A stretch of DNA of 60,584 nucleotides, taken from an uncultured Candidatus Thioglobus sp. Lineage in GTDB: Bacteria; Pseudomonadota; Gammaproteobacteria; PS1; Pseudothioglobaceae. The position numbers were made by a program, and so were the translations under genes. Position 1 is the first letter of the stretch. The number at the start of each line of letters is the position of its first letter. Shown here in pieces: positions 1-60,584 of the stretch. Below the pieces are notes generated by a model, which did no database searches, had not been told where the DNA came from, and worked only from the letters and a program-made list of their open reading frames with translations. The stretch lies in NCBI GenBank assembly GCA_905614365.1, contig CAJQSO010000007.1:1-60584 (forward strand), read 5' to 3'.

Positions 1-38
1 CTATGGAAAATCTAATATAGTCTAAAGATGTTAATGCG

Positions 39-1148
39 ATGAACTTCTCAAAAAAAATAAGTGATATTGAACAGAATCACTTACTACGTTTAAGAAGAAT
101 TGCTAATAGTGCCCAGGGTGCTATTATGGAAATTGATGGTAAGAAAATCGTTAATTTTTGCTCTAATGATTATTTATCCTTAGCCAATCACCCTAAAATT
201 AAAGATGCACTAATTGAAGGAGTAAAGCTCTATGGTTCTGGCTCAGGAGCCTCACACCTAGTAAGTGGCCACTCTAGGTCTCACCACATATTAGAAGAAG
301 CCTTAGCTGAACATACTGATCAGCAAAGAGCATTACTTTTTTCATCGGGCTACAGCGCAAATCTAGGAATATTTTCTGCTCTAAGGGATGAAATCAAGTG
401 GTCACTTCAAGATAAATTAAATCATGCATCGTTAATCGATGGTAATAGACTAATTGGCCTCCCAATTCAGAGGTATCTCCATAAAAATATTGATTCACTT
501 CAAAAGAAGTTAAAAAAACAAACTGGTCCTGGTCTAGTTGTAACTGATCATATTTTTAGTATGGACGGGGACAAAGCAGGTATTTCAGAAATTGATAAAA
601 CTCTAAATCAAACTGACGCAATATTAATGCAAGATGATGCGCATGGTTTTGGTATTTTTAATCCAACAATCCCTAAGCATTCTATCTACATGGCAACGCT
701 CGGAAAATCTGCTGGAATTATGGGAGCTTTTGTAGCTGGAGATGATGACTTTATAGAATTTTTAATACAAAAATCAAGACCATATACCTACACTACTGCT
801 ATTCCACCTAGTTTTTGTCATGCAGGCCTTATGAGTCTAGAGTTAATTAACAAGGGCGATCAAAAAAATAAGTTATTAGCTAATATTAATTACTTTAAGG
901 ATATTTATAGGCATCTAGGTCTTCAATTTAAAGACTCGGATAGTGCAATTCAACCACTTGTTATAGGCTCAAGCAATGCAGCCCTTAAGTTAAGTAATAA
1001 GCTATTTGATGAAGGTTTTTTTGTTAGTGCTATTCGACCTCCTACAGTTCCTCCTAACACCGCCCGACTTCGATTTACATTATCTGCAGATCATAGTGAA
1101 AATCAAATTGAAGCACTTTTGAAAAAGGTAAAAGATGTTATGGCATAA
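39..1148 (+). CDS. bioF: 8-amino-7-oxononanoate synthase (BioF)
   Basis: PLP-dependent alpha-oxoamine synthase that condenses pimeloyl-ACP (or -CoA) with L-alanine to give 8-amino-7-oxononanoate, the first step of biotin ring assembly, in the cytosol. At 369 aa it is slightly shorter than the E. coli enzyme. It shows the family signature DDAHGFG and the PLP-binding lysine in TLGKSAG, about K223. The ATG at 39 gives a normal N-terminus. It overlaps bioH by 14 bases, so the two are one operon; bioB or bioA could lie to the left of the window. The 38 bases before it hold no gene I can identify. Confidence 0.95.
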   Translation: MNFSKKISDIEQNHLLRLRRIANSAQGAIMEIDGKKIVNFCSNDYLSLANHPKIKDALIEGVKLYGSGSGASHLVSGHSRSHHILEEALAEHTDQQRALLFSSGYSANLGIFSALRDEIKWSLQDKLNHASLIDGNRLIGLPIQRYLHKNIDSLQKKLKKQTGPGLVVTDHIFSMDGDKAGISEIDKTLNQTDAILMQDDAHGFGIFNPTIPKHSIYMATLGKSAGIMGAFVAGDDDFIEFLIQKSRPYTYTTAIPPSFCHAGLMSLELINKGDQKNKLLANINYFKDIYRHLGLQFKDSDSAIQPLVIGSSNAALKLSNKLFDEGFFVSAIRPPTVPPNTARLRFTLSADHSENQIEALLKKVKDVMA

Positions 1149-1833
1149 AACTATAGGCAATGGCCCAAGTTTAGTTTTATTACATGGGTGGGCCTTTAAC
1201 AGCGATATATTCCAAAGCTTAATAGATAAATATAAAATAGGCTATCGCATAACAGTTATTGACCTTCCTGGTCATGGAAGAAGTAATGATGTAGATGGAA
1301 ATATTGAAAGCTGGTGCAATGAACTAATAAAGTTAATCCCAGAGCAATCAATTTTACTTGGCTGGTCTTTAGGTGGCTTACTATCTACCTATATTGCAAG
1401 TAAAATTGAGATTAGTAAGCTAATTCTAGTTGCCGCATCACCCTGTCTTATTAATAATGAAAACTGGCATTATGGAATAAATATTGAGGTATTTAACCAG
1501 TTTGCAATTAATTTAAAAAATGATAACACTAAATCACTCAAACGTTTTGTAAGTCTGCAAAGTAAAAATAAGTCTCAACTTCAAGAACTTTACAAATCAA
1601 TTCAAAAATATCCAGCCTCAAATAATGCGCTAAATAATGGATTAGAAATAATTATTAATTCTGACTTGAGAGATATTTATAAAGATATTACAGTACCTAA
1701 AACCACTATCCTTGGATCACTAGACACACTTGTCCCAGTAAAAATCAAAGAATGGTATGAGGCAGTTGGCTCTCAAACCTCTATTATTCACTCTGGTCAC
1801 CTTCCTTTTATTGATAAAGACTTTGAACTTTAA
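1135..1833 (+). CDS. bioH: Pimeloyl-ACP methyl ester carboxylesterase (BioH)
   Basis: Alpha/beta-hydrolase of 232 aa. BioH removes the methyl group from pimeloyl-ACP methyl ester so the product can enter the BioF reaction. The catalytic triad is visible: Ser78 in GWSLGG, Asp197 in LGSLDTL and His222 in SGHLPF. The C-terminus stops about ten residues after the catalytic His, roughly 15-20 residues earlier than E. coli BioH. Translation is coupled to bioF by a 14-base overlap. bioC, often the next gene, is absent; purE follows. Another small esterase is possible, but the position after bioF makes BioH the best call. Confidence 0.85.
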   Translation: MLWHKTIGNGPSLVLLHGWAFNSDIFQSLIDKYKIGYRITVIDLPGHGRSNDVDGNIESWCNELIKLIPEQSILLGWSLGGLLSTYIASKIEISKLILVAASPCLINNENWHYGINIEVFNQFAINLKNDNTKSLKRFVSLQSKNKSQLQELYKSIQKYPASNNALNNGLEIIINSDLRDIYKDITVPKTTILGSLDTLVPVKIKEWYEAVGSQTSIIHSGHLPFIDKDFEL

Positions 1834-1882
1834 TAATCAGCTCTTTCAAGATTAGTTTCAATTCTAATAACTATCTTGTTTT

Positions 1883-1891
1883 TGGTATAAT
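1883..1891 (+). promoter_or_regulatory. Extended -10 promoter for purEK
   Basis: The string TGGTATAAT is a perfect extended -10 element 28 bases before the purE ATG, in the short gap after bioH. No good -35 hexamer is visible at 17 bases, which is common for extended -10 promoters. Transcription would start around 1898. Confidence 0.55.
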
Positions 1892-1918
1892 TAAATCAAT
1901 TTCCTCACAAAAATCAAA

Positions 1919-2392
1919 ATGAGTGCACTAGTTGGAGTTATTATGGGTTCAAAGTCAGATTGGCCCTCAATGAAAATTGCCACAGAGATGCTTGAAGAGT
2001 TAGGTGTTCCTTATGAGGTCAAGGTTATCTCAGCCCATCGGACTCCTGATTTAATGTTTGAATATGCTGAAACAGCTCAAGCAAGAGGCCTTGAAGTTAT
2101 TATTGCCGGCGCAGGAGGATCTGCTCACTTACCAGGGATGGTTGCTTCAAAAACAATTGTTCCAGTCTTAGGGGTGCCATTAAGTGGTCATGACTCTTTA
2201 TTGTCAATTGTTCAAATGCCTGGTGGAATTCCTGTGGGGACACTTGCCATAGGAAAATCTGGAGCTAAAAATGCAGGAATTTTGGCAGCCCAAATTGTAG
2301 GTAACCATAATGAAGAAATAAGACGAAAAGTTGCTAAATTTCGTTTAGATCAGACTCAAAATGTTCTCAACAATCCTAATCCTGAAAAATAA
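1919..2392 (+). CDS. purE: N5-carboxyaminoimidazole ribonucleotide mutase (PurE)
   Basis: Class I PurE of 157 aa. It moves the carboxyl group of N5-CAIR to C4 to make CAIR in de novo purine synthesis. The N-terminal phosphate-binding motif GSKSDWPSM, the SAHRTP motif and the GGSAHLPGM loop are all present. purK lies 3 bases downstream, as expected for the class I pathway where PurK makes the N5-CAIR substrate. Confidence 0.97.
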
Positions 2393-2395
2393 CTT

Positions 2396-3484
2396 ATGAA
2401 AATTGGGGTCCTTGGTGCTGGTCAATTAGGGAGAATGCTTGCACTATCAGCCTATCCATTAGGTCACCAAATGAGATTTTTAGCATTATCTGAAGAAGAC
2501 CCATCTTCACTTCTTGGTAAAACATTTATTCACAATAATAATCCAGAAATGGTTAGTAATTTTGCTGATAGCTCAGACATTGTGACCTATGAAAGCGAAA
2601 ATACTGACGTAACTATTGTTAATGAAATTAGTAAAAATACCAAAGTTTATCCTAGTGATAAATCTCTATACATTTCTCAACATCGCGGCAGAGAAAAAGC
2701 ACTTCTAGATGCATTAAAAATACCATGCGCGCCCTATCAAATTGTAAATAGTCTTGACGATCTAAAAAGTGCAATTAAGAATATTGGAATTCCTTCAATA
2801 CTAAAAACAGCAACAGATGGCTATGATGGTAAAGGCCAGTTTTTAATTAAATCTGAAGCTCAGATCGATGAAGCATGGGAAAAGATGTCTGGCGTTGATG
2901 CTATCCTTGAAGGCTTTATAAATTTTAAACGGGAGCTATCTTTGATAGCAGTTAGAAGCATAGATGGCAGTCTTGAATTTTATCCCTTAGTTGAAAACTC
3001 TCATCATGAAGGCATACTAAGACTGACAATAGCTCCTGCACAAAACATCTCAGTGTCTCTTCAAAATAAAGCGCAAGAGTATATGAGCTCTCTTCTTAAA
3101 GAGATTAAACATGTTGGAGTTTTAACCATTGAACTCTTTGAATCTGATGATGACCTTCTAGTTAATGAGATAGCCCCAAGAGTTCATAATTCTGGCCACT
3201 GGACTATTGAAGGTGCGCAAACCTCACAATTTGAAAATCATATAAGAGCAATTACTGAATCTCCCTTAGGGCAAACGACTATGACTTCAAAATTCAGCGC
3301 CATGATTAATATAATTGGAGTCCATGGACCAATCCAAAAAGTACTTAAAACTAAAAATGCTCACCTTCATTTATATAATAAAGCGGAGCGAACTAGAAGA
3401 AAGTTGGGCCATATAACTTTAACTTCTAACTCAATTGATGAATTAAATAAAACGCTAGATAGCTTAAAAGAATATTTACCTTAA
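2396..3484 (+). CDS. purK: N5-carboxyaminoimidazole ribonucleotide synthase (PurK)
   Basis: ATP-grasp ligase of 362 aa that makes N5-CAIR from AIR, bicarbonate and ATP. The N-terminus GVLGAGQLGRM is the family signature. The central TDGYDGKGQF and the metal-ligand region NEIAPRVHNSGHWT belong to the ATP-grasp fold. It forms an operon with purE. Its stop overlaps the end of the convergent gene at 3481 by 4 bases. Confidence 0.97.
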   Translation: MKIGVLGAGQLGRMLALSAYPLGHQMRFLALSEEDPSSLLGKTFIHNNNPEMVSNFADSSDIVTYESENTDVTIVNEISKNTKVYPSDKSLYISQHRGREKALLDALKIPCAPYQIVNSLDDLKSAIKNIGIPSILKTATDGYDGKGQFLIKSEAQIDEAWEKMSGVDAILEGFINFKRELSLIAVRSIDGSLEFYPLVENSHHEGILRLTIAPAQNISVSLQNKAQEYMSSLLKEIKHVGVLTIELFESDDDLLVNEIAPRVHNSGHWTIEGAQTSQFENHIRAITESPLGQTTMTSKFSAMINIIGVHGPIQKVLKTKNAHLHLYNKAERTRRKLGHITLTSNSIDELNKTLDSLKEYLP

Positions 3485-3858
3485 TCCTCATTTAAATCAA
3501 AAAGACTCCCAGTAATACTTCCGCCTAGTTCTTCTTGATAGAACTGCTCTGCTAGTTTTTCTTCATAGTGATATGCTTTTAATTCACTTACTTCAACGCC
3601 AGCTAAAAATTGACAAACATGAATCATCTCATGACAAAGAGTAATAATAAATTTTTTTTTATCTAATGATTCTTCAATTTCTATAAAGAACTTTCCATCA
3701 CCTTCATAGTCAGTCCAAGCGAGTGCATCATCTACTTTCTGAATAGTTAGATCTATATTTGGAATATTATTTGCTTGAAACAAGCCATTACTACAGAAAC
3801 TAAACAGCCTCTTGGAAAGCTCTATTTGCTCTTTATTACCACCACGAATATAAAGCAT
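3481..3858 (-). CDS. Small HExxH putative zinc metallopeptidase-like protein
   Basis: An unrecognised protein of 125 aa. It carries HEMIH at residues 76-80, which fits the HExxH zinc-ligand and catalytic motif of SprT-like and related gluzincin domains, and several glutamates near residues 99-110 could give a third ligand. I see no signal peptide or membrane segment. It lies downstream of the glutaredoxin-like gene on the same strand with a 21-base gap and could be the last gene of the lpxK-folD operon. Peptidase activity is inferred from the motif alone. Confidence 0.65.
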   Translation of the reverse strand: MLYIRGGNKEQIELSKRLFSFCSNGLFQANNIPNIDLTIQKVDDALAWTDYEGDGKFFIEIEESLDKKKFIITLCHEMIHVCQFLAGVEVSELKAYHYEEKLAEQFYQEELGGSITGSLFDLNED

Positions 3859-3879
3859 TTTTACAAAAAATCACATAGT

Positions 3880-4251
3880 TTATTGAAATCGTTCATCCAG
3901 GTACTTGATAATATCATTCGATTCATAAAGCCAACTAGCTTGACCAGCGCCCTCAATCTTTAAGCATGGAACCTTAATCTTTCCACCATTTAATTCAAGC
4001 TCATTTCTGAATTCACCTTCAGTTTGAGCATTTCGAGTCTCAACTTTAAGATTTAAACGTTTAATTGACCTTCTAGTCTTGACACAAAATGGACAAGCAT
4101 AAAATTGATAAAGTTTTAGAATTTTTGTTTCTTGATCAACCTTAGATTGATCTTCAACACTTCTTTTTACTCTTGATGGCCTAAATAACCAGTCAATAAA
4201 TATCAATACTCTGCCCGAGCCTTCTCTTAATAATCTTAGAAAAAATCTCAT
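3880..4251 (-). CDS. Glutaredoxin-like / GST N-terminal domain protein
   Basis: A protein of 123 aa. Residues 44-123 form a glutaredoxin/GST N-terminal thioredoxin fold with the redox motif CPFC at 53-56, the cis-Pro segment VPCL near 94-97 and the glutathione-site segment YESNDII near 109-115. The N-terminal 40 residues are basic with a short hydrophobic patch and could associate with the membrane. The start overlaps the folD stop by 4 bases, so translation is probably coupled. It likely handles glutathione-linked disulfides; the substrate is unknown. Confidence 0.8.
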   Translation of the reverse strand: MRFFLRLLREGSGRVLIFIDWLFRPSRVKRSVEDQSKVDQETKILKLYQFYACPFCVKTRRSIKRLNLKVETRNAQTEGEFRNELELNGGKIKVPCLKIEGAGQASWLYESNDIIKYLDERFQ

Positions 4252-5081
4252 AAGCTCTCCCTATAAGCTATCAATGTATTTTCTAAAAGAGTTGCAATAG
4301 TCATTGGACCAACTCCACCAGGAACTGGCGTTATAGCTCCAGCTATATCTTTAACTGCATCAAAATCTACATCTCCAACAAGAGAGCCATCTTCCAATCG
4401 ATTTATACCAATATCTATAACGATAGCTCCAGCTTTAACCCAGTCGCCTTTGACCATTTCTGGAATTCCAACACCTACAACAACAATGTCTGCTTGTTTA
4501 ACTTTCTCCGCCACATTTTTAGTTTTACTATTACATATAGTTACAGTTCCTCGGGCATTTAGAAGCTCCATTGCCATAGGCCTTCCTACAATGTTTGAGG
4601 CTCCAATAACGACACAATTCATTCCTTCAACCTGGCAACCAACTGATGCCAGCATAGTCATAACTCCTTTGGGAGTACATGGTCTTAGATGGGATTTATT
4701 TTGCATTAATTTTCCAATATTTTCACTATGGAATCCGTCAACATCCTTATTAGGCGAGATATGCTCAATAACCTTATTTGCATCAATATGACTAGGCAAC
4801 GGAAGCTGAACTAAAATACCATCTATCTTAGGATTATTATTCAGTCTTTCCACTTCTTCCAAGAGTTGTTGTTCAGTTGTATTCTCTGACTTAATAATCT
4901 TATCTGAAAAAAAACCTGCCTGCTTACATGCAATTTCTTTATTTCTTACATATACGGCTGAAGCCGGATCTTCTCCTACTAAAATTACAGCGAGACCTGG
5001 AGGTCGTTGAAGCATTTTGACTTCTTCAGCAATTTTTAGACGTAAATTTTTTGCAATCTCTTTACCATCAATAATATTCAT
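4248..5081 (-). CDS. folD: Methylene-THF dehydrogenase / cyclohydrolase (FolD)
   Basis: Bifunctional cytosolic enzyme of 277 aa that interconverts 5,10-methylene-THF, 5,10-methenyl-THF and 10-formyl-THF. Diagnostic blocks are VGEDPAS with the following YVRNK, the QLPLP segment, CTPKGVM, the NADP loop GASNIVGRP and the C-terminal PVPGGVGPMT. It overlaps both neighbours by 4 bases (kdsB upstream, the glutaredoxin-like gene downstream). Confidence 0.97.
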   Translation of the reverse strand: MNIIDGKEIAKNLRLKIAEEVKMLQRPPGLAVILVGEDPASAVYVRNKEIACKQAGFFSDKIIKSENTTEQQLLEEVERLNNNPKIDGILVQLPLPSHIDANKVIEHISPNKDVDGFHSENIGKLMQNKSHLRPCTPKGVMTMLASVGCQVEGMNCVVIGASNIVGRPMAMELLNARGTVTICNSKTKNVAEKVKQADIVVVGVGIPEMVKGDWVKAGAIVIDIGINRLEDGSLVGDVDFDAVKDIAGAITPVPGGVGPMTIATLLENTLIAYRESL

Positions 5082-5815
5082 TTTTTTAATTCCTTTTTAA
5101 CTTTTTTCAAATCACTTTTTGTATCAACACCATAGCCTGTTGGAGCACAAGAAACATCGACATTAATATCGATTCCTTGATTTAATATAGTTAGTTGCTC
5201 TAATTTCTCAGCTATTTCTAATTCAGATTTACCCATCTTCAAATATTGTTTTAAAAAACTAACTCGATAAGCATATAAGCCAATATGACGAAAACATAAA
5301 TCCAAGTTAATTTCACTACTATTCCTAAATGCAGGGATTGGTGACCTTGAGAAGTACAATGCTTTGCCGCGCGAATTATATACGACTTTAACGCAATTTA
5401 GATCAAAGTAAGACTCCTCACTTTCAATTTTTTCACACAACGTTGCAACACTCATACCACTAGTAATCAAATTAGAGGCAACTTGATTTATTGCATCAGG
5501 GCTCATCATAGGCTCATCACCCTGAACATTAACAACGACTTCATCATCATTAAAATCTAGAGAGGTGACTACTTCAGATAAGCGAGAGGTTCCAGATGTG
5601 TGGCTTGAGTTAGTCATACAAACATCTGCACCAAAATCTTTAGCTATTACACTTATTCTTTCATCATCCGTTGCGATAATTACACGTTTAGCACTACTCT
5701 TAATGGCATTTGAATAAGTATGCTCAATAAGTGTTTTACCATTAATATTTTTTAATAACTTTGCCGGTAAACGGCTTGAAGCATATCGAGCAGGAATAAT
5801 AACGGAAAAATCCAT
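5078..5815 (-). CDS. kdsB: CMP-KDO synthetase (KdsB)
   Basis: 3-deoxy-manno-octulosonate cytidylyltransferase of 245 aa. It activates KDO with CTP for the inner core of lipopolysaccharide. The nucleotidyltransferase start IIPARYASSRLPAK, the NVQGDEP block and the FSRSPIP segment are typical. Its ATG overlaps the TAA of the Trm112-like gene (TAATG) and its stop overlaps folD. It shows that the organism builds KDO-containing LPS. Confidence 0.96.
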   Translation of the reverse strand: MDFSVIIPARYASSRLPAKLLKNINGKTLIEHTYSNAIKSSAKRVIIATDDERISVIAKDFGADVCMTNSSHTSGTSRLSEVVTSLDFNDDEVVVNVQGDEPMMSPDAINQVASNLITSGMSVATLCEKIESEESYFDLNCVKVVYNSRGKALYFSRSPIPAFRNSSEINLDLCFRHIGLYAYRVSFLKQYLKMGKSELEIAEKLEQLTILNQGIDINVDVSCAPTGYGVDTKSDLKKVKKELKK

Positions 5816-5985
5816 TATTTTTCAGAATTAGTTTTTCGAGCCTCTTCTAGAAGAAGAATTGGGATGCCATCAATGATAGGGTAAGCTAATTGACTTTTAT
5901 CACACACTAATTCTTCACCAACTAACTTTAGGGGCGCTTTACTTTCTGGGCAAACTAACATTTTTAATAAATTTTTGTCAATCAT
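5815..5985 (-). CDS. Trm112/YcaR family small zinc-ribbon-like protein
   Basis: A short gene of 56 aa starting MIDKNLLKMLVCPESK and ending near EEARKTNSEK. It has the Trm112/YcaR pattern: an LVCPES knuckle, then LVCDKSQLAYPIIDGIPILL. It sits between lpxK and kdsB exactly as ycaR does in E. coli and relatives. Its ATG overlaps the lpxK TGA and its TAA overlaps the kdsB ATG, so it is translationally coupled on both sides. The family binds and supports methyltransferases in some organisms; the role in this LPS operon is unknown. The second knuckle has only one Cys here, so zinc binding may be weak. Confidence 0.9.
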   Translation of the reverse strand: MIDKNLLKMLVCPESKAPLKLVGEELVCDKSQLAYPIIDGIPILLLEEARKTNSEK

Positions 5986-6950
5986 AATTTAGACTCCAGT
6001 TGTTGATAAAAGTCAGGACTAATTTTTGCATCAACAGACAAATACCACATTTGACTTGTTGCAAACTGTTTACATTTTACACAATCCTTAGCTGTCATTA
6101 GGATTGGATAGTCGTCCTTAAATTCGAAATCCTTCTCAGTAAAAGAATGGTGATCTGCAAATGTTTTAGTAATTAAATTAACACCAAGTTTTTCAAGTGA
6201 TGAAAAAAAATTATCTGGCTTTCCAATTCCCGCCAAAGCGAAGCATTTTTTACTCTTAAAAAAATCAAGATCTTTTTTTTCATTTGTAGCTAGATTAATA
6301 TAACAGTTCGCTGCAATCTTGCTTGATATCTCTCCTTCAGCATGTGAGCCATTATTAATAATAAAATCAACTGACTTGAGTCTTCTTTTTGATTCTCTTA
6401 GAGGTCCTGCTGGGAGAAACCATCCATTTCCTAATCGATTATGTCCATCTATAACTGCAATTTCAATATCACGCCCCATAGCGTAATGCTGAAGACCATC
6501 ATCACTAATAATTAAATCTACTGAATGATTTTCAGTTAAAAACTTTACTGCATTATTTCGTTTTTTAGCCACCACAACAAAGGCTTCAGTTTGTTGCTTT
6601 ATTAACAAAGGCTCATCACCACAATCAATTGGGTCACTTGTCGAAGTAACCTCTAATGATTCTTGAGTATACTTTCCTTTATAGCCCCTGGAAACAACTC
6701 CTACTATTTTATTACGAGAGGCAAAATATTTAGCGACTGCAATTACAATTGGCGTCTTTCCAGTTCCACCTGCTGTTATATTGCCTATAACAATAACTGG
6801 TACTGATGACGCACTTACTTTTAATAACCCTACTTTGTAAAGACAAAGACGTATATAACTAAAAATGAAGAAGATAACGGAAAAAGGCAAAAGCAAAAAA
6901 TTAACTAGGCCAAACTTACTGTGATTGATAAAACTTGTAATACTTAGCAT
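5982..6950 (-). CDS. lpxK: Tetraacyldisaccharide 4'-kinase (LpxK)
   Basis: Membrane-associated kinase of lipid A synthesis that phosphorylates the 4' position of the tetraacyl disaccharide to give lipid IVA. A hydrophobic N-terminal helix (FLLLPFSVIFFIFSYI) is followed by the P-loop GNITAGGTGKTP, VSRGYKGK, DDGLQHY and the GNGWFLPAGPLRE block. I place the start at the ATG at 6950 (322 aa); a GTG 18 bases further out in the same frame is also open. First gene of the coupled operon lpxK, trm112-like, kdsB, folD, grx-like. It is divergent from the Lol permease with a gap of about 53 bases. Confidence 0.95.
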   Translation of the reverse strand: MLSITSFINHSKFGLVNFLLLPFSVIFFIFSYIRLCLYKVGLLKVSASSVPVIVIGNITAGGTGKTPIVIAVAKYFASRNKIVGVVSRGYKGKYTQESLEVTSTSDPIDCGDEPLLIKQQTEAFVVVAKKRNNAVKFLTENHSVDLIISDDGLQHYAMGRDIEIAVIDGHNRLGNGWFLPAGPLRESKRRLKSVDFIINNGSHAEGEISSKIAANCYINLATNEKKDLDFFKSKKCFALAGIGKPDNFFSSLEKLGVNLITKTFADHHSFTEKDFEFKDDYPILMTAKDCVKCKQFATSQMWYLSVDAKISPDFYQQLESKL

Positions 6951-7003
6951 TTTGATAATTTTAATCACTTTTAAAACATTAATTATGACAAAATATTCCG
7001 ACT

Positions 7004-8239
7004 ATGAGTGTTGAATTTCATATTTCTAACCAATATTTAAGATCCAATCGAAAAAAAGGCTTTGTTTCTTTTATTTCTGGCGTTTCTATGGTTGGTCTAG
7101 TTCTAGCTGTTATGTCCCTTATTACTGTCTTGTCAGTAATGAACGGCTTTCATGAAGAGTTAACAAATCGAGTTTTAAACACGATTTCTCACTCCTACAT
7201 AACAGAAACTGATGATACTCTTGATAATTGGCAAGATCTTAGAAAAAAAATTAACGCACAGGATCAGATTATTGCTTCCTCACCTTTTGTTGAAGACTTT
7301 GCCTTAATGACTTCAAAGAATGCCTCACAAGGTATCAGTGTTAGAGGCATTCTTATAGATTTAGAATCAACAACGTCTGCCTTATTAGATGATATTAAAT
7401 ATGGCAGTCTTAGCCTTTATGAAGACGATTCATCAATATTAATTGGTGTTGGCCTTGCAACACTTATGGGAACAGGAATTGGGGATAAGCTTACTTTGAT
7501 AGCTCCCTCAAGAAATTCCAATGGCAAACTAATTCCTCAGTCACAAGCTTATAAGGTTAGTGGCATATTTAATGCTGGCGTAAATGATTTTAACAACAAT
7601 CTTGCATTTATCCACCTTTATGATGCACAAGATTTATTTGCTCTTGGAAATCAAGTATCTGGAATCCGCCTTAAAGTAGATGACTTATTTGAAGCAAATA
7701 AAATTACAGATAGTGTAATTAAATCTCTTGGAGATGGATATTATGGGGTTGATTGGATGCAGCAACAGCGAAACTTTATCAGAGCTTTAAATCTTGAAAA
7801 GCAAATGATTGCAATTATTCTTTCTTTGATAATTGCTATTGCCGCTTTTAATATAGTATCTATGATGGTTATGGTAGTTACTGACAAAAAGTCTGACATT
7901 GCGATCCTAAGAACCATCGGAATGACTCCAAAAAGAATTGTTAGAATATTCTTCTACCAAGGCCTCAGTATTGGTTTTATTGGTATTACTATAGGAACAA
8001 TTCTTGGATTAATTTTAGCTCTTAATATCGAATCTGTAATTTCTGGAATTGAAAGTATTATTGGCTTCCAATTTTTCCCTAAAGATTTATTTTATATTAG
8101 CCGATTTCCATCAAAAATTCTACTAAGTGATGTAGTTAGTATAGTTCTGGGAGCTTTTATATTAGTAATTATTGCAGCTATTTATCCAGCAAAACGTGCT
8201 GGAAAAGTTAATATTTCAGAGGTTTTAAGGCATGAGTAA
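7004..8239 (+). CDS. Lipoprotein-releasing ABC permease, LolC/LolE family
   Basis: Inner-membrane permease of 411 aa with one N-terminal TM helix near 22-46, a periplasmic domain, and three C-terminal TM helices (about 268-295, 318-345 and 375-400), the MacB/FtsX architecture. With LolD it extracts outer-membrane lipoproteins for LolA. The N-terminal ISNQYLRSNRKKGFVSFIS is typical of LolC/E. Only one permease gene is present, directly followed by lolD with an 8-base overlap, so it may be the single-permease LolF form. A second copy elsewhere cannot be excluded. Confidence 0.9.
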   Translation: MSVEFHISNQYLRSNRKKGFVSFISGVSMVGLVLAVMSLITVLSVMNGFHEELTNRVLNTISHSYITETDDTLDNWQDLRKKINAQDQIIASSPFVEDFALMTSKNASQGISVRGILIDLESTTSALLDDIKYGSLSLYEDDSSILIGVGLATLMGTGIGDKLTLIAPSRNSNGKLIPQSQAYKVSGIFNAGVNDFNNNLAFIHLYDAQDLFALGNQVSGIRLKVDDLFEANKITDSVIKSLGDGYYGVDWMQQQRNFIRALNLEKQMIAIILSLIIAIAAFNIVSMMVMVVTDKKSDIAILRTIGMTPKRIVRIFFYQGLSIGFIGITIGTILGLILALNIESVISGIESIIGFQFFPKDLFYISRFPSKILLSDVVSIVLGAFILVIIAAIYPAKRAGKVNISEVLRHE

Positions 8240-8909
8240 TATAATTGAATGTCGCTCTGTTAGCTTTTCATATAACGAGGGTAATAATAAAACATCTGTT
8301 TTAAAAAATTTAAATTTTGAAATTAAGTCTGGAGAAACTACTGCAATTATTGGTCAATCAGGATGTGGAAAATCAACGCTACTTAATTTAATGGCTGGTC
8401 TTGATACTCCTTCTGAAGGTGAAGTACTCATTACTAATACCAATATTTCGGAAATTAGCGAAAAAGATAGGACAGAGTTGCGTGCTAAAAACCTTGGCTT
8501 TGTTTATCAATTTCATCACTTACTAAATGATTTTTCATCATTATATAACGTTGCTTTACCTTTGTTAATTATGGGCGTTGATAAAAGTGATTCGCTCTTA
8601 CAAGCGAAAAAAATATTAACAAAGGTTGGGCTAGAAAATCGATTGAATCATAAGCCATCAGAACTATCAGGCGGCGAAAGGCAAAGAGTTGCAATTGCAA
8701 GAGCTATGATAACTGAGCCAACTTGTCTCTTAGCAGATGAGCCAACAGGAAACTTAGATGCAGAAAATGCAAAGGAAGTATTAGAACTTATCATAGAGCT
8801 AAACACAAATAAAACTACCGCGCTGTTAATTGTCACTCATGATCTTTCTATTGCAAATAAAATGGGTAGAAAGCTAACCTTAACCAATGGCGAAATACAT
8901 GAAATATGA
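8232..8909 (+). CDS. lolD: Lipoprotein-releasing system ATPase (LolD)
   Basis: ABC ATPase of 225 aa that powers lipoprotein release. It shows Walker A GQSGCGKST, the Lol-type FVYQFHHLL stretch, signature LSGGERQRVA, Walker B LLADEPTGNLD and the switch His in VTHD. It overlaps the permease gene by 8 bases. The FHHLL segment and this pairing favour LolD over MacB or FtsE. Confidence 0.95.
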   Translation: MSNIIECRSVSFSYNEGNNKTSVLKNLNFEIKSGETTAIIGQSGCGKSTLLNLMAGLDTPSEGEVLITNTNISEISEKDRTELRAKNLGFVYQFHHLLNDFSSLYNVALPLLIMGVDKSDSLLQAKKILTKVGLENRLNHKPSELSGGERQRVAIARAMITEPTCLLADEPTGNLDAENAKEVLELIIELNTNKTTALLIVTHDLSIANKMGRKLTLTNGEIHEI

Positions 8910-8954
8910 AACTAGTTTTTTAGGGTTAAAAACTTAATGGCTCTAAATTGTTTT

Positions 8955-10085
8955 CTAGCCTAAAAACTGAATCATTATACCTGCAGCGATTGCTGATCCT
9001 ATAACGCCAGCGACATTTGGTCCCATTGCATGCATAAGAAGGAAATTATTTGAATCAGCCTCAAGTCCAACTTTATTAGAGACACGAGCAGCCATTGGAA
9101 CTGCTGAAACTCCCGCAGAACCAATTAAAGGGTTAATTTTATTTTTACTAAAGACATTCATCAATTTTGCCATCAACAAGCCACACATTGTTCCAATAGA
9201 GAAGGCAACTAAGCCCAATAGTAATATTCCTAAAGTATCAAGTTGAAGAAACTTATCAGCCATTAATTTTGATCCTACTGCAAGGCCAAGAAAAATGGTT
9301 ACTATATTAATTAAAGCATTCTGAGTAGTGTCACTAAGGCGATCAACAACGCCAGATTCTTTCATTAAATTACCAAAAGCGAACATACCCAATAGAGGAG
9401 CAGCTGCGGGCAATAGAAGCGCAACAAGTAATAACAAAATAATTGGAAATACAATTTTTTCAACCTTTGAGACCTCACGTAACTGAACCATCTTGATTTT
9501 TCTTTCTTTTTCAGTAGTCATCACCCTCATAATTGGGGGCTGAATAAGAGGAACTAAGGCCATATATGAATATGAAGCAACCGCAATTGCTCCCAGTAAC
9601 TCTGGCGCAAGAATTGAAGCTACATAAATAGAGGTCGGACCATCCGCACCCCCAATAATTCCAATTGCAGCAGCCTGCTTCAAACTAAAGTCAAATACAC
9701 CAAGTACTGATAATCCTACTGCCCCTAAGAGTGTTGCAAAAATTCCAAACTGCGCAGCAGCTCCAAGTAAAAGGGTTTTAGGATTAGCAAGAAGTGGGCC
9801 AAAATCTGTTAAAGCGCCAACACCCATAAAAATGATTAAAGGAAAAGCGCCAGACTCAATACCAACAACATAGAATAGATGCAAAATTCCACCATCAATA
9901 GCTAAATTAGCTCCTGGTATATTACTTAAAAGAGCGCCAAAACCAATAGGTAGAAGTAAAAGAGGTTCGAATTTTTTTACGATTGCTAGATAGATTAACA
10001 AAATACCTACAAGAAGCATAAGGCCTTGGCCCCAATCCATTTGATATAAACCTGTGTTAACCCAAAGTAGTTTTAGTTGCTCCAT
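8955..10085 (-). CDS. oadB: Na+-pumping oxaloacetate decarboxylase, beta subunit (OadB)
   Basis: Integral membrane carboxybiotin decarboxylase of 376 aa. It decarboxylates carboxybiotin on OadA and couples this to sodium export. It is strongly hydrophobic with about nine membrane segments and carries family blocks [28 protein letters not shown] and [15 protein letters not shown], which contain the conserved Asp and Asn of the sodium path. Last gene of oadG-oadA-oadB. The same family serves methylmalonyl- and glutaconyl-CoA decarboxylases; OadA next door fixes the substrate. Confidence 0.95.
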
Positions 10086-10087
10086 AA

Positions 10088-11884
10088 CTAACCTAAAGAA
10101 AGAAGGAGCTGACCAACAGTTACTGAATCACCCTCTTTAACGCCAACATTTAAAACCACTCCAGAGCGTGTTGCTTTGATTTCAGTTTCCATCTTCATAG
10201 CTTCTAAAACAAGCAAAGTATCACCTTTTTTAACATTCTGATTAGGACTAACTAAAATTTTCCAAATAGTTCCTGATAGAGGCGCAGAAACATCCTCTTT
10301 TCCATTCAATAAAGGCTCAGAGCCCACCTGGGAATCTTCGGAACTTAATTCTGAAGCACCTGAGGAGGTCCCCATAGATTTTATCGTACCACCTGCTGAA
10401 ACGTTAACTGTATATGATTGACCTTTAAATGAAACAGTATATGTTCCTTCATCATCCTCATTAGTTGAAGAACTTATTGGCGCTTGAGGAACTGGTTCAA
10501 AGAAATCTGGATTATCTCTATTTTCTAAAAACTTAATTCCCACTTGTGGAAAAAGAGCGTAAGTTAATAGATCATCAATTTTCTCATCTGCAACTCTAAT
10601 GCCTTTCTCTGAAACAAGTTTATCAAACTCAGATTCAAGAATATCTAGCTCAGGCTCAATATTGTCTGCAGGTCGACATGTAATAGGGTCTAAACCCTCT
10701 AAAACTCTCTCTTGCAGATCTTTATCAACTGGAGCAGGCGCAGCACCATATTCACCTTTAAGTATGCCAGCTGACTCTCTGGTAATAGTTTTGTAGCGTT
10801 CACCAGTTAAAACATTAAGCACGGATTGAGTGCCAACAATTTGAGAGGTAGGAGTTACTAGGGGAATATAGCCCAAGTCTTTTCGAACTCGAGGTATTTC
10901 TAACAAAACTTCATCCATTTTATCAAGTGCATTTTGCTCTTTTAATTGGCTCTCCATATTAGTCAGCATACCGCCCGGAACTTGAGATGTTAGAATTCTT
11001 GAATCAACACCCTTCAATGACCCCTCAAACTTAGCATATTTAGCTCTGATTGGCTTAAAGTACTGATCAATTTCTTCAAGCTTTTTTAAATCTAAACCAG
11101 TTTTGCGAGGGCTTGCCTCTAAAATAGAAACAATAGAATTAGTTGCAGAATGACTGTAAGTCATACTCATCGAACCAATACAGGTATCAACGCGGTCTAT
11201 CCCAGCCTCAACAGCCTTAATAATGCTTGCAGTAGAAAGACCAGTTGTCGCGTGAGCATGAAGCTGAATTGGAATATCAATCGCTTTTTTTAATTTTTTA
11301 ACTAGGTCATAAGCAACATAGGGCTGTAATAGGCCAGCCATATCCTTAATACACAAAGAATGTGCGCCCATATCTTCAATTTTTTTAGCCATCTCAATCC
11401 ATAATGCAGTTGTATGGACAGGACTAACTGTATATGAAATCGTGCCTTGAGCATGCTGGTCAACTTTAACAGTTTGATCAATAGCAGTTTTAAGATTGCG
11501 CGTATCATTCATTGCGTCAAATATTCTTAAAACTCCAACACCATTATCAGCGCATCGATCAACAAATTTTCTAACTACATCGTCGCTGTAGTGACGGTAG
11601 CCCAATAAATTTTGGGCCCTAAGGAGCATTTGTTGAGGAGTATTAGGCATAACCTTTTTGATTTCACGTATTCTCTCCCAAGGATCCTCTCCAAGAAAAC
11701 GAATACAAGCATCAAAAGTTGCGCCACCCCAAGACTCCATTGACCAATAACCTATTTTGTCTAATTTTTCTGCAATAGGAAGCATGTCATCAATTCGCAT
11801 TCTAGTTGCAAAAAGCGATTGATGTCCATCCCTAAGAACAAGCTCAGTTATTTGGACTGGTTTATTATTTTCTTTGTTAGACAT
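10088..11884 (-). CDS. oadA: Oxaloacetate decarboxylase, alpha subunit (OadA)
   Basis: Biotin-dependent carboxyltransferase of 598 aa that moves CO2 from oxaloacetate to biotin, leaving pyruvate. Order: HMGL-like TIM-barrel carboxyltransferase domain (about 10-275, with LVLRDGHQS and the [10 protein letters not shown] metal site), a conserved PYC/OADA association region (about 290-460), a variable linker of mixed Ser/Glu/Gly, and a C-terminal biotinyl domain with EAMKMET, where K564 carries biotin. It lies 4 bases after oadG and 2 bases before oadB, one operon. bioF/bioH at the left edge fits a need for biotin. Confidence 0.96.
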
Positions 11885-11888
11885 ATAA

Positions 11889-12122
11889 TTATCTCTGAGT
11901 ATGCATTTTTATTGCTGCCTCAATAATTGCTTTTGTTTTTTCATCAATCTCAATTATTGGATCAGATTCTAACGCAGAGGCGTCATTAGTTGTAGGTTGG
12001 ATTTTTGCTACAAGTAGCGACATTACATTTGTGACAACAACCATCAATGCAAGAAATACAAAAACGAAACCCATACCAAACATGGTTAAAGTTAGTGCAT
12101 CAGTTACAAAGTTGTTATCCAT
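11889..12122 (-). CDS. oadG: Oxaloacetate decarboxylase, gamma subunit (OadG)
   Basis: Small membrane subunit of 77 aa with one N-terminal helix (about 10-37, starting TLTMFGMGFVFVFL) and an acidic cytosolic tail ending KAIIEAAIKMHTQR. OadG anchors and stabilises the OadA-OadB complex. The sequence is short and variable, so the call rests on the helix pattern, the size and the place before oadA. It follows tRNA-Leu by 22 bases on the same strand. Confidence 0.9.
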   Translation of the reverse strand: MDNNFVTDALTLTMFGMGFVFVFLALMVVVTNVMSLLVAKIQPTTNDASALESDPIIEIDEKTKAIIEAAIKMHTQR

Positions 12123-12144
12123 TTTATTACATCCTAAACAAGTT

Positions 12145-12231
12145 TGGTACCAGTGGCCGGGCTCGAACCGGCACTCCCGTGAAGGAACCGGATTTTGAAT
12201 CCGGCGTGTCTACCAATTCCACCACACTGGC
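12145..12231 (-). tRNA. tRNA-Leu (anticodon CAA)
   Basis: Read on the minus strand, an 87-base cloverleaf starts GCCAGTG and ends CACTGGT-A-CCA, so the acceptor stem closes and CCA is encoded. The D-loop has TGGTAGACA, the anticodon stem is GGATT-CAA-AATCC, the long variable arm marks a class II tRNA, and the T-loop is GGTTCGAGCC. The A discriminator fits leucine. It lies between infA and oadG on their strand and may be co-transcribed with them. Confidence 0.96.
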
Positions 12232-12242
12232 TTATCTAAGGT

Positions 12243-12461
12243 TTATTTATGTCTGAAAGTAATTCTTCCTTTAGTTAAATCATAAGGAGTCATTTCAACA
12301 GTTACCTTGTCGCCAGGAAGTATGCGTATATAGTGCTTACGAATCTTTCCAGAAATATGAGCAAGAACGCTATGTCCATTTTCCAATTCAACTTTAAAAG
12401 TTGTATTGGGTAATTTTTCTTTTACGACGCCTTCTAACTCAATGTAATCACTTTTTGACAT
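12243..12461 (-). CDS. infA: Translation initiation factor IF-1
   Basis: A 72-aa S1/OB-fold protein that binds the 30S A site during initiation. It has the IF-1 blocks [38 protein letters not shown] and [11 protein letters not shown]. It ends 12 bases before the tRNA-Leu gene on the same strand. Confidence 0.97.
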
Positions 12462-12500
12462 ATTTATTTAATAAGAATATTAATTTAAAAACCAAGTAGC

Positions 12501-12506
12501 ATTATA
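12501..12506 (-). promoter_or_regulatory. Candidate -10 box upstream of infA
   Basis: On the minus strand this reads TATAAT, 39 bases before the infA ATG. A matching -35 at 17 bases is weak. It is the only consensus -10 in the gap between infA and the next gene upstream and could drive infA, tRNA-Leu and possibly oadGAB. Confidence 0.45.
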
Positions 12507-12578
12507 CCTAATTACCTTTCATTTTTACAGTATGAATCAGGACGAACAGCACCTCATCAATAATAATAAAATTAAAGA

Positions 12579-13028
12579 TTAATGGAAGTGTCTTTTTGAA
12601 TGAACCCAGCCTTGGAGCTTTTGAAAATCTGTCTTCTTAGCAGGTTGTACGATTTTTTCTAACTCAACTAATCTTTCATTTAACTCATTAAAAGCATTCG
12701 TATAATGCTTGCTCTTAATAGACTCTTGATACAATTTTGATTTCAAAGTAGCAATTACTGATACAAGGTCCTGATCATTACTGGCATCACTCACCTGCTC
12801 TCCTTGGCTTAACTTGACTTGGGTATCTTGGAAGCGCTTTAAGTGTTGAGTAGCTTGTGAGTCAACAAGAGAATTTGCGTTATTAATAGCTAAATTACTA
12901 GGGTTAAAAGGTGCAATCCTTTCAGAGATATTTAAATCATGGAGGGAACCACGAGTTGTTGGTTGTTGGATGGTAAAACCACTGACGCCAAGTAAGCGTG
13001 CCATCCATGAAATACCGAATTTAATCAC
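12579..13028 (-). CDS. Hypothetical protein downstream of hemD
   Basis: A 149-aa protein I do not recognise. The N-terminus (MIKFGISWMARLLGV) is weakly amphipathic, the middle is polar and Ser/Asn/Gln-rich, and residues 85-130 look helical and possibly coiled-coil (repeated Leu with Glu/Lys, ending NERLVELEKIV). It has no Cys, no clear membrane segment and no known motif. It follows hemD by 59 bases on the same strand, where other gammaproteobacteria carry hemX/hemY, but it does not resemble HemX. Confidence 0.6.
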   Translation of the reverse strand: MIKFGISWMARLLGVSGFTIQQPTTRGSLHDLNISERIAPFNPSNLAINNANSLVDSQATQHLKRFQDTQVKLSQGEQVSDASNDQDLVSVIATLKSKLYQESIKSKHYTNAFNELNERLVELEKIVQPAKKTDFQKLQGWVHSKRHFH

Positions 13029-13087
13029 CTGAACTCCCGATATAGTTTAATGTATGTTACCCAATCCTTTTAAGCTTGTGAGTTTTT

Positions 13088-13807
13088 TTAAATTATTAAT
13101 TCATTTATTAGATCCTGATCAGAAGGATTCAGTGTAACTTTTATATTTTCAAAGCCTAGACTCTCTGCCAAAACTCTAATTTTCGGACTAAAAACAATAA
13201 GTTTTCTTGACTTAAAATTTTTAAAATTATCAGGTGAGTCAAGATTTAATAGGCGAACAATATTAGAAAGGCTTTCATTGCTACTTGCCATTAGAACCCC
13301 CTTTGGAGAATTTAAAAATACTTCAATTGATTCAGTATGAAGTTTTGTGAGCTCACAGGGCAAGCGCTTATAGACTTCAAGATAATCAACCTGATTCAAT
13401 TTTTTTAAATTATTCTTTAGCGTTTCTGATCCCCCCTTCCCTCTAACAATAAGAATTTTCTTATCAATTAACTCTGAACATTCTTGCATTGCCAATAACT
13501 CTTTACTGGATGCATTGACCTTAGGAAAGCAATCAACTTTAATATTTTTATCAATGAGTCTTTTAGCAGTAACGGGGCCAACTGCAAATACCTTAAATGA
13601 GCTAGCAAACAATTTTTTAAAATAATCTTCGGCATAATTAACCGCATTAACACTTATAAAAATAATGACATCATAGTTCTTACTCAAAACTTCAGTGTTT
13701 ATTTTTTTTACTTCAAAGCTGGGAAAAAAAACATACTCAATATCAGATTCATCTAAAAGCATTTTTAGATTTTCAGTCTGTGCTAATGGTCGAGTTATAA
13801 GTATCAT
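13088..13807 (-). CDS. hemD: Uroporphyrinogen-III synthase (HemD)
   Basis: A 239-aa enzyme that closes hydroxymethylbilane to uroporphyrinogen III in heme/siroheme synthesis. The family is poorly conserved, but the start ILITRPLAQTENL, the FISVNAVNY segment, FAVGPVTAKRL and the two-lobed layout are characteristic. hemC is not adjacent. Siroheme, made through this step, is the cofactor of DsrAB in the Dsr pathway to which the nearby dsr genes belong. Confidence 0.9.
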   Translation of the reverse strand: MILITRPLAQTENLKMLLDESDIEYVFFPSFEVKKINTEVLSKNYDVIIFISVNAVNYAEDYFKKLFASSFKVFAVGPVTAKRLIDKNIKVDCFPKVNASSKELLAMQECSELIDKKILIVRGKGGSETLKNNLKKLNQVDYLEVYKRLPCELTKLHTESIEVFLNSPKGVLMASSNESLSNIVRLLNLDSPDNFKNFKSRKLIVFSPKIRVLAESLGFENIKVTLNPSDQDLINELII

Positions 13808-13920
13808 TGATTCATTATAAATACATACTTTTAAGATTATCTTTAATGTTTGTTAAAACACGTTAATCTTTAGTAGGTAAATTAGAGGCTCTGTTTTTTA
13901 AATTCTAACTTGGATGACTT

Positions 13921-13926
13921 TATAAT
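13921..13926 (+). promoter_or_regulatory. -10 box for the yrbG-tsaE-amiB operon
   Basis: TATAAT 29 bases before the antiporter ATG, in the divergent gap from hemD. The -35 position (about 13898-13903) is a poor match. Confidence 0.45.
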
Positions 13927-13954
13927 AGACATCATAATAATTTAATATAAGAAC

Positions 13955-14905
13955 ATGTTACTACCAATTTTATCTCTTCTAGCTGGCTTCTTACTTCTAA
14001 TGTGGAGTGCTGATGCTTTCACTGATAATGGGGCTAAAATTGCACGAATATTTAATATCTCACCTCTAGTGATTGGCCTGCTCGTTTTTGGATTTGGCAC
14101 GTCGGCTCCTGAAATGTTAGTCTCAGGACTTGCAGCATATGATGGGATACCTGAAATGAGCATAGGAAATGCATTTGGTTCAAATATTTTTAATATAGGT
14201 TTGGTACTAGGTGTTACTGCAATTATTCTCCCTATTACAGTTGAAAAATCTGTACTAAAGAAAGAATGGTTATACTTATTTTTATCAACTCTAATTGTAG
14301 GTTTTTTATTATTAGATGGGTTTCTAAGCTTTACTGATGGCTTAATACTTCTATCCTTATTATTACTATTTCTCATTAATGTATTTAGAGAATCAAAAAA
14401 AGGCAGCCCTATTGATGCTGATATTCTCGAAATTAATTCCCAGAATCAAGATAAGGGGCGGACTTGGCTGCTCTTAATTGTATCTCTTATTATATTAGTT
14501 TCTAGTGCAAAACTTGTAGTCTGGGGTGGGGTCAGTATTGCTGAATTTTTTGAAATTGATAAACTAATTATTGGATTAACTGTTGTAGCACTTGGCACAA
14601 GCCTTCCTGAGCTTGCTGTTTCAATAAGCAGCGCGTTAAAAAAACAACATCAAATGGTCATTGGTAATATTATTGGGTCAAACTTATTTAACACTTTAGG
14701 AGTCCTTGCAATTCCAGCCTTAATAGTGCCCTTTACTCCAGAACTGATCTTAAAAGTTCCACCAGAAGTAATGAGTCGAGACTTTGTCTACATGTTAATA
14801 CTAACCCTGTTAATTGTAATTCTTTCAATGAGACTTAAAATTAGTCGTTTTGGTGGTTTTATTTTATTAACTGCTTTGTCTATTTATTTGTATCAATTGT
14901 TTTGA
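13955..14905 (+). CDS. Calcium/sodium antiporter, YrbG family
   Basis: Inner-membrane cation exchanger of 316 aa with about ten membrane helices. The two inverted alpha-repeats of the CaCA family are clear: GFGTSAPEMLVS near residues 46-57 and ALGTSLPELAVS near 208-219, each with the ion-binding Glu. A hydrophilic loop (about 143-170) separates the halves. It probably exchanges Na+ for Ca2+; the true ion is inferred from the family. It overlaps tsaE by 4 bases. Confidence 0.92.
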   Translation: MLLPILSLLAGFLLLMWSADAFTDNGAKIARIFNISPLVIGLLVFGFGTSAPEMLVSGLAAYDGIPEMSIGNAFGSNIFNIGLVLGVTAIILPITVEKSVLKKEWLYLFLSTLIVGFLLLDGFLSFTDGLILLSLLLLFLINVFRESKKGSPIDADILEINSQNQDKGRTWLLLIVSLIILVSSAKLVVWGGVSIAEFFEIDKLIIGLTVVALGTSLPELAVSISSALKKQHQMVIGNIIGSNLFNTLGVLAIPALIVPFTPELILKVPPEVMSRDFVYMLILTLLIVILSMRLKISRFGGFILLTALSIYLYQLF

Positions 14906-15360
14906 ATTTGGTTTTTAAAGATCTTCATGGCACTCAAGAGTTGGGTAGAAAACTTGCGCAATGTTGCTCTAACCTAGAAAGCTCATGCGTAATATACTTA
15001 ATTGGTGATCTTGGGGCTGGAAAAACGACTCTAGCGCAAAACTTTATTGGATACTTTGGGTTTGATAAAGTAAAAAGTCCCACTTATACTTTAGTTGAAA
15101 GCTATCAAAATGAATCAATAGATATTCACCATTTTGATTGCTACCGACTTAGTGATCCAGAAGAGTTAGAGTACATTGGAATTCGTGAATATCTTAAGCC
15201 AAATAGCCTTCAACTTATTGAGTGGCCAGAATTAGGTAAAGGAGCTATTGCACATTCTGATATATCAATCAATATAAGTGGAAGTGGCGACATAAGAACA
15301 CTAAACATCACATCTCAAACTAAAATAGGAAAATTAATTTTAGAATGCGCTATTGGATAA
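14902..15360 (+). CDS. tsaE: tRNA threonylcarbamoyladenosine biosynthesis ATPase (TsaE)
   Basis: P-loop protein of 152 aa needed with TsaB, TsaC and TsaD to form t6A37 in ANN-reading tRNAs. Walker A is GDLGAGKTTL, followed by VKSPTYTLVE and HHFDCYRL, all diagnostic. The start is a TTG inside the TTGA overlap with the antiporter stop. The frame runs 16 bases into amiB, the usual gammaproteobacterial tsaE-amiB pair. Confidence 0.95.
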   Translation: MNLVFKDLHGTQELGRKLAQCCSNLESSCVIYLIGDLGAGKTTLAQNFIGYFGFDKVKSPTYTLVESYQNESIDIHHFDCYRLSDPEELEYIGIREYLKPNSLQLIEWPELGKGAIAHSDISINISGSGDIRTLNITSQTKIGKLILECAIG

Positions 15361-16487
15361 GTTTGATTATTGCTGTATTTGCTACCTCATCATTTAGTGA
15401 AGAAAAGACTTCACTTTATGATTTTAGGTACTGGACCGCTCCAGATCAAACTCGAATTGTTATTGATAAAGAAGAGGACACCCTCTTTAATATAACCAAT
15501 ACTGATAAGGTTGTAATTATAAGTTTTGATGATGCTGAAGTATTGTCTGAAACTTTTTCAAATATTTTTTTTAATGATGACAGAATACAAAAAGTTCTGA
15601 TTAAGAGAGACAAGAGAACTATTAAGCTAATCGTTCATATTAATAAAAATTTTAAAGTTAAGTACTTCACCCTGCAGCCTAATGCAAAATATAAGTTTCA
15701 TCGACTTGTAGTAGATATTATTGACCTCGAGTCTCAGATAAAGATACAAGACATAAAAGCTACAAAAGAAGTAAAAAATGTAAAAAAATCAGCTCAAATA
15801 AGTCAAAAAATTATCTTAGTTGATGCTGGTCATGGCGGTGAAGATTCAGGAGCTATTGGTAAAAATAAATCGCAAGAAAAATCTGTAAATTTGGCAATTG
15901 CCAAAAAACTTGTAGCAATCATTAATAAAAATAGTGATCTAAAAGCTGTTCTAACTAGGAGTGGGGACTACTATATTCCACTGACTAAAAGAATAACCAT
16001 AGCCCAAAAAGAAAATGCAACCATGTTTATTTCTATTCACGCAGACTCTGTTGAAAGCTCAACTGCAAAAGGTGCTTCAATTTATACCTTAAGTGAGAAA
16101 GGAAATAACAGCAAACTAGCTCAGCAATTGGAAAAATCTCAAAACTTAGTGGATCAGTTTGGAGGCGTTGAAACTGTAATTGATAATGATCAATTTTTGA
16201 AAAATATTTTGTCAGATTTTTCAAGAAAAGATCGAGATATGCAATCATTTAACCTTGCTATGGACATAATCAGTGAGCTTGAAAAAATTGGACCAATCCA
16301 TAAAAAAGTACCTCAAAAGGCTAACTTTGTAGTATTAAAATCTCCAAGCATACCTTCAGTTCTTATTGAAACTGCATTTATATCAAATCCAACTCAAGAA
16401 AAACGTTTGACTAATAGCACACAACAGAAAAAAATTGCAGAATCAATATACAAAGGAATACTTAATTACTACAAAAAACTAGAGTAG
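15345..16487 (+). CDS. amiB: N-acetylmuramoyl-L-alanine amidase, AmiB/AmiC type
   Basis: Periplasmic zinc amidase of 380 aa that splits septal peptidoglycan during cell separation. It has a signal peptide (about 1-19), an N-terminal AMIN-like domain (about 24-110), then Amidase_3 from about 152 to the end. Zinc ligands are in DAGHGGED, QEKSVNL and SIHAD; the catalytic Glu is in VLIETAF. There is no LysM tail, unlike E. coli AmiB. A helix-containing insert around 240-290 may be the EnvC/NlpD-regulated segment. The tsaE neighbour favours amiB. Confidence 0.93.
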   Translation: MRYWISLIIAVFATSSFSEEKTSLYDFRYWTAPDQTRIVIDKEEDTLFNITNTDKVVIISFDDAEVLSETFSNIFFNDDRIQKVLIKRDKRTIKLIVHINKNFKVKYFTLQPNAKYKFHRLVVDIIDLESQIKIQDIKATKEVKNVKKSAQISQKIILVDAGHGGEDSGAIGKNKSQEKSVNLAIAKKLVAIINKNSDLKAVLTRSGDYYIPLTKRITIAQKENATMFISIHADSVESSTAKGASIYTLSEKGNNSKLAQQLEKSQNLVDQFGGVETVIDNDQFLKNILSDFSRKDRDMQSFNLAMDIISELEKIGPIHKKVPQKANFVVLKSPSIPSVLIETAFISNPTQEKRLTNSTQQKKIAESIYKGILNYYKKLE

Positions 16488-16505
16488 TTATTTATAGCTT
16501 CTAGC

Positions 16506-18038
16506 TTAAGTTTCTGAATCTTTAGTTAAAATAATTGCATCACTTACCAATTGGTGAACGCTTACAATCATGTATGGGTCAAAATCATAATTTGGTAGTA
16601 CCTTTGAAAACTGTGATTTACATATAGCGCATATAGCAGCTAATGTGTTTACACCATTGTCTTGTTCACTTCGCTTTAAGGCATGCATTCTTGGTTTTGC
16701 TCCCTTTATTCTTAAATCAATAAGATCGTCGGTAAGAAGTCCTCCACCACCACCACAACAAAAAGTAGCAGACTTTATTGTGGATTTATGCATATCTGAA
16801 AAGTTATTACACGCCGCCTTGATTACCTCTCTTGGAAGAATAAACTGGCCATTTTCAATATCACCCATATTACTTCCACGAGCAACATTACACGAGTCAT
16901 GGAAAGTGACAACTCGATGATCATTTTTAGACTTATCAAATGATAATTTATCTCTTTGAATTAAATCATACGTAAACTCAATCATATGTTGTGGCTGCGG
17001 ATAGTTGCTATCTAATTGGTTTTGAAGTTTTAATGAATATTCATCACTACCCCCGCTACCTAAACCGGTGAGAGTATTCCAAAAACTATAAGCTACTCGC
17101 CACGCATGTCCGCACTCGCCAACCACGACACGTTTAACATTTAAGTCAAGTGCTGCCTTGCGAATTCGCAATGCTCCTTGCCTCATAACATCATAATTAC
17201 CAATAAACATGCCGAAATTTGCAGCCTCTGAAGCATAAGAACTTAATGTCCAACTTACACCGCTTTGATGAAAAACTTTAGCATAACCAATAAGTCCATC
17301 AATATGTGGTTCAGCAAAAAAATCAGCTGAAGGAGTAACCATTAAAACTTCAGAATTTTTAATATCTAAGGGCAACTTCACACTAGCACCCGTCTCCTCT
17401 TCAATCTCTTCCTCTAAGTCAGCTAATGTATCTCTTAAAGCTGGCTCAGGCATGCCTAAATTATTTCCAATTTTATTAATTTTTCCTAAAATTTGGTTAG
17501 GATATTTTTGGCCTACACCAATTGCATTCATTATCTCTCGAGCTGCCATTGAAATTTCAGCAGTATCAATTCCAATTGGGCAGAATACCGCACATCTTCG
17601 ACATTGTGAGCATTGATGAAAGTAGTTATACCAATCATCAAGCATATCCTCATCAAAGTCTTTAGCACCTACTAGTTTTGGAAAATATTTCCCTGCAAAA
17701 GTAAAGTGCCTCCTATAAACACTTCTAAATAAATCTTGCCTAGCAACTGGCATATTTTTGGGATCGGCAGTTCCTAAATAATAGTGACACTTATCAGTGC
17801 AGACACCGCACTTCATACAAGAGTCCAAAAATACTTGGACAGAACGATATTTAGATTTAGTTTCAGCAATTTTATTAATTGCTACTTGCTGCCAATTATC
17901 AACTTTTTCACCTGGAAATCCGAGGTCTTTCTGTATTTCTATACTGGCTTTAAAAGGTCCATTACCAGCCATTGAATCTTTCTTTAGTGGCGGAATTGCA
18001 AGATATGTAGGAAATTTTTCGATACTATTTATTGACAT
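16506..18038 (-). CDS. dsrK: Sulfur-metabolism iron-sulfur protein DsrK
   Basis: Cytoplasmic HdrD-like subunit of the membrane DsrMK(JOP) complex, 510 aa, close to the A. vinosum protein in size. Two ferredoxin-type [4Fe-4S] motifs are visible (CMKCGVCTDKC with a following YYLGT segment, about 54-64, and CSQCRRCAVFCP, about 122-133). The CCG-type site of heterodisulfide reductases appears as FHDSCN, then FCCGGGGG, then CAICK. DsrK is thought to exchange electrons with the DsrC disulfide or trisulfide. It follows dsrM by 2 bases. No dsrL, J, O or P follows; the next gene is the convergent amidase. Confidence 0.95.
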   Translation of the reverse strand: MSINSIEKFPTYLAIPPLKKDSMAGNGPFKASIEIQKDLGFPGEKVDNWQQVAINKIAETKSKYRSVQVFLDSCMKCGVCTDKCHYYLGTADPKNMPVARQDLFRSVYRRHFTFAGKYFPKLVGAKDFDEDMLDDWYNYFHQCSQCRRCAVFCPIGIDTAEISMAAREIMNAIGVGQKYPNQILGKINKIGNNLGMPEPALRDTLADLEEEIEEETGASVKLPLDIKNSEVLMVTPSADFFAEPHIDGLIGYAKVFHQSGVSWTLSSYASEAANFGMFIGNYDVMRQGALRIRKAALDLNVKRVVVGECGHAWRVAYSFWNTLTGLGSGGSDEYSLKLQNQLDSNYPQPQHMIEFTYDLIQRDKLSFDKSKNDHRVVTFHDSCNVARGSNMGDIENGQFILPREVIKAACNNFSDMHKSTIKSATFCCGGGGGLLTDDLIDLRIKGAKPRMHALKRSEQDNGVNTLAAICAICKSQFSKVLPNYDFDPYMIVSVHQLVSDAIILTKDSET

Positions 18039-18040
18039 AA

Positions 18041-18814
18041 TTAACTCCCTTTATCCTGATTGTGATCGAGATCAATTTTAGTATTTTTTTCTTTTTGCAT
18101 AGCCCAATTAGAGATATGCCTTTTTTTACGTGCATCATCTACTTGATTAAGCGTAGGAGCAAAAAATATACCAGGTCCATGTAATAATTTTGATATTGGG
18201 AAAATAGCTATAAGAAAGAAGACTGGAAAAATATGAGCTAAGAAAATTGCCTCTTTTGGTAATTCAGACCATTGAAAAGTAATCAAACCTTCTGCAAAAT
18301 TTTTAACTAGAAGCATATTTGGATGATTATTTGCAAAGGTCATTAACATTCCACTTGCACCAATCAAAATTATTAATAGCAGCATAAGATAATCTGATGG
18401 CGCTGAAATATATCTAACTCTATCTACAAAAATTCTTCTACCTAGTAATCCAATCAAACCAAAAATAAGGGGATAAGCAGCATATTTTAATGGTTCAGTT
18501 TTAAGCAATATTAAAGGAATTTCGCCAGGCCAAAAATAAACTAAATGACGAAAAAAAAGAAGGACAAGAGCAAGGTGAAAACTCCAGCCAAAAAGCCAAG
18601 TCCATTTACTTGATTTAAAAAGAGTTGCAAATAAAAAAACTTCTTTAGCAAGCCTTAAAAATACTCCAGATTTTGTTAATGGAGCAGGTGCAATAGGTAT
18701 CTTAAGCGGCGCAGGAGTATTCCAATATTGAACAACCTTATAAGAGAGGCCTGTAATAAAGATTAATACAGAAAAGTAGAAAAAGAGTGTAAAAAAAATG
18801 CTGATTAATGACAT
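18041..18814 (-). CDS. dsrM: Membrane cytochrome b subunit DsrM
   Basis: NarI-like di-heme cytochrome b of 257 aa, similar in length to DsrM of purple sulfur bacteria. About five membrane helices, roughly 4-26, 70-92, 108-126, 140-160 and 190-212, with candidate heme-ligand histidines in WSFHLAL, FFRHLVY, LAHIFP and KLLHGPG. It passes electrons between the quinone pool and DsrK. The C-terminal tail is polar and basic. It is placed between dsrC and dsrK in one operon. Confidence 0.93.
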   Translation of the reverse strand: MSLISIFFTLFFYFSVLIFITGLSYKVVQYWNTPAPLKIPIAPAPLTKSGVFLRLAKEVFLFATLFKSSKWTWLFGWSFHLALVLLFFRHLVYFWPGEIPLILLKTEPLKYAAYPLIFGLIGLLGRRIFVDRVRYISAPSDYLMLLLIILIGASGMLMTFANNHPNMLLVKNFAEGLITFQWSELPKEAIFLAHIFPVFFLIAIFPISKLLHGPGIFFAPTLNQVDDARKKRHISNWAMQKEKNTKIDLDHNQDKGS

Positions 18815-18862
18815 ATGACTTATCTTTTATCCCAAAATGGAAGTCAAGGCTTATTTATCAGG

Positions 18863-19186
18863 CTAAACACAGCCTGTTGGTTTAGGAAGGCCAGCAAATC
18901 GACAACCTTGCTTAGCAGGGCCATATGGAAAAAGTGAGTATAGGTAGCGAGAATTTCCTTTGTCATTGCCCAGTTTTTTAGCTATTGCTTTTGTTAGAAC
19001 TCTAACAGCTGGGGCAAACTCATACTCTTTATAATATGACTGAAGAAAATTAATAACTTCCCAATGCTCAGTGGAGAGCTCTATTCCATCCTCTTCAGAC
19101 ATCACATTAGCTATCTCAATACTCCAATCTGAAACTTTTAATAAGTAACCCTCTTCATCTACTTCCATTCCTAGAATTTCAGCCAT
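18863..19186 (-). CDS. dsrC: Sulfur carrier protein DsrC
   Basis: A 107-aa DsrC/TusE-family protein with the full DsrC C-terminal arm CRFAGLPKPTGCV. Both redox cysteines are present (C95 and the penultimate C106, 11 apart), which separates true DsrC from TusE-like forms with only the last Cys. It carries protein-bound sulfur between sulfurtransferases, DsrAB and DsrMK. I use the ATG at 19186; a TTG 12 bases further out is also in frame. It lies 16 bases after gltD and 48 before dsrM. Confidence 0.96.
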   Translation of the reverse strand: MAEILGMEVDEEGYLLKVSDWSIEIANVMSEEDGIELSTEHWEVINFLQSYYKEYEFAPAVRVLTKAIAKKLGNDKGNSRYLYSLFPYGPAKQGCRFAGLPKPTGCV

Positions 19187-19202
19187 ACTATTTCTCAATC
19201 CT

Positions 19203-20642
19203 TTAAGAGTTTACTAGAAAATTATTTACACTATTTGCAACACCTCGGCCTTCATTGATTGCCCAAACTACAAGTGATTGGCCTCTTCGGCAGTCTCCAG
19301 CAGAGAAGATTCCTTTTTGAGAAGTAGTATACTCACCATGCTTAGCTTTGAAGTTGCCGCGTTCATCGATATCAATATTTGCATCTTCACTTAGATAGTG
19401 CTCGGGAGAAAGAAAACCCATTGAAAGGAGAACCAACTCAGCATCCCAAGTTTTTTCAGTGCCATCAATTTCATTTAATTTACCATCTGAAAATTCAATA
19501 TTAATCGTTTTAATTCCACTCACATGTCCGTCATTATCTTTTATGAAAGATTTTGTGAGAAGCTGGTAGTGCCTTGGATCTTTACCAAAAACTTTATTAG
19601 ACTCTTCGTGACCATAATCAACACGGAAGATTACTGGCCATTCTGGCCAAGGATTGTTTTCAGAGCGAGCCTCTGGTGGCTGACTCATTAATTCAAAGTT
19701 AGTTATAGATTTAGCGCCCTGCCTAAGAGAGGTACCAATACAGTCAGTCCCTGTGTCACCACCACCAATTATAATAACATTTTTATCTTTAGCAGAAAGC
19801 TTGCTATTATCTGCATAACCATTATCCAAAAGACTTTTAGTGTTGGACGTCAAATAATCCATAGCAGGATAAATCCCAATAGCATTTCGATTTTCAGCTG
19901 GCAGATCTCTTGGCTTTGTTGCGCCAGTTGTAAAAACAATAGCATCAAATGATTTTTTCAATTCTTTCGTTGAAATATCCTTACCAATATCAGTATTAGA
20001 AATAAATTCAATACCCTCTTGTCTTAATAAATCTACGCGGCGATCAACAATATCTTTTCCTAGCTTCATATTAGGAATGCCATACATTAGAAGACCACCA
20101 ATTCGGTCACTTCGCTCATAAACAGTTACGGAGTAACCCATTTGATTAAGCTCGTCAGCAGCAGCTAGGCCTGCTGGTCCAGAACCTACTAGAGCAACTT
20201 TTTTTCCAATTTGAGTATTAACTGGCCTCGCCTTTATCCAACCCTCTTCAAAACCTTTATCAACTATAGCTAACTCAATATTTTTGATTGTAACCGCTGG
20301 AGTGTTTAATCCAAGAACACATGAACCCTCACATGGAGCAGGGCAAACTCTTCCAGTAAACTCAGGAAAATTATTTGTTTTCTCTAATCTCTCTAATGCC
20401 TCTTTCCATTCATTATTGTAGACAAGATCATTCCATTCAGGAATCAAATTATCTATTGGGCATCCACTTGAGGACTGGCAGAATGGAACTCCACAATCCA
20501 TACAACGAGAACCTTGCTCTTGAAGTTGATCTAAATTATGGGTACCAGAAAAGATCTCACCAAAATCCTTAATACGAATTTCGACTTCACGATAGGATTC
20601 AACTTGCCTATCTAGCTCCAAAAACCCCGTTACTTTACCCAT
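19203..20642 (-). CDS. gltD: Glutamate synthase small subunit (GltD)-like flavoprotein
   Basis: A 479-aa NAD(P)H oxidoreductase with the normal GltD layout: N-terminal double [4Fe-4S] domain ([26 protein letters not shown]), FAD site [18 protein letters not shown] site [11 protein letters not shown], and the C-terminal FAD contact [13 protein letters not shown]. GltD feeds electrons to GltB for glutamate synthesis. gltB is not adjacent; instead dsrC, dsrM and dsrK follow on the same strand. DsrL of sulfur oxidizers is a GltD homologue with an extra C-terminal ferredoxin domain, which is missing here. So it may be ordinary GltD with a distant gltB, or a GltD recruited to the Dsr pathway. Confidence 0.9.
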
Positions 20643-20740
20643 TATCTGATTTTAAAAAATATTATTTTCATTATCTCATATTATGGTTAAAGCATTTAAA
20701 AAATAATATGATTAATATCTATTTAATAGCCTTTAGCTTC

Positions 20741-20769
20741 TTGTGTAGGAAAGAAAAAATATGTATAAT
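20741..20769 (+). promoter_or_regulatory. Sigma-70-type promoter for rplS
   Basis: TTGTGT at 20741-20746 and TATAAT at 20764-20769 are separated by 17 bases, 36 bases before the rplS start. This is a near-consensus promoter in the divergent gap with gltD and explains why rplS stands alone here. Confidence 0.7.
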
Positions 20770-20804
20770 TACGGCTTTTTCAGAAACCCTTAAAAGGTAG
20801 CAAC

Positions 20805-21155
20805 GTGAATTTAATTGATCAAATTGAAAGTGAGCAACTAAGATCGGACATTCCTGAATTTTCTTCAGGAGATACTGTAGTGGTTCAGGTAAAGGTCCGT
20901 GAAGGAACTCGTGAGAGATTACAAGCCTTTGAAGGTGTCGTTATTGCAATAAAAAACCGCGGTATAAGTTCTGCGTTTACAGTGCGTAAAATATCTCATG
21001 GTGAAGGAGTTGAAAGAGTCTTTCAAACTCACTCCACTATGATTGATAGCGTAACAGTCAAACGAAGTGGTAAAGTTCGCCAAGCAAAACTATACTATCT
21101 GAGAGGACTTACAGGTAAAGCTGCCCGTATTAAAGAAAAACTTAAAAAGAAGTAA
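20805..21155 (+). CDS. rplS: 50S ribosomal protein L19
   Basis: A 116-aa ribosomal protein at the 30S-50S interface. Blocks [37 protein letters not shown] and [15 protein letters not shown] are diagnostic. The start is GTG, preceded by AAAGGTAG. Its usual partners rpsP, rimM and trmD are not upstream; it has its own promoter and terminator. xerD follows, as in some other gammaproteobacteria. Confidence 0.97.
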
Positions 21156-21174
21156 TCATTATATTTGAAATTTA

Positions 21175-21201
21175 AATGCCAGTCTTACTGGCATTTTTTT
21201 T
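21175..21201 (+). terminator. Rho-independent terminator after rplS
   Basis: A 9-base-pair stem (AATGCCAGT / ACTGGCATT) with a 3-base loop is followed by an unbroken T run, 19 bases after the rplS stop. Confidence 0.9.
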
Positions 21202-21238
21202 GCCCCACTTATAATATACTCAAGTAGAATAATCCCAA

Positions 21239-22120
21239 ATGAATAATGATCTAATAGACCAATTTATTGATTTCTACTGGCTAACAACTGGTGCCAGTAA
21301 AAATACCTTAAGTGCGTATCGCTCTGATCTTAAAATCTTTAGTAAGTGGCTTGATGATAATTTGCTTATCGATGTTGATAAAAAACAGATTAAAGATTAC
21401 TTTTTATATAGAAAAGATTTAAATATAAGCGCCTCTTCGCAGTCTAGAATGCTAACTTGTCTGCATTCTTTCTATCAATATTTAGCTAATAAACATAATT
21501 TAAAAATTGATCCAACTGAGCAATTGGATTATCCAAAATTAGAAAAAAAATTACCTATTTTTCTAAATGTTCAAGAGGTTGAGAAATTATTAGAGACACC
21601 TAGTAGTAAATCGCTACTTGGCCAAAGAGACCGAGCAATGCTTGAATTACTCTATTCTTGTGGGCTGCGCGTTTCTGAACTAATTAATTTAAGTTACCAT
21701 AACATCAATCTAAAAGATGAATTTATACGTATTCATGGAAAAGGAAATAAAGAAAGATTACTCCCAATGGGCGAAATTGCAATTGATCATTTAACAAAAT
21801 ATGAACTCAACTCAAGACCAACACTTTTAAAAAATGGCCAGAATGATAGTTACTTTTTATCAAATAGAGGAACGGCAATGTCTCGACAAAATTTCTTCTA
21901 CATTATTAAAGATTATGCATTGAAAGCAGGAATAGATAAACCGCTCTCCCCTCACTCTCTAAGGCATGCCTTTGCTACTCACCTTGTTCAAAAAGGAGCT
22001 GACCTTCGCTCTGTTCAATTAATGCTTGGACATAGCGATATTTCAAGTACTCAGCTCTACACTCATATCCAAAATGCGCAACTTAAGACGCAGCATCAAA
22101 AACACCATCCAAGAGGATAA
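21239..22120 (+). CDS. xerD: Site-specific tyrosine recombinase XerD
   Basis: A 293-aa recombinase that, with XerC, resolves chromosome dimers at dif. N-terminal SAM-like core-binding domain (about 5-85) and C-terminal catalytic domain with R144 (SCGLRVSEL), K168 (GKGNKER), H239/R242 (SPHSLRHAFATH), H265 (LGHSDISS) and the nucleophile Y274 (LYTHI). A TATAAT lies about 24 bases upstream at 21210. Length and the rplS neighbour fit housekeeping XerD rather than an element integrase. Confidence 0.93.
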   Translation: MNNDLIDQFIDFYWLTTGASKNTLSAYRSDLKIFSKWLDDNLLIDVDKKQIKDYFLYRKDLNISASSQSRMLTCLHSFYQYLANKHNLKIDPTEQLDYPKLEKKLPIFLNVQEVEKLLETPSSKSLLGQRDRAMLELLYSCGLRVSELINLSYHNINLKDEFIRIHGKGNKERLLPMGEIAIDHLTKYELNSRPTLLKNGQNDSYFLSNRGTAMSRQNFFYIIKDYALKAGIDKPLSPHSLRHAFATHLVQKGADLRSVQLMLGHSDISSTQLYTHIQNAQLKTQHQKHHPRG

Positions 22121-22136
22121 GACACTGGACTATAGT

Positions 22137-22850
22137 TTATGAGCAATCAAGATTGTCTAACTTGTATAGAAGTGGCTTTGTTAAAGCTGAAAGTGGGACC
22201 AATGGCCGCCCTTCTTTATCAAAATTACTAATGGACAGGAATTTCTTAAAGCAATCTTCAACTTCCTCCCATTCCTTGTCAATAATTGCAAACCAAGCTG
22301 TATCACGATTTTGACCCTTTACAATAGCCATCTGCCTAAAGACACCTTCATATGAAAAACCGAGTCTTTGGGCGGAGTTACGTGATCTTAGATTAAGCGC
22401 ATTGCACTTCCACTCATATCTTCTATAGCCATTATCAAATGCCCACTTCATCATTAAAAACATTGCTTCAGTTGCTTCGGTCGTTCTTTGAAGAAGTGGA
22501 GAATAGTTTATGTGACCAACCTCTATTAAACCATCAGCTGGATTAATTCTTAGATAACTTGCAATACCAATCGCTTTATTAAGTTTTTTACTAATAATTG
22601 CAAAAAAAACAGGGTCAATATTTTTTTCAAATGACTTTATCCATTTATGATATTCAGGTTTAGTTTCAAACGGACCATAGGGAAGATAAGCCCAGTTTAT
22701 ATTCTCCTTATCTAGTGCATTAGACAAAAAAAGTTCTTCAGAATGCTTGTCTGCAACTAAAGGCCTTAAGCTAACTAATTTTCCTTCAATTGAAATGCCT
22801 CTTGGATGTGGGGGCTCTGAAAACTTATTTATAGTTTCGCCAAATTTCAT
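22137..22850 (-). CDS. GNAT acetyltransferase, RimJ/RimL-like
   Basis: A 237-aa GNAT-family N-acetyltransferase of the RimL type (LRPLVADKH, then FFAIISKKLNKAIGIASYL, EVGHINYSP, and ALNLRSRNSAQRLGFSYEGV near the acetyl-CoA site). The C-terminal 50 residues extend past the usual fold. The substrate is unknown. Last of three same-strand genes with a class V aminotransferase and another GNAT, 16 bases after the latter. RimL relatives acetylate protein N-termini, polyamines, amino acids or antibiotics. Confidence 0.85.
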   Translation of the reverse strand: MKFGETINKFSEPPHPRGISIEGKLVSLRPLVADKHSEELFLSNALDKENINWAYLPYGPFETKPEYHKWIKSFEKNIDPVFFAIISKKLNKAIGIASYLRINPADGLIEVGHINYSPLLQRTTEATEAMFLMMKWAFDNGYRRYEWKCNALNLRSRNSAQRLGFSYEGVFRQMAIVKGQNRDTAWFAIIDKEWEEVEDCFKKFLSISNFDKEGRPLVPLSALTKPLLYKLDNLDCS

Positions 22851-22866
22851 GAATAAATCCTTGAAA

Positions 22867-23310
22867 CTATTTTGACTGCATTTGATAAGTTACAAAATCG
22901 ATTGTTCCTGAAATCTTATCATAAACTGCTCGCGCCCTATGATTATCGCTTGCAGTAATCCATCTAACATATGGCCAATCATTCTTTTCAGCAAGTGATT
23001 TAAGCCCTCTAAATAGGGACTGAACCACACCAGAGCCCCTATAATCTGGATGAACATATAGGTCATCTAAAAAACCAATTAAGGTGCCTCTTAATGGAGA
23101 TGGCATTTCTCTAAAATGCATAAAACCAACTAAATTTCCCTGAGAAGATCTAGCGCCAATAGCATAAAACTTATTTTCTTTATCAAATATCCATGACCAG
23201 ACTGTATCAAGAATATCCTCATTCATTGGCATTTTATAAAAGTTAGCATAGCCATGATAAAGTTCACACCATTGTTCTTTATCAGTTATTTTTAGACTCT
23301 CTACTTTCAT
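22867..23310 (-). CDS. GNAT family acetyltransferase
   Basis: A 147-aa GNAT protein in compact single-domain form. The fold is seen in NLVGFMHFREM, the beta4/alpha3 acetyl-CoA segment LDDLYVHPDYRGSGVVQSL and the closing NHRARAVYDKI. The ATG overlaps the stop of the aminotransferase (ATGA), so the two are coupled. It could acetylate an amine made or used by the aminotransferase; this is inference. Confidence 0.85.
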   Translation of the reverse strand: MKVESLKITDKEQWCELYHGYANFYKMPMNEDILDTVWSWIFDKENKFYAIGARSSQGNLVGFMHFREMPSPLRGTLIGFLDDLYVHPDYRGSGVVQSLFRGLKSLAEKNDWPYVRWITASDNHRARAVYDKISGTIDFVTYQMQSK

Positions 23311-24441
23311 TGTGCCATTAATTGTTTAAAGGCAACCTCAAGCCTACCCAAAGCTGCATCAACATCTTTCAGTTTATCTAATCCAAATAAACCAAGTCTG
23401 AATGTTTGATAATCATCGCCTTCATCACACTTAAGAGGAACACCAGCTGCAATTTGCATGCCCATATCTTTAAATTTTGAGCCATTATGTATTTCTTTAT
23501 CAGAGGTATAGCTCACAACAACTCCTGGGGCAAGAAAGCCATCAGCCGCTACACTAATAAAATTATATTTACTAAGTAGGCCTCTTACTCTATCTCCAAG
23601 CTCTTGTTGTTTTTGACGTGCATTATCAAAACCAAATTCAGAAGTCTCATTAATAGTATCTCGAAAGTGCTTAATTGCATCTGTAGGCATTGTCGCATGA
23701 TAAGCATGCCCCCCCATTTTCATAAGCCTGCATAATTTGAAGCCATTTAAGAAGGTCACATGAATAGCTTGTACTTTTAGTATCATGAATCTTTTTAGAG
23801 GCATTTGATGAAAGCATTACCATTCCGAATGATGGCGATGCACTCCAGCCTTTTTGAGGTGCACTCACTAAAATATCAACACCCAGTTTCTCCATATCAA
23901 TCCATATAGCGCCTGAAGCAATACAGTCCAAAACAAACATTCCACCAACCGAGTGAACTGCCTCTGCAACAGTCTGAATATAGTCATCTGGAAGAATAAT
24001 ACCGGCTGACGTCTCCACATGAGGCGCAAAAACTATAGCTGGCTTTTGATTTTTAATTTGGTTTACAACTTCATTAACGTCAACAGGCTTAAATGGAGCT
24101 TGAGATCCATCACTAATCTTACTAGCTTTTAAAACTACCTGCTCAGAAGGAATATCACCCATTTCAAGAATCTGAGACCAGCGGTAACTAAACCAGCCAT
24201 TTCTCAAAACTAGGCAACTTTTATCAGTTGCAAATTGTCGAGCCACAGCCTCCATAGCGTAAGTTCCACCTCCAGGCACTAAAACAACTGCTTCAGCGCT
24301 ATATACTTTTTTAAGAGATGTAGAAACCTCATTCATTACGCTTTGAAATGAATTAGACATGTGATTAAGCGATCTATCAGTATAGACTACTGAATATTCT
24401 AAGAGTCCATCAGGATCAATGTTTGGTAATAAGCCTGGCAT
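23307..24441 (-). pseudogene. Class V PLP-dependent aminotransferase, frameshifted at a G7 tract
   Basis: Two overlapping frames encode one aminotransferase. The N-terminal part (24441 to about 23710) has the PLP features VPGGGTYAMEA, E143 in HVETSAG, D172 and the Schiff-base lysine K197 in SAPQKGWSAS. The C-terminal part (about 23710 to 23307) continues with HAYHATMPTDA and ends LEVAFKQLMAQ. Removing one base from the seven C at 23709-23715 (G7 on the coding strand) joins YENGG to HAYHAT and gives an intact 377-aa protein. It resembles alanine-glyoxylate, serine-glyoxylate and phosphonate-type aminotransferases; the substrate is unknown. The break may be a sequencing or assembly error, a phase-variable tract or a true mutation. 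Confidence 0.85.
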
Positions 24442-24555
24442 TTTATAACTCCGTTAATTGTAATTAGAAAAAAGAATATAACAATTCTACACAGAATTAA
24501 AAAAAATGTATGAAGAAAAAACTGAAATAACTAGAGAGCTAAAAGATGTATTAAA

Positions 24556-25032
24556 CTATATATAAAGAACTTCAAGAATTTCATAAAGAATGTCACCTTT
24601 AGGCGCCTTAACAGTTACCTCATCACCCTCTTCATTTCCCAATAGGGCCTTAGCAATTGGTGAATGACAAGAAATTTTACCAAAAGCAATATCTGCCTCA
24701 TCCTCTCCAACAATTTGATAGGTTATTTCACTGTCATCTGATAAATTTAAAAGCTTTGTAGTGGTCCCAAAAACACATCGACCATCCTGATTAAGCTGCC
24801 TAACATCTATGACTTGTAATCGAGATAACTTAGATCCAATATCTTGAATTCTTCCCTCAATGAAGCCTTGCTCTTCTTTAGCAGCATGATATTCAGCATT
24901 CTCTTTTAAATCTCCATGCTCTCTGGCCGTAGCAATGTCACTTACTATTCTTGGGCGCTCTTCATCTTTAAGTTTTAGTAACTCAACTTCAAGAGCTTTT
25001 GCTCCACTAACAGTTATAGGTATTGTATCCAT
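24556..25032 (-). CDS. greA: Transcription elongation factor GreA
   Basis: A 158-aa factor that stimulates RNA cleavage by backtracked RNA polymerase. The N-terminal coiled coil carries the acidic tip in [18 protein letters not shown], followed by the C-terminal FKBP-like domain ([16 protein letters not shown]). It follows carB by 5 bases, the familiar carA-carB-greA order. Confidence 0.96.
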
Positions 25033-25037
25033 AAAAC

Positions 25038-28000
25038 TTATTTGTGAATTGATTGTAAAGAGCGAACTTCAAGCTTGTTAGGGGACATTAATCCATCAAG
25101 CATTGCAAAGGCAGCAGCAACTGTTGTCGTACATGGAATCTTATGAATCAAAGCCTGACAACGTATAACTGAGGCATCTTCAAATCCTTGAGAGTCGTCA
25201 GTTGAATTAATAATTAAACTAATTTCATCATTTTTAATCGCATCAACAATGTGCGGTGAACCCTCAGAAACTTTATTAACCATTGTACATTCAAGGCCAG
25301 CTTGTTTGAGAATTTCTTGATTTGTACGTGTTGCTACAATTTCAAAACCTTGGTTAATTAGTCTTTGGCCTAACTCCACAAGTCTGTCTCTATCCAAAGT
25401 TCGAAGACTTACTAAAACTTTACCATTAGTCGGAATTATATCGCCCGCTGCAAGAAAAGCTTTATCAAATGCAGAAGGGAAATCTGGGCCAACTCCCATG
25501 ACTTCTCCAGTTGATCTCATTTCTGGACCTAAAAATGGATCAACTCCTAAAAATTTATTAAATGGGAAAACTGATTCTTTAACCGAATAATGCTTGGGAA
25601 TAATCTCTGTCATAAAGTTTTGCTCTTCTAATGATATCCCAGCCATGACGCGCGCTGCAATATTAGCAATTGAAGCACCAGTTGCTTTAGAGACAAATGG
25701 AACAGTTCTAGAAGCTCTTGGGTTTACTTCAATTACGTAAATCTCGCCATCTTGATATGCAAGCTGGGTATTCATTAAACCAATTACGTTAAGTTCCTTG
25801 GCCATGAGCTTAACTTGCCTTCTCATCTCATCAAGAACGTCTCCAGGAAGCGAATGAGGCGGTAATGAGCATGCAGAATCTCCAGAATGAATTCCTGCCT
25901 GCTCAATATGCTCCATAACTCCGCCAATAACAATGTCTTTACCATCGCTTATTACGTCAATATCGACTTCAATTGCATGATCTAAAAATGAATCTAGCAA
26001 TACTGGAGAATCATTAGAAACCTGAACCGCAGTTTTCATGTAACGCTCCAAATTTTCCTTGTTATACACAATCTCCATTGCGCGTCCACCTAAGACATAT
26101 GAAGGTCTTACAACCAGAGGAAACCCAATAGAATCTGCGATCTTAGCTGCTTCCTCTTGTGATCGAGCGGTACCATTAACAGGCTGCTTAAGACTTAGTT
26201 TTTGAATCATTTTTTGAAAACGCTCTCTATCTTCTGCCAGATCAATCGAGTCCGGACTAGTACCTATAATTTTTGCCCCACTTTTTTCAAGAGCTGCAGC
26301 AAGCTTGAGCGGCGTTTGTCCACCATAATGAACAATAATACCTTCAGGCTTTTCAACATCAATTACTGCCAAAACATCTTCAAGTGTTAGTGGCTCGAAA
26401 TACAACCGATCTGACACATCATAATCCGTAGAAACAGTTTCAGGATTACAGTTAACCATAATAGTTTCAAATCCATCTTTTTGAAGAGCTAAAGAGGCAT
26501 GAACGCAGCAATAATCGAACTCTATTCCTTGTCCAATTCTATTTGGACCGCCCCCTAAAATCATGATCTTTTTATTATTTGTGGGTTTTGCCTCACACTC
26601 TGACTGATAGGTGGAATATAGATAGGCTGTTTGTGTATCAAATTCTGCGGCACAACTATCTACCCTCTTAAAAACTGGCTTAATATCTAAAGATAATCTT
26701 TTATCTCTAAAAGCATCTTCAGTGCAGTGAAGAAGCTCAGATAATCGCTTATCCGAAAACCCTTTTTGCTTTAATTTATATATTGTTTCAGCGCTAAGTT
26801 TATCCAGATCAGAACCTTCAATTCTTTTTTCTGAAAGAACAAGATCTTCAACTTGGGATAAAAACCAAGGGTCAATTTTAGAAAGATCAAAAGCATCTTT
26901 TACGCTCATACCCATCCTAAATGCATCGGCTAAATAGAATATTCTATCTGCTCCAGCAGACAAAAGCTCACTTCTAATTTTTCCTTTGGAGTCGTCTGCA
27001 TTAATATCTACAATTGGATCTAAACCTGATTTATCTGTCTCAAGACCTCTTATGGCTTTTTGAAATGACTCCTGAAAAGTTGAGCCCATTGCCATTACCT
27101 CGCCTACAGACTTCATTTGAGTTGTAAGACGATCATCTGCTTGAGGAAATTTTTCAAAAGCAAATCTTGGAATTTTTGTTACAACATAATCAATAGATGG
27201 CTCAAATGATGCAGGTGTCTTACCACCTGTAATATCATTATCAAGCTCATCAAGTGTGTAACCAATTGCTAACTTAGCCGCTACTTTTGCAATAGGAAAG
27301 CCAGTTGCCTTTGATGCAAGAGCCGATGATCTGGAAACTCTTGGATTCATCTCAATAATTGTTAATCTTCCATTCTCAGGGTTGACAGCAAATTGAACAT
27401 TAGAGCCTCCTGTGTCGACTCCAATTTCCCTAAGAACCATTAGAGAGGCATTTCTCATTACTTGGTATTCTTTATCAGTCAAAGTTTGAGCCGGCGCAAC
27501 TGTGATTGAGTCGCCAGTATGAATTCCCATAGGATCAAAATTCTCAATAGCGCAGATGATAATGCAGTTATCTTTAGTATCTCTAACAACCTCCATTTCA
27601 AACTCTTTCCAACCAAGGATTGACTCCTCAATTAAAAGTTCATTAGTTGGGGATAGATCAAGCCCTCGCTGACATATCTCAATAAATTGCTCTTTATTGT
27701 AAGCAATTCCACCGCCAGAGCCGCCCATTGTAAATGACGGCCTAATAATAGTTGGATAACCGACTTGTTCTTGAACTTTAAGAGCTTCATCAATAGTATG
27801 AGCAATTGCAGCCTTAGGCATATCAAGCCCAATTTTTAACATGGCTTGACGAAATAACTCTCTATCTTCTGCCTTATCGATTGCCTCTTTATTAGCGCCA
27901 ATCATCTCGACATTATGCTTTTCTAAAACGCCATGACGATCAAGATCTAAGGCACAATTAAGCGCTGTCTGGCCACCCATAGTTGGCAGCAAGGCATCAG

Positions 28001-28247
28001 GCTTTTCTTTTTCAATAATTTTTTCAACTATTTTCCACTCGATTGGCTCAATATACGTCGCATCAGCCATTTTAGGGTCCGTCATAATGGTTGCAGGATT
28101 TGAATTTACCAAAATTACTCGATACCCTTCTTCTCGAAGAGCTTTACATGCCTGAGCGCCAGAATAATCAAACTCACAGGCTTGTCCAATAACAATTGGC
28201 CCTGCTCCAATAATTAAAATACTTTTTATGTCTTGTCTTCTAGGCAT
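25038..28247 (-). CDS. carB: Carbamoyl-phosphate synthase large subunit (CarB)
   Basis: A 1069-aa synthetase with two ATP-grasp halves that makes carbamoyl phosphate for arginine and pyrimidines from bicarbonate, ammonia (from CarA) and 2 ATP. The first half opens with [20 protein letters not shown], the second (about 555 on) with [18 protein letters not shown], and a C-terminal MGS-like regulatory domain (about 935-1069) ends the protein. It is 25 bases after carA. Confidence 0.97.
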
Positions 28248-28272
28248 TTTTATTTAAATGTAAGGTTAAATT

Positions 28273-29394
28273 TCATTTTGACATAAGATCTATAAATTCA
28301 TCAAACAAGTAACTCACGTCATGGGGGCCAGGAGAAGCTTCAGGATGGCCTTGAAAGCTGAAAGCAGGCTTATTTTTTACCTTAATGCCTTGGATACTTT
28401 TATCAAATAACGATCTATGAGTTATTTCAATATTATCAGGAATACTTTCTTCTGAAACTGCAAAGCCATGATTTTGAGAGGTGATCATTACTTGTTTTGA
28501 TTTTAGGTCTTGAACTGGGTGATTTGCACCATGATGGCCGAATTTCATCTTTTCTGTTTTAGCACCAGAAGCAATTGATAAGAGCTGGTGGCCTAAACAA
28601 ATACCAAAAATTGGAATATCTTTTTCTAATAATTTATTAATGCTGCTAATCGCATAATCACATGGCTCAGGATCACCTGGTCCATTTGACAGAAAAACAC
28701 CGTCAGGATTCATTGCTAATAAGTCCTCAAGCGGGGCCTGTGCATTAAAGACAGAAAGTTCACAGCCTCTATCAACCAACATTCTTAAAATATTTTTCTT
28801 AACTCCATAATCATAAACTGCTACTTTTAGTTTTGTAGGTGTCTTGTTAAAAGTAGACTTTTGAATATTGAAGGAGCCTTGATTAAAAGAATAGGGTTTA
28901 GTTGTCGATACTACTTTCGCTAAATCCATATTTTTAAGGCCAGAAAAATCTTTTGCTTTTTTAATTGCCTTATTCGCATCAATTTTATTAGAAGCCATAA
29001 TGCAGCCTTTAAGCGCACCATAGGTCCGTAAGTGACGAGTTAGAGCTCTAGTGTCAATATTTGAAATTGCAACTATGTTGTTACTCGATAGGTAGTTATC
29101 AAGACTCATCTCAGAGCGCCAATTGCTATAAGCAAGTGGTAAGTTTCTAATAATTAAACCAGCAGCATAAACATTTGATGACTCTTCATCAACAATATTT
29201 ATTCCAGTATTTCCGATATGAGGATAAGTAAGCGCAACGATTTGTTGATTGTAGGATGGGTCAGTTAGTATTTCCTGATACCCTGTCATTGCGGTATTAA
29301 AGACAACCTCACCAACTGTTTCACCAATAGAACCAATAGACTCACCCCAAAAAACTGAACCATCTTCGAGTGCTAATATGGCAGTTTGGGGCAA
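28273..29394 (-). CDS. carA: Carbamoyl-phosphate synthase small subunit (CarA)
   Basis: Glutaminase subunit that supplies ammonia to CarB. N-terminal CPSase_sm domain ([14 protein letters not shown], then [12 protein letters not shown]) and a class I amidotransferase domain with the catalytic Cys in [10 protein letters not shown] and the His/Glu pair in [11 protein letters not shown] place the start at TTG 29394, because AGGAG lies 7 bases upstream and the product then starts [11 protein letters not shown] like other CarA proteins; a TTG 24 bases earlier is open but has no such site. E. coli carA also uses a TTG start. Confidence 0.95.
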
Positions 29395-29478
29395 AACTTT
29401 ACTCCTAGAAGAGGACAAAAAACTTGGGAAATTTTACCATGTGTTCACGGCTAACTTATCCTGAATTTTATAATCCAA

Positions 29479-29487
29479 TGTTATAAT
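29479..29487 (+). promoter_or_regulatory. Extended -10 promoter for thiS
   Basis: TGTTATAAT forms an extended -10 element 30 bases before the thiS GTG, in the divergent gap with carA. Confidence 0.5.
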
Positions 29488-29516
29488 TAGCTTGAATATA
29501 ACAACTCAGTGCATTT

Positions 29517-29717
29517 GTGGAAATTTTAGTAAATGGTGAAAAAATTTCACTCCCTAAAGATTCAAGTATTGAAGATCTAATTTTGCATTTAGGTTATCAA
29601 AAGCAGCGAATTGCAATCGAAATTAATGAATTAATTATCCCAAAATCTAATCACTCTTCATTTCTACTTAAAGACCTAGACAAGGTTGAGGTAATTAATG
29701 CAGTCGGAGGCGGGTAA
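29517..29717 (+). CDS. thiS: Sulfur carrier protein ThiS
   Basis: A 66-aa ubiquitin-like protein whose C-terminal Gly-Gly (NAVGGG) is adenylated by ThiF and thiocarboxylated to donate sulfur to the thiazole of thiamine. The start is GTG. thiG, usually next, is absent: the following gene is the convergent prmA, 30 bases away. Other GG-ending sulfur carriers (MoaD, CysO) are possible, but the length and EILVNGEKISLP start favour ThiS. Confidence 0.88.
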   Translation: MEILVNGEKISLPKDSSIEDLILHLGYQKQRIAIEINELIIPKSNHSSFLLKDLDKVEVINAVGGG

Positions 29718-29747
29718 GAGATAAAGGTAAAAATTTAACTACAGTTT

Positions 29748-30623
29748 TTATTTTCTTTTTCCAGAAATTCTAAACCATTCATCTTTATTGACAACTTGAA
29801 TATTTGAAAAATTAACTGAATAGCAATTAACCACTCTGTCAACCTGTTCTTTTAAGATACCAGATAAAAGCAGCAGACCATTTGAGTAAACTAGATTTGA
29901 AAATAATGGCTCCAATTCAACCAATGGATTGGCCAAAATATTAGCTATCAATAAATCACATTGATTACCATCCTTCTGGTCTATTGAATGAATTGTACTA
30001 ATGATATTTTCACACTTATTTTTGACTATATTTTCTTTACTTGAAAGCACTGCTTGAGGATCATTATCAATAGCAATAACACTTTTCGCGCCAAGCTTTG
30101 CAGCTGCTATTGCTAATATTCCAGTGCCACAACCAAAATCAATAACATGAAGGTCTTTTGGTGGATTTAAATCTAAGTATTCAAGGCATAGACTAGTTGT
30201 TTGATGTGTTCCAGTTCCAAAAGCCAGCCCTGGATCCATATGAATTACAATAGATTCATTAGAAAGGATAGATTCAGTATCCCATGAAGGGCAAACCCAA
30301 AGTCTTTTACCGAAGCGCATTGAAGGAAAATCTTTTTGGCACTCCTCTTCCCAAACTCTATCTTTAAGCGCTACAGTACCTATAATAATATTACAGATGT
30401 CTAAAATAGAAGTCTCTATAGATTTTTGATTTACCTCTGAAGGAAATAAAGCATTTACTTTAACGTTATCCCACAAAGGCGTTTGCCCAACTGGAGGCTC
30501 ATAAATTGCGTCATTAAGAGCATCAGAGTAGGTTATAGATATACTTCCTAGGCCTATTAAGACCTCTGAAACAAGATCTATTTCAGATTTTTTAACTTCA
30601 AAAGATATTTGTTTCCAGCTCAT
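29748..30623 (-). CDS. prmA: Ribosomal protein L11 methyltransferase (PrmA)
   Basis: A 291-aa SAM-dependent methyltransferase that trimethylates L11. N-terminal L11-recognition domain (MSWKQISFEV, about 1-60), then a Rossmann fold with VIDFGCGTGILAIAA, IDNDPQAV and the catalytic-loop segment LLIANILANPLVEL. The gene stands 43 bases after alaS on the same strand. Confidence 0.96.
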   Translation of the reverse strand: MSWKQISFEVKKSEIDLVSEVLIGLGSISITYSDALNDAIYEPPVGQTPLWDNVKVNALFPSEVNQKSIETSILDICNIIIGTVALKDRVWEEECQKDFPSMRFGKRLWVCPSWDTESILSNESIVIHMDPGLAFGTGTHQTTSLCLEYLDLNPPKDLHVIDFGCGTGILAIAAAKLGAKSVIAIDNDPQAVLSSKENIVKNKCENIISTIHSIDQKDGNQCDLLIANILANPLVELEPLFSNLVYSNGLLLLSGILKEQVDRVVNCYSVNFSNIQVVNKDEWFRISGKRK

Positions 30624-30666
30624 GAAAAAATAATATATTGCATTGTGCTTGACTTTTTATATCAAC

Positions 30667-33264
30667 TTAGAGTAAGTCTTTAATAGAGTCCAATGCTTTT
30701 GGTAATTTATCCGGCTCTGTGCCTCCACCTTGTGCCATATCTGCTCGACCACCACCTTTTCCGCCAACCTGGATAGCAACATGGTTCAAAATATTACCTG
30801 CTTGGTATTTATCCGTCAGGTTTTTGGTTACCACTGCAACAAGAGAAATTTTCTTATCAGAGACAACTGCTAATACAACTATTGCCAAACCCAGCTTATC
30901 TTTCAGCTTATCCGCTAAATCTCTTAAATCTTTTGCAGGAATATCTAAAACTTCAGTCGCTAAAACCTTTACGCCTTTAACTTCTACAGTTTTGGATAAA
31001 AGTGAATCACCTTGATCACTTGATAATTGTTTCTGAAAAACTGCGATCTGTTTCTCAAGGCTTTTTTGATTACTAATTAACTGCTTTACTTTGTCTAAAG
31101 CCATTGAATTATTTGATTTTGTTAGACTTGCAATCATACTAAGGGTGTCTTCATTTTTCTTATCAAGCTGATAAGCATCAACTCCTGTAACTGCCTCTAT
31201 TCTTCTAACACCTGCAGCTACGCCGCCCTCAGAAATAATTTTAAACCTGCCGATATCTCCTAGCCTTTTAACATGGGTGCCTCCACAAAGCTCAACTGAG
31301 AAGTTATCATCGCCCATTGAAAGAACCCTAACTGAATCTCCATATTTCTCCCCAAAAAGAGCCATTGCTCCCTTCTTCTTAGCAGTCTTGATATCAGTTT
31401 CTTCAGTGCTTACTTGTGTATTGCCTAAAATTTGCTGATTAACTATCGCCTCAACCTTGTCTAAATTAGCTCTTGATACTACCTCATCATGTGAGAAATC
31501 AAATCGTAGCTTTTCTGATTCAACCAGAGAGCCTTTTTGATTTACTTGATCACCAAGAACCTGCCTTAAAGCTTCATGTAAAAGATGCGTTGCTGAATGA
31601 TTATTCATGATTTTCTTGCGTCTATCCTGGTTAATTGACGCCTCAACCTTATCTCCAACTTGAAGTGAGCCACTAGCTTGAAACCCATGATGTTCAAATG
31701 CATTGGAAGCTTGTTTTTGAGTATCAGTAACTTTAAATTGCGCACCATTTTTTGACAAAGTCCCATGGTCACCACTTTGGCCTCCCGATTCTCCATAGAA
31801 GCTACTTTTATCGATAATCACAATGGCCTGTTCGCCCTCATTAAGAGAATCTACAGATTTATTGTCTTTAATAATAGCGCTAATAATTGCGCTATTTTTG
31901 AATTGTTCATAGCCTAAAAACTCAGTTGAATTTTCGATCGTTATAGTAGATTTTTTAGAATCAAAATCACCCGCTTTACGGGCGCGCTCTTTCTGGAGCG
32001 TCATTTCAACCTCAAAGCCGTCCATGTCAACAGTAAGACCTCGCTCTCTTGCTACGTCTGCCGTTAAGTCAACTGGGAAACCGTAAGTATCGTAAAGTTT
32101 GAAGGCCACCACTCCGCTTATTTCTTTTCCAGAAATTCCCTTGATTGCTGATTCAAGAATTCCCATGCCAATGTCTAAAGTTTGTATAAATCTGTCTTCT
32201 TCCTTTTTGAGAACTTTTTCAACGTGAGATTGATTAGCACTTAATTCTGGATAGGCATTCTTATTTTGACTTGCTAAGAATGAAGCGAGTTTATAAAAAA
32301 ATATTTCTTCAATTCCTAATTTATGACCATGCCTTATTGCCCTTCGAATTATTCTTCGAAGTACGTAGCCTCTGCCTTCGTTAGAAGGAATGATGCCATC
32401 AACAATCATAAATGCAGTAGAGCGGATATGATCAGCAATTACTCTAACGGATGCATGGCTAGCTTGGATTTTTTGAGCCTTGGGTGTAAGATTTACAATC
32501 GCGCTTGTTAGCTCTTTAAAAATATCAATATCATAGTTATTATTTTCGTGTTGTAAAACAGCGGCTAATCTTTCAAGACCCATTCCTGTATCAACTCCTG
32601 TTGATTTAAGGGGCACCAATTCTCCGTCTTGCTGTCGATCAAACTGCATAAAGACCAAATTCCAAATCTCAATAAATCTGTCACCATCTTCCTCAGGTGT
32701 ACCTGGGGGGCCGCCCTGTATATGTTCACCATGGTCATAAAAAATCTCACTGCATGGACCGCATGGACCCGTATCACCCATCTGCCAAAAATTATCTTTA
32801 GCGCCGCAGCGTGAAATTCTCTCTCTAGGGAAGCCTATCTCGTTGACCCAAATATCAGCTGCCTCATCATCATCCTCAAAGACGCTAACCCAAAGCTTAT
32901 CTTTTGGGAGTCCAAGCTCTACTGTTAAAAAGTCCCAGGCAAAGCGAATCGCCTCACTCTTAAAATAGTCACCAAAGCTAAAATTACCAAGCATTTCAAA
33001 AAATGTGTGGTGGCGAGCTGTATAGCCAACATTATCTAAATCATTGTGCTTTCCACCTGCCCTAACGCACCTTTGAGATGATACCGCGCGGTTAAATGAG
33101 CTTTTTGATGCTCCAGTAAAAATGTCTTTAAAGGGTACCATCCCGGCATTAACAAATAACAAAGTGTTATCGTTATGCGGCACCAATGAAGCGCTCTGCT
33201 GAATTGAATGGCCATTACTCTCGAAGTAGCTTAAAAATTTCTGTCTTATTTCAGCAGTTTTCAT
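30667..33264 (-). CDS. alaS: Alanyl-tRNA synthetase (AlaS)
   Basis: Class II synthetase of 865 aa. Order: catalytic core (about 1-240, with FVNAGMVPFKDIF, RCVRAGGKHNDLDNVG and the GTGLERL-type segment TGMGLERLA), tRNA recognition domain, editing domain with zinc-type motifs HSATHLLH and CGGTHV (about 555-665), and the C-Ala domain ending GGGRADMAQGGG. The full family length is present. Confidence 0.98.
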   Translation of the reverse strand: MKTAEIRQKFLSYFESNGHSIQQSASLVPHNDNTLLFVNAGMVPFKDIFTGASKSSFNRAVSSQRCVRAGGKHNDLDNVGYTARHHTFFEMLGNFSFGDYFKSEAIRFAWDFLTVELGLPKDKLWVSVFEDDDEAADIWVNEIGFPRERISRCGAKDNFWQMGDTGPCGPCSEIFYDHGEHIQGGPPGTPEEDGDRFIEIWNLVFMQFDRQQDGELVPLKSTGVDTGMGLERLAAVLQHENNNYDIDIFKELTSAIVNLTPKAQKIQASHASVRVIADHIRSTAFMIVDGIIPSNEGRGYVLRRIIRRAIRHGHKLGIEEIFFYKLASFLASQNKNAYPELSANQSHVEKVLKKEEDRFIQTLDIGMGILESAIKGISGKEISGVVAFKLYDTYGFPVDLTADVARERGLTVDMDGFEVEMTLQKERARKAGDFDSKKSTITIENSTEFLGYEQFKNSAIISAIIKDNKSVDSLNEGEQAIVIIDKSSFYGESGGQSGDHGTLSKNGAQFKVTDTQKQASNAFEHHGFQASGSLQVGDKVEASINQDRRKKIMNNHSATHLLHEALRQVLGDQVNQKGSLVESEKLRFDFSHDEVVSRANLDKVEAIVNQQILGNTQVSTEETDIKTAKKKGAMALFGEKYGDSVRVLSMGDDNFSVELCGGTHVKRLGDIGRFKIISEGGVAAGVRRIEAVTGVDAYQLDKKNEDTLSMIASLTKSNNSMALDKVKQLISNQKSLEKQIAVFQKQLSSDQGDSLLSKTVEVKGVKVLATEVLDIPAKDLRDLADKLKDKLGLAIVVLAVVSDKKISLVAVVTKNLTDKYQAGNILNHVAIQVGGKGGGRADMAQGGGTEPDKLPKALDSIKDLL

Positions 33265-33312
33265 TTCAAAATTGATTTATTAAAAATAAAGATTATTATA
33301 CTCATGGGTCAA

Positions 33313-33627
33313 TTAGAGGGCAAAAAACTCTTGAAGACAGTCACATAGATTTACCTGAACACCTAATTCAAGCTTGCCTAATTTCTTGATGAAGCAAAAT
33401 TTTTCTACAGACCTAATCTGGTCAACCATGATATACCCTTTTGAGCCTTCAAATTTGCATTCAACTCTACTTGGAAGTTGTTCAATCGAAGTCGTCATTG
33501 GGGCAACCATAAGGCTTGGCAAGTCATTTAATTCATCAGGAGTGATAATGGCGCATAAGCCGAGATTATCAACCACCCTGCCATGTTCAGGATTTTTCAT
33601 GACTAACCAAACATCAAAACGTTTCAT
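33313..33627 (-). CDS. mazF: MazF/PemK-like toxin endoribonuclease
   Basis: A 104-aa protein starting MKRFDVWLV, the classic PemK/MazF beginning, with CAIITPDELND, MVAPMTTS and GYIMVDQIRSVEK. MazF-type toxins cut mRNA at short sequence motifs. I place the start at the ATG overlapping the antitoxin TGA (ATGA, 33627); longer in-frame starts exist but would run far into the antitoxin gene. Both genes are transcribed together and the toxin depends on coupled translation. Confidence 0.88.
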   Translation of the reverse strand: MKRFDVWLVMKNPEHGRVVDNLGLCAIITPDELNDLPSLMVAPMTTSIEQLPSRVECKFEGSKGYIMVDQIRSVEKFCFIKKLGKLELGVQVNLCDCLQEFFAL

Positions 33628-33836
33628 TGGGTTTTTCGCCATTCCCAAGTGGCAGTTAACTGATCTTGTTTAATGTTATTTTTCCACCCTACACGTGCTT
33701 TCTTATCAGGAGTAATGAGCAAGCCGCTGTCCAAAACAACAAAATCTAACTCTATGTTTTCAAGATTAGACAGCGCAATTATTGGCTTAGGAATCCTTAT
33801 TCCCTGTGAGTTGCCTATTTTAATTATTTTTGCCAT
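33624..33836 (-). CDS. mazE: MazE-like antitoxin
   Basis: A 70-aa AbrB/SpoVT-fold antitoxin. The N-terminus AKIIKIGNSQGIRIPKPI is the swapped-hairpin DNA-binding domain (about 1-45). The acidic or aromatic tail that would bind MazF is short (TWEWRKTQ). A perfect inverted repeat just upstream fits autoregulation by the antitoxin-toxin complex. Confidence 0.9.
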   Translation of the reverse strand: MAKIIKIGNSQGIRIPKPIIALSNLENIELDFVVLDSGLLITPDKKARVGWKNNIKQDQLTATWEWRKTQ

Positions 33837-33838
33837 AA

Positions 33839-33871
33839 TGTAATTATATTGTAATTACATTGCAAAGACAA
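33839..33871 (-). promoter_or_regulatory. Promoter and inverted-repeat operator of mazEF
   Basis: On the minus strand, TTGTCT (33871-33866) and TATAAT (33848-33843) are spaced by 17 bases. A perfect 8-base inverted repeat TGTAATTA-5-TAATTACA (33839-33859) covers the -10 box, so a bound repressor would block transcription. The predicted start, about 7 bases past the -10, falls on or next to the mazE ATG at 33836, which would make the transcript leaderless or nearly so. Confidence 0.75.
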
Positions 33872-33877
33872 GTTGAA

Positions 33878-34492
33878 TTAATTTAAAAAATCAATACTAC
33901 CGGCGCCTTCTCTTAAAATTACAACTCCATCACCCGTCAAGTCAATGACAGTAGTTGGCTCTGGCGGGCAATGGCCTGCATCAATTATAAGATCGGTCGA
34001 ACCATTAAGCGCAACCTTAACATCGTTACAATTATAAAACTCATAGCCCTTGATTATTAATGAAACACTAATCATTGGCTCCATTAAATCTTCGAGTATC
34101 GCCTGAACTATAGGATTATCTGATACTCGGATGCCAATAGTTTTACTTTTTCCATTGAGTAAACGATTAGGAATATCTTTTGACCCTTCCAAAATAAACG
34201 TATAAGCGCCTGGTAATATTTTTTTTAATAGTCTAAAACCTGCATTATTTAATTTTGCGTATTCACCAACGTGAGACAAGTCTTTTAGCATCAAAGTAAA
34301 GTGGTGGTGCTTACTCAACTTTCGTATATTAACAATTTGATCCATAGCTTTTTTATTTCCAAGAGTGCAGCCCAAGGCGTACCCTGAATCTGTTGGATAA
34401 GCTATAACGCCTCCCCTTTCCAACACATCAATAACCTGATTAATGATTCGTGACTGAGGGTTTTCAGAGTGAATACTAATAACAGCTGACAT
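33878..34492 (-). CDS. yciO: YciO family protein (Sua5/TsaC-like)
   Basis: A 204-aa protein with the Sua5/YciO/YrdC fold (GGVIAYPTDSGYALGC, then KHHHFTLMLKDLSHV, LPGAYTFIL and STVIDLT-like TTVIDLTGDG). TsaC/Sua5 make threonylcarbamoyl-AMP; YciO is a paralogue with weak or uncertain activity. The pairing with the upstream PHP gene is the rnm-yciO order of E. coli and favours YciO. Start at the ATG of the TAATG overlap (34492). Confidence 0.88.
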   Translation of the reverse strand: MSAVISIHSENPQSRIINQVIDVLERGGVIAYPTDSGYALGCTLGNKKAMDQIVNIRKLSKHHHFTLMLKDLSHVGEYAKLNNAGFRLLKKILPGAYTFILEGSKDIPNRLLNGKSKTIGIRVSDNPIVQAILEDLMEPMISVSLIIKGYEFYNCNDVKVALNGSTDLIIDAGHCPPEPTTVIDLTGDGVVILREGAGSIDFLN

Positions 34493-35316
34493 TAGAGGTA
34501 TCTCCAAACAGCCTTTTCAGGGTCCGGTAAATCTCTTAAATTACCTATCCGAACTCTTTGATTTGGCCATCCATGAAAGTCAGATCCACAAGATGCTAGC
34601 AAATTATAATCTTTTGCCCATTGATTACTCAATTTAACCTCTTCTTCGGTACTTGTACCAGTAACAACTTCTAGCCCATCGCCTAGTACCCCTTTGAAAT
34701 CAATTAGCAACTTTTTAATCTTAGTATTTGTCATTCTATATCTTAAGGGATGAGCAATAAGAGCTTTGCCACCAGCAGCATGAATCCAATGAACAACTTC
34801 TTCAAAACCTTTCCACTCAACACCAACCCCTCCAGGCTTTTTACCGGTTAAATAGCGCCTAAATACTGCTTTCATGTCTTTGCAATAACCCTCACTAATT
34901 AACATCTGCGCAAAATGCGTACGAGTTAACATGTCCGTTTTACTAAAGCTTTGCGTTTTTTCTAGTGCATCTTTAATTCCAGAGCGCCAAAGGCTAAGAG
35001 CTATTTTTTCTGCTCTTTCTTTTCGTAATTTTTGATTATGCTCTAATCCAGTTTGTAAGATATCATTATTAATGTCTATTCCAAGCCCTAAAATATGAAT
35101 GGCCATATTTCGCCAAAATGCAGATATTTCAACGCCATTAATAAGACTTAAATTTAATTTATCTGCCTCTAATTTAGCCTCTGCAGAACCTTCAGTAGTA
35201 TCATGGTCAGTTAATGAGAACAATTCGCAACCTGCTTGACTTGCGAGTTTAACAACTTCGCTCGGGGAAAGTACGCCATCTGAATAGAAAGAATGACTGT
35301 GAAGATCAATTTTCAT
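34492..35316 (-). CDS. rnm: PHP-domain phosphoesterase, RNase AM (Rnm/YciV/TrpH)
   Basis: A 274-aa PHP protein. Metal-binding motifs are DLHSHSFYSDG near the N-terminus, LTDHDTTEG, a His in the ALIAHPLRY segment and GSDFHG. E. coli Rnm (YciV, TrpH) is a 5'-3' exonuclease that matures rRNA 5' ends and acts on 3',5'-bisphosphonucleotides. I use the ATG at 35316, which puts the first metal motif at the usual place; an ATG 21 bases earlier is also open. Coupled to yciO by TAATG. Confidence 0.9.
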   Translation of the reverse strand: MKIDLHSHSFYSDGVLSPSEVVKLASQAGCELFSLTDHDTTEGSAEAKLEADKLNLSLINGVEISAFWRNMAIHILGLGIDINNDILQTGLEHNQKLRKERAEKIALSLWRSGIKDALEKTQSFSKTDMLTRTHFAQMLISEGYCKDMKAVFRRYLTGKKPGGVGVEWKGFEEVVHWIHAAGGKALIAHPLRYRMTNTKIKKLLIDFKGVLGDGLEVVTGTSTEEEVKLSNQWAKDYNLLASCGSDFHGWPNQRVRIGNLRDLPDPEKAVWRYL

Positions 35317-35387
35317 AATAGTGAAGATTATAATCAATAAATCAATTTAACGTGCATGGGGATTAACAAAGTTGAAAATCTAATTCA

Positions 35388-35428
35388 TTGTTCAGTTGTT
35401 GAACAACGATTAATATATAGCTTATAAT
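35388..35428 (+). promoter_or_regulatory. rfaH promoter with inverted repeat
   Basis: A perfect 7-base inverted repeat TTGTTCA-5-TGAACAA lies at 35388-35406. TTGAAC (35399-35404) and TATAAT (35423-35428) are spaced by 18 bases. The start point would be about 35435, at the ATG at 35436, leaving little or no leader. The repeat overlaps the -35 and could be an operator. An alternative TTGTTC-17-TAATAT pair lies 11-12 bases further upstream. Confidence 0.55.
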
Positions 35429-35435
35429 GAGACAC

Positions 35436-35909
35436 ATGAAAAAATGGTATCTAATCAAAACCAAGCCAAGACAAGAAAATACTGCAATAATAAATCTTGA
35501 AAATCAAGGATATACTACTTATTGTCCTATAGTTAAAATTAACAAAAAGAATGTGGTTTTATTTCCAGGCTATGTATTTATATATCTTGATAAACATAAT
35601 GAAAATTGGTCGCCAATTCGCTCAACTAAAGGTGTAATAAATTTTGTTAGATTTGGTTTAAACTTCGCCCAAGTTCCTGATGACATTATTGAATATATTA
35701 GAGTCAATCAAGCCAATTCAGAAGAAAAATTAAAAAAACTAAGTAAATTTAAAAAAGGTGATAAAGTTCAAATAACAGATGGAGTATTTAAAAACTGTAT
35801 TGCTATTTTTCAATCCTACAAATCTGAAGAGCGAATAATCTTATTGATGAAGATATTAGGCCAACAACAAGCCATAAATATTAAGCAAGAACTATTAGTT
35901 GCTCTATAA
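35436..35909 (+). CDS. rfaH: RfaH-like transcription antiterminator (NusG paralogue)
   Basis: A 157-aa NusG-family protein. N-terminal NGN domain (KKWYLIKTKPRQE, FPGYVFIYLD, TKGVINFVRFG) and a C-terminal KOW segment (FKKGDKVQITDGVFKN). The opening residues and the short acidic-poor linker are those of RfaH, not of housekeeping NusG, which sits with rpl genes. RfaH lets RNA polymerase read through long LPS, capsule and O-antigen operons and recruits ribosomes. The long minus-strand glycan cluster in this window is the obvious target; I did not find an ops element because the cluster start is outside. An ATG 9 bases earlier is also in frame. Confidence 0.88.
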   Translation: MKKWYLIKTKPRQENTAIINLENQGYTTYCPIVKINKKNVVLFPGYVFIYLDKHNENWSPIRSTKGVINFVRFGLNFAQVPDDIIEYIRVNQANSEEKLKKLSKFKKGDKVQITDGVFKNCIAIFQSYKSEERIILLMKILGQQQAINIKQELLVAL

Positions 35910-35966
35910 TTATCATTCCCTAGTATTAACTTACTTTTTTTTATTTTCTAATCTATTAAATAATTT

Positions 35967-37814
35967 ATGTGCGGCATTGTTGGAGGAATTACTAGTAAAA
36001 ATATTACTCCGCTACTAATGGATGGGTTGAAGCGACTAGAATACCGAGGTTATGACTCATCTGGGCTTGTAATACTATCACAAGACAATAAACTGGTGCG
36101 AGAGCGAGCTGCTGGAAAAGTTAAGAATCTTGAAAACAATTTAAAATTAAAAAAACCTAGCCTTAAAGGCAATGTTGGGCTAGCTCATACTCGATGGGCG
36201 ACTCATGGCAAACCATCAGTCAACAACGCACACCCACACATTTCAAAAAACTCAATTAGTTTGGTGCACAATGGGATTATTGAAAACTATATTGATCTAA
36301 AAGATTTACAAATGAAGCAAGGCTATGAGTTTACTTCTGAAACTGATACCGAGGTTATTGCGCATGCAATTGAATCTGCTATCAAGCCTTCCGACTCTTT
36401 ACTTAAAGCAACTCAAAAAGCAATAAAAACACTTGATGGCTCCTATGGGATTGGGGTTCTTTCATCTAAATACCCAGACCAAATTATTGCTGCAAGAAAG
36501 GGCTCCCCCTTGGTAATAGGAATTGGTGACAATGGTAATTATGTTGCATCAGACCAAATGGCGCTTTTGTCTGTAACTGATAAATTTATTTTTCTAGAAG
36601 AGGGAGATATTGCTGAAATTAAATTAGACAAAATTACCATTTATGATTTAAATGATAATTTAGTTGAGCGCCCTATCAAAACCTCCAACTTAAAAGTGGG
36701 CCAGGTTGACTTAGAGGGTTACGATCATTTTATGCAAAAAGAAATCTTTGAACAGCCCCAAGCAATAAGAGATACATTGGAGTCACGCATTACAAATGAT
36801 GCTGGAGTAATTCCAGCTTTTGGGCATGATGCTGAAAAAATATTTCAGAAAATTAGGCAAGTCCAAATTGTTGCTTGCGGCACGAGTTATCATGCAGGTC
36901 TAGTTGCTAAATATTGGCTCGAAGATATAGCCAAAGTGCCATGTAATGTTGAAGTTGCAAGTGAATATCGCTACCGTAACCCCATCCTTTTAAATGACAC
37001 TCTCTTTGTTACTCTTTCGCAAAGCGGGGAAACAGCTGATACAGTCGAGGCCCTAAAAACAGCTAAGAAAATAAATAGCAATATTGTCTCTCTTTGTATA
37101 AGTAATTCTTCTGAATCTAGCCTTACAAGGCTTTCTGATTTAAATTTTTTAACTCATGCTGGCCCTGAAATTGGCGTCGCTAGTACAAAAGCCTTTACTA
37201 CTCAACTAGTTGCTCTAGCATTATTAGTTTGCTCTATAGGTAAATTAAAAAATACAATTAATACAAAGCAAGAGAAAGAAATTATTGACGGTTTAAGAAG
37301 ATTGCCAGGACTAATTAGCGATGCGTTATTGCAAGAGCCACAAATTAAAAAATTAGCAGCGCGCTTTAAAGATAAAAATAGTGCTCTTTTTCTAGGAAGA
37401 GGAACAATGTATGCTATTGCGATGGAAGGCGCACTCAAACTAAAAGAAATTAGTTATATTCATGCTGAGGCATACCCTGCTGGAGAATTAAAACATGGGC
37501 CAATCGCACTAATTGATAAAAATATGCCAGTAATTGCAATTGCTCCAAATGACGAACTATTAGGCAAACTTAAATCAAATCTACAGGAAGTAAAATCCAG
37601 AGGCTCACAGATGATTGTTTTTGAAGATGAAGACTCAAAAGTGCAGTCAATGGAGGCAATGGAAGTAATCCAAATTACCTCAAACCTTGGCCGGATCTCT
37701 GCACCTATTATCTTTACAATACCCCTTCAGCTGTTAAGTTATCATGTTGCCCTGATAAAAGGTACTAATGTCGACAAGCCAAGAAATTTAGCTAAATCCG
37801 TCACCGTTGAATGA
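35967..37814 (+). CDS. glmS: Glutamine--fructose-6-phosphate aminotransferase (GlmS)
   Basis: A 615-aa enzyme that makes glucosamine-6-phosphate, the precursor of UDP-GlcNAc for peptidoglycan, lipid A and the amino sugars of the downstream cluster. N-terminal glutaminase with the nucleophile Cys right after Met (MCGIVGG), HTRWATHG, then two SIS domains (VACGTSYHAG and SQSGETADT in the first, LGRGTMYAIAMEGALKLKE in the second) and the C-terminal DKPRNLAKSVTVE. No glmS ribozyme or riboswitch is visible in the 57-base upstream gap. Confidence 0.97.
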   Translation: MCGIVGGITSKNITPLLMDGLKRLEYRGYDSSGLVILSQDNKLVRERAAGKVKNLENNLKLKKPSLKGNVGLAHTRWATHGKPSVNNAHPHISKNSISLVHNGIIENYIDLKDLQMKQGYEFTSETDTEVIAHAIESAIKPSDSLLKATQKAIKTLDGSYGIGVLSSKYPDQIIAARKGSPLVIGIGDNGNYVASDQMALLSVTDKFIFLEEGDIAEIKLDKITIYDLNDNLVERPIKTSNLKVGQVDLEGYDHFMQKEIFEQPQAIRDTLESRITNDAGVIPAFGHDAEKIFQKIRQVQIVACGTSYHAGLVAKYWLEDIAKVPCNVEVASEYRYRNPILLNDTLFVTLSQSGETADTVEALKTAKKINSNIVSLCISNSSESSLTRLSDLNFLTHAGPEIGVASTKAFTTQLVALALLVCSIGKLKNTINTKQEKEIIDGLRRLPGLISDALLQEPQIKKLAARFKDKNSALFLGRGTMYAIAMEGALKLKEISYIHAEAYPAGELKHGPIALIDKNMPVIAIAPNDELLGKLKSNLQEVKSRGSQMIVFEDEDSKVQSMEAMEVIQITSNLGRISAPIIFTIPLQLLSYHVALIKGTNVDKPRNLAKSVTVE

Positions 37815-37897
37815 GCTATTATATTAGGCGCTTTTAGCTTATTTATTGTTGTGTTATTTGATTAATAGGAGTGTCCACAAAAGCAGAGCGGTGCATC

Positions 37898-37906
37898 TGG
37901 TATAAC
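37898..37906 (+). promoter_or_regulatory. Extended -10 promoter for galU
   Basis: TGGTATAAC lies 35 bases before the galU ATG in the 127-base gap after glmS. The -35 is weak. It suggests galU has its own transcription start. Confidence 0.45.
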
Positions 37907-37941
37907 ATCTCTATAAAAATGAATAAAAAAGGTAGTAATGA

Positions 37942-38772
37942 ATGATTAAAAAATGTCTTTTCCCTGCGGCTGGCTATGGAACCCGTTTTCTACCTGCTAC
38001 CAAAGCAGTCCCCAAAGAGATGCTCCCAATACTAACCAAACCTTTAATGCAATATGGGGTGGAAGAGGCTCTGTCTGCCGGTATTACTAATATGGCTATT
38101 GTCACTGGAAGAGGCAAGAGAGCCATTGAGGATCACTTTGATAATGCGTTTGAACTGGAATCACAACTAAGTGGCACTTCAAAAGAGAGCTACCTAAAAG
38201 ATATCAAGGAGATCATTAAGAAATCGACCTTTACCTATGTTCGCCAGAAAAAAATGCTTGGACTAGGTCATGCTATTCTCACCGGTGAGCCCCTTATTGG
38301 GGATGAGCCTTTTGCCGTAGTTCTGGCAGATGATCTATGCGACTGTGATGAAGATGGTGTAATCTCACAAATGATAGAAGTCTATAACCAATACCAGTGC
38401 TCTGTGATAGCTATAGAGGAGGTGCCAATGAACCAAACCAGCAAATATGGAATTATCGCTGGCAATCTAGTAGATAATTCAGACGACACGTATCGCGTTA
38501 CTGATATGGTAGAAAAGCCTAAAGAGGAGAGTGCGCCAAGCAATATGGCAATCATTGGCCGCTACATCCTAACTCCAGATATTTTTAACATTCTCAAAAG
38601 CATCAGGCCTGACAAGAATGGTGAAATTCAAATCACTGACGCCCTGCTTGTTCAAGCAAAACAGTCTAAAGTGATCGCTTATAAATTTAAAGGAAGGCGC
38701 TTTGACTGTGGTGGCATTGAAGGCTTCATTCAGGCCACCAATTATTTTGCCAAAAAGCAGGGCATTATTTAA
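37942..38772 (+). CDS. galU: UTP--glucose-1-phosphate uridylyltransferase (GalU)
   Basis: A 276-aa enzyme that makes UDP-glucose. Signature GYGTRFLPATKAVPKEMLPI at the N-terminus, then VTGRGKRAIEDHFD, LADDLCD and VEKPKEESAPS. UDP-glucose feeds UDP-glucuronate (via Ugd, not in the window) and so the UDP-xylose made by the decarboxylase at 58104-59045. Slightly richer in GC than the genes to its left, it marks the edge of the polysaccharide region. Confidence 0.96.
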   Translation: MIKKCLFPAAGYGTRFLPATKAVPKEMLPILTKPLMQYGVEEALSAGITNMAIVTGRGKRAIEDHFDNAFELESQLSGTSKESYLKDIKEIIKKSTFTYVRQKKMLGLGHAILTGEPLIGDEPFAVVLADDLCDCDEDGVISQMIEVYNQYQCSVIAIEEVPMNQTSKYGIIAGNLVDNSDDTYRVTDMVEKPKEESAPSNMAIIGRYILTPDIFNILKSIRPDKNGEIQITDALLVQAKQSKVIAYKFKGRRFDCGGIEGFIQATNYFAKKQGII

Positions 38773-38784
38773 AATCAAGCAAAA

Positions 38785-38820
38785 AAAATCGCACTTAGAC
38801 CCTAGGGTAATTGCGATTTT
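38785..38820. terminator. Two-sided terminator between galU and wbpM-like gene
   Basis: Outer stem AAAATCGCA (38785-38793) / TGCGATTTT (38812-38820) with an inner palindrome ACCCTAGGGT. A run of eight A before the stem gives a U tract on minus-strand RNA, and TTTT follows it for plus-strand RNA. It can end galU transcripts from the left and the polysaccharide operon from the right. Confidence 0.7.
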
Positions 38821-38884
38821 ATAAGGCCGTACATCTTCAGAAAATACTCAGCCTAAGCCTTAGCTATTTCTCATCACCCAGCGC

Positions 38885-40753
38885 TCAAGCTTCATACAAA
38901 ATATCAGTAATATCACTTTGCGGTTTAAAGCCCGGCACAGCTTTTATTAGTAACTGTCGCAGCTTAGCCTGATCGCCGCTATCAATAGCCTCTTTAAGCC
39001 CATCAAGAATTAACTTTAAATCATCCCAGGCCAGCATCTCTTCCTCTGCGCGCAGGATCATTGGATTGTCAGTTTTGGAAACATTGCCGCCGATCAGCAG
39101 CTCCTCATAAAGCTTTTCGCCTGGCCTCAGACCGGTAAACTTAATCTCAATATCGCCGTTCGGGTTAAGCTTATCCTTAAGCCTTAGGCCGCTCAAACGA
39201 ATCATCTTTTCAGCCAGGTCTAAAATTCGAACAGGCTCCCCCATATCAAGCACAAACACATCCCCGCCCTTCGCCATAGCGCCCGCCTGAATAACCAGCT
39301 CAACAGCCTCGGGTATGGTCATAAAATAACGCTGAATTTTAGGATCCGTCACGGTAACCGGCCCGCCCCCTTTAATCTGCTCTCTGAACAGCGGCACCAC
39401 CGACCCACTGGAATCGAGCACATTGCCGAATCGTACCATACTAAAGCTTGTGCTGCTAACTACTGCCAAGGACTGCAATACCAATTCAGCCACGCGCTTT
39501 GTGGTCCCCATAGTATTGGTTGGGCGCACCGCCTTGTCCGTTGAAATAAGCACAAAAGTATCTACCCCATGATCGATCGCAGCCTGCGCGCAATTAAGGG
39601 TGCCAAAAACATTGTTACTCACCCCTTCAGCGTTGTTCGACTCGACCATCGGTACGTGTTTGTAGGCCGCCGCGTGATAGATTGTATTTACACCCAAGTG
39701 CCCCAGGACATGACTTAAGCGTTTACGGTTAGTAACAGAGCCCAGCATTGGCAGTATCTCAACATTGGGTATACCAACATTAGCGAGTTCTTTATGAATC
39801 CGGTACAGGGCGAACTCACTCTGATCAAACAGCACCAACACTTGGGGCTTTAAACCTAGTATCTGCCGGCACAGCTCAGCACCAATCGAGCCGCCAGCAC
39901 CGGTCACCATGACCACTTTATTGATAATATTTAGGCCCAATAACTCACTATTGACATCAACAGAAACACGCCCTAGCAGATCCTTGATGCTTACATCACG
40001 CAAATCAGCAATTCTTAACTTGCCCTGAGCAAGCTCTAAAACACCTGGCAAGGAGCGCACAAGTAGCCGATAAGGCTCCAAAAAATTGATAATTTTATTG
40101 CGCTGGACTCTTGATATTGCGGGCATGGCCAGCAACACTTCAGTGGCATTTTTTTGCTCAATCAGGTGGTCTAGATCCTTTCTTGAAAAAACCTCGATGC
40201 CATTAATAGATTGACGCTGCAGCTGAGAGTCATCGTCAATAAAAGCCACCGGCCTATACTCAGCCGACTGCATTAAAGCAATCGACAGCTGCCTGCCTGC
40301 AGAGCCTGCTCCATAAATTATCACTCTGATCGTTTTTTTATCCAGGGCCTCTGAGAGTAGCCAGCGAGCAATCATCCGTGAGCCACCAATGATTACAATG
40401 CCCAAGAGCCAGTTAATTAAAGTTACGGAGCGTGGTATATCTTGAAGGTTACTCATAAAGCCAATCATGCTCCACAGCAAGGCATACAGCGTTACCGCCT
40501 GGACAATAGACCACAACGCCTTAAAGCCGATATAACGAATAACCGCTCGATAAAGCCCAAAGCGCACAAAGACAGGAACGGCAATGAAAGGCGCAACTAA
40601 TACAATCCAGACAAGGTCACCCCCTGGAAAGTATAAATATCCAAGTCGAATTGAAAACGAGGCCAGTAGAATAGCCATAAGGGCGACAGAATCAAAAACC
40701 AACAGCATAAGTTGTTTTTGAAATCGCGACAAATTAATGAGTGTTTTTCTCAC
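38885..40753 (-). CDS. wbpM: WbpM/FlaA1-like UDP-HexNAc 4,6-dehydratase
   Basis: A 622-aa membrane-bound dehydratase. N-terminal part has about four membrane helices (20-40, 46-68, 82-104, 112-130), then a CoA-binding-like Rossmann domain (VIIYGAGSAGRQ) and a C-terminal SDR domain with TGAGGSIGAEL, FVLISTDKAVRPTNTMGTTKR, where Met replaces the SDR Tyr as in WbpM. It makes UDP-4-keto-6-deoxy-GlcNAc, the entry to QuiNAc, D-FucNAc and bacillosamine. Last gene of the cluster, the place wbpM also holds in Pseudomonas O-antigen loci. Clearly higher GC than the next genes upstream. Confidence 0.93.
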   Translation of the reverse strand: MRKTLINLSRFQKQLMLLVFDSVALMAILLASFSIRLGYLYFPGGDLVWIVLVAPFIAVPVFVRFGLYRAVIRYIGFKALWSIVQAVTLYALLWSMIGFMSNLQDIPRSVTLINWLLGIVIIGGSRMIARWLLSEALDKKTIRVIIYGAGSAGRQLSIALMQSAEYRPVAFIDDDSQLQRQSINGIEVFSRKDLDHLIEQKNATEVLLAMPAISRVQRNKIINFLEPYRLLVRSLPGVLELAQGKLRIADLRDVSIKDLLGRVSVDVNSELLGLNIINKVVMVTGAGGSIGAELCRQILGLKPQVLVLFDQSEFALYRIHKELANVGIPNVEILPMLGSVTNRKRLSHVLGHLGVNTIYHAAAYKHVPMVESNNAEGVSNNVFGTLNCAQAAIDHGVDTFVLISTDKAVRPTNTMGTTKRVAELVLQSLAVVSSTSFSMVRFGNVLDSSGSVVPLFREQIKGGGPVTVTDPKIQRYFMTIPEAVELVIQAGAMAKGGDVFVLDMGEPVRILDLAEKMIRLSGLRLKDKLNPNGDIEIKFTGLRPGEKLYEELLIGGNVSKTDNPMILRAEEEMLAWDDLKLILDGLKEAIDSGDQAKLRQLLIKAVPGFKPQSDITDILYEA

Positions 40754-41046
40754 AGGATACGAATTAGTTTAATTTACTAGGGTTAGTATAGGTGCTTTTA
40801 GAGTTGATAAGGGCATTTATCAAAGGTCAGTTCGTTTCGTTAAAAAGGTATTTTTTTACACACATATAATTTTATTAATCCATTTAAAAAAGCTAATAGA
40901 TCAATTATAATCCTTATATCATGTCAAAATAAAGATGAACACAGTGGCAGCCAAACAACCGATAAGAATAAAATCATCTCTAATCGCAATTCATTCACGG
41001 CCTTACTTATTTTAACGAGTTAACTATATTAGTTAAATATTCCTAT
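40754..41046. other. Gap upstream of wbpM-like gene
   Basis: 293 AT-rich bases without a convincing gene. A perfect 7-base inverted repeat TTGATAA-6-TTATCAA lies at 40804-40823, about 50 bases before the wbpM-like start, and could be an operator or a weak hairpin. The gap sits on the composition change between the AT-rich DUF268 gene and the GC-richer dehydratase. Confidence 0.4.
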
Positions 41047-41841
41047 TTAATTATATTTTTTAAAAGTATATATTCCTAAACCATATGTAATTTTATCTAT
41101 CACTTCTGTTATATCTCTGTTAGTGTGAAGATCCCCATTATCATCAACATAATCAAAGTTAATTAGTTCTAGCTCTTGTTTAACCCTTTTAATCTTTAAA
41201 ATTGTTTCTGGATGAGATATCCTATGAGCATTAAAATGAACCTCATCTCCTAAACCTATTGGCACACTAATATATAACTTACCACTTTTTTTAAGCATTT
41301 TAATTAAATTATTTACTCCATCTTCTAAGCCATTAACATTTATCGGATCAGAATATCTACCTAAACCAAAATGTTCCAAAGAATGAAGGCAAGATAAAGA
41401 ATCTGTTGTTTTTAACTTATCGCTAGAATTCATAAAGTCTACCTGTCTAAAAATAATATTTTTATGTACGCAATTTAATTTTCTTACATCATATACCTCA
41501 ATTTCACGAAATGATGCAACATGGGCAACAAAACCATCAACTCTCGAAGCAACATCAACGTGTCTTATTGGATTATCCTCATAAATATAACTTGCTATCA
41601 AAAGATCTTGATGAAAATATTGACTTGAGGCAGAACCACTCTCTTCTTGATAATCACCTAAGATAGGATAAATATGAGTAATTTTTCCACCATATTTTTT
41701 CCATAGAAATAGTTCTCTTATAAATCTTGGTAAATTTTTAGCAGACTTAAAGAATAAAACTGGATTTAAACCAAATGTAGCAAAAATTACTAAAATATTT
41801 TTGATAAAAGGTATTTTTTTAACTATATTTTTTAAACTCAT
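41047..41841 (-). CDS. DUF268 family protein
   Basis: A 264-aa protein of the DUF268 type, seen in surface-glycan clusters. A hydrophobic stretch near residues 12-32 may anchor it. The core HVDVASRVDGFVAHVASF, then EVYDVRKLN, LSCLHSLEHFGLGRY and LYISVPIGLGDEVHFNAHR looks like a degenerate class I methyltransferase fold (a Gly-poor motif I, an SLEHFGLG motif after it). No function is proven. It is very AT-rich and stands alone between two gaps. Confidence 0.75.
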   Translation of the reverse strand: MSLKNIVKKIPFIKNILVIFATFGLNPVLFFKSAKNLPRFIRELFLWKKYGGKITHIYPILGDYQEESGSASSQYFHQDLLIASYIYEDNPIRHVDVASRVDGFVAHVASFREIEVYDVRKLNCVHKNIIFRQVDFMNSSDKLKTTDSLSCLHSLEHFGLGRYSDPINVNGLEDGVNNLIKMLKKSGKLYISVPIGLGDEVHFNAHRISHPETILKIKRVKQELELINFDYVDDNGDLHTNRDITEVIDKITYGLGIYTFKKYN

Positions 41842-42279
41842 TTAAATTATTTATTATTTATTTAGGAGTTCATTCAACAGCTACTGAATGAATTTGTATT
41901 GTACCTTAGAAGAAAATGTTATTCCATGTCAAGATTTCATATTCTCAACTACATTGGTTCAGCGGATACACTAGAAAAATAGAGACAATATTACCTTGGA
42001 ATTTACCACAGAATATTACGTAGAAGGAGGTACAAATGTAAGGGTAGATATAGCCTAACTCTCTATGCACCTAAGCCAAAGTTACACCGGGTTGTTTGGC
42101 TTACTCTTAAGTACTTTATTTAAATTCTTATGAATACTTTCTGTTCATTTGATGTCACTCCTAAAAAGGCATTATCGCCCTGTTTAGTTATGTCCGTAAA
42201 GTCGGGGTAAAACCCAACTATCATTAATTCAAAAGGATTACTTCAAGTTCATCACGTCTATAAATACAGTCTAGATCCA
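41842..42279. other. 438-base gap with inverted repeats
   Basis: No supported gene. Two perfect inverted repeats are visible: TTCATTCA-8-TGAATGAA (41869-41892) and TAAGCCAAA-14-TTTGGCTTA (42072-42103), neither followed by a clear T run. A 34-codon frame on the minus strand (42120-42224, product beginning MIVGFYPDF) may be a fragment of a lost gene. The gap may be the scar of a deleted gene or element between the phosphoglycosyl transferase and DUF268. Confidence 0.45.
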
Positions 42280-42840
42280 TTAATGAGAAACCCCATCTTT
42301 TTTTATTACCTTAATAAACGTTAGCCAAATAATCTTAATATCCAACCACAAAGATTGATGATGTAGATACTCAACATCCAAATCTACTTTCTGAGGAATA
42401 GGTAATTCATCACGTCCATTAATTTGAGCCCACCCCGTTAAACCTGGCACTAAGTCATGGACACCTTTTTCAGTTCGTAAAGCAATTAAATCATCTTGAT
42501 TAAATAACGCAGGACGAGGTCCAACAAAACTCATATCACCCTTGATGATCGACCATAATTGAGGTAGCTCATCCAAACTCGATTTGCGTAAAAAGTCACC
42601 TATCGGTGTCAAAACACTCTTAGGATCAGCTAATAAATGGGTTGCCACTTCCGGCGTATCAATATTCATACTTCGGAATTTAGGCATTTTAAAAATTACA
42701 TTATCCTTACCCACTCGATCTGACCAATAAAAAATAGGGCCTTTTGAAGTCAGCTTTACCAATACAACAACTATGATAACTGGTAACGATAATAATACTA
42801 CTGTCACCAATATCAGGATTAAATCAACGAGTCTCTTCAT
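42280..42840 (-). CDS. PglC-like monotopic phosphoglycosyl transferase
   Basis: A 186-aa sugar-1-phosphate transferase that loads the first sugar onto undecaprenyl phosphate at the inner membrane. N-terminal re-entrant hydrophobic segment (LILILVTVVLLSLPVIIVVVL), a basic FKMPKFRSM strand, the catalytic Asp-Glu pair in SSLDELPQL, SFVGPRPA and PGLTGWAQINGR. It is the small (PglC-size) form without extra N-terminal helices. The expected donor is a UDP-N-acetyl-6-deoxyhexose such as the products of the dehydratases in this cluster; exact sugar unknown. Confidence 0.92.
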   Translation of the reverse strand: MKRLVDLILILVTVVLLSLPVIIVVVLVKLTSKGPIFYWSDRVGKDNVIFKMPKFRSMNIDTPEVATHLLADPKSVLTPIGDFLRKSSLDELPQLWSIIKGDMSFVGPRPALFNQDDLIALRTEKGVHDLVPGLTGWAQINGRDELPIPQKVDLDVEYLHHQSLWLDIKIIWLTFIKVIKKDGVSH

Positions 42841-42917
42841 TAGAAGTCACAACCTCACTATACTGTAATCTCGAAAAACCTCAAATTGCCCTGTGTAATC
42901 CCATAAACTAAGATCAG

Positions 42918-44519
42918 CTAAAAGCTATCCCAATTACTTTCAATATATTCAGCTACTCTTATGGCATTTGCTGCTATTGTCAAACTAGGGTTAGCCCCCC
43001 CACTTGAAGGAAAAAATGACGCGTCGACAATAAATAAGTTACTAATATCATGAGATCTATTGTTTTTATCTAACACACTTTGAGTTGGGTCTAGACCAAA
43101 GCAACATGTGCCACATGAGTGACCAAAGTTAATATTATTTTTGCCATTTAACTTAATTACCCTGTATTTAGACTTAACTAACTTTGATAAACTTTTCCTA
43201 AGCGCTAAAGATCTAACTCTCAGCTCATCTCGATAGTTATACTCAAACTCTAAATCTCCATTATTACCAATAAACACTCTATTATCTAAATAAGGGATGT
43301 CCTCAATAATACTTGCAAACATTGTTGATCCTCTAAAAACCCACTCAGCAAAGGAAGCAATAAAATTTAGGACAAAATTATTACTTCTAAGTTTTATTTT
43401 TAACTTACTTAATTTCCGAGAGATTACCCCTCCTAAATATTTTTTTGTAAACCAGTTGAAACCCATTTCTTGTATATTACCGCATTTCATATTTCCAACA
43501 AAATAGAACTGATTTGATGAAATCTGTCTCGAGGAATAGTATTTTCCAACACGCCATTTTGGCTGAATAGTGAAAATATCGCTTGCATGAAACATAAGAT
43601 TCTTCCCAACCATACCGCTTGAATTGGCAAGCCCATTGGGCCATACGTCAGAGCTAGATCTCATCAGAAGAGCTGGGGTAAAGAGAGCACCAGCAGCAAG
43701 AACAATTACCTTTCCGGTAATGTTAAGTGTTTTATTATCTATATTACATTCAACAAGTTGTGCATGATCTTTTGATGCGTGTATTTTTGTAACATTACAA
43801 TTCACCAAGATTTTTGCCCCATACCTAGATAACGCTGGCTCAACACATAGTCTACTTGTATCTCCTTTACCACGATGCATACATACAACTCCCGGACAAC
43901 CCTCTTCGCATATATTGAAATTTACAGCCATGTGAGATCGGTATGGGTTCACACCTAAATCATCCAGGTCCTGGAAAAGTTTTTCTCCACTATTAGTAAG
44001 ATTATTGGGAGTTAATAAATTAGATTCAGTATCTAAATTACACGGGTCTTGAGTCCCAGAGACCTCAAACAATGATTCAGCCTTACGATAATATTTTGTA
44101 AATGTTTTATAAGCAATGGGCCAACGATCAGGCAAGTGTGAGTCACAAATCTCAGGATAATTTTTTTTGGGCTCAAAGTCAGAAGCGTGCATCCTTTCGA
44201 GTTGCGCTGCATATAAATTCGTCGATCCTCCGACGCCATTACCTAAAGAAAGAAATGAATCAAGTCGGCCAAATGTAGTTTTACCTCGTATTTTATGCGG
44301 CCATTGGCCCCTTTCTTTTCTTGATTTTACTGAGTCATCAACGTTTTGCTTATCAAAAAAATCTGGTAGAAAAACGCCATCTTCTAAAAATAAGACTTTT
44401 TTACCTAATTTAGCAAGCTCGTAACCAGAAACACCACCCCCCATTCCAGCGCCAATAACTATAACATCCCATTGTTGATTTTCAGGATCTAGAGGAATGA
44501 ATTCTTCAATATTAAACAT
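42918..44519 (-). CDS. GMC-family FAD oxidoreductase in glycan cluster
   Basis: A 533-aa flavoprotein. N-terminal FAD site DVIVIGAGMGGGVSGYELAKLG (about 19-40, shown in two parts: DVIVIGAGMGGG and VSGYELAKLG), substrate-entry segment SLGNGVGGSTNLYAAQ, a Cys-rich stretch CEEGCPGVVC followed by KGDTSRLC (about 203-225), and the GMC C-terminal domain with the catalytic His in GHSCGT, VDASFFPSSGGANPS and an Asn in place of the second active-site residue. No signal peptide is seen. GMC enzymes oxidise alcohols, often sugars or sterols. It stands 9 bases after the CgeB-like glycosyltransferase, so it probably oxidises a hydroxyl of a sugar or lipid-linked sugar; this is inference. Confidence 0.88.
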   Translation of the reverse strand: MFNIEEFIPLDPENQQWDVIVIGAGMGGGVSGYELAKLGKKVLFLEDGVFLPDFFDKQNVDDSVKSRKERGQWPHKIRGKTTFGRLDSFLSLGNGVGGSTNLYAAQLERMHASDFEPKKNYPEICDSHLPDRWPIAYKTFTKYYRKAESLFEVSGTQDPCNLDTESNLLTPNNLTNSGEKLFQDLDDLGVNPYRSHMAVNFNICEEGCPGVVCMHRGKGDTSRLCVEPALSRYGAKILVNCNVTKIHASKDHAQLVECNIDNKTLNITGKVIVLAAGALFTPALLMRSSSDVWPNGLANSSGMVGKNLMFHASDIFTIQPKWRVGKYYSSRQISSNQFYFVGNMKCGNIQEMGFNWFTKKYLGGVISRKLSKLKIKLRSNNFVLNFIASFAEWVFRGSTMFASIIEDIPYLDNRVFIGNNGDLEFEYNYRDELRVRSLALRKSLSKLVKSKYRVIKLNGKNNINFGHSCGTCCFGLDPTQSVLDKNNRSHDISNLFIVDASFFPSSGGANPSLTIAANAIRVAEYIESNWDSF

Positions 44520-44528
44520 AATATAACC

Positions 44529-45557
44529 CTAGACCAAATCAACGGTCTTAAGAATCGCTAAAGCTCTGTCGTCTATTTTATTTGGACTATTTAGTATCAT
44601 TTCATAAGACTCATCAGCAATTTTTTGTCTTTCAGACTCATTCTCAAGATAATAATTACATTTTTCCTCCAACTCTTGGGCAGAGGAGAAGCATGCTATA
44701 TTTTTATCTTCTTGAAAAATAGAACTAATTTTCTCTGATCTTTCAGATAACTGAAATGCCCCACATGCAGGTACTTCATAGTTCCTGAAATTAGATGTAT
44801 CACGATTCTCTAAAGTCAGCATATTAAGGTTAATTTTACATGCATTAACAACTTTGCTCATTTCAGGAAAATATATAGGAGGCATACACTTAATTGATTT
44901 TTTGAATGCCTTTCCTGATTTATACCAACCCTGACCCCAAACTCTTACATTTAAGGACCGTAGACCATAAATATACTCCTCTCTTCTCGGACTCCAATTT
45001 GCAACAAAAACAACGTCACTTCCGTATTTATTTATTTCGCTCCTCGATAATGAAAGCTTTTTTTGAATAGTCGGCATGCAGTACCAGTCAAGTGCAACTA
45101 CTTTTTTCACTCCTTTATTAAGATATTCATCAAATAAGTGCTCTCTTGGACTAAAAATAACATCATATAAGTGGATTGAATCTACCACATACTTAGAGCT
45201 ACTTATCGGATTATTAAAGTCGTCTGGATCCCAATTAACCATATAATCGACATTGTTCTTTACTCGACGCAAAGTTTCTGGCGATAAATTTGCTCCTTTC
45301 AAAACAACCAACAAATTATATCTAACTGCTTCTGTTTCAGCTAAAAAATCCTTGTTTATTTTGTTAGAAATTGATGACATCAACAATCTATCAAGAATTT
45401 TATTAGTAATTGATGGACTTGCAGTTCTGTAGAAATGACTTGTATAGTCAAATAAAGAAGCCTTATGACCAAGTTTATTAAAGCTATCTACAAGGTTTGG
45501 CCCCATTGCCCAGCCTATATCTTCTCCGTATATTAATATATCTAGTTTTTTTGTCAT
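44529..45557 (-). CDS. CgeB-like glycosyltransferase
   Basis: A 342-aa protein with the GT-B layout of the CgeB/DUF3880 group. N-terminal half starts DILIYGEDIGWAMGPNLV; the C-terminal half has VFVANWSPRREEYIYGL, the acceptor-donor region NMLTLENRDTSNFRNYEVPACGAFQLSE (given here as NMLTLENRDTSNFR and NYEVPACGAF), and LEEKCNYYLENE, typical of Glyco_trans_1_2. No donor can be assigned. AT-rich, and part of the same block as the GMC gene. Confidence 0.85.
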   Translation of the reverse strand: MTKKLDILIYGEDIGWAMGPNLVDSFNKLGHKASLFDYTSHFYRTASPSITNKILDRLLMSSISNKINKDFLAETEAVRYNLLVVLKGANLSPETLRRVKNNVDYMVNWDPDDFNNPISSSKYVVDSIHLYDVIFSPREHLFDEYLNKGVKKVVALDWYCMPTIQKKLSLSRSEINKYGSDVVFVANWSPRREEYIYGLRSLNVRVWGQGWYKSGKAFKKSIKCMPPIYFPEMSKVVNACKINLNMLTLENRDTSNFRNYEVPACGAFQLSERSEKISSIFQEDKNIACFSSAQELEEKCNYYLENESERQKIADESYEMILNSPNKIDDRALAILKTVDLV

Positions 45558-45677
45558 TATGATACCTTAATCTTTCTCAATTATATTTTACCAAGAGTGT
45601 GCTCCCGCTAATCAATATATTCATTACAACAGGATATAGCTTTACTAATTCCCAAAGATCGAATACTCACTTCAAAC

Positions 45678-46634
45678 TCATAGCCCTTCTGCCGCTTTCT
45701 TCAAGCCTTCATCCAACGATAGAGGTGGAGTCCAGCCCAACAAGTGCCTGGTTTTTTCAATATCTACCTGCAGAGATCCACATAGACGCAGGACCATGTC
45801 CCGCTTACCCACCATGCCTGCCGCCAGTTTCAGCCAACTCACCGGAACCGGAACCAAACGCGCTGGGTGGCCCAGGGCCTGACCCATGCGGCACAATAGC
45901 TCGGTGGAGGAAACATCTTCGCCGTCGGAGACCAGAAAAGTCTGGTTGGCTGCAGCGGGATGCATAAGACAAGTCACGAGCAAGTCGACGAAATTGTCCA
46001 GCCCCACCAGGCTGCGTTGGTTATGAATGGTGCGCAGCGGCAATGGCACGCCGCGCTTGAGCCAGCGCATCATGGTGGCAAAGTTGGCTTTGACGCCGGG
46101 GCCATATATCAAAGGCGGACGAATAATGACCACCTCCATGCCAGATTGCCCAGCGATCTCGCGGAGACCCTGCTCGGCTTCCATCTTGGACACGCCATAA
46201 GCGTCCAGTGGCGCAGGCGCATCGTCTGCCATGAACGGGTGCCCAAGTTGCGTCACCTCGCCATTGACCTTGATGGAACTGACAAATACAAAACGCTGCA
46301 CACCGGCTGCAGCTGCCTGACGGGCCAGGCTCAGTGTGCCTTGCACATTGACCCGGCGAAACTCCTCCAGCGGGTCAGCGGCCCTATCCACCATCACATG
46401 CACTCGTGCGGCAAGGTGAACGACAACCTCACAACCCGTGAGTGCATCGCGCCAATCGTTAGCTTCGTCACACTGGAAGAACGAGATGTTTTTATGTTTT
46501 GGAATCCGCCTTTCACGAGATGTACAAACTATTTTGGTGATCCCAAGTTTGTGCAGACTTACTATCAGTGCTTGCCCAACAAAGCCTGTTGCACCTGTCA
46601 CCAAAACAGAGGGAAACTCAGAGGATTCTAGCAT
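45678..46634 (-). CDS. NAD-dependent sugar epimerase/reductase, WbpV/WbjF-like
   Basis: A 318-aa extended SDR. Nucleotide site LVTGATGFVGQA, FVSSIKVNG, and YGVSKMEAE with the catalytic Tyr and Lys, then RPPLIYGPG. The nearest named relatives are the 4-ketoreductases WbpV/WbjF of Pseudomonas O-antigen clusters, which act on UDP-4-keto-6-deoxy-GlcNAc (WbpM product) to give QuiNAc-type sugars. Most of the gene is GC-rich (40 of 60 bases in the line from 46321), while the first 60 or so codons are close to the AT-rich surroundings. Its start overlaps the upstream glycosyltransferase by 17 bases. Confidence 0.88.
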   Translation of the reverse strand: MLESSEFPSVLVTGATGFVGQALIVSLHKLGITKIVCTSRERRIPKHKNISFFQCDEANDWRDALTGCEVVVHLAARVHVMVDRAADPLEEFRRVNVQGTLSLARQAAAAGVQRFVFVSSIKVNGEVTQLGHPFMADDAPAPLDAYGVSKMEAEQGLREIAGQSGMEVVIIRPPLIYGPGVKANFATMMRWLKRGVPLPLRTIHNQRSLVGLDNFVDLLVTCLMHPAAANQTFLVSDGEDVSSTELLCRMGQALGHPARLVPVPVSWLKLAAGMVGKRDMVLRLCGSLQVDIEKTRHLLGWTPPLSLDEGLKKAAEGL

Positions 46635-47700
46635 AGGCAGAAGAAATTTTGTCCCATATATAAAGTTGGTCGGCCAGTTGTTTCATTTTTATACCTATCT
46701 TGGCAAGCAAATCATCATCAAGACTATTCAATAATATTCGCAGCTCATCCGACGAATTAAAAAATAACCCCTGTCCGCACGTTGTTTCTTGATTAAAAAT
46801 ACAGTCAAATGCAATAATTGGCAAACCTAAACTCATAGCCTCAACCAATGACGGATTAGTTCCACCGGCACTGTGCCCATGGATGTAGACATGACAGGCT
46901 GAGCGCATTTGATTTAAAATTTCATGATCGTATATCGGGTCGAGTAAATGTATATGAGGTATTTTTCCATATTTCTTCCTTAATTTAATTCCATAACTAC
47001 TATTCTCCCAATTACCAACAATAACTAAATCTAGGCCACTATAAAATTCAAATGATTTAATAATAAGATCCAGATTATTCTCCGGTTCAATTCGGCAAAC
47101 CTTAAATGCATAACGCAATCTATCTAAGCCGTATTGAGTCAAAATATTTTTATCGTATGTGGGTCTATATGCATGATCACCACCATATGCAATCATTTCA
47201 CTACTTCTACCGTATTCACACTTTACATAATCTTGAATCGCCTTATTGTCAGTCACTACAACATCGGCAAATCGGACTGCTATACCTTCAGAAAGCTTCA
47301 AAAACCATTTTGCAAAGGGGCTCCATTTGGAACGTTTCCACTCAAGTCCATCTATATTAACAATCAATTTTTTATTTGAAACCAATTTCACTATTGGTAA
47401 AAAAATGCAACCCGAAATACCCAAAATTAACATCGTATCCGCATATTTTATCGCTCTGAGCATTGCTATAAGATCATATGGAATACTCTGTACACCATTT
47501 GCATTTAGGTTTATATAATCTAGATGCACTCCATTAAAACTCTTCGGCCTTTCAGAGTATTTTTTACTACTGCAGTAGACAGTAAAATCAAATTGTGTTT
47601 TCAAATTTTGCGTAAGGTGATTAACAAGAGTTTCCCATCCACCATATATAGCGGGAAGTCCTACTGTGCCAATAATCGCAACTTTTTTCAGATGAACCAT
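46618..47700 (-). CDS. DUF1972-type GT4 glycosyltransferase (WbjE-like)
   Basis: A 360-aa GT-B glycosyltransferase. The start VAIIGTVGLPAIYGGWETLV is the DUF1972 signature of rhamnosyl/FucNAc-type transferases; the C-terminal half has RIEPENNLDLII, VYIHGHSAGGTNPSLVEAM (the E-x7-E-like donor site) and LPIIAFDC. It follows the UDP-sugar cassette by 35 bases and likely transfers the L-HexNAc made there; donor and linkage are inferred. Confidence 0.88.
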   Translation of the reverse strand: MVHLKKVAIIGTVGLPAIYGGWETLVNHLTQNLKTQFDFTVYCSSKKYSERPKSFNGVHLDYINLNANGVQSIPYDLIAMLRAIKYADTMLILGISGCIFLPIVKLVSNKKLIVNIDGLEWKRSKWSPFAKWFLKLSEGIAVRFADVVVTDNKAIQDYVKCEYGRSSEMIAYGGDHAYRPTYDKNILTQYGLDRLRYAFKVCRIEPENNLDLIIKSFEFYSGLDLVIVGNWENSSYGIKLRKKYGKIPHIHLLDPIYDHEILNQMRSACHVYIHGHSAGGTNPSLVEAMSLGLPIIAFDCIFNQETTCGQGLFFNSSDELRILLNSLDDDLLAKIGIKMKQLADQLYIWDKISSAYARIL

Positions 47701-47735
47701 GTTAAAACCACTAATATTATTACCCTATTTCACCA

Positions 47736-48863
47736 TCAAACTTTATGCCAAACGGTACGGTTTACGTAATCAACGTAACTCAAAACTATTCTGAGAACTT
47801 TTTTTGAAACAGCACCTCCTTCATAGTCCAATACTGGCTTCATCACACGCTGTGATTTATCATACTGCGCTATGGTGACACGAACTGAATCCAGCACACG
47901 ATCTTTCTTCAAGCCGCACATTATAAGGGTACCAACATCCATACCTTCAGGCCGTTCATGTGCGTTGCGGATGGTGATTGCTGGAAAGTTAAGCAAGGAG
48001 CCTTCTTCAAAGATGGTGCCGCTGTCGGACACGACGCATAACGCTTCAACCTGAAGCTTTATGTAATCGAAAAATCCAAATGGCTTAAGAAATTGAATAT
48101 GCGGATTGAACTTAGCCAATTCCATACCATCCAGTCGTTTCTTGGTTCGAGGATGAGTTGAAACAATCACCGGAATATCGTATTGCTCGGCCAAAGCATT
48201 CAGCGTTTCAACCATATTGGTCATATTTTCTGGACTATCAATATTTTCTTCGCGGTGAGCACTAACGATAAAAAACTTTCCAGACTTTAATCCCATACGT
48301 TGCAGCACATCCGACTGCTGTATCTTTGGCATGAAGTAATCAAGCACCTCCTGCATGTGTGAGCCAGTCTTGATAATAGTTTCCGGGCGAATACCCTCAG
48401 AAATCAGGTAGCGGCGGGCATGCTCTGTAAGTACTAGATTAATATCACTCAAGTGATCCAAAACCTTACGGTTTAGCTCTTCTGGCACGCGCTGGTCGAA
48501 ACAACGATTGCCAGCTTCCATATGAAACACTGGAATCTTTCTGCGTTTCGCAGCAATAACCGCAAGACAGGAATTAGTGTCCCCATAAAGCATCACCGCA
48601 TCAGGATTTTCTGTTTCCATAACCGCATCAGATTTTTCAATCACTCGCGCAATGGTCTGTGCTGCATTCTCGCCAACCGCCTCCAGAAAATAATCTGGCT
48701 TACGGATACCAAGGTCTTCAAAGAATAGTTGGTTCAACTCGTAATCGTAGTTCTGCCCGGTATGCACCAGGATATGCTGGGTATGCTGATCGAACTCAGC
48801 GATCACCCGGCTCATTTTAATTAGCTCAGGACGCGTGCCCACAATTGTCATAACTTTAAGCAT
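47736..48863 (-). CDS. wbvD: UDP-N-acetylhexosamine 2-epimerase, WbvD/WbjD type
   Basis: A 375-aa WecB-family 2-epimerase. Motifs: VGTRPELIKM, VHTGQNYDYELN, MLYGDTNS, HMEAGNR, SAHREENID, VSDSGTIFEEG. In the three-gene pathway from UDP-GlcNAc it inverts C2 of the 6-deoxy-L-sugar. The start overlaps the dehydratase/epimerase gene by 8 bases. MnaA-type UDP-GlcNAc/ManNAc activity is less likely given the neighbours. Confidence 0.88.
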   Translation of the reverse strand: MLKVMTIVGTRPELIKMSRVIAEFDQHTQHILVHTGQNYDYELNQLFFEDLGIRKPDYFLEAVGENAAQTIARVIEKSDAVMETENPDAVMLYGDTNSCLAVIAAKRRKIPVFHMEAGNRCFDQRVPEELNRKVLDHLSDINLVLTEHARRYLISEGIRPETIIKTGSHMQEVLDYFMPKIQQSDVLQRMGLKSGKFFIVSAHREENIDSPENMTNMVETLNALAEQYDIPVIVSTHPRTKKRLDGMELAKFNPHIQFLKPFGFFDYIKLQVEALCVVSDSGTIFEEGSLLNFPAITIRNAHERPEGMDVGTLIMCGLKKDRVLDSVRVTIAQYDKSQRVMKPVLDYEGGAVSKKVLRIVLSYVDYVNRTVWHKV

Positions 48864-49866
48864 TTAATTCCCCCTTAATGTAATCCAGTTTCAACAATAG
48901 CATCTTTATCTGCTCGACGCTTAAACGATTTGTGTTGTGCGAGGTGTAGTCATCCAAATGGGATATCTTTACTTCGCCCTCACTGAAGAATTTAGCGTAG
49001 TTGAGATCACGATTATCGGCTGGGATACGATAGTAACTACCCCTGTCCTGAGCCTGCGCCATTTCTTCACGTGAAATAAGAGATTCATATAACTTTTCGC
49101 CATGGCGAGTACCGATTATGTATGTCTCATCCTTACCAGAAAAAAGCTCGGTGATCGCTTGTGCGAGATCCGCTACGGTCGAAGCGGGCGCCTTTTGAAC
49201 AAAAATGTCACCCTGCTGACCATGTTCATACGCATAGAGCACCAAATCCACCGAGTCTTCCAGCGACATCAGAAAGCGCGTCATGCTTGGGTCGGTCACA
49301 GTCAACGGTTTGCCGTCCTTGATCTGCGACACAAACAAAGGAATAACGGAACCCCGTGAGGCCATCACGTTACCATAACGTGTCGCACAGAATACTGTTT
49401 CACCCTCTTTTTGCATACGCGCTTTGGCGATCATGACTTTCTCAGCCATCGCCTTGGAAATACCCATCGCATTGATAGGATAAACCGCCTTGTCTGTACT
49501 CAGTGCCACTACACGCTTGACACCGTTCGCGGTGGCCGCGTTCAACACATTCTCGGTGCCGATGACATTAGTGCGCATCGCCTCCATCGGATAAAATTCG
49601 CAAGAAGGAACCTGTTTTAAGGCAGCTGCATGGAACACATAGTCCACTCCCTTCATCGCTTGATACACACTATCATAGTCTCGAACATCGCCGATATAAA
49701 ACTTCAACTTGCTGTTATTTAGCTCAATACGCATATCTTCCTGCTTCTTTTCATCACGGCTGAATATGCGTATCTCGCACACATCAGTTGAAAGGAAACG
49801 CTTGAGCACGGTATTTCCAAAAGAACCCGTCCCGCCGGTAATCATTAATACTTTATCTTTAAACAT
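48856..49866 (-). CDS. wbvB: UDP-GlcNAc 4,6-dehydratase/5(3)-epimerase, WbvB/WbjB type
   Basis: A 336-aa soluble SDR of the CapD/FlaA1 family without membrane helices. ITGGTGSFGNTVLKRF at the N-terminus, HAAALKQVPSCEFYP, LSTDKAVYPINAMGISKAM (Met in the Tyr place, Lys kept), TRYGNVMASRGSV and the PFxxQI-like FVSQIKDGK. It converts UDP-GlcNAc to UDP-4-keto-6-deoxy-L-HexNAc species. First catalytic step of the three-gene set; 10 bases after the reductase gene. Confidence 0.9.
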   Translation of the reverse strand: MFKDKVLMITGGTGSFGNTVLKRFLSTDVCEIRIFSRDEKKQEDMRIELNNSKLKFYIGDVRDYDSVYQAMKGVDYVFHAAALKQVPSCEFYPMEAMRTNVIGTENVLNAATANGVKRVVALSTDKAVYPINAMGISKAMAEKVMIAKARMQKEGETVFCATRYGNVMASRGSVIPLFVSQIKDGKPLTVTDPSMTRFLMSLEDSVDLVLYAYEHGQQGDIFVQKAPASTVADLAQAITELFSGKDETYIIGTRHGEKLYESLISREEMAQAQDRGSYYRIPADNRDLNYAKFFSEGEVKISHLDDYTSHNTNRLSVEQIKMLLLKLDYIKGELNA

Positions 49867-49876
49867 ATCAGTATCC

Positions 49877-50731
49877 CTATTTATATGCGTTCATCAATTT
49901 AATCATATCTTCCCACTCTGGAGCGACATAGCCAGTCGCCTCACTGAAACGTGTGGCATTAAGCGAGCGATCAATTACCAGTATATCATCTGCAACAATC
50001 TCGATGGATTTGCCATACTCTCTGGAGATCATCTTCAGAAGTTCAAATTTATTGATTGGTTTCGCGGCGACATGGTACAACCCAGACAACTCAACATTTG
50101 GAATCACCACATCACGAATGACTTGCGCAAAGATCACTGTCGGAAGCCCAGAAAAAACAGCTCGCGTATATCCTTTGCAGCTTCCCCTTTGCGACAGGAA
50201 CCAGTCCAACAAGCCATACTTGCTTTGTAATTCATGACCAATAGTAGAGGTACGCAAGGTGATCGTGTGTGGATAATACACTTCACCCATCACCTTGGAC
50301 TTACCATACGCGTCGCGCGCATCGGAAAAATCAGTTTCGGTATAACCGCCGCTCTCACCTGAGAAAACGCAATCAGTACTGACATGCACGAGTCGCGCCC
50401 CGATCAACTTGCACAGTCCAGCTAGCCGATGTGGCATTAGGGCGTTGATTGGTAGAAATATTAAAGGATCATCAGCTTCTTGCTTCTGCTTGGTCAGACC
50501 AGCACAGTTGATAACCACATTTGGACGGATAGCATCCAGCACTTTCATCAAAGCATCTGGATATTCAACATCAACTCCATTTACCAATCTTTCGGCAATC
50601 GCGGCTGGGAAAAAATGCTTTACGCTTTCACTGCGAATCGTACCAAAGACTTCCCAATCTTTGTTCTCACTCATTACACGCAACACCGTACTCCCTATCA
50701 TCCCGCTGGCACCAACAACTAATATTTTCAT
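49877..50731 (-). CDS. wbvR: RmlD-like UDP-sugar 4-ketoreductase, WbvR type
   Basis: A 284-aa extended SDR resembling RmlD: LVVGASGMIGSTVLR, VINCAGLTKQK, HVSTDCVFSGE, DAYGKSKVMGEV with Tyr and Lys, TLRTSTIGHE. It lacks the C-terminal cupin part found in WbjC/CapF/FnlB (about 370 aa). That size favours the UDP-L-RhaNAc/L-QuiNAc route (WbvB, WbvR, WbvD of V. cholerae O37) over the L-FucNAc route. First gene of the reductase-dehydratase-epimerase trio. Confidence 0.82.
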   Translation of the reverse strand: MKILVVGASGMIGSTVLRVMSENKDWEVFGTIRSESVKHFFPAAIAERLVNGVDVEYPDALMKVLDAIRPNVVINCAGLTKQKQEADDPLIFLPINALMPHRLAGLCKLIGARLVHVSTDCVFSGESGGYTETDFSDARDAYGKSKVMGEVYYPHTITLRTSTIGHELQSKYGLLDWFLSQRGSCKGYTRAVFSGLPTVIFAQVIRDVVIPNVELSGLYHVAAKPINKFELLKMISREYGKSIEIVADDILVIDRSLNATRFSEATGYVAPEWEDMIKLMNAYK

Positions 50732-50831
50732 AATTTCCCCTTCAGTATTCTGAATGTACGACCAATTTTATGCCCTAACCTTGAAACAGTTCTTATACAT
50801 CAAACATATTCCTATTAAACCTATATAGCTG

Positions 50832-52055
50832 TCACTCCAAATTCATTCGATTAAATATTTCTGCGAACTTCTTTGTTCCAATTTCAAATGAAATATTTTC
50901 GTCATAAAAATGCTTGCCATTGATCCCCATTAGTTCAAGCTCGCCTTTTTCTAAGCCCATTGAGAGAATTATTTTTCTGTACAAATCCTCAGAATCATCA
51001 GAGGAAAAACATAAACCCGCATTGATATTTTTGACAATGTCACTCGACTCACCAGGTACCCCACATAATACTGGTTTTCCCAAACTAAAGTAAGAGCCTA
51101 ATTTTGAAGGGAGTGTTATTTCAAATAAAGGATCATTTTTTAGATGTAGTAATAAAATATCTGAAGCCAATAAGAATTCACCAACATTCACCGCAGAGAT
51201 TGAGCCAGTAAAACTAATGTACTCATCCAAGTCGTGTTTAACAACCTCATCAGATAGGTATATCTTTTGGGTGCCATCGCCTAACAATAATATTTTTATT
51301 CCACTAATCTTGTTTTCCTTGAGCTTCAAGGCAGTCTCAATGAGAACACCCAGCGATTGTGCCAAACCAATATTCCCCGCATAGATAATTGTGAAATTTT
51401 TATCAAAAACAGGCTGATATTTATCAAACTCGTCTGAGTGCTTAGAATCCATTGGTAACGACCAATTATAAACAACAGTAATTTTCGATTCAGGCACACC
51501 AGCTTCAAGAAGCTTCTTCTTAAACCCATTAGTTACAACGTTAATATTATCGAAAAATTTATATGAAAGAGTGCAAAATGCACCAACTATCTTCAGAATA
51601 GATTTGCTTCTAACCATGCCGGTCGCCTCAAGCGTATCCGGCCAATAATCATTTATGTCATAAAATATTTTACTTCGATATATGAATTTAAGAAAAATCG
51701 CAGGTATCGCAATTGTCGCAGGTGCGTGATATGTATAAATTATCCTCGGTTTCTTTACCATCCAAACGCCCACAAGACATGCCGAGATAGCAAAACTCAA
51801 GAAATTAATCACTCTCTTGAGTTTAGATTTACTATGGTTAATATACAAAGGCACGCGGTTTATTTTAATTCCATCGATATATTCAGAGAAAAATAACTTC
51901 ATGGAATACCCTGGAAATAATTTTCCTGTACCCTGGCCTGGGTACCCAGTTAATATTTCAACCTCATAACCTTTTAATTGCAGGTCTTTTGCCAAGGGCA
52001 AAGACTTCATATCCGTTTCTGGATAACAATATTGCGACAGTATTAATATGCGCAT
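50832..52055 (-). CDS. GT4 glycosyltransferase, WbuB-like
   Basis: A 407-aa GT-B protein. Start RILILSQYCYPETDMKSLPL is typical of WbuB/WcaI-like enzymes; then DINDYWPDTLEATGM, VVTNGFKKKLLEAGV, VYAGNIGLAQ-type IIYAGNIGLAQSLGV and the donor site LPSKLGSYFSLGKPVL. A hydrophobic patch near 88-110 may attach it to the membrane. WbuB of E. coli O26 transfers L-FucNAc, so a related L-HexNAc donor from the adjacent trio is plausible. Confidence 0.88.
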   Translation of the reverse strand: MRILILSQYCYPETDMKSLPLAKDLQLKGYEVEILTGYPGQGTGKLFPGYSMKLFFSEYIDGIKINRVPLYINHSKSKLKRVINFLSFAISACLVGVWMVKKPRIIYTYHAPATIAIPAIFLKFIYRSKIFYDINDYWPDTLEATGMVRSKSILKIVGAFCTLSYKFFDNINVVTNGFKKKLLEAGVPESKITVVYNWSLPMDSKHSDEFDKYQPVFDKNFTIIYAGNIGLAQSLGVLIETALKLKENKISGIKILLLGDGTQKIYLSDEVVKHDLDEYISFTGSISAVNVGEFLLASDILLLHLKNDPLFEITLPSKLGSYFSLGKPVLCGVPGESSDIVKNINAGLCFSSDDSEDLYRKIILSMGLEKGELELMGINGKHFYDENISFEIGTKKFAEIFNRMNLE

Positions 52056-52152
52056 TCTATAAATTTCTGATTGTTAAAACTTGCGAAGTTAGCCTAGATA
52101 CTTTCCTAGATATTATTAAGTTATATTTCATATTAAAACCCATTAGTTAAAA

Positions 52153-53076
52153 TCACACTGCTCTCTTCTTAGCAATAATCATCTGACCGATATATCTAAT
52201 GCCAATTACGTGAAGAATCATATCAACGGGCCAAAGCAAAAAATACCATAGCCCCTTTGATTTATTTGCAATTCTTCTCAGAAAAATTGACAGCGATTTA
52301 CTCCTAAACTCTCCACCTCGCATACTCTTTCTGTCTTTATGCCTGAAAAAACTTCCAATATAATTACGAATTAAATCAAAAGTACTTGTTTGTTCCAAGG
52401 AAAGAAGTGGTGTGAAGCCAAGTCTGACAACACAACTTGCCAATGACTTCGGCGTAAACCTCGATAAATGGTGTGGTGGAAAATCAAGATCAGGTCTCCA
52501 GAACATCCTGCTATTGGGTGTAGACAAAATCAGAAGGCCACCCGGCTTTAGCAACTTGTGTGCGTCTGACAACACCAAAGGGAAATCTTCCAAGTGCTCA
52601 ATCACCTCAAACATTGTCACAACATCGAATTGCGAACCTTCTGACAACAACTGCTTCAATGTCTTATTTGAAATCCTATCTTCCAGCCCATAGTTGGACT
52701 TGCCAAAATTCAACGCTTTGTTATTGAAATCAATTCCAATTGCATCATACCCACTATTCAAAAGCTTTCTGACGAAAAAACCATTAAAACAACCAATATC
52801 TAATAATGCAACATCCCGGGAAGGAAATTTTTTATTAAGGTATTTAAGAGCCTGCTTATGATTCCACTGGATCAAATCCACATAATCAGTTGCCACGACT
52901 AAATCATCATTGTAATCTGCATCAGCTTCATACAATTGATGGCCAACTTCTTTTGAAATATGAAAAAAACGAACATATCCACAACTTTCGCATAAAAACT
53001 GCTCATATTCTCCAGTATGCCCAATTACTTTCATTCCATTAAGCCCACAACATTGACACGCTATTTGATTCAACAT
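52153..53076 (-). CDS. Class I SAM methyltransferase with N-terminal Zn knuckle
   Basis: A 307-aa protein. A Cys-rich knuckle (C7, C9, C10, then C29 and C32 in LCESCG) precedes a class I methyltransferase domain: LLDIGCFNGFFVRKL (motif I), IGIDFN, DVVTMFEVIEHLEDF, LKPGGLLILSTPN. The C-terminal part has basic and hydrophobic stretches (DMILHVIGIRYIGQMIIAKK) that may touch the membrane. It probably methylates a sugar or lipid-linked glycan; the target is unknown. It starts directly after the GT4 stop. Confidence 0.82.
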   Translation of the reverse strand: MLNQIACQCCGLNGMKVIGHTGEYEQFLCESCGYVRFFHISKEVGHQLYEADADYNDDLVVATDYVDLIQWNHKQALKYLNKKFPSRDVALLDIGCFNGFFVRKLLNSGYDAIGIDFNNKALNFGKSNYGLEDRISNKTLKQLLSEGSQFDVVTMFEVIEHLEDFPLVLSDAHKLLKPGGLLILSTPNSRMFWRPDLDFPPHHLSRFTPKSLASCVVRLGFTPLLSLEQTSTFDLIRNYIGSFFRHKDRKSMRGGEFRSKSLSIFLRRIANKSKGLWYFLLWPVDMILHVIGIRYIGQMIIAKKRAV

Positions 53077-54156
53077 TTATTTCCCTCCTTTTAATACTTC
53101 GCTCGTGCCTACGACAAGCTCCAAAAAGCGCTTTGCATCCAGCAACGGTAGTGGAGGCTCATCGACACCGAGGAAGCGTTTCACCGCTCTGGCTATTGAC
53201 ATAGACGACTCGGGATCGAACGTCTGTTCAGGATCTAGCACATCACGAACATAGTCCAGCTCCGGAGCCAGTACCCGAAGTCCTGCTTGCCTTGCTTCAA
53301 TTAATGGTAAACCAAACGATTCAAAAGTCGAAGGAAATATCAACGCGCCTCCACTTTTGTAGAGTGCAAGTGCTTCAGTGTGTGATAACTCACCCATATT
53401 TTTTACCTTTAATCCGAACTGCAGGCGCATCTCTTCGATATAACGGCACAATGTTCGGGAATGGGTCTCATCCAGAGTTACGCGCAATGAAGGATACAGC
53501 CCAACCTCGGTAAGTAAGCACCATGCTTCAATAATTCGTCGATGATTCTTATGCGAGCCACCTGTTGCCACATACATGAAATCATAACGCTCACTTTTTT
53601 GCTTTGTTGTCTTTGCAATGCTTCGTTTATAACCTTTGGGTTCAGCCATAAAGGGAAGGACACGCACAGGCATCCTTCCTTGCGTTCTGACCTCCATCAA
53701 TCTCTTCATAGTAGGAGATTGTACTATGAATTCGTCAGCATTCAGCATTCTACTAGATAGCCAAAGTCGCTCAATACAGAGCCTTGCCCTTGTCTTCAGA
53801 GGAAAATTATCTAGTCTGATATCATCAATTAGATAACGATTCTGAAGGAATACAATAGCACGGCCTTTCAATTTAAATAAGGGAGGAAGATTTCCAAAAC
53901 AAAGGACGATATCTCCTTGGTTTACATTCTTAGCTAGCCACTGATCAGCTTTGAGGCGATCAATTACAGACGGTTTGACCCTTTTTACTTGAGTTCCCTC
54001 CAGAATACCTTCAGGTATTGGCATCCGACTGTCAAGCAAGGCTAACACCCCAGACGAAACTGGAATCTCCTTAAGCAAGGCGTCTAACAGAGTGCGTCCA
54101 CCTCCTTGGTGGACGTTAGTTGCATGTATGAATAATCTTGATTGATCTGACATCAT
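53077..54156 (-). CDS. GT4 family glycosyltransferase
   Basis: A 359-aa GT-B enzyme. N-terminal HATNVHQGGGRTLLDAL is the glycine-rich acceptor loop; QNRYLIDD, VQSPTMKRLM, MYVATGGSHKNHRRIIEAW and the donor-site FPSTFESFGLPLIEA (E-x7-E) mark the family. More GC-rich than the genes on either side, so separately acquired. Donor and acceptor are unknown. A second ATG, 3 bases in, could equally be the start. Confidence 0.87.
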   Translation of the reverse strand: MMSDQSRLFIHATNVHQGGGRTLLDALLKEIPVSSGVLALLDSRMPIPEGILEGTQVKRVKPSVIDRLKADQWLAKNVNQGDIVLCFGNLPPLFKLKGRAIVFLQNRYLIDDIRLDNFPLKTRARLCIERLWLSSRMLNADEFIVQSPTMKRLMEVRTQGRMPVRVLPFMAEPKGYKRSIAKTTKQKSERYDFMYVATGGSHKNHRRIIEAWCLLTEVGLYPSLRVTLDETHSRTLCRYIEEMRLQFGLKVKNMGELSHTEALALYKSGGALIFPSTFESFGLPLIEARQAGLRVLAPELDYVRDVLDPEQTFDPESSMSIARAVKRFLGVDEPPLPLLDAKRFLELVVGTSEVLKGGK

Positions 54157-54205
54157 AATATTTTGTAAATTTACTATTTAATAACCTTAAGAAATACTGA
54201 ACTTA

Positions 54206-55114
54206 CTATAGACCGCCATCCTCAATTCTTTGGATAAGTTTAATTCCATTTTCAAAAGTGACTTTAGCATGCCACCCAGGTAATGACTGGCCCGTATTCC
54301 AAGGCACCATAACTTCACGATCACGGTAGGTGCGTGCGCCCCATATAAGAGGCAAAATTTCCCCAGTGATTTGAATATATATTTCAACAAGGTCTTTAAG
54401 CTTAATAGGGCGACCAGAAGTCACTGAAAATTCTTCAAAACTATTTGCTTCCCTTTTCAGCAAACGATCTGCAGCCGTCACGAAAGCATCAACTACATCG
54501 TCTATGTAAACTATATCTATCAGTTGCTCACCAGGCGACATGGCTAGTGGCTGAACATTTTTTGATGCTTTTTGCAAAAGAGAAAAAAGCTTGGCACGTG
54601 GGTCGTTTGCACCGTAAGTATCAAACAGCTTCAACGTAATCGCCTTTATTGAAGTTGAACTAGTATAGAAACGAAGTATCATCTCAAAAGCATTTTTGGT
54701 TGCAGCGTAAAGATTGACAGGTGTGTAATTATCATTATTGAAATGCTGCCAAGATGTACCAGTATTTACAATATATTGCACGTCATTTTTAGCCATTGCG
54801 TCTAATAGTTGTGTACCGAGCAAAAGGTTGTTGGTGATCAATGGCTTGATATCCTTTGTTTGGTGTGCAGCCAAAAATAATGATGCTAGATGGAAAACAA
54901 TATCCGGTTTTACCTCCGTCATGATGTTGAGCATGTTTAACGCCGAGCCATCATGCGTGAATACTGTAACTTGCTCACAAATATTACCAAGAATCGCCAT
55001 CGATGTATTTGGCCGAATAATAATATGTACGTGCCACCCTTCCAAAAGAAGCCGTCGAATTAAATTAACTCCGATAAATCCTGTTGCACCAGTAATGAGT
55101 GCTTTCTTCATCAT
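54206..55114 (-). CDS. SDR nucleotide-sugar 4-ketoreductase (Tll/RfbJ-like)
   Basis: A 302-aa extended SDR. ITGATGFIGVNLIRRL, VFHLASLFLAAHQ, NTGTSWQHFNN and VNLYAATKNAFEMIL, with the catalytic Tyr and Lys in YAATK, then YIDDVVDAF. The SWQHF-LYAATK pattern is that of ketoreductases acting on dTDP- or CDP-4-keto-6-deoxyhexoses, such as CDP-abequose synthase or dTDP-6-deoxy-L-talose reductase. Its ATG overlaps the stop of the RmlC-like gene (TAATG), so the two probably act in sequence. Confidence 0.82.
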   Translation of the reverse strand: MMKKALITGATGFIGVNLIRRLLLEGWHVHIIIRPNTSMAILGNICEQVTVFTHDGSALNMLNIMTEVKPDIVFHLASLFLAAHQTKDIKPLITNNLLLGTQLLDAMAKNDVQYIVNTGTSWQHFNNDNYTPVNLYAATKNAFEMILRFYTSSTSIKAITLKLFDTYGANDPRAKLFSLLQKASKNVQPLAMSPGEQLIDIVYIDDVVDAFVTAADRLLKREANSFEEFSVTSGRPIKLKDLVEIYIQITGEILPLIWGARTYRDREVMVPWNTGQSLPGWHAKVTFENGIKLIQRIEDGGL

Positions 55115-55680
55115 TAGCTCTTACCTTCAACTTTGTATACAAATGGAGTCATAAACTCAGAAAGCGTATGGAATTCCAGATCTCTCTTTGAGATTATTGG
55201 ATTGATAGTTGGCCATGGAATCCCAGCCGAGCTCCAAAGAATTCCCGTGTCATCCTCTTGTGAATAAACTCCAGAAACTTTGTAGCACATGATTGCCTCG
55301 TTACTTACTGTATAGAAACCATGCGCCAAACCAGAGGGGATATAAAGCATATTTGCTTTTTCTGAACTTAGTGTTAGTTGTAAAGATTTTCCATAAGTAG
55401 GGGAGTTAGCTCTCAAATCTATTACCACGTCCATTATTTCACCTGAAACGCAATAAACTATTTTTGTAACCTCATGAGGCGGAAGTTGAAAATGCATCCC
55501 CCTCAAAACATTATTGTGGGAAACGCTGTAATACTCCTCTTCAAATCGATGTGTTATTCCGAATTTATCAAAAATTTCTTTGTTAAAAGTTTTTACAAAA
55601 AGCCCTCTGTTATCTTCAAATTTATTTAATATTATTTCAAAGCAACCATTAATGCTTGTTTCGTTAATTTGCTTAATCAT
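55114..55680 (-). CDS. RmlC-like nucleotide-4-keto-6-deoxyhexose 3,5-epimerase
   Basis: A 188-aa cupin epimerase. Key residues of RmlC are present: H63 in RGMHFQ, K73 in VTKIVYCVSG, D88 region VVIDLR, H120 in GLAHGFY and Y133 in MCYKVSG. It inverts C3 and/or C5 of an NDP-4-keto-6-deoxysugar. With the coupled ketoreductase it could give a 6-deoxy-L-hexose, but rmlA, rmlB and rmlD are not in the window, so the NDP and sugar are open. Confidence 0.9.
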   Translation of the reverse strand: MIKQINETSINGCFEIILNKFEDNRGLFVKTFNKEIFDKFGITHRFEEEYYSVSHNNVLRGMHFQLPPHEVTKIVYCVSGEIMDVVIDLRANSPTYGKSLQLTLSSEKANMLYIPSGLAHGFYTVSNEAIMCYKVSGVYSQEDDTGILWSSAGIPWPTINPIISKRDLEFHTLSEFMTPFVYKVEGKS

Positions 55681-55797
55681 ATAGCTCTTCTTTTTTAAAA
55701 ATTAGCAGATCAATTGGTCAGTGAAATAATTTCAAAAACAACATATTTCAAAATTTTATATTATTAGAAATAAATTTATAGAAGTGGCTTTATATCA

Positions 55798-56742
55798 TCA
55801 CGTATGAAATTCATACTTCAATGATCGTGCCTTCAAAGTTGATACAATATGGCCTAAATTCCATATACAGCTTCCAAAAATAAGAAATATGCTGACTACT
55901 GGATTATATCTACGAAGCCTACTCAAGCTTGGATTATCAACTGGACGTCTAAGTAACGGATTACACCCTTGGTTCGTCAGAGACAATATCATTCGCATCA
56001 CCCTCCAGAAGCTTTCATTTTTTATTGAAAACCGAAGTGCGTTACGATACGCAAACCAAACCGGCATTAACTTATTATTTTGTGAAGAACCCTCTCCATA
56101 GTGCCAAACAGGAACATTGGTCTCGATCAATTTAAACCCTCCCTCAACAAATCTATAAAACAGGTCGTTATCCTCTCCATACATATAATAATCTTCGTCA
56201 AATACACCAACATCCCTGAATGCCTTCGCGGCGCAGAGGTACAGACAACCAGCCAATCCTTTAACACTTCGACTAGTTATAGTGTTGATGTCCACTTTGT
56301 TCTCATAGAACAGCTCTTCCTTATCTCTCGTAATTTCAATATAACCAACCAGACCAGCATCTTGATCTTTAGCAAACTCAGGCAAAGTTAAATCAAGCCA
56401 TTCTGGATGAACTTTAATATCGTTACTAAACACTGCAATATAGTCAGCACCTGAAGCTAAAGCATGTCTAATACCTGTATTAACCCCCCCTGCAAACCCC
56501 TTTTTCCCCTTGTTTTTTAGGATTAGGATATCCTTATATTCTCGGGCAACATAATTTATAGAGTCATCAGTTGAACCATTATCTACAAGCACTACACGAT
56601 AATTTTCGTAGGTGCTCGTAAAAAGTGAAGGTAGTGAGTAAGGCAGATGGGACATCCCATTAAAATTCGGAATGACCACATATACTAAAGGATTAAAGTC
56701 CGAATGCTCTTGCAGCTCAAACTTAGTTGTAATATTAGACAT
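55798..56742 (-). CDS. GT2 family glycosyltransferase (WbbL-like)
   Basis: A 314-aa GT-A protein. YVVIPNFNGMSHLPYSL opens the fold, then VVLVDNGSTDDS, KGFAGGVNTGIRHALA, FSNDIKV in the DxD position, KGLAGCLYLCAAKAFRDVG and DEDYYMYGEDND, the pattern of rhamnosyltransferase-like GT2 enzymes. Hydrophobic residues near the C-terminus (VSIFLIFGSCIWNLG) may bind the membrane. Donor unknown; an L-6-deoxyhexose from the adjacent epimerase-reductase pair is a natural candidate. Confidence 0.88.
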   Translation of the reverse strand: MSNITTKFELQEHSDFNPLVYVVIPNFNGMSHLPYSLPSLFTSTYENYRVVLVDNGSTDDSINYVAREYKDILILKNKGKKGFAGGVNTGIRHALASGADYIAVFSNDIKVHPEWLDLTLPEFAKDQDAGLVGYIEITRDKEELFYENKVDINTITSRSVKGLAGCLYLCAAKAFRDVGVFDEDYYMYGEDNDLFYRFVEGGFKLIETNVPVWHYGEGSSQNNKLMPVWFAYRNALRFSIKNESFWRVMRMILSLTNQGCNPLLRRPVDNPSLSRLRRYNPVVSIFLIFGSCIWNLGHIVSTLKARSLKYEFHT

Positions 56743-57064
56743 ATTTATTAGATGTAAAGTTAAGCATGCAGAGTCGTAACAATTGAGTTTACCCTATCTT
56801 TCATAGTATAACAATCTTTGGTCAACCCCCGATATTCTGGCGTTAATACTGCTAGATGGTGTCTGTAGTGATCAAGTTTTTCTGTAGTTATTTTCTGGCA
56901 GCATGAAGAAGAGAATTTACTATGCCTGCAGCTTACCAACGACATTACAGATCAGGCATTGGTGATAATAAAGTACCTGCACAGCAGAAGTCGGTGTAAC
57001 ACGCCAATACCGATACGTATTCGCTCAGTTATGGCCAGGTTGCAGGAGTAGGTTGGCAGTGGCA
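56743..57064. other. 322-base gap, possible gene remnant
   Basis: No convincing gene. The composition is closer to the GC-richer GT11 gene on the right than to the AT-rich GT2 on the left. A 61-codon minus-strand frame (56760-56945) has no recognisable motif and no clear ribosome binding site. It may be the degraded end of DNA that came in with the GT11 gene. Confidence 0.35.
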
Positions 57065-57961
57065 TTAAAACCTTTCCCAGTTCGCACATATACCGTCTTC
57101 ATTAATAAAGTTGTCAGCAGCGAAAACGAATTGCTTCTCATATTTGTGTAATGACTGGCTTAGCCATGCCCCCCACCAATAATACGAACTATTGGTAATG
57201 ATGTGATGGCGACACTGGCTAAGTAACCAAAGTATCTCGATCGCTCCCTCATAACCATCATCACATGTGGCAAAAACGGTATTTTCTGGAAGCTTGAGTT
57301 CCAATAGTGCCTGTGCACGGTGAGTGCAAAAGACAAAGAATTTTGCGTTAGGACGTTGCGCCCGCAATCTTTCGATTGCTTTATTGATATCGGCTGTTGA
57401 CTTGATCTTACCTTCGCGAACAAGCACTGTTGGATTAGTAGGATTCTCTTCATAAAGACGCACACCCAACGCTACAGAATCTGCGGCCCGTATCGCAGCA
57501 CCTAATTCCAGATATTTTGAGGTAGTGGGTGCTGGGGGCATTAGCTCGGTCCGCAGCATGGAGGAATATTGTTCAAAATATAGTGGGCTTTGCCAGTAAC
57601 CTACCAACCATGCTTTTTTACTTACAGACGTAACCAATATTTCAGGTATAAATCTAGACTCGTTTTCAACCAAAAATTGTCCATATATCCGTTTCTGGTT
57701 TATATCAAAGGAAGAGTTATGTAGTTTATTTTCCAAGCGATAAAGCCAAATCGGCAAGCGCTCACTCTCGGTGGCTAACCGGCCATGGACTGGCAGTGCG
57801 CCCAACTCGTAGTGGCGTCGATATTGATAATCACGGGAAAAGCCGCTCCAAGTATCTAGAACCAAGTCGGCGCCATTACGGAGTGTCATTGCACGCCCTG
57901 CTGCATACTGGAACATCTGATTACCTAAGCCACCATTGAGATAGACTGTTAGCTTTTTCAT
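57065..57961 (-). CDS. GT11-type glycosyltransferase (alpha-1,2-fucosyltransferase-like)
   Basis: A 298-aa protein. The start LNGGLGNQMFQYAAGRAM is the GT11 hallmark and NSSYYWWGAWLS (257-268) matches the C-terminal GT11 motif. But the HxRRxD donor-binding motif, normally near residues 165-172, reads GVRLYEEN: the His, the second Arg and the Asp are gone and only R168 remains. It may use a donor other than GDP-fucose, or be weak or inactive. gmd and fcl for GDP-fucose are not in the window. GC is higher than in the neighbours to the left. Confidence 0.88.
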   Translation of the reverse strand: MKKLTVYLNGGLGNQMFQYAAGRAMTLRNGADLVLDTWSGFSRDYQYRRHYELGALPVHGRLATESERLPIWLYRLENKLHNSSFDINQKRIYGQFLVENESRFIPEILVTSVSKKAWLVGYWQSPLYFEQYSSMLRTELMPPAPTTSKYLELGAAIRAADSVALGVRLYEENPTNPTVLVREGKIKSTADINKAIERLRAQRPNAKFFVFCTHRAQALLELKLPENTVFATCDDGYEGAIEILWLLSQCRHHIITNSSYYWWGAWLSQSLHKYEKQFVFAADNFINEDGICANWERF

Positions 57962-58103
57962 AAATTAGCCTTTTGCATATTGATTAGTTACAAACTCGGT
58001 ACGCTGTTGCCCAAAAAAGGTAAAACTTCACTGCAAATGAGACCAACTGATGCAATCCAGTAATAAGAATTTTATTGAGTTTTATGGTGTTGAAAAACCT
58101 TAG

Positions 58104-59045
58104 TTAGTTTTGAGAAAAGTAATTTCTAAAGTATTTGATGGTTTCCTTGAGGCCATCTTCAAGCGAAACTGTTGGCTGCCAAGCCAATTTATCTTTGGCA
58201 AGAGAGATGTCAGGCTGCCTTTGTTTTGGATCATCTACTGGTAGCGGCATAAAAATGAGTTTGGACTTTGATCCCACAAGTTTGATGACTTTTTCGGCAA
58301 GTTCAAGCATAGTGAATTCGCAAGGATTGCCCATATTGACCGGACCCATAAAGCCGCGATCGCTTTGCATCATCCTTACAAATCCCTCAATCAGGTCATC
58401 TACATAGCAGAAAGATCGGGTCTGCTGGCCATTGCCGTAAATGGTAATATCTTCGCCCTTAAGCGCTTGCACGATGAAATTACTCACGACTCGCCCGTCA
58501 TTGGGATGCATGCGTGGGCCATAGGTGTTGAAGATGCGCACGACCTTAATATCCAGATTGCATTGACGGTAATAGTCAAAAAATAACGTCTCCGCACATC
58601 GCTTGCCCTCATCGTAACAAGACCGAGGCCCGATAGGGTTAACGTTGCCCCAATAGGCCTCAGTCTGCGGATGCTCTACAGGGTCCCCATACACTTCGCT
58701 GGTAGATGCCTGTAAAATGCGCGCCTTAACGCGCTTAGCAAGGCCTAGCATGTTGATGGCGCCATGCACGCTAGTTTTGATTGTATGCACAGGGTCATGC
58801 TGGTAGTGGACGGGGCTAGCAGGACAGGCCAAGTTGTAGACTTGGTCCACCTCGACATAAAGCGGAAAAGTTACATCGTGACGAATCAGCTCAAAACGGC
58901 GGTGGCTCAGCAGGTGTCCAATATTTTGCTTCGAACCAGTAAAGAAGTTATCAACACATAACACGTCCGCACCATCTTTGATAAGACGATCACACAGATG
59001 TGATCCCAAAAAACCGGCACCACCTGTTACTAAAATTCTATTCAT
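58104..59045 (-). CDS. UDP-glucuronate decarboxylase (UDP-xylose synthase)
   Basis: A 313-aa extended SDR of the UXS family that converts UDP-glucuronate to UDP-xylose. [69 protein letters not shown] (with Tyr and Lys) and [17 protein letters not shown] are family signatures. I start at the ATG at 59045 because GGAG lies 8 bases upstream; frames further out lack such a site. UDP-glucuronate would need Ugd, not in the window, using UDP-glucose from GalU. Product could be xylose or a 4-keto pentose for this glycan. Confidence 0.94.
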
Positions 59046-59309
59046 ATTCATTTCTCCAGTAAAAGGGGATTGACCTTCCCTTGTTTCCATCGTCCGACAG
59101 GAGGATTTCATGATACCAGCTTTCCTGACACACATTAAATCAGTCATTCAGATATTGCCTCGGTGACTTGTAGTTAAACTTATGCGTCATTTGTTAGTGT
59201 TAGTTGACAGGCAGCAACATAGCAGAAAAGTTGATCACCAAAGCTGGCTTTGATTTAAGAGACAGTTTTATTTATTACGGTCTTTTTTTTTAAGACGATA
59301 AAATATCAC

Positions 59310-60584
59310 TCAATTCTTGTTTCTCTTAAAATTCATTAAAAACAATCCAATAATAGCAACGCTAAGTACTACATAATACTTCTCAATGTTTGCAGGATAA
59401 AGAAAAAGTATCATAAAAAATCCAAAACCATACCCAGCAGGAGAAAATGCAGTGGCACTTGTTGTATATTTTCTCACAATGGCTTCAGAGACTGACAAAT
59501 AAATAGCTGTGATAAATGATAGAATCAATAACATCACTAAATTTTTATTTACTAGCAATAGCATAGTACCCAGATATCCCATCCCTACACCAATAACAAC
59601 CCCTTCAGCATCAACCAATCCAAATACGTCATTAAAAATAAATAAAGATAAATTCTCGGATTTACCTAGAAAAAAGTTTATGGCCTCCATCACGTTATTT
59701 TCCAAATTGGATAGATGAGCCAATACCATAACATTTGCGCCATACAACCTACTCGAAAGTTCACCTAAGACAGAAAAAAGATTTAAGAACTCACTAAAAG
59801 TCTCTACCGACAAACCATTAAATATCAATTGGATCATTTCGAAAGATCCAACATCTGCTAAGAAAACAAACTGCCTAGCCCATGACACAATTCCATACAC
59901 TACCAGAATATAAAGAGATACCAAACATAGCCTGACTGTTTTTCTATCTAGAAATGCAAATATGAAAATTGGCAAACAATTCAAAAGAACATTGCCTTTG
60001 CTCAAGGATAAAATACCAATAAACGCTACATAAAAAAGAATAACTAGGGTAATACCCATATTTCGCTTTGATTTAAAATACAGAAAAGTAATTATCAAAG
60101 GAGCAATATAAGCTCTAAAATAAAATGTAATTCCCACCAGCTTGAAAGGTTGTGCTGTAGGCTGTACAGTTGAAATTCCTATTCCGTTGACGTACATGAA
60201 TATATTTAATGGCACTAAAATGCAAAAAATAAACAGCACGATAAAAATCGAAATAATTTGCTTATTTGAATTTCTTCTTTTTTCTATTGATCTATAAATA
60301 CCTAACTTATTATCCAAGCTTGACTGTCTGGGATTATTTCTCTTTGAATCTTTTTTATTAGGATGTTTAATTAATTTTTTATTTAATTTTAGAGTAAACA
60401 ATAAAATTAATAAGAGCATTAAGTATAGGTATCCATAAATACTCAAAAACTCATAGATATCGAAATTAAAATCTTTTATCGCACTAAATCCTGAATAGTG
60501 ATAGTCATCCCTGTTCATAAATAAAAAAGCAGGTGAAATTGCATTTGCGATAAATGTAAGCCCGAAAAAAAGTGTCAGAATAAA
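59310..60584 (-). CDS. O-antigen repeat-unit polymerase-like protein (Wzy), 5' end cut by window
   Basis: Membrane protein, at least 424 aa, very AT-rich. The frame stays open past the first ATG (60518) to the edge of the window with 22 more residues, FILTLFFGLTFIANAI and then SPAFLF, that look like a membrane helix, so the true start lies outside. About ten to eleven helices, a basic cytoplasmic loop (KKDSKRNNPRQS) and a large periplasmic-type loop around SARQFV to FFLGKSENL. Pattern and place fit Wzy; sequence identity within Wzy is always low. No wzx or wzz is in the window. Confidence 0.75.
   Translation of the reverse strand, partial: FILTLFFGLTFIANAISPAFLFMNRDDYHYSGFSAIKDFNFDIYEFLSIYGYLYLMLLLILLFTLKLNKKLIKHPNKKDSKRNNPRQSSLDNKLGIYRSIEKRRNSNKQIISIFIVLFIFCILVPLNIFMYVNGIGISTVQPTAQPFKLVGITFYFRAYIAPLIITFLYFKSKRNMGITLVILFYVAFIGILSLSKGNVLLNCLPIFIFAFLDRKTVRLCLVSLYILVVYGIVSWARQFVFLADVGSFEMIQLIFNGLSVETFSEFLNLFSVLGELSSRLYGANVMVLAHLSNLENNVMEAINFFLGKSENLSLFIFNDVFGLVDAEGVVIGVGMGYLGTMLLLVNKNLVMLLILSFITAIYLSVSEAIVRKYTTSATAFSPAGYGFGFFMILFLYPANIEKYYVVLSVAIIGLFLMNFKRNKN

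Follow-up and report, generated by a model that had tools for sequence, protein, structure and literature searches.

We consider it an evenly balanced proposition that the GMC-family flavin oxidoreductase encoded in the window (the whole 60.6-kb contig analysed here) is a cytoplasmic FAD-dependent dehydrogenase from a polysaccharide-adapted subfamily, which oxidises one sugar of the O-unit to a keto form and represents a solo offshoot of a cassette uniting a GMC enzyme and a short-chain dehydrogenase (SDR). The cassette, including a fused form, and its solo offshoot in O-antigen clusters rest on gene context, and we found no description of them in the literature searched. Likewise, the open-access literature yielded no description of an O-antigen or exopolysaccharide cluster containing a GMC enzyme.

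The polysaccharide cluster and the gene pair

The window belongs to a genome assembly of 1.14 Mb that is 75% complete. On its minus strand are found, in this order, a polytopic protein, a UDP-glucuronate-decarboxylase-like SDR, GT11 and GT2 glycosyltransferases, an RmlC-like protein, an SDR, a GT4 glycosyltransferase, a methyltransferase, a WcaI-like GT4, FnlB, FnlA, FnlC, a GT4 with a DUF1972 domain, an extended SDR, a CgeB-like glycosyltransferase, the GMC enzyme, an initiating sugar-phosphate transferase (Bac_transf, PGT), a DUF268 protein and WbpM. With its PGT, WbpM, FnlA/B/C-like proteins, several glycosyltransferases and methyltransferase, the cluster belongs to the PGT/WbpM type of O-antigen/capsule clusters, in agreement with the polysaccharide setting given in the preliminary description. 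The polytopic protein heading the cluster looks polymerase-like by eye and has no Pfam match.

Downstream of the GMC gene, the minus strand encodes the PGT (42280..42840, 77 bp from the GMC gene), the DUF268 protein (41047..41841, methyltransferase-like by eye) and a WbpM-type UDP-GlcNAc 4,6-dehydratase (38885..40753, Polysacc_synt_2 397 bits, named by resemblance). Upstream, on the same strand, the extended SDR of the Epimerase type (45678..46634) lies outside the SDR family that partners GMC enzymes elsewhere and is likely the 4-keto reductase for the first sugar. Together, WbpM, this SDR and the PGT would presumably yield that sugar, UDP-QuiNAc or UDP-FucNAc, for transfer as the 1-phosphate. 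Further upstream, still on the minus strand, are the DUF1972 GT4 gene (46618..47700, Cps2T-like but below cut-off), the fnlC/fnlA/fnlB-like genes of a UDP-L-FucNAc route (47736..50731) and a second extended SDR gene (58104..59147). Regarding the Fnl proteins, FnlC exceeds the cut-off of a WecB-type epimerase model, while the FnlA and FnlB assignments are the best available, lying below cut-off or lacking a cut-off match. The second extended SDR, which we take to resemble UDP-glucuronate decarboxylase, is 70–77% identical to genes in two CgeB-bearing clusters of other genomes (L149 and L151).

The GMC gene (42918..44519, minus strand) is an intact ORF encoding 533 aa and reaching 53.0 bits with GMC_oxred_N (cut-off 23) and 67.8 bits with GMC_oxred_C (cut-off 24.6). 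The CgeB-like gene (PF13524; 44529..45557, minus strand, 342 aa) lies just upstream, reaching 92.3 bits with Glyco_trans_1_2 against a cut-off of 25. Only 9 bases separate its stop codon from the GMC ATG, as had been described from the ORFs, and the two genes probably share one transcript. Their G+C contents (0.363 and 0.334) are low, as first noted, but uninformative, since they equal the window and genome background: the rest of the window mostly ranges from 0.32 to 0.40, and the outliers in the cluster are the extended SDR at 45678–46634 (0.555) and WbpM (0.471). AT-richness was hence set aside as a mark of common origin of the two genes. A viral or plasmid origin of the pair was also rejected, with no CgeB relative in viral contigs, three weak plasmid matches and a phage match to the GMC protein covering only 60 residues. 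The stretch 38000–60584 gave no Rfam match, and at the two genes promoter and terminator signals did not exceed chance.

A protein of the sugar-dehydrogenase branch

The protein carries the FAD motif GAGMGG at residues 23–28, and its chain starts 16 residues ahead of the FAD-binding strand, so that sequence and model both bear out the absence of a signal peptide. The GHSCGT-type active site reported initially is located at residues 466–471 and contains the catalytic His467, which together with Asn510 is invariant in an alignment of 64 rows. A profile search of the PDB gave as best matches the alpha subunit of the FAD-dependent glucose dehydrogenase (FAD-GDH) of Burkholderia cepacia (6a2u, 8.6e-68) and the large subunit of the fructose dehydrogenase (FDH) of Gluconobacter japonicus (7w2j, 3.3e-56), the next standing at 9.3e-31. 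The same two enzymes are the top fold matches of the AF2 model (pLDDT 93.4, pTM 0.94), with VIA-align Z values of 40.3 for FDH and 39.8 for FAD-GDH as compared with 33.9 for the next family. By profile and fold, the window GMC protein is thus nearest to the 3Fe-4S FAD sugar dehydrogenases.

The likeness extends to the active site. Indeed, His467 and Asn510 align with His476 and Asn519 of FAD-GDH, with a spacing of 43 residues in both proteins. PDB titles of FDH variants name H1147 and N1190, which are just as far apart. The Cys-rich loop, too, lies at an equal place. G466 stands where FAD-GDH and FDH have an Asn ahead of the His. Both known enzymes act on sugars, in complexes with a hitchhiker (gamma) or small subunit and a cytochrome c subunit, whereas no gene for a hitchhiker or cytochrome c subunit was found beside the window GMC gene, whose neighbours are polysaccharide genes. 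Against our preferred reading counts the fact that these closest characterised relatives have free sugars as substrates and a cytochrome subunit, of which none was found here, as electron acceptor. The known GMC equivalogs were rejected, all being far under their NCBIfam cut-offs (choline dehydrogenase BetA, 63.1 of 605 and 46 of 732 bits; pyranose oxidase, 37.2 of 545; MftG, 59.8 of 387; cholesterol oxidase, 53.1 of 850), and no better-fitting NCBIfam family was found for the 64 aligned GMC relatives.

The Cys-rich stretch that drew attention to the protein is present in both its parts: CEEGCPGVVC spans residues 204–213 (C204, C208 and C213), and the Cys of the following RLC is C225. The codons of residues 204–219 (43863..43910, minus strand) occupy the place of the 3Fe-4S loop of FAD-GDH. 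The stretch is not peculiar to the window protein, as its GMC relatives share a motif C-x2-C-x4-C-x3-C. In FAD-GDH, Cys212, Cys218 and Cys222 ligate the 3Fe-4S cluster and Cys213 forms an inter-subunit disulfide (PMC6719666). By profile alignment, Cys213, Cys218 and Cys222 are the counterparts of the second, third and fourth Cys of the subfamily motif, respectively. In the window protein, C213 matches Cys218, C208 stands at the disulfide-forming Cys213 and G217 at Cys222, while the position of Cys212 has no Cys, C204 and C208 being nearby. With a Gly at 217, the known 3Fe-4S ligand set is therefore incomplete, and an Fe-S cluster held in another way is possible. Moreover, the entire Cys motif is gone from a Rhizobium subclade whose catalytic residues are retained, which argues that the motif is dispensable for the basic chemistry.

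A widespread subfamily and its SDR partner

A scan of 84,980 species genomes returned 443 GMC relatives, the best 80 of which were fetched and their genes called with our own codon model, which closely reproduced the annotated genes of one locus (L030). These best 80 are 34–44% identical to the window protein and come from at least seven phyla, including Pseudomonadota, Myxococcota, Planctomycetota, Bacteroidota, Acidobacteriota, Actinomycetota, Omnitrophota and others. The subfamily is thus widespread and uncharacterised. In 23 of 87 loci, the GMC gene lies beside, or is fused to, a member of one family of classical short-chain dehydrogenases, defined by a profile of 17 members (229–382 bits, as against at most 141 for other SDRs). 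This partner SDR is found at position ±1 in 20 loci and ±2 in two, and in Shinella it forms the C-terminal part of a GMC fusion protein of 800 aa (L034); elsewhere within seven genes, none was found. The hypergeometric probability for 20 of 22 separate partner SDRs at ±1 is 3.6e-14, a value that ignores shared ancestry. The partner precedes the GMC gene in the clade of the window protein and follows it in another clade, the link having therefore outlasted rearrangement. The SDR that follows the GMC gene in Massilia-type loci, which also carry ThiF, nitroreductase-like and NTP_transf_5 genes, is a different one (24% identity to the partner family) and was left out of the count.

Polysaccharide context, defined as the presence, no more than seven genes from the GMC gene, of at least two further types of polysaccharide gene, was observed in 19 of the 23 SDR-partnered loci and in 36 of the 87 overall. 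Among the 25 most frequent Pfam families of the neighbours are GT4, GT2, flippase, Wzy_C, AT3-SGNH acyltransferases, WecG and Poly_export. A large part of the subfamily would therefore work in polysaccharide biosynthesis, often together with an SDR. Against this reading count the other 51 loci, some of them on short contigs, as well as a Kordia locus with the GMC gene beside a radical SAM protein and a Sphingobium locus in a degradation-like cluster. In the host order (83 genomes; thresholds E ≤ 1e-40 for GMC and E ≤ 1e-6 for CgeB), none of the 82 other genomes has a close relative of either gene of the pair, which makes them accessory genes of a variable locus. The rarity of GMC enzymes in O-antigen and capsule clusters suggested by the preliminary description is true of the host order (one genome of 83) but not of polysaccharide clusters at large.

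The window GMC protein falls within a clade of 19 rows (SH-aLRT 99; 99/96 in the careful tree, with the same set) made up of polysaccharide-cluster genes from Myxococcota and Sphaerotilaceae, in which it sits on a long branch. It therefore has the clade membership and the polysaccharide context of the cassette but lacks an adjacent or fused partner SDR. None was found in the window cluster, and the best match in the genome assembly is 29% identical; as the assembly is 75% complete, the partner could be missing from it.

A second GMC enzyme of this solo kind is found in a Burkholderiaceae genome (L050), 42% identical to the one of the window. Its O-antigen cluster comprises manC, gmd-like, fcl-like, Wzy_C, flippase-like, DUF268, GT11, two other glycosyltransferase, extended SDR, PGT and WbpM genes, and its PGT is 65% identical to that of the window over 156 aa. 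Here too, no partner SDR was found in the cluster, the best match in the genome reaching 39% over part of its length. The two GMC proteins are possibly sisters, with a support of 82/67 where two long branches meet; a firm sister relation was given up, as the value of 98 in the quick tree fell to 82/67 in the careful one. They have only seven rare residues in common, about as many as unrelated pairs do. Their common cluster context is independent of the tree. The nearest relatives of the L050 protein in a Burkholderiales sample (L144–L147) were considered as further O-antigen cases and rejected, being Massilia-type loci.

Proposed keto sugar formation and competing readings

The oxidation of a sugar hydroxyl, put forward in the preliminary description, stands as the best reading of a cytoplasmic protein of the sugar-dehydrogenase branch with catalytic His and Asn residues, encoded in an O-antigen-type cluster and related to enzymes of polysaccharide clusters. 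As the protein is cytoplasmic, its substrates are to be sought among nucleotide sugars, lipid-linked intermediates (the substrate proposed at the outset) and free sugars. The enzyme would abstract a hydride at a secondary (or primary) hydroxyl group of one O-unit sugar, with His467 as the base and Asn510 as its partner, and the product would be a keto (or aldehydo) sugar; the uronic form also named in the preliminary description may result instead. In the relatives with an SDR beside or fused to them, the SDR may then reduce or otherwise process the ketone, so that the two enzymes would edit or invert a carbinol centre by oxidation followed by reduction. With no partner SDR for the window copy, the keto group would therefore stay in the glycan or meet another enzyme.

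Alternatively, the ketone could be reduced by another reductase, either the extended SDR at 45678–46634 or an unlinked one, resulting in a net epimerisation with no keto sugar left. The reductase-type SDR beside many GMC relatives in polysaccharide clusters and the several extended SDRs of the window cluster are in line with this scenario, which we nevertheless regard as rather unlikely: reduction of the WbpM product already accounts for the SDR at 45678, an enzyme of the extended Epimerase type; L050 too has an extended SDR beside its PGT; and the genome assembly holds no ortholog of the partner SDR.

A precedent for oxidation followed by reduction is DprE1/DprE2, the decaprenylphosphoryl-ribose 2'-epimerase, in which a flavin oxidase and a classical SDR encoded by separate genes successively oxidise and reduce a lipid-linked sugar. 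The GMC–SDR cassette would follow the same logic, the two systems being likened by description; DprE1 differs in having an unrelated, VAO-type flavoprotein fold, the model of the window protein matching GMC folds, and the SDR partner is missing in the window. A bolder version of our reading, which we hold to be unlikely, is that the GMC–SDR cassette is a widespread DprE1/DprE2-like epimerase acting on repeat units inside the cell, and that in the window and perhaps in L050 the SDR has been dropped and the keto sugar stays. Neo11 and BtrQ, the 6'-dehydrogenases of aminoglycoside biosynthesis, are GMC-type flavoenzymes whose oxidation target is a hydroxyl group in a glycosidic unit. They belong to secondary metabolism and act on the primary 6'-hydroxyl ahead of a transamination, and they are likened to the window protein by description only.

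GMC enzymes being mostly catabolic, the window protein might also act on a soluble alcohol or a free sugar in general metabolism and merely have travelled with the cluster. Several relatives lie outside polysaccharide clusters, and the lack of a close relative in the 82 other genomes of the order can be taken as the sign of an acquired gene in a variable locus. This is quite unlikely given that the subfamily turns up repeatedly in polysaccharide clusters from Myxococcota and from Alpha-, Beta- and Gammaproteobacteria, with a conserved SDR partnership and one fusion, and that scores with the choline dehydrogenase, pyranose oxidase and MftG models are far below cut-off.

Regarding the CgeB-like protein, a functional pairing in which this transferase adds the sugar that the GMC enzyme oxidises would agree with the 9-bp gap, the same strand and the probable single transcript, but appears improbable from the genomic survey. 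In a class sample of 369 genomes, GMC relatives (E ≤ 1e-20) occur in 24 and CgeB relatives (E ≤ 1e-10) in 14, and besides the window genome both genes are found in only one, 2.5 Mb apart. No CgeB relative was found in eight genomes carrying near GMC relatives, and no second pair was found in the 369 class genomes, the 83 order genomes, these eight genomes or a plasmid collection. The pair thus did not recur in the genomes searched, an outcome that the preliminary description had itself named as refuting, and a recurring GMC–CgeB pair was dropped as a candidate; the neighbour Pfam tallies cover the top 25 families only.

The CgeB relatives instead keep company with a DUF268 gene (L148 and L149) or with the UDP-glucuronate-decarboxylase-like gene (L149 and L151). 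Both CgeB (14 of 369 genomes) and DUF268 (9 of 274) are rare in the class, and the two genes lie about 3–4 kb apart in L148 and L149. Besides CgeB in these two loci, DUF268 accompanies GMC in L050. L149 has in common with the window the decarboxylase-like gene (77% identity), FnlA (61%), FnlC (55%) and a WcaI-like glycosyltransferase, and no GMC gene was found in it, so that the window cluster looks like an L149-type cluster to which a GMC gene has been added. L151 holds CgeB together with the decarboxylase-like gene (70% identical to that of the window). The decarboxylase-like gene prompts the guess that UDP-xylose is the donor of the CgeB-like enzyme. The CgeB-like protein itself has distant relatives only, with at most 31% identity, and its structure prediction from the single sequence (pLDDT 34) is not usable.

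Finally, a degenerating or inactive GMC protein, whose long terminal branch (length 1.7 in the careful tree) and replacement of the fourth motif Cys by Gly would reflect relaxed selection, is very improbable given the intact ORF, the retention of all invariant FAD and catalytic residues, the high-confidence model and the Rhizobium subclade, which keeps its catalytic residues despite having lost the whole Cys motif.

Holdfast staining was remarkably low, and biofilm reduced, in a Caulobacter crescentus transposon mutant of CC_1278, which encodes a GMC family oxidoreductase (PMC13001252). The likeness is at the level of the GMC family only, and the phenotype hints that a surface polysaccharide can be affected by a GMC enzyme.

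Polysaccharide clusters are usually interpreted through NAD-dependent enzymes acting on nucleotide sugars. If our reading is true, a flavin-dependent sugar dehydrogenase with a dedicated reductase would add another chemical route to the rare sugars of surface glycans. Spanning Myxococcota to Rhodobacteraceae, and once found as a fusion, the GMC–SDR pairing points to a little-described editing of surface sugars by a pair of enzymes that is immediately testable in vitro.

DUF268, CgeB-like and extended SDR genes of the window cluster

In the window, the DUF268 gene lies at 41047-41841 and the CgeB-like gene at 44529-45557; both are rare in the class, and the two are found 3-4 kb apart in two further polysaccharide clusters (L148 and L149), the second of which also has in common with the window a decarboxylase-like gene, FnlA and FnlC. 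Regarding the extended short-chain dehydrogenase (SDR) gene at 45678-46634, its G+C content of 0.555, against 0.33-0.36 in the flanking genes, makes it a compositional outlier, suggesting a recent import.

Diverse settings of GMC relatives

In a Burkholderiaceae O-antigen cluster, the GMC gene (L050:9983-11527) is on the strand opposite to every called neighbour. A Shinella plasmid (L034:9917-12319) encodes the GMC oxidoreductase and its partner SDR as one natural fusion of 800 aa, adjoined by an AT3-SGNH acyltransferase gene. A distant GMC relative is carried by a Leptospira interrogans plasmid (L032:7947-9434), in a cluster including glycosyltransferases, an SDR, an acyl-CoA dehydrogenase and an aminotransferase. 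A Rhizobium subclade of the GMC family (L079, L080, L093, L098) has lost the entire Cys-rich motif and retains the catalytic His/Asn.

Kordia and Massilia-type loci

In Kordia (L044:10001-13295), a GMC gene of the same clade overlaps a radical SAM-SPASM gene, and no polysaccharide genes were identified nearby, which suggests that the GMC enzymes of this subclade fulfill a different role. In Massilia-type loci (L059, L061, L062, L064, L066, L070, L103 and similar ones), the GMC gene is found with an SDR outside the partner family, accompanied by varying combinations of ThiF, nitroreductase-like, NTP_transf_5 and GNVR genes. These loci constitute a recurring gene set of their own.
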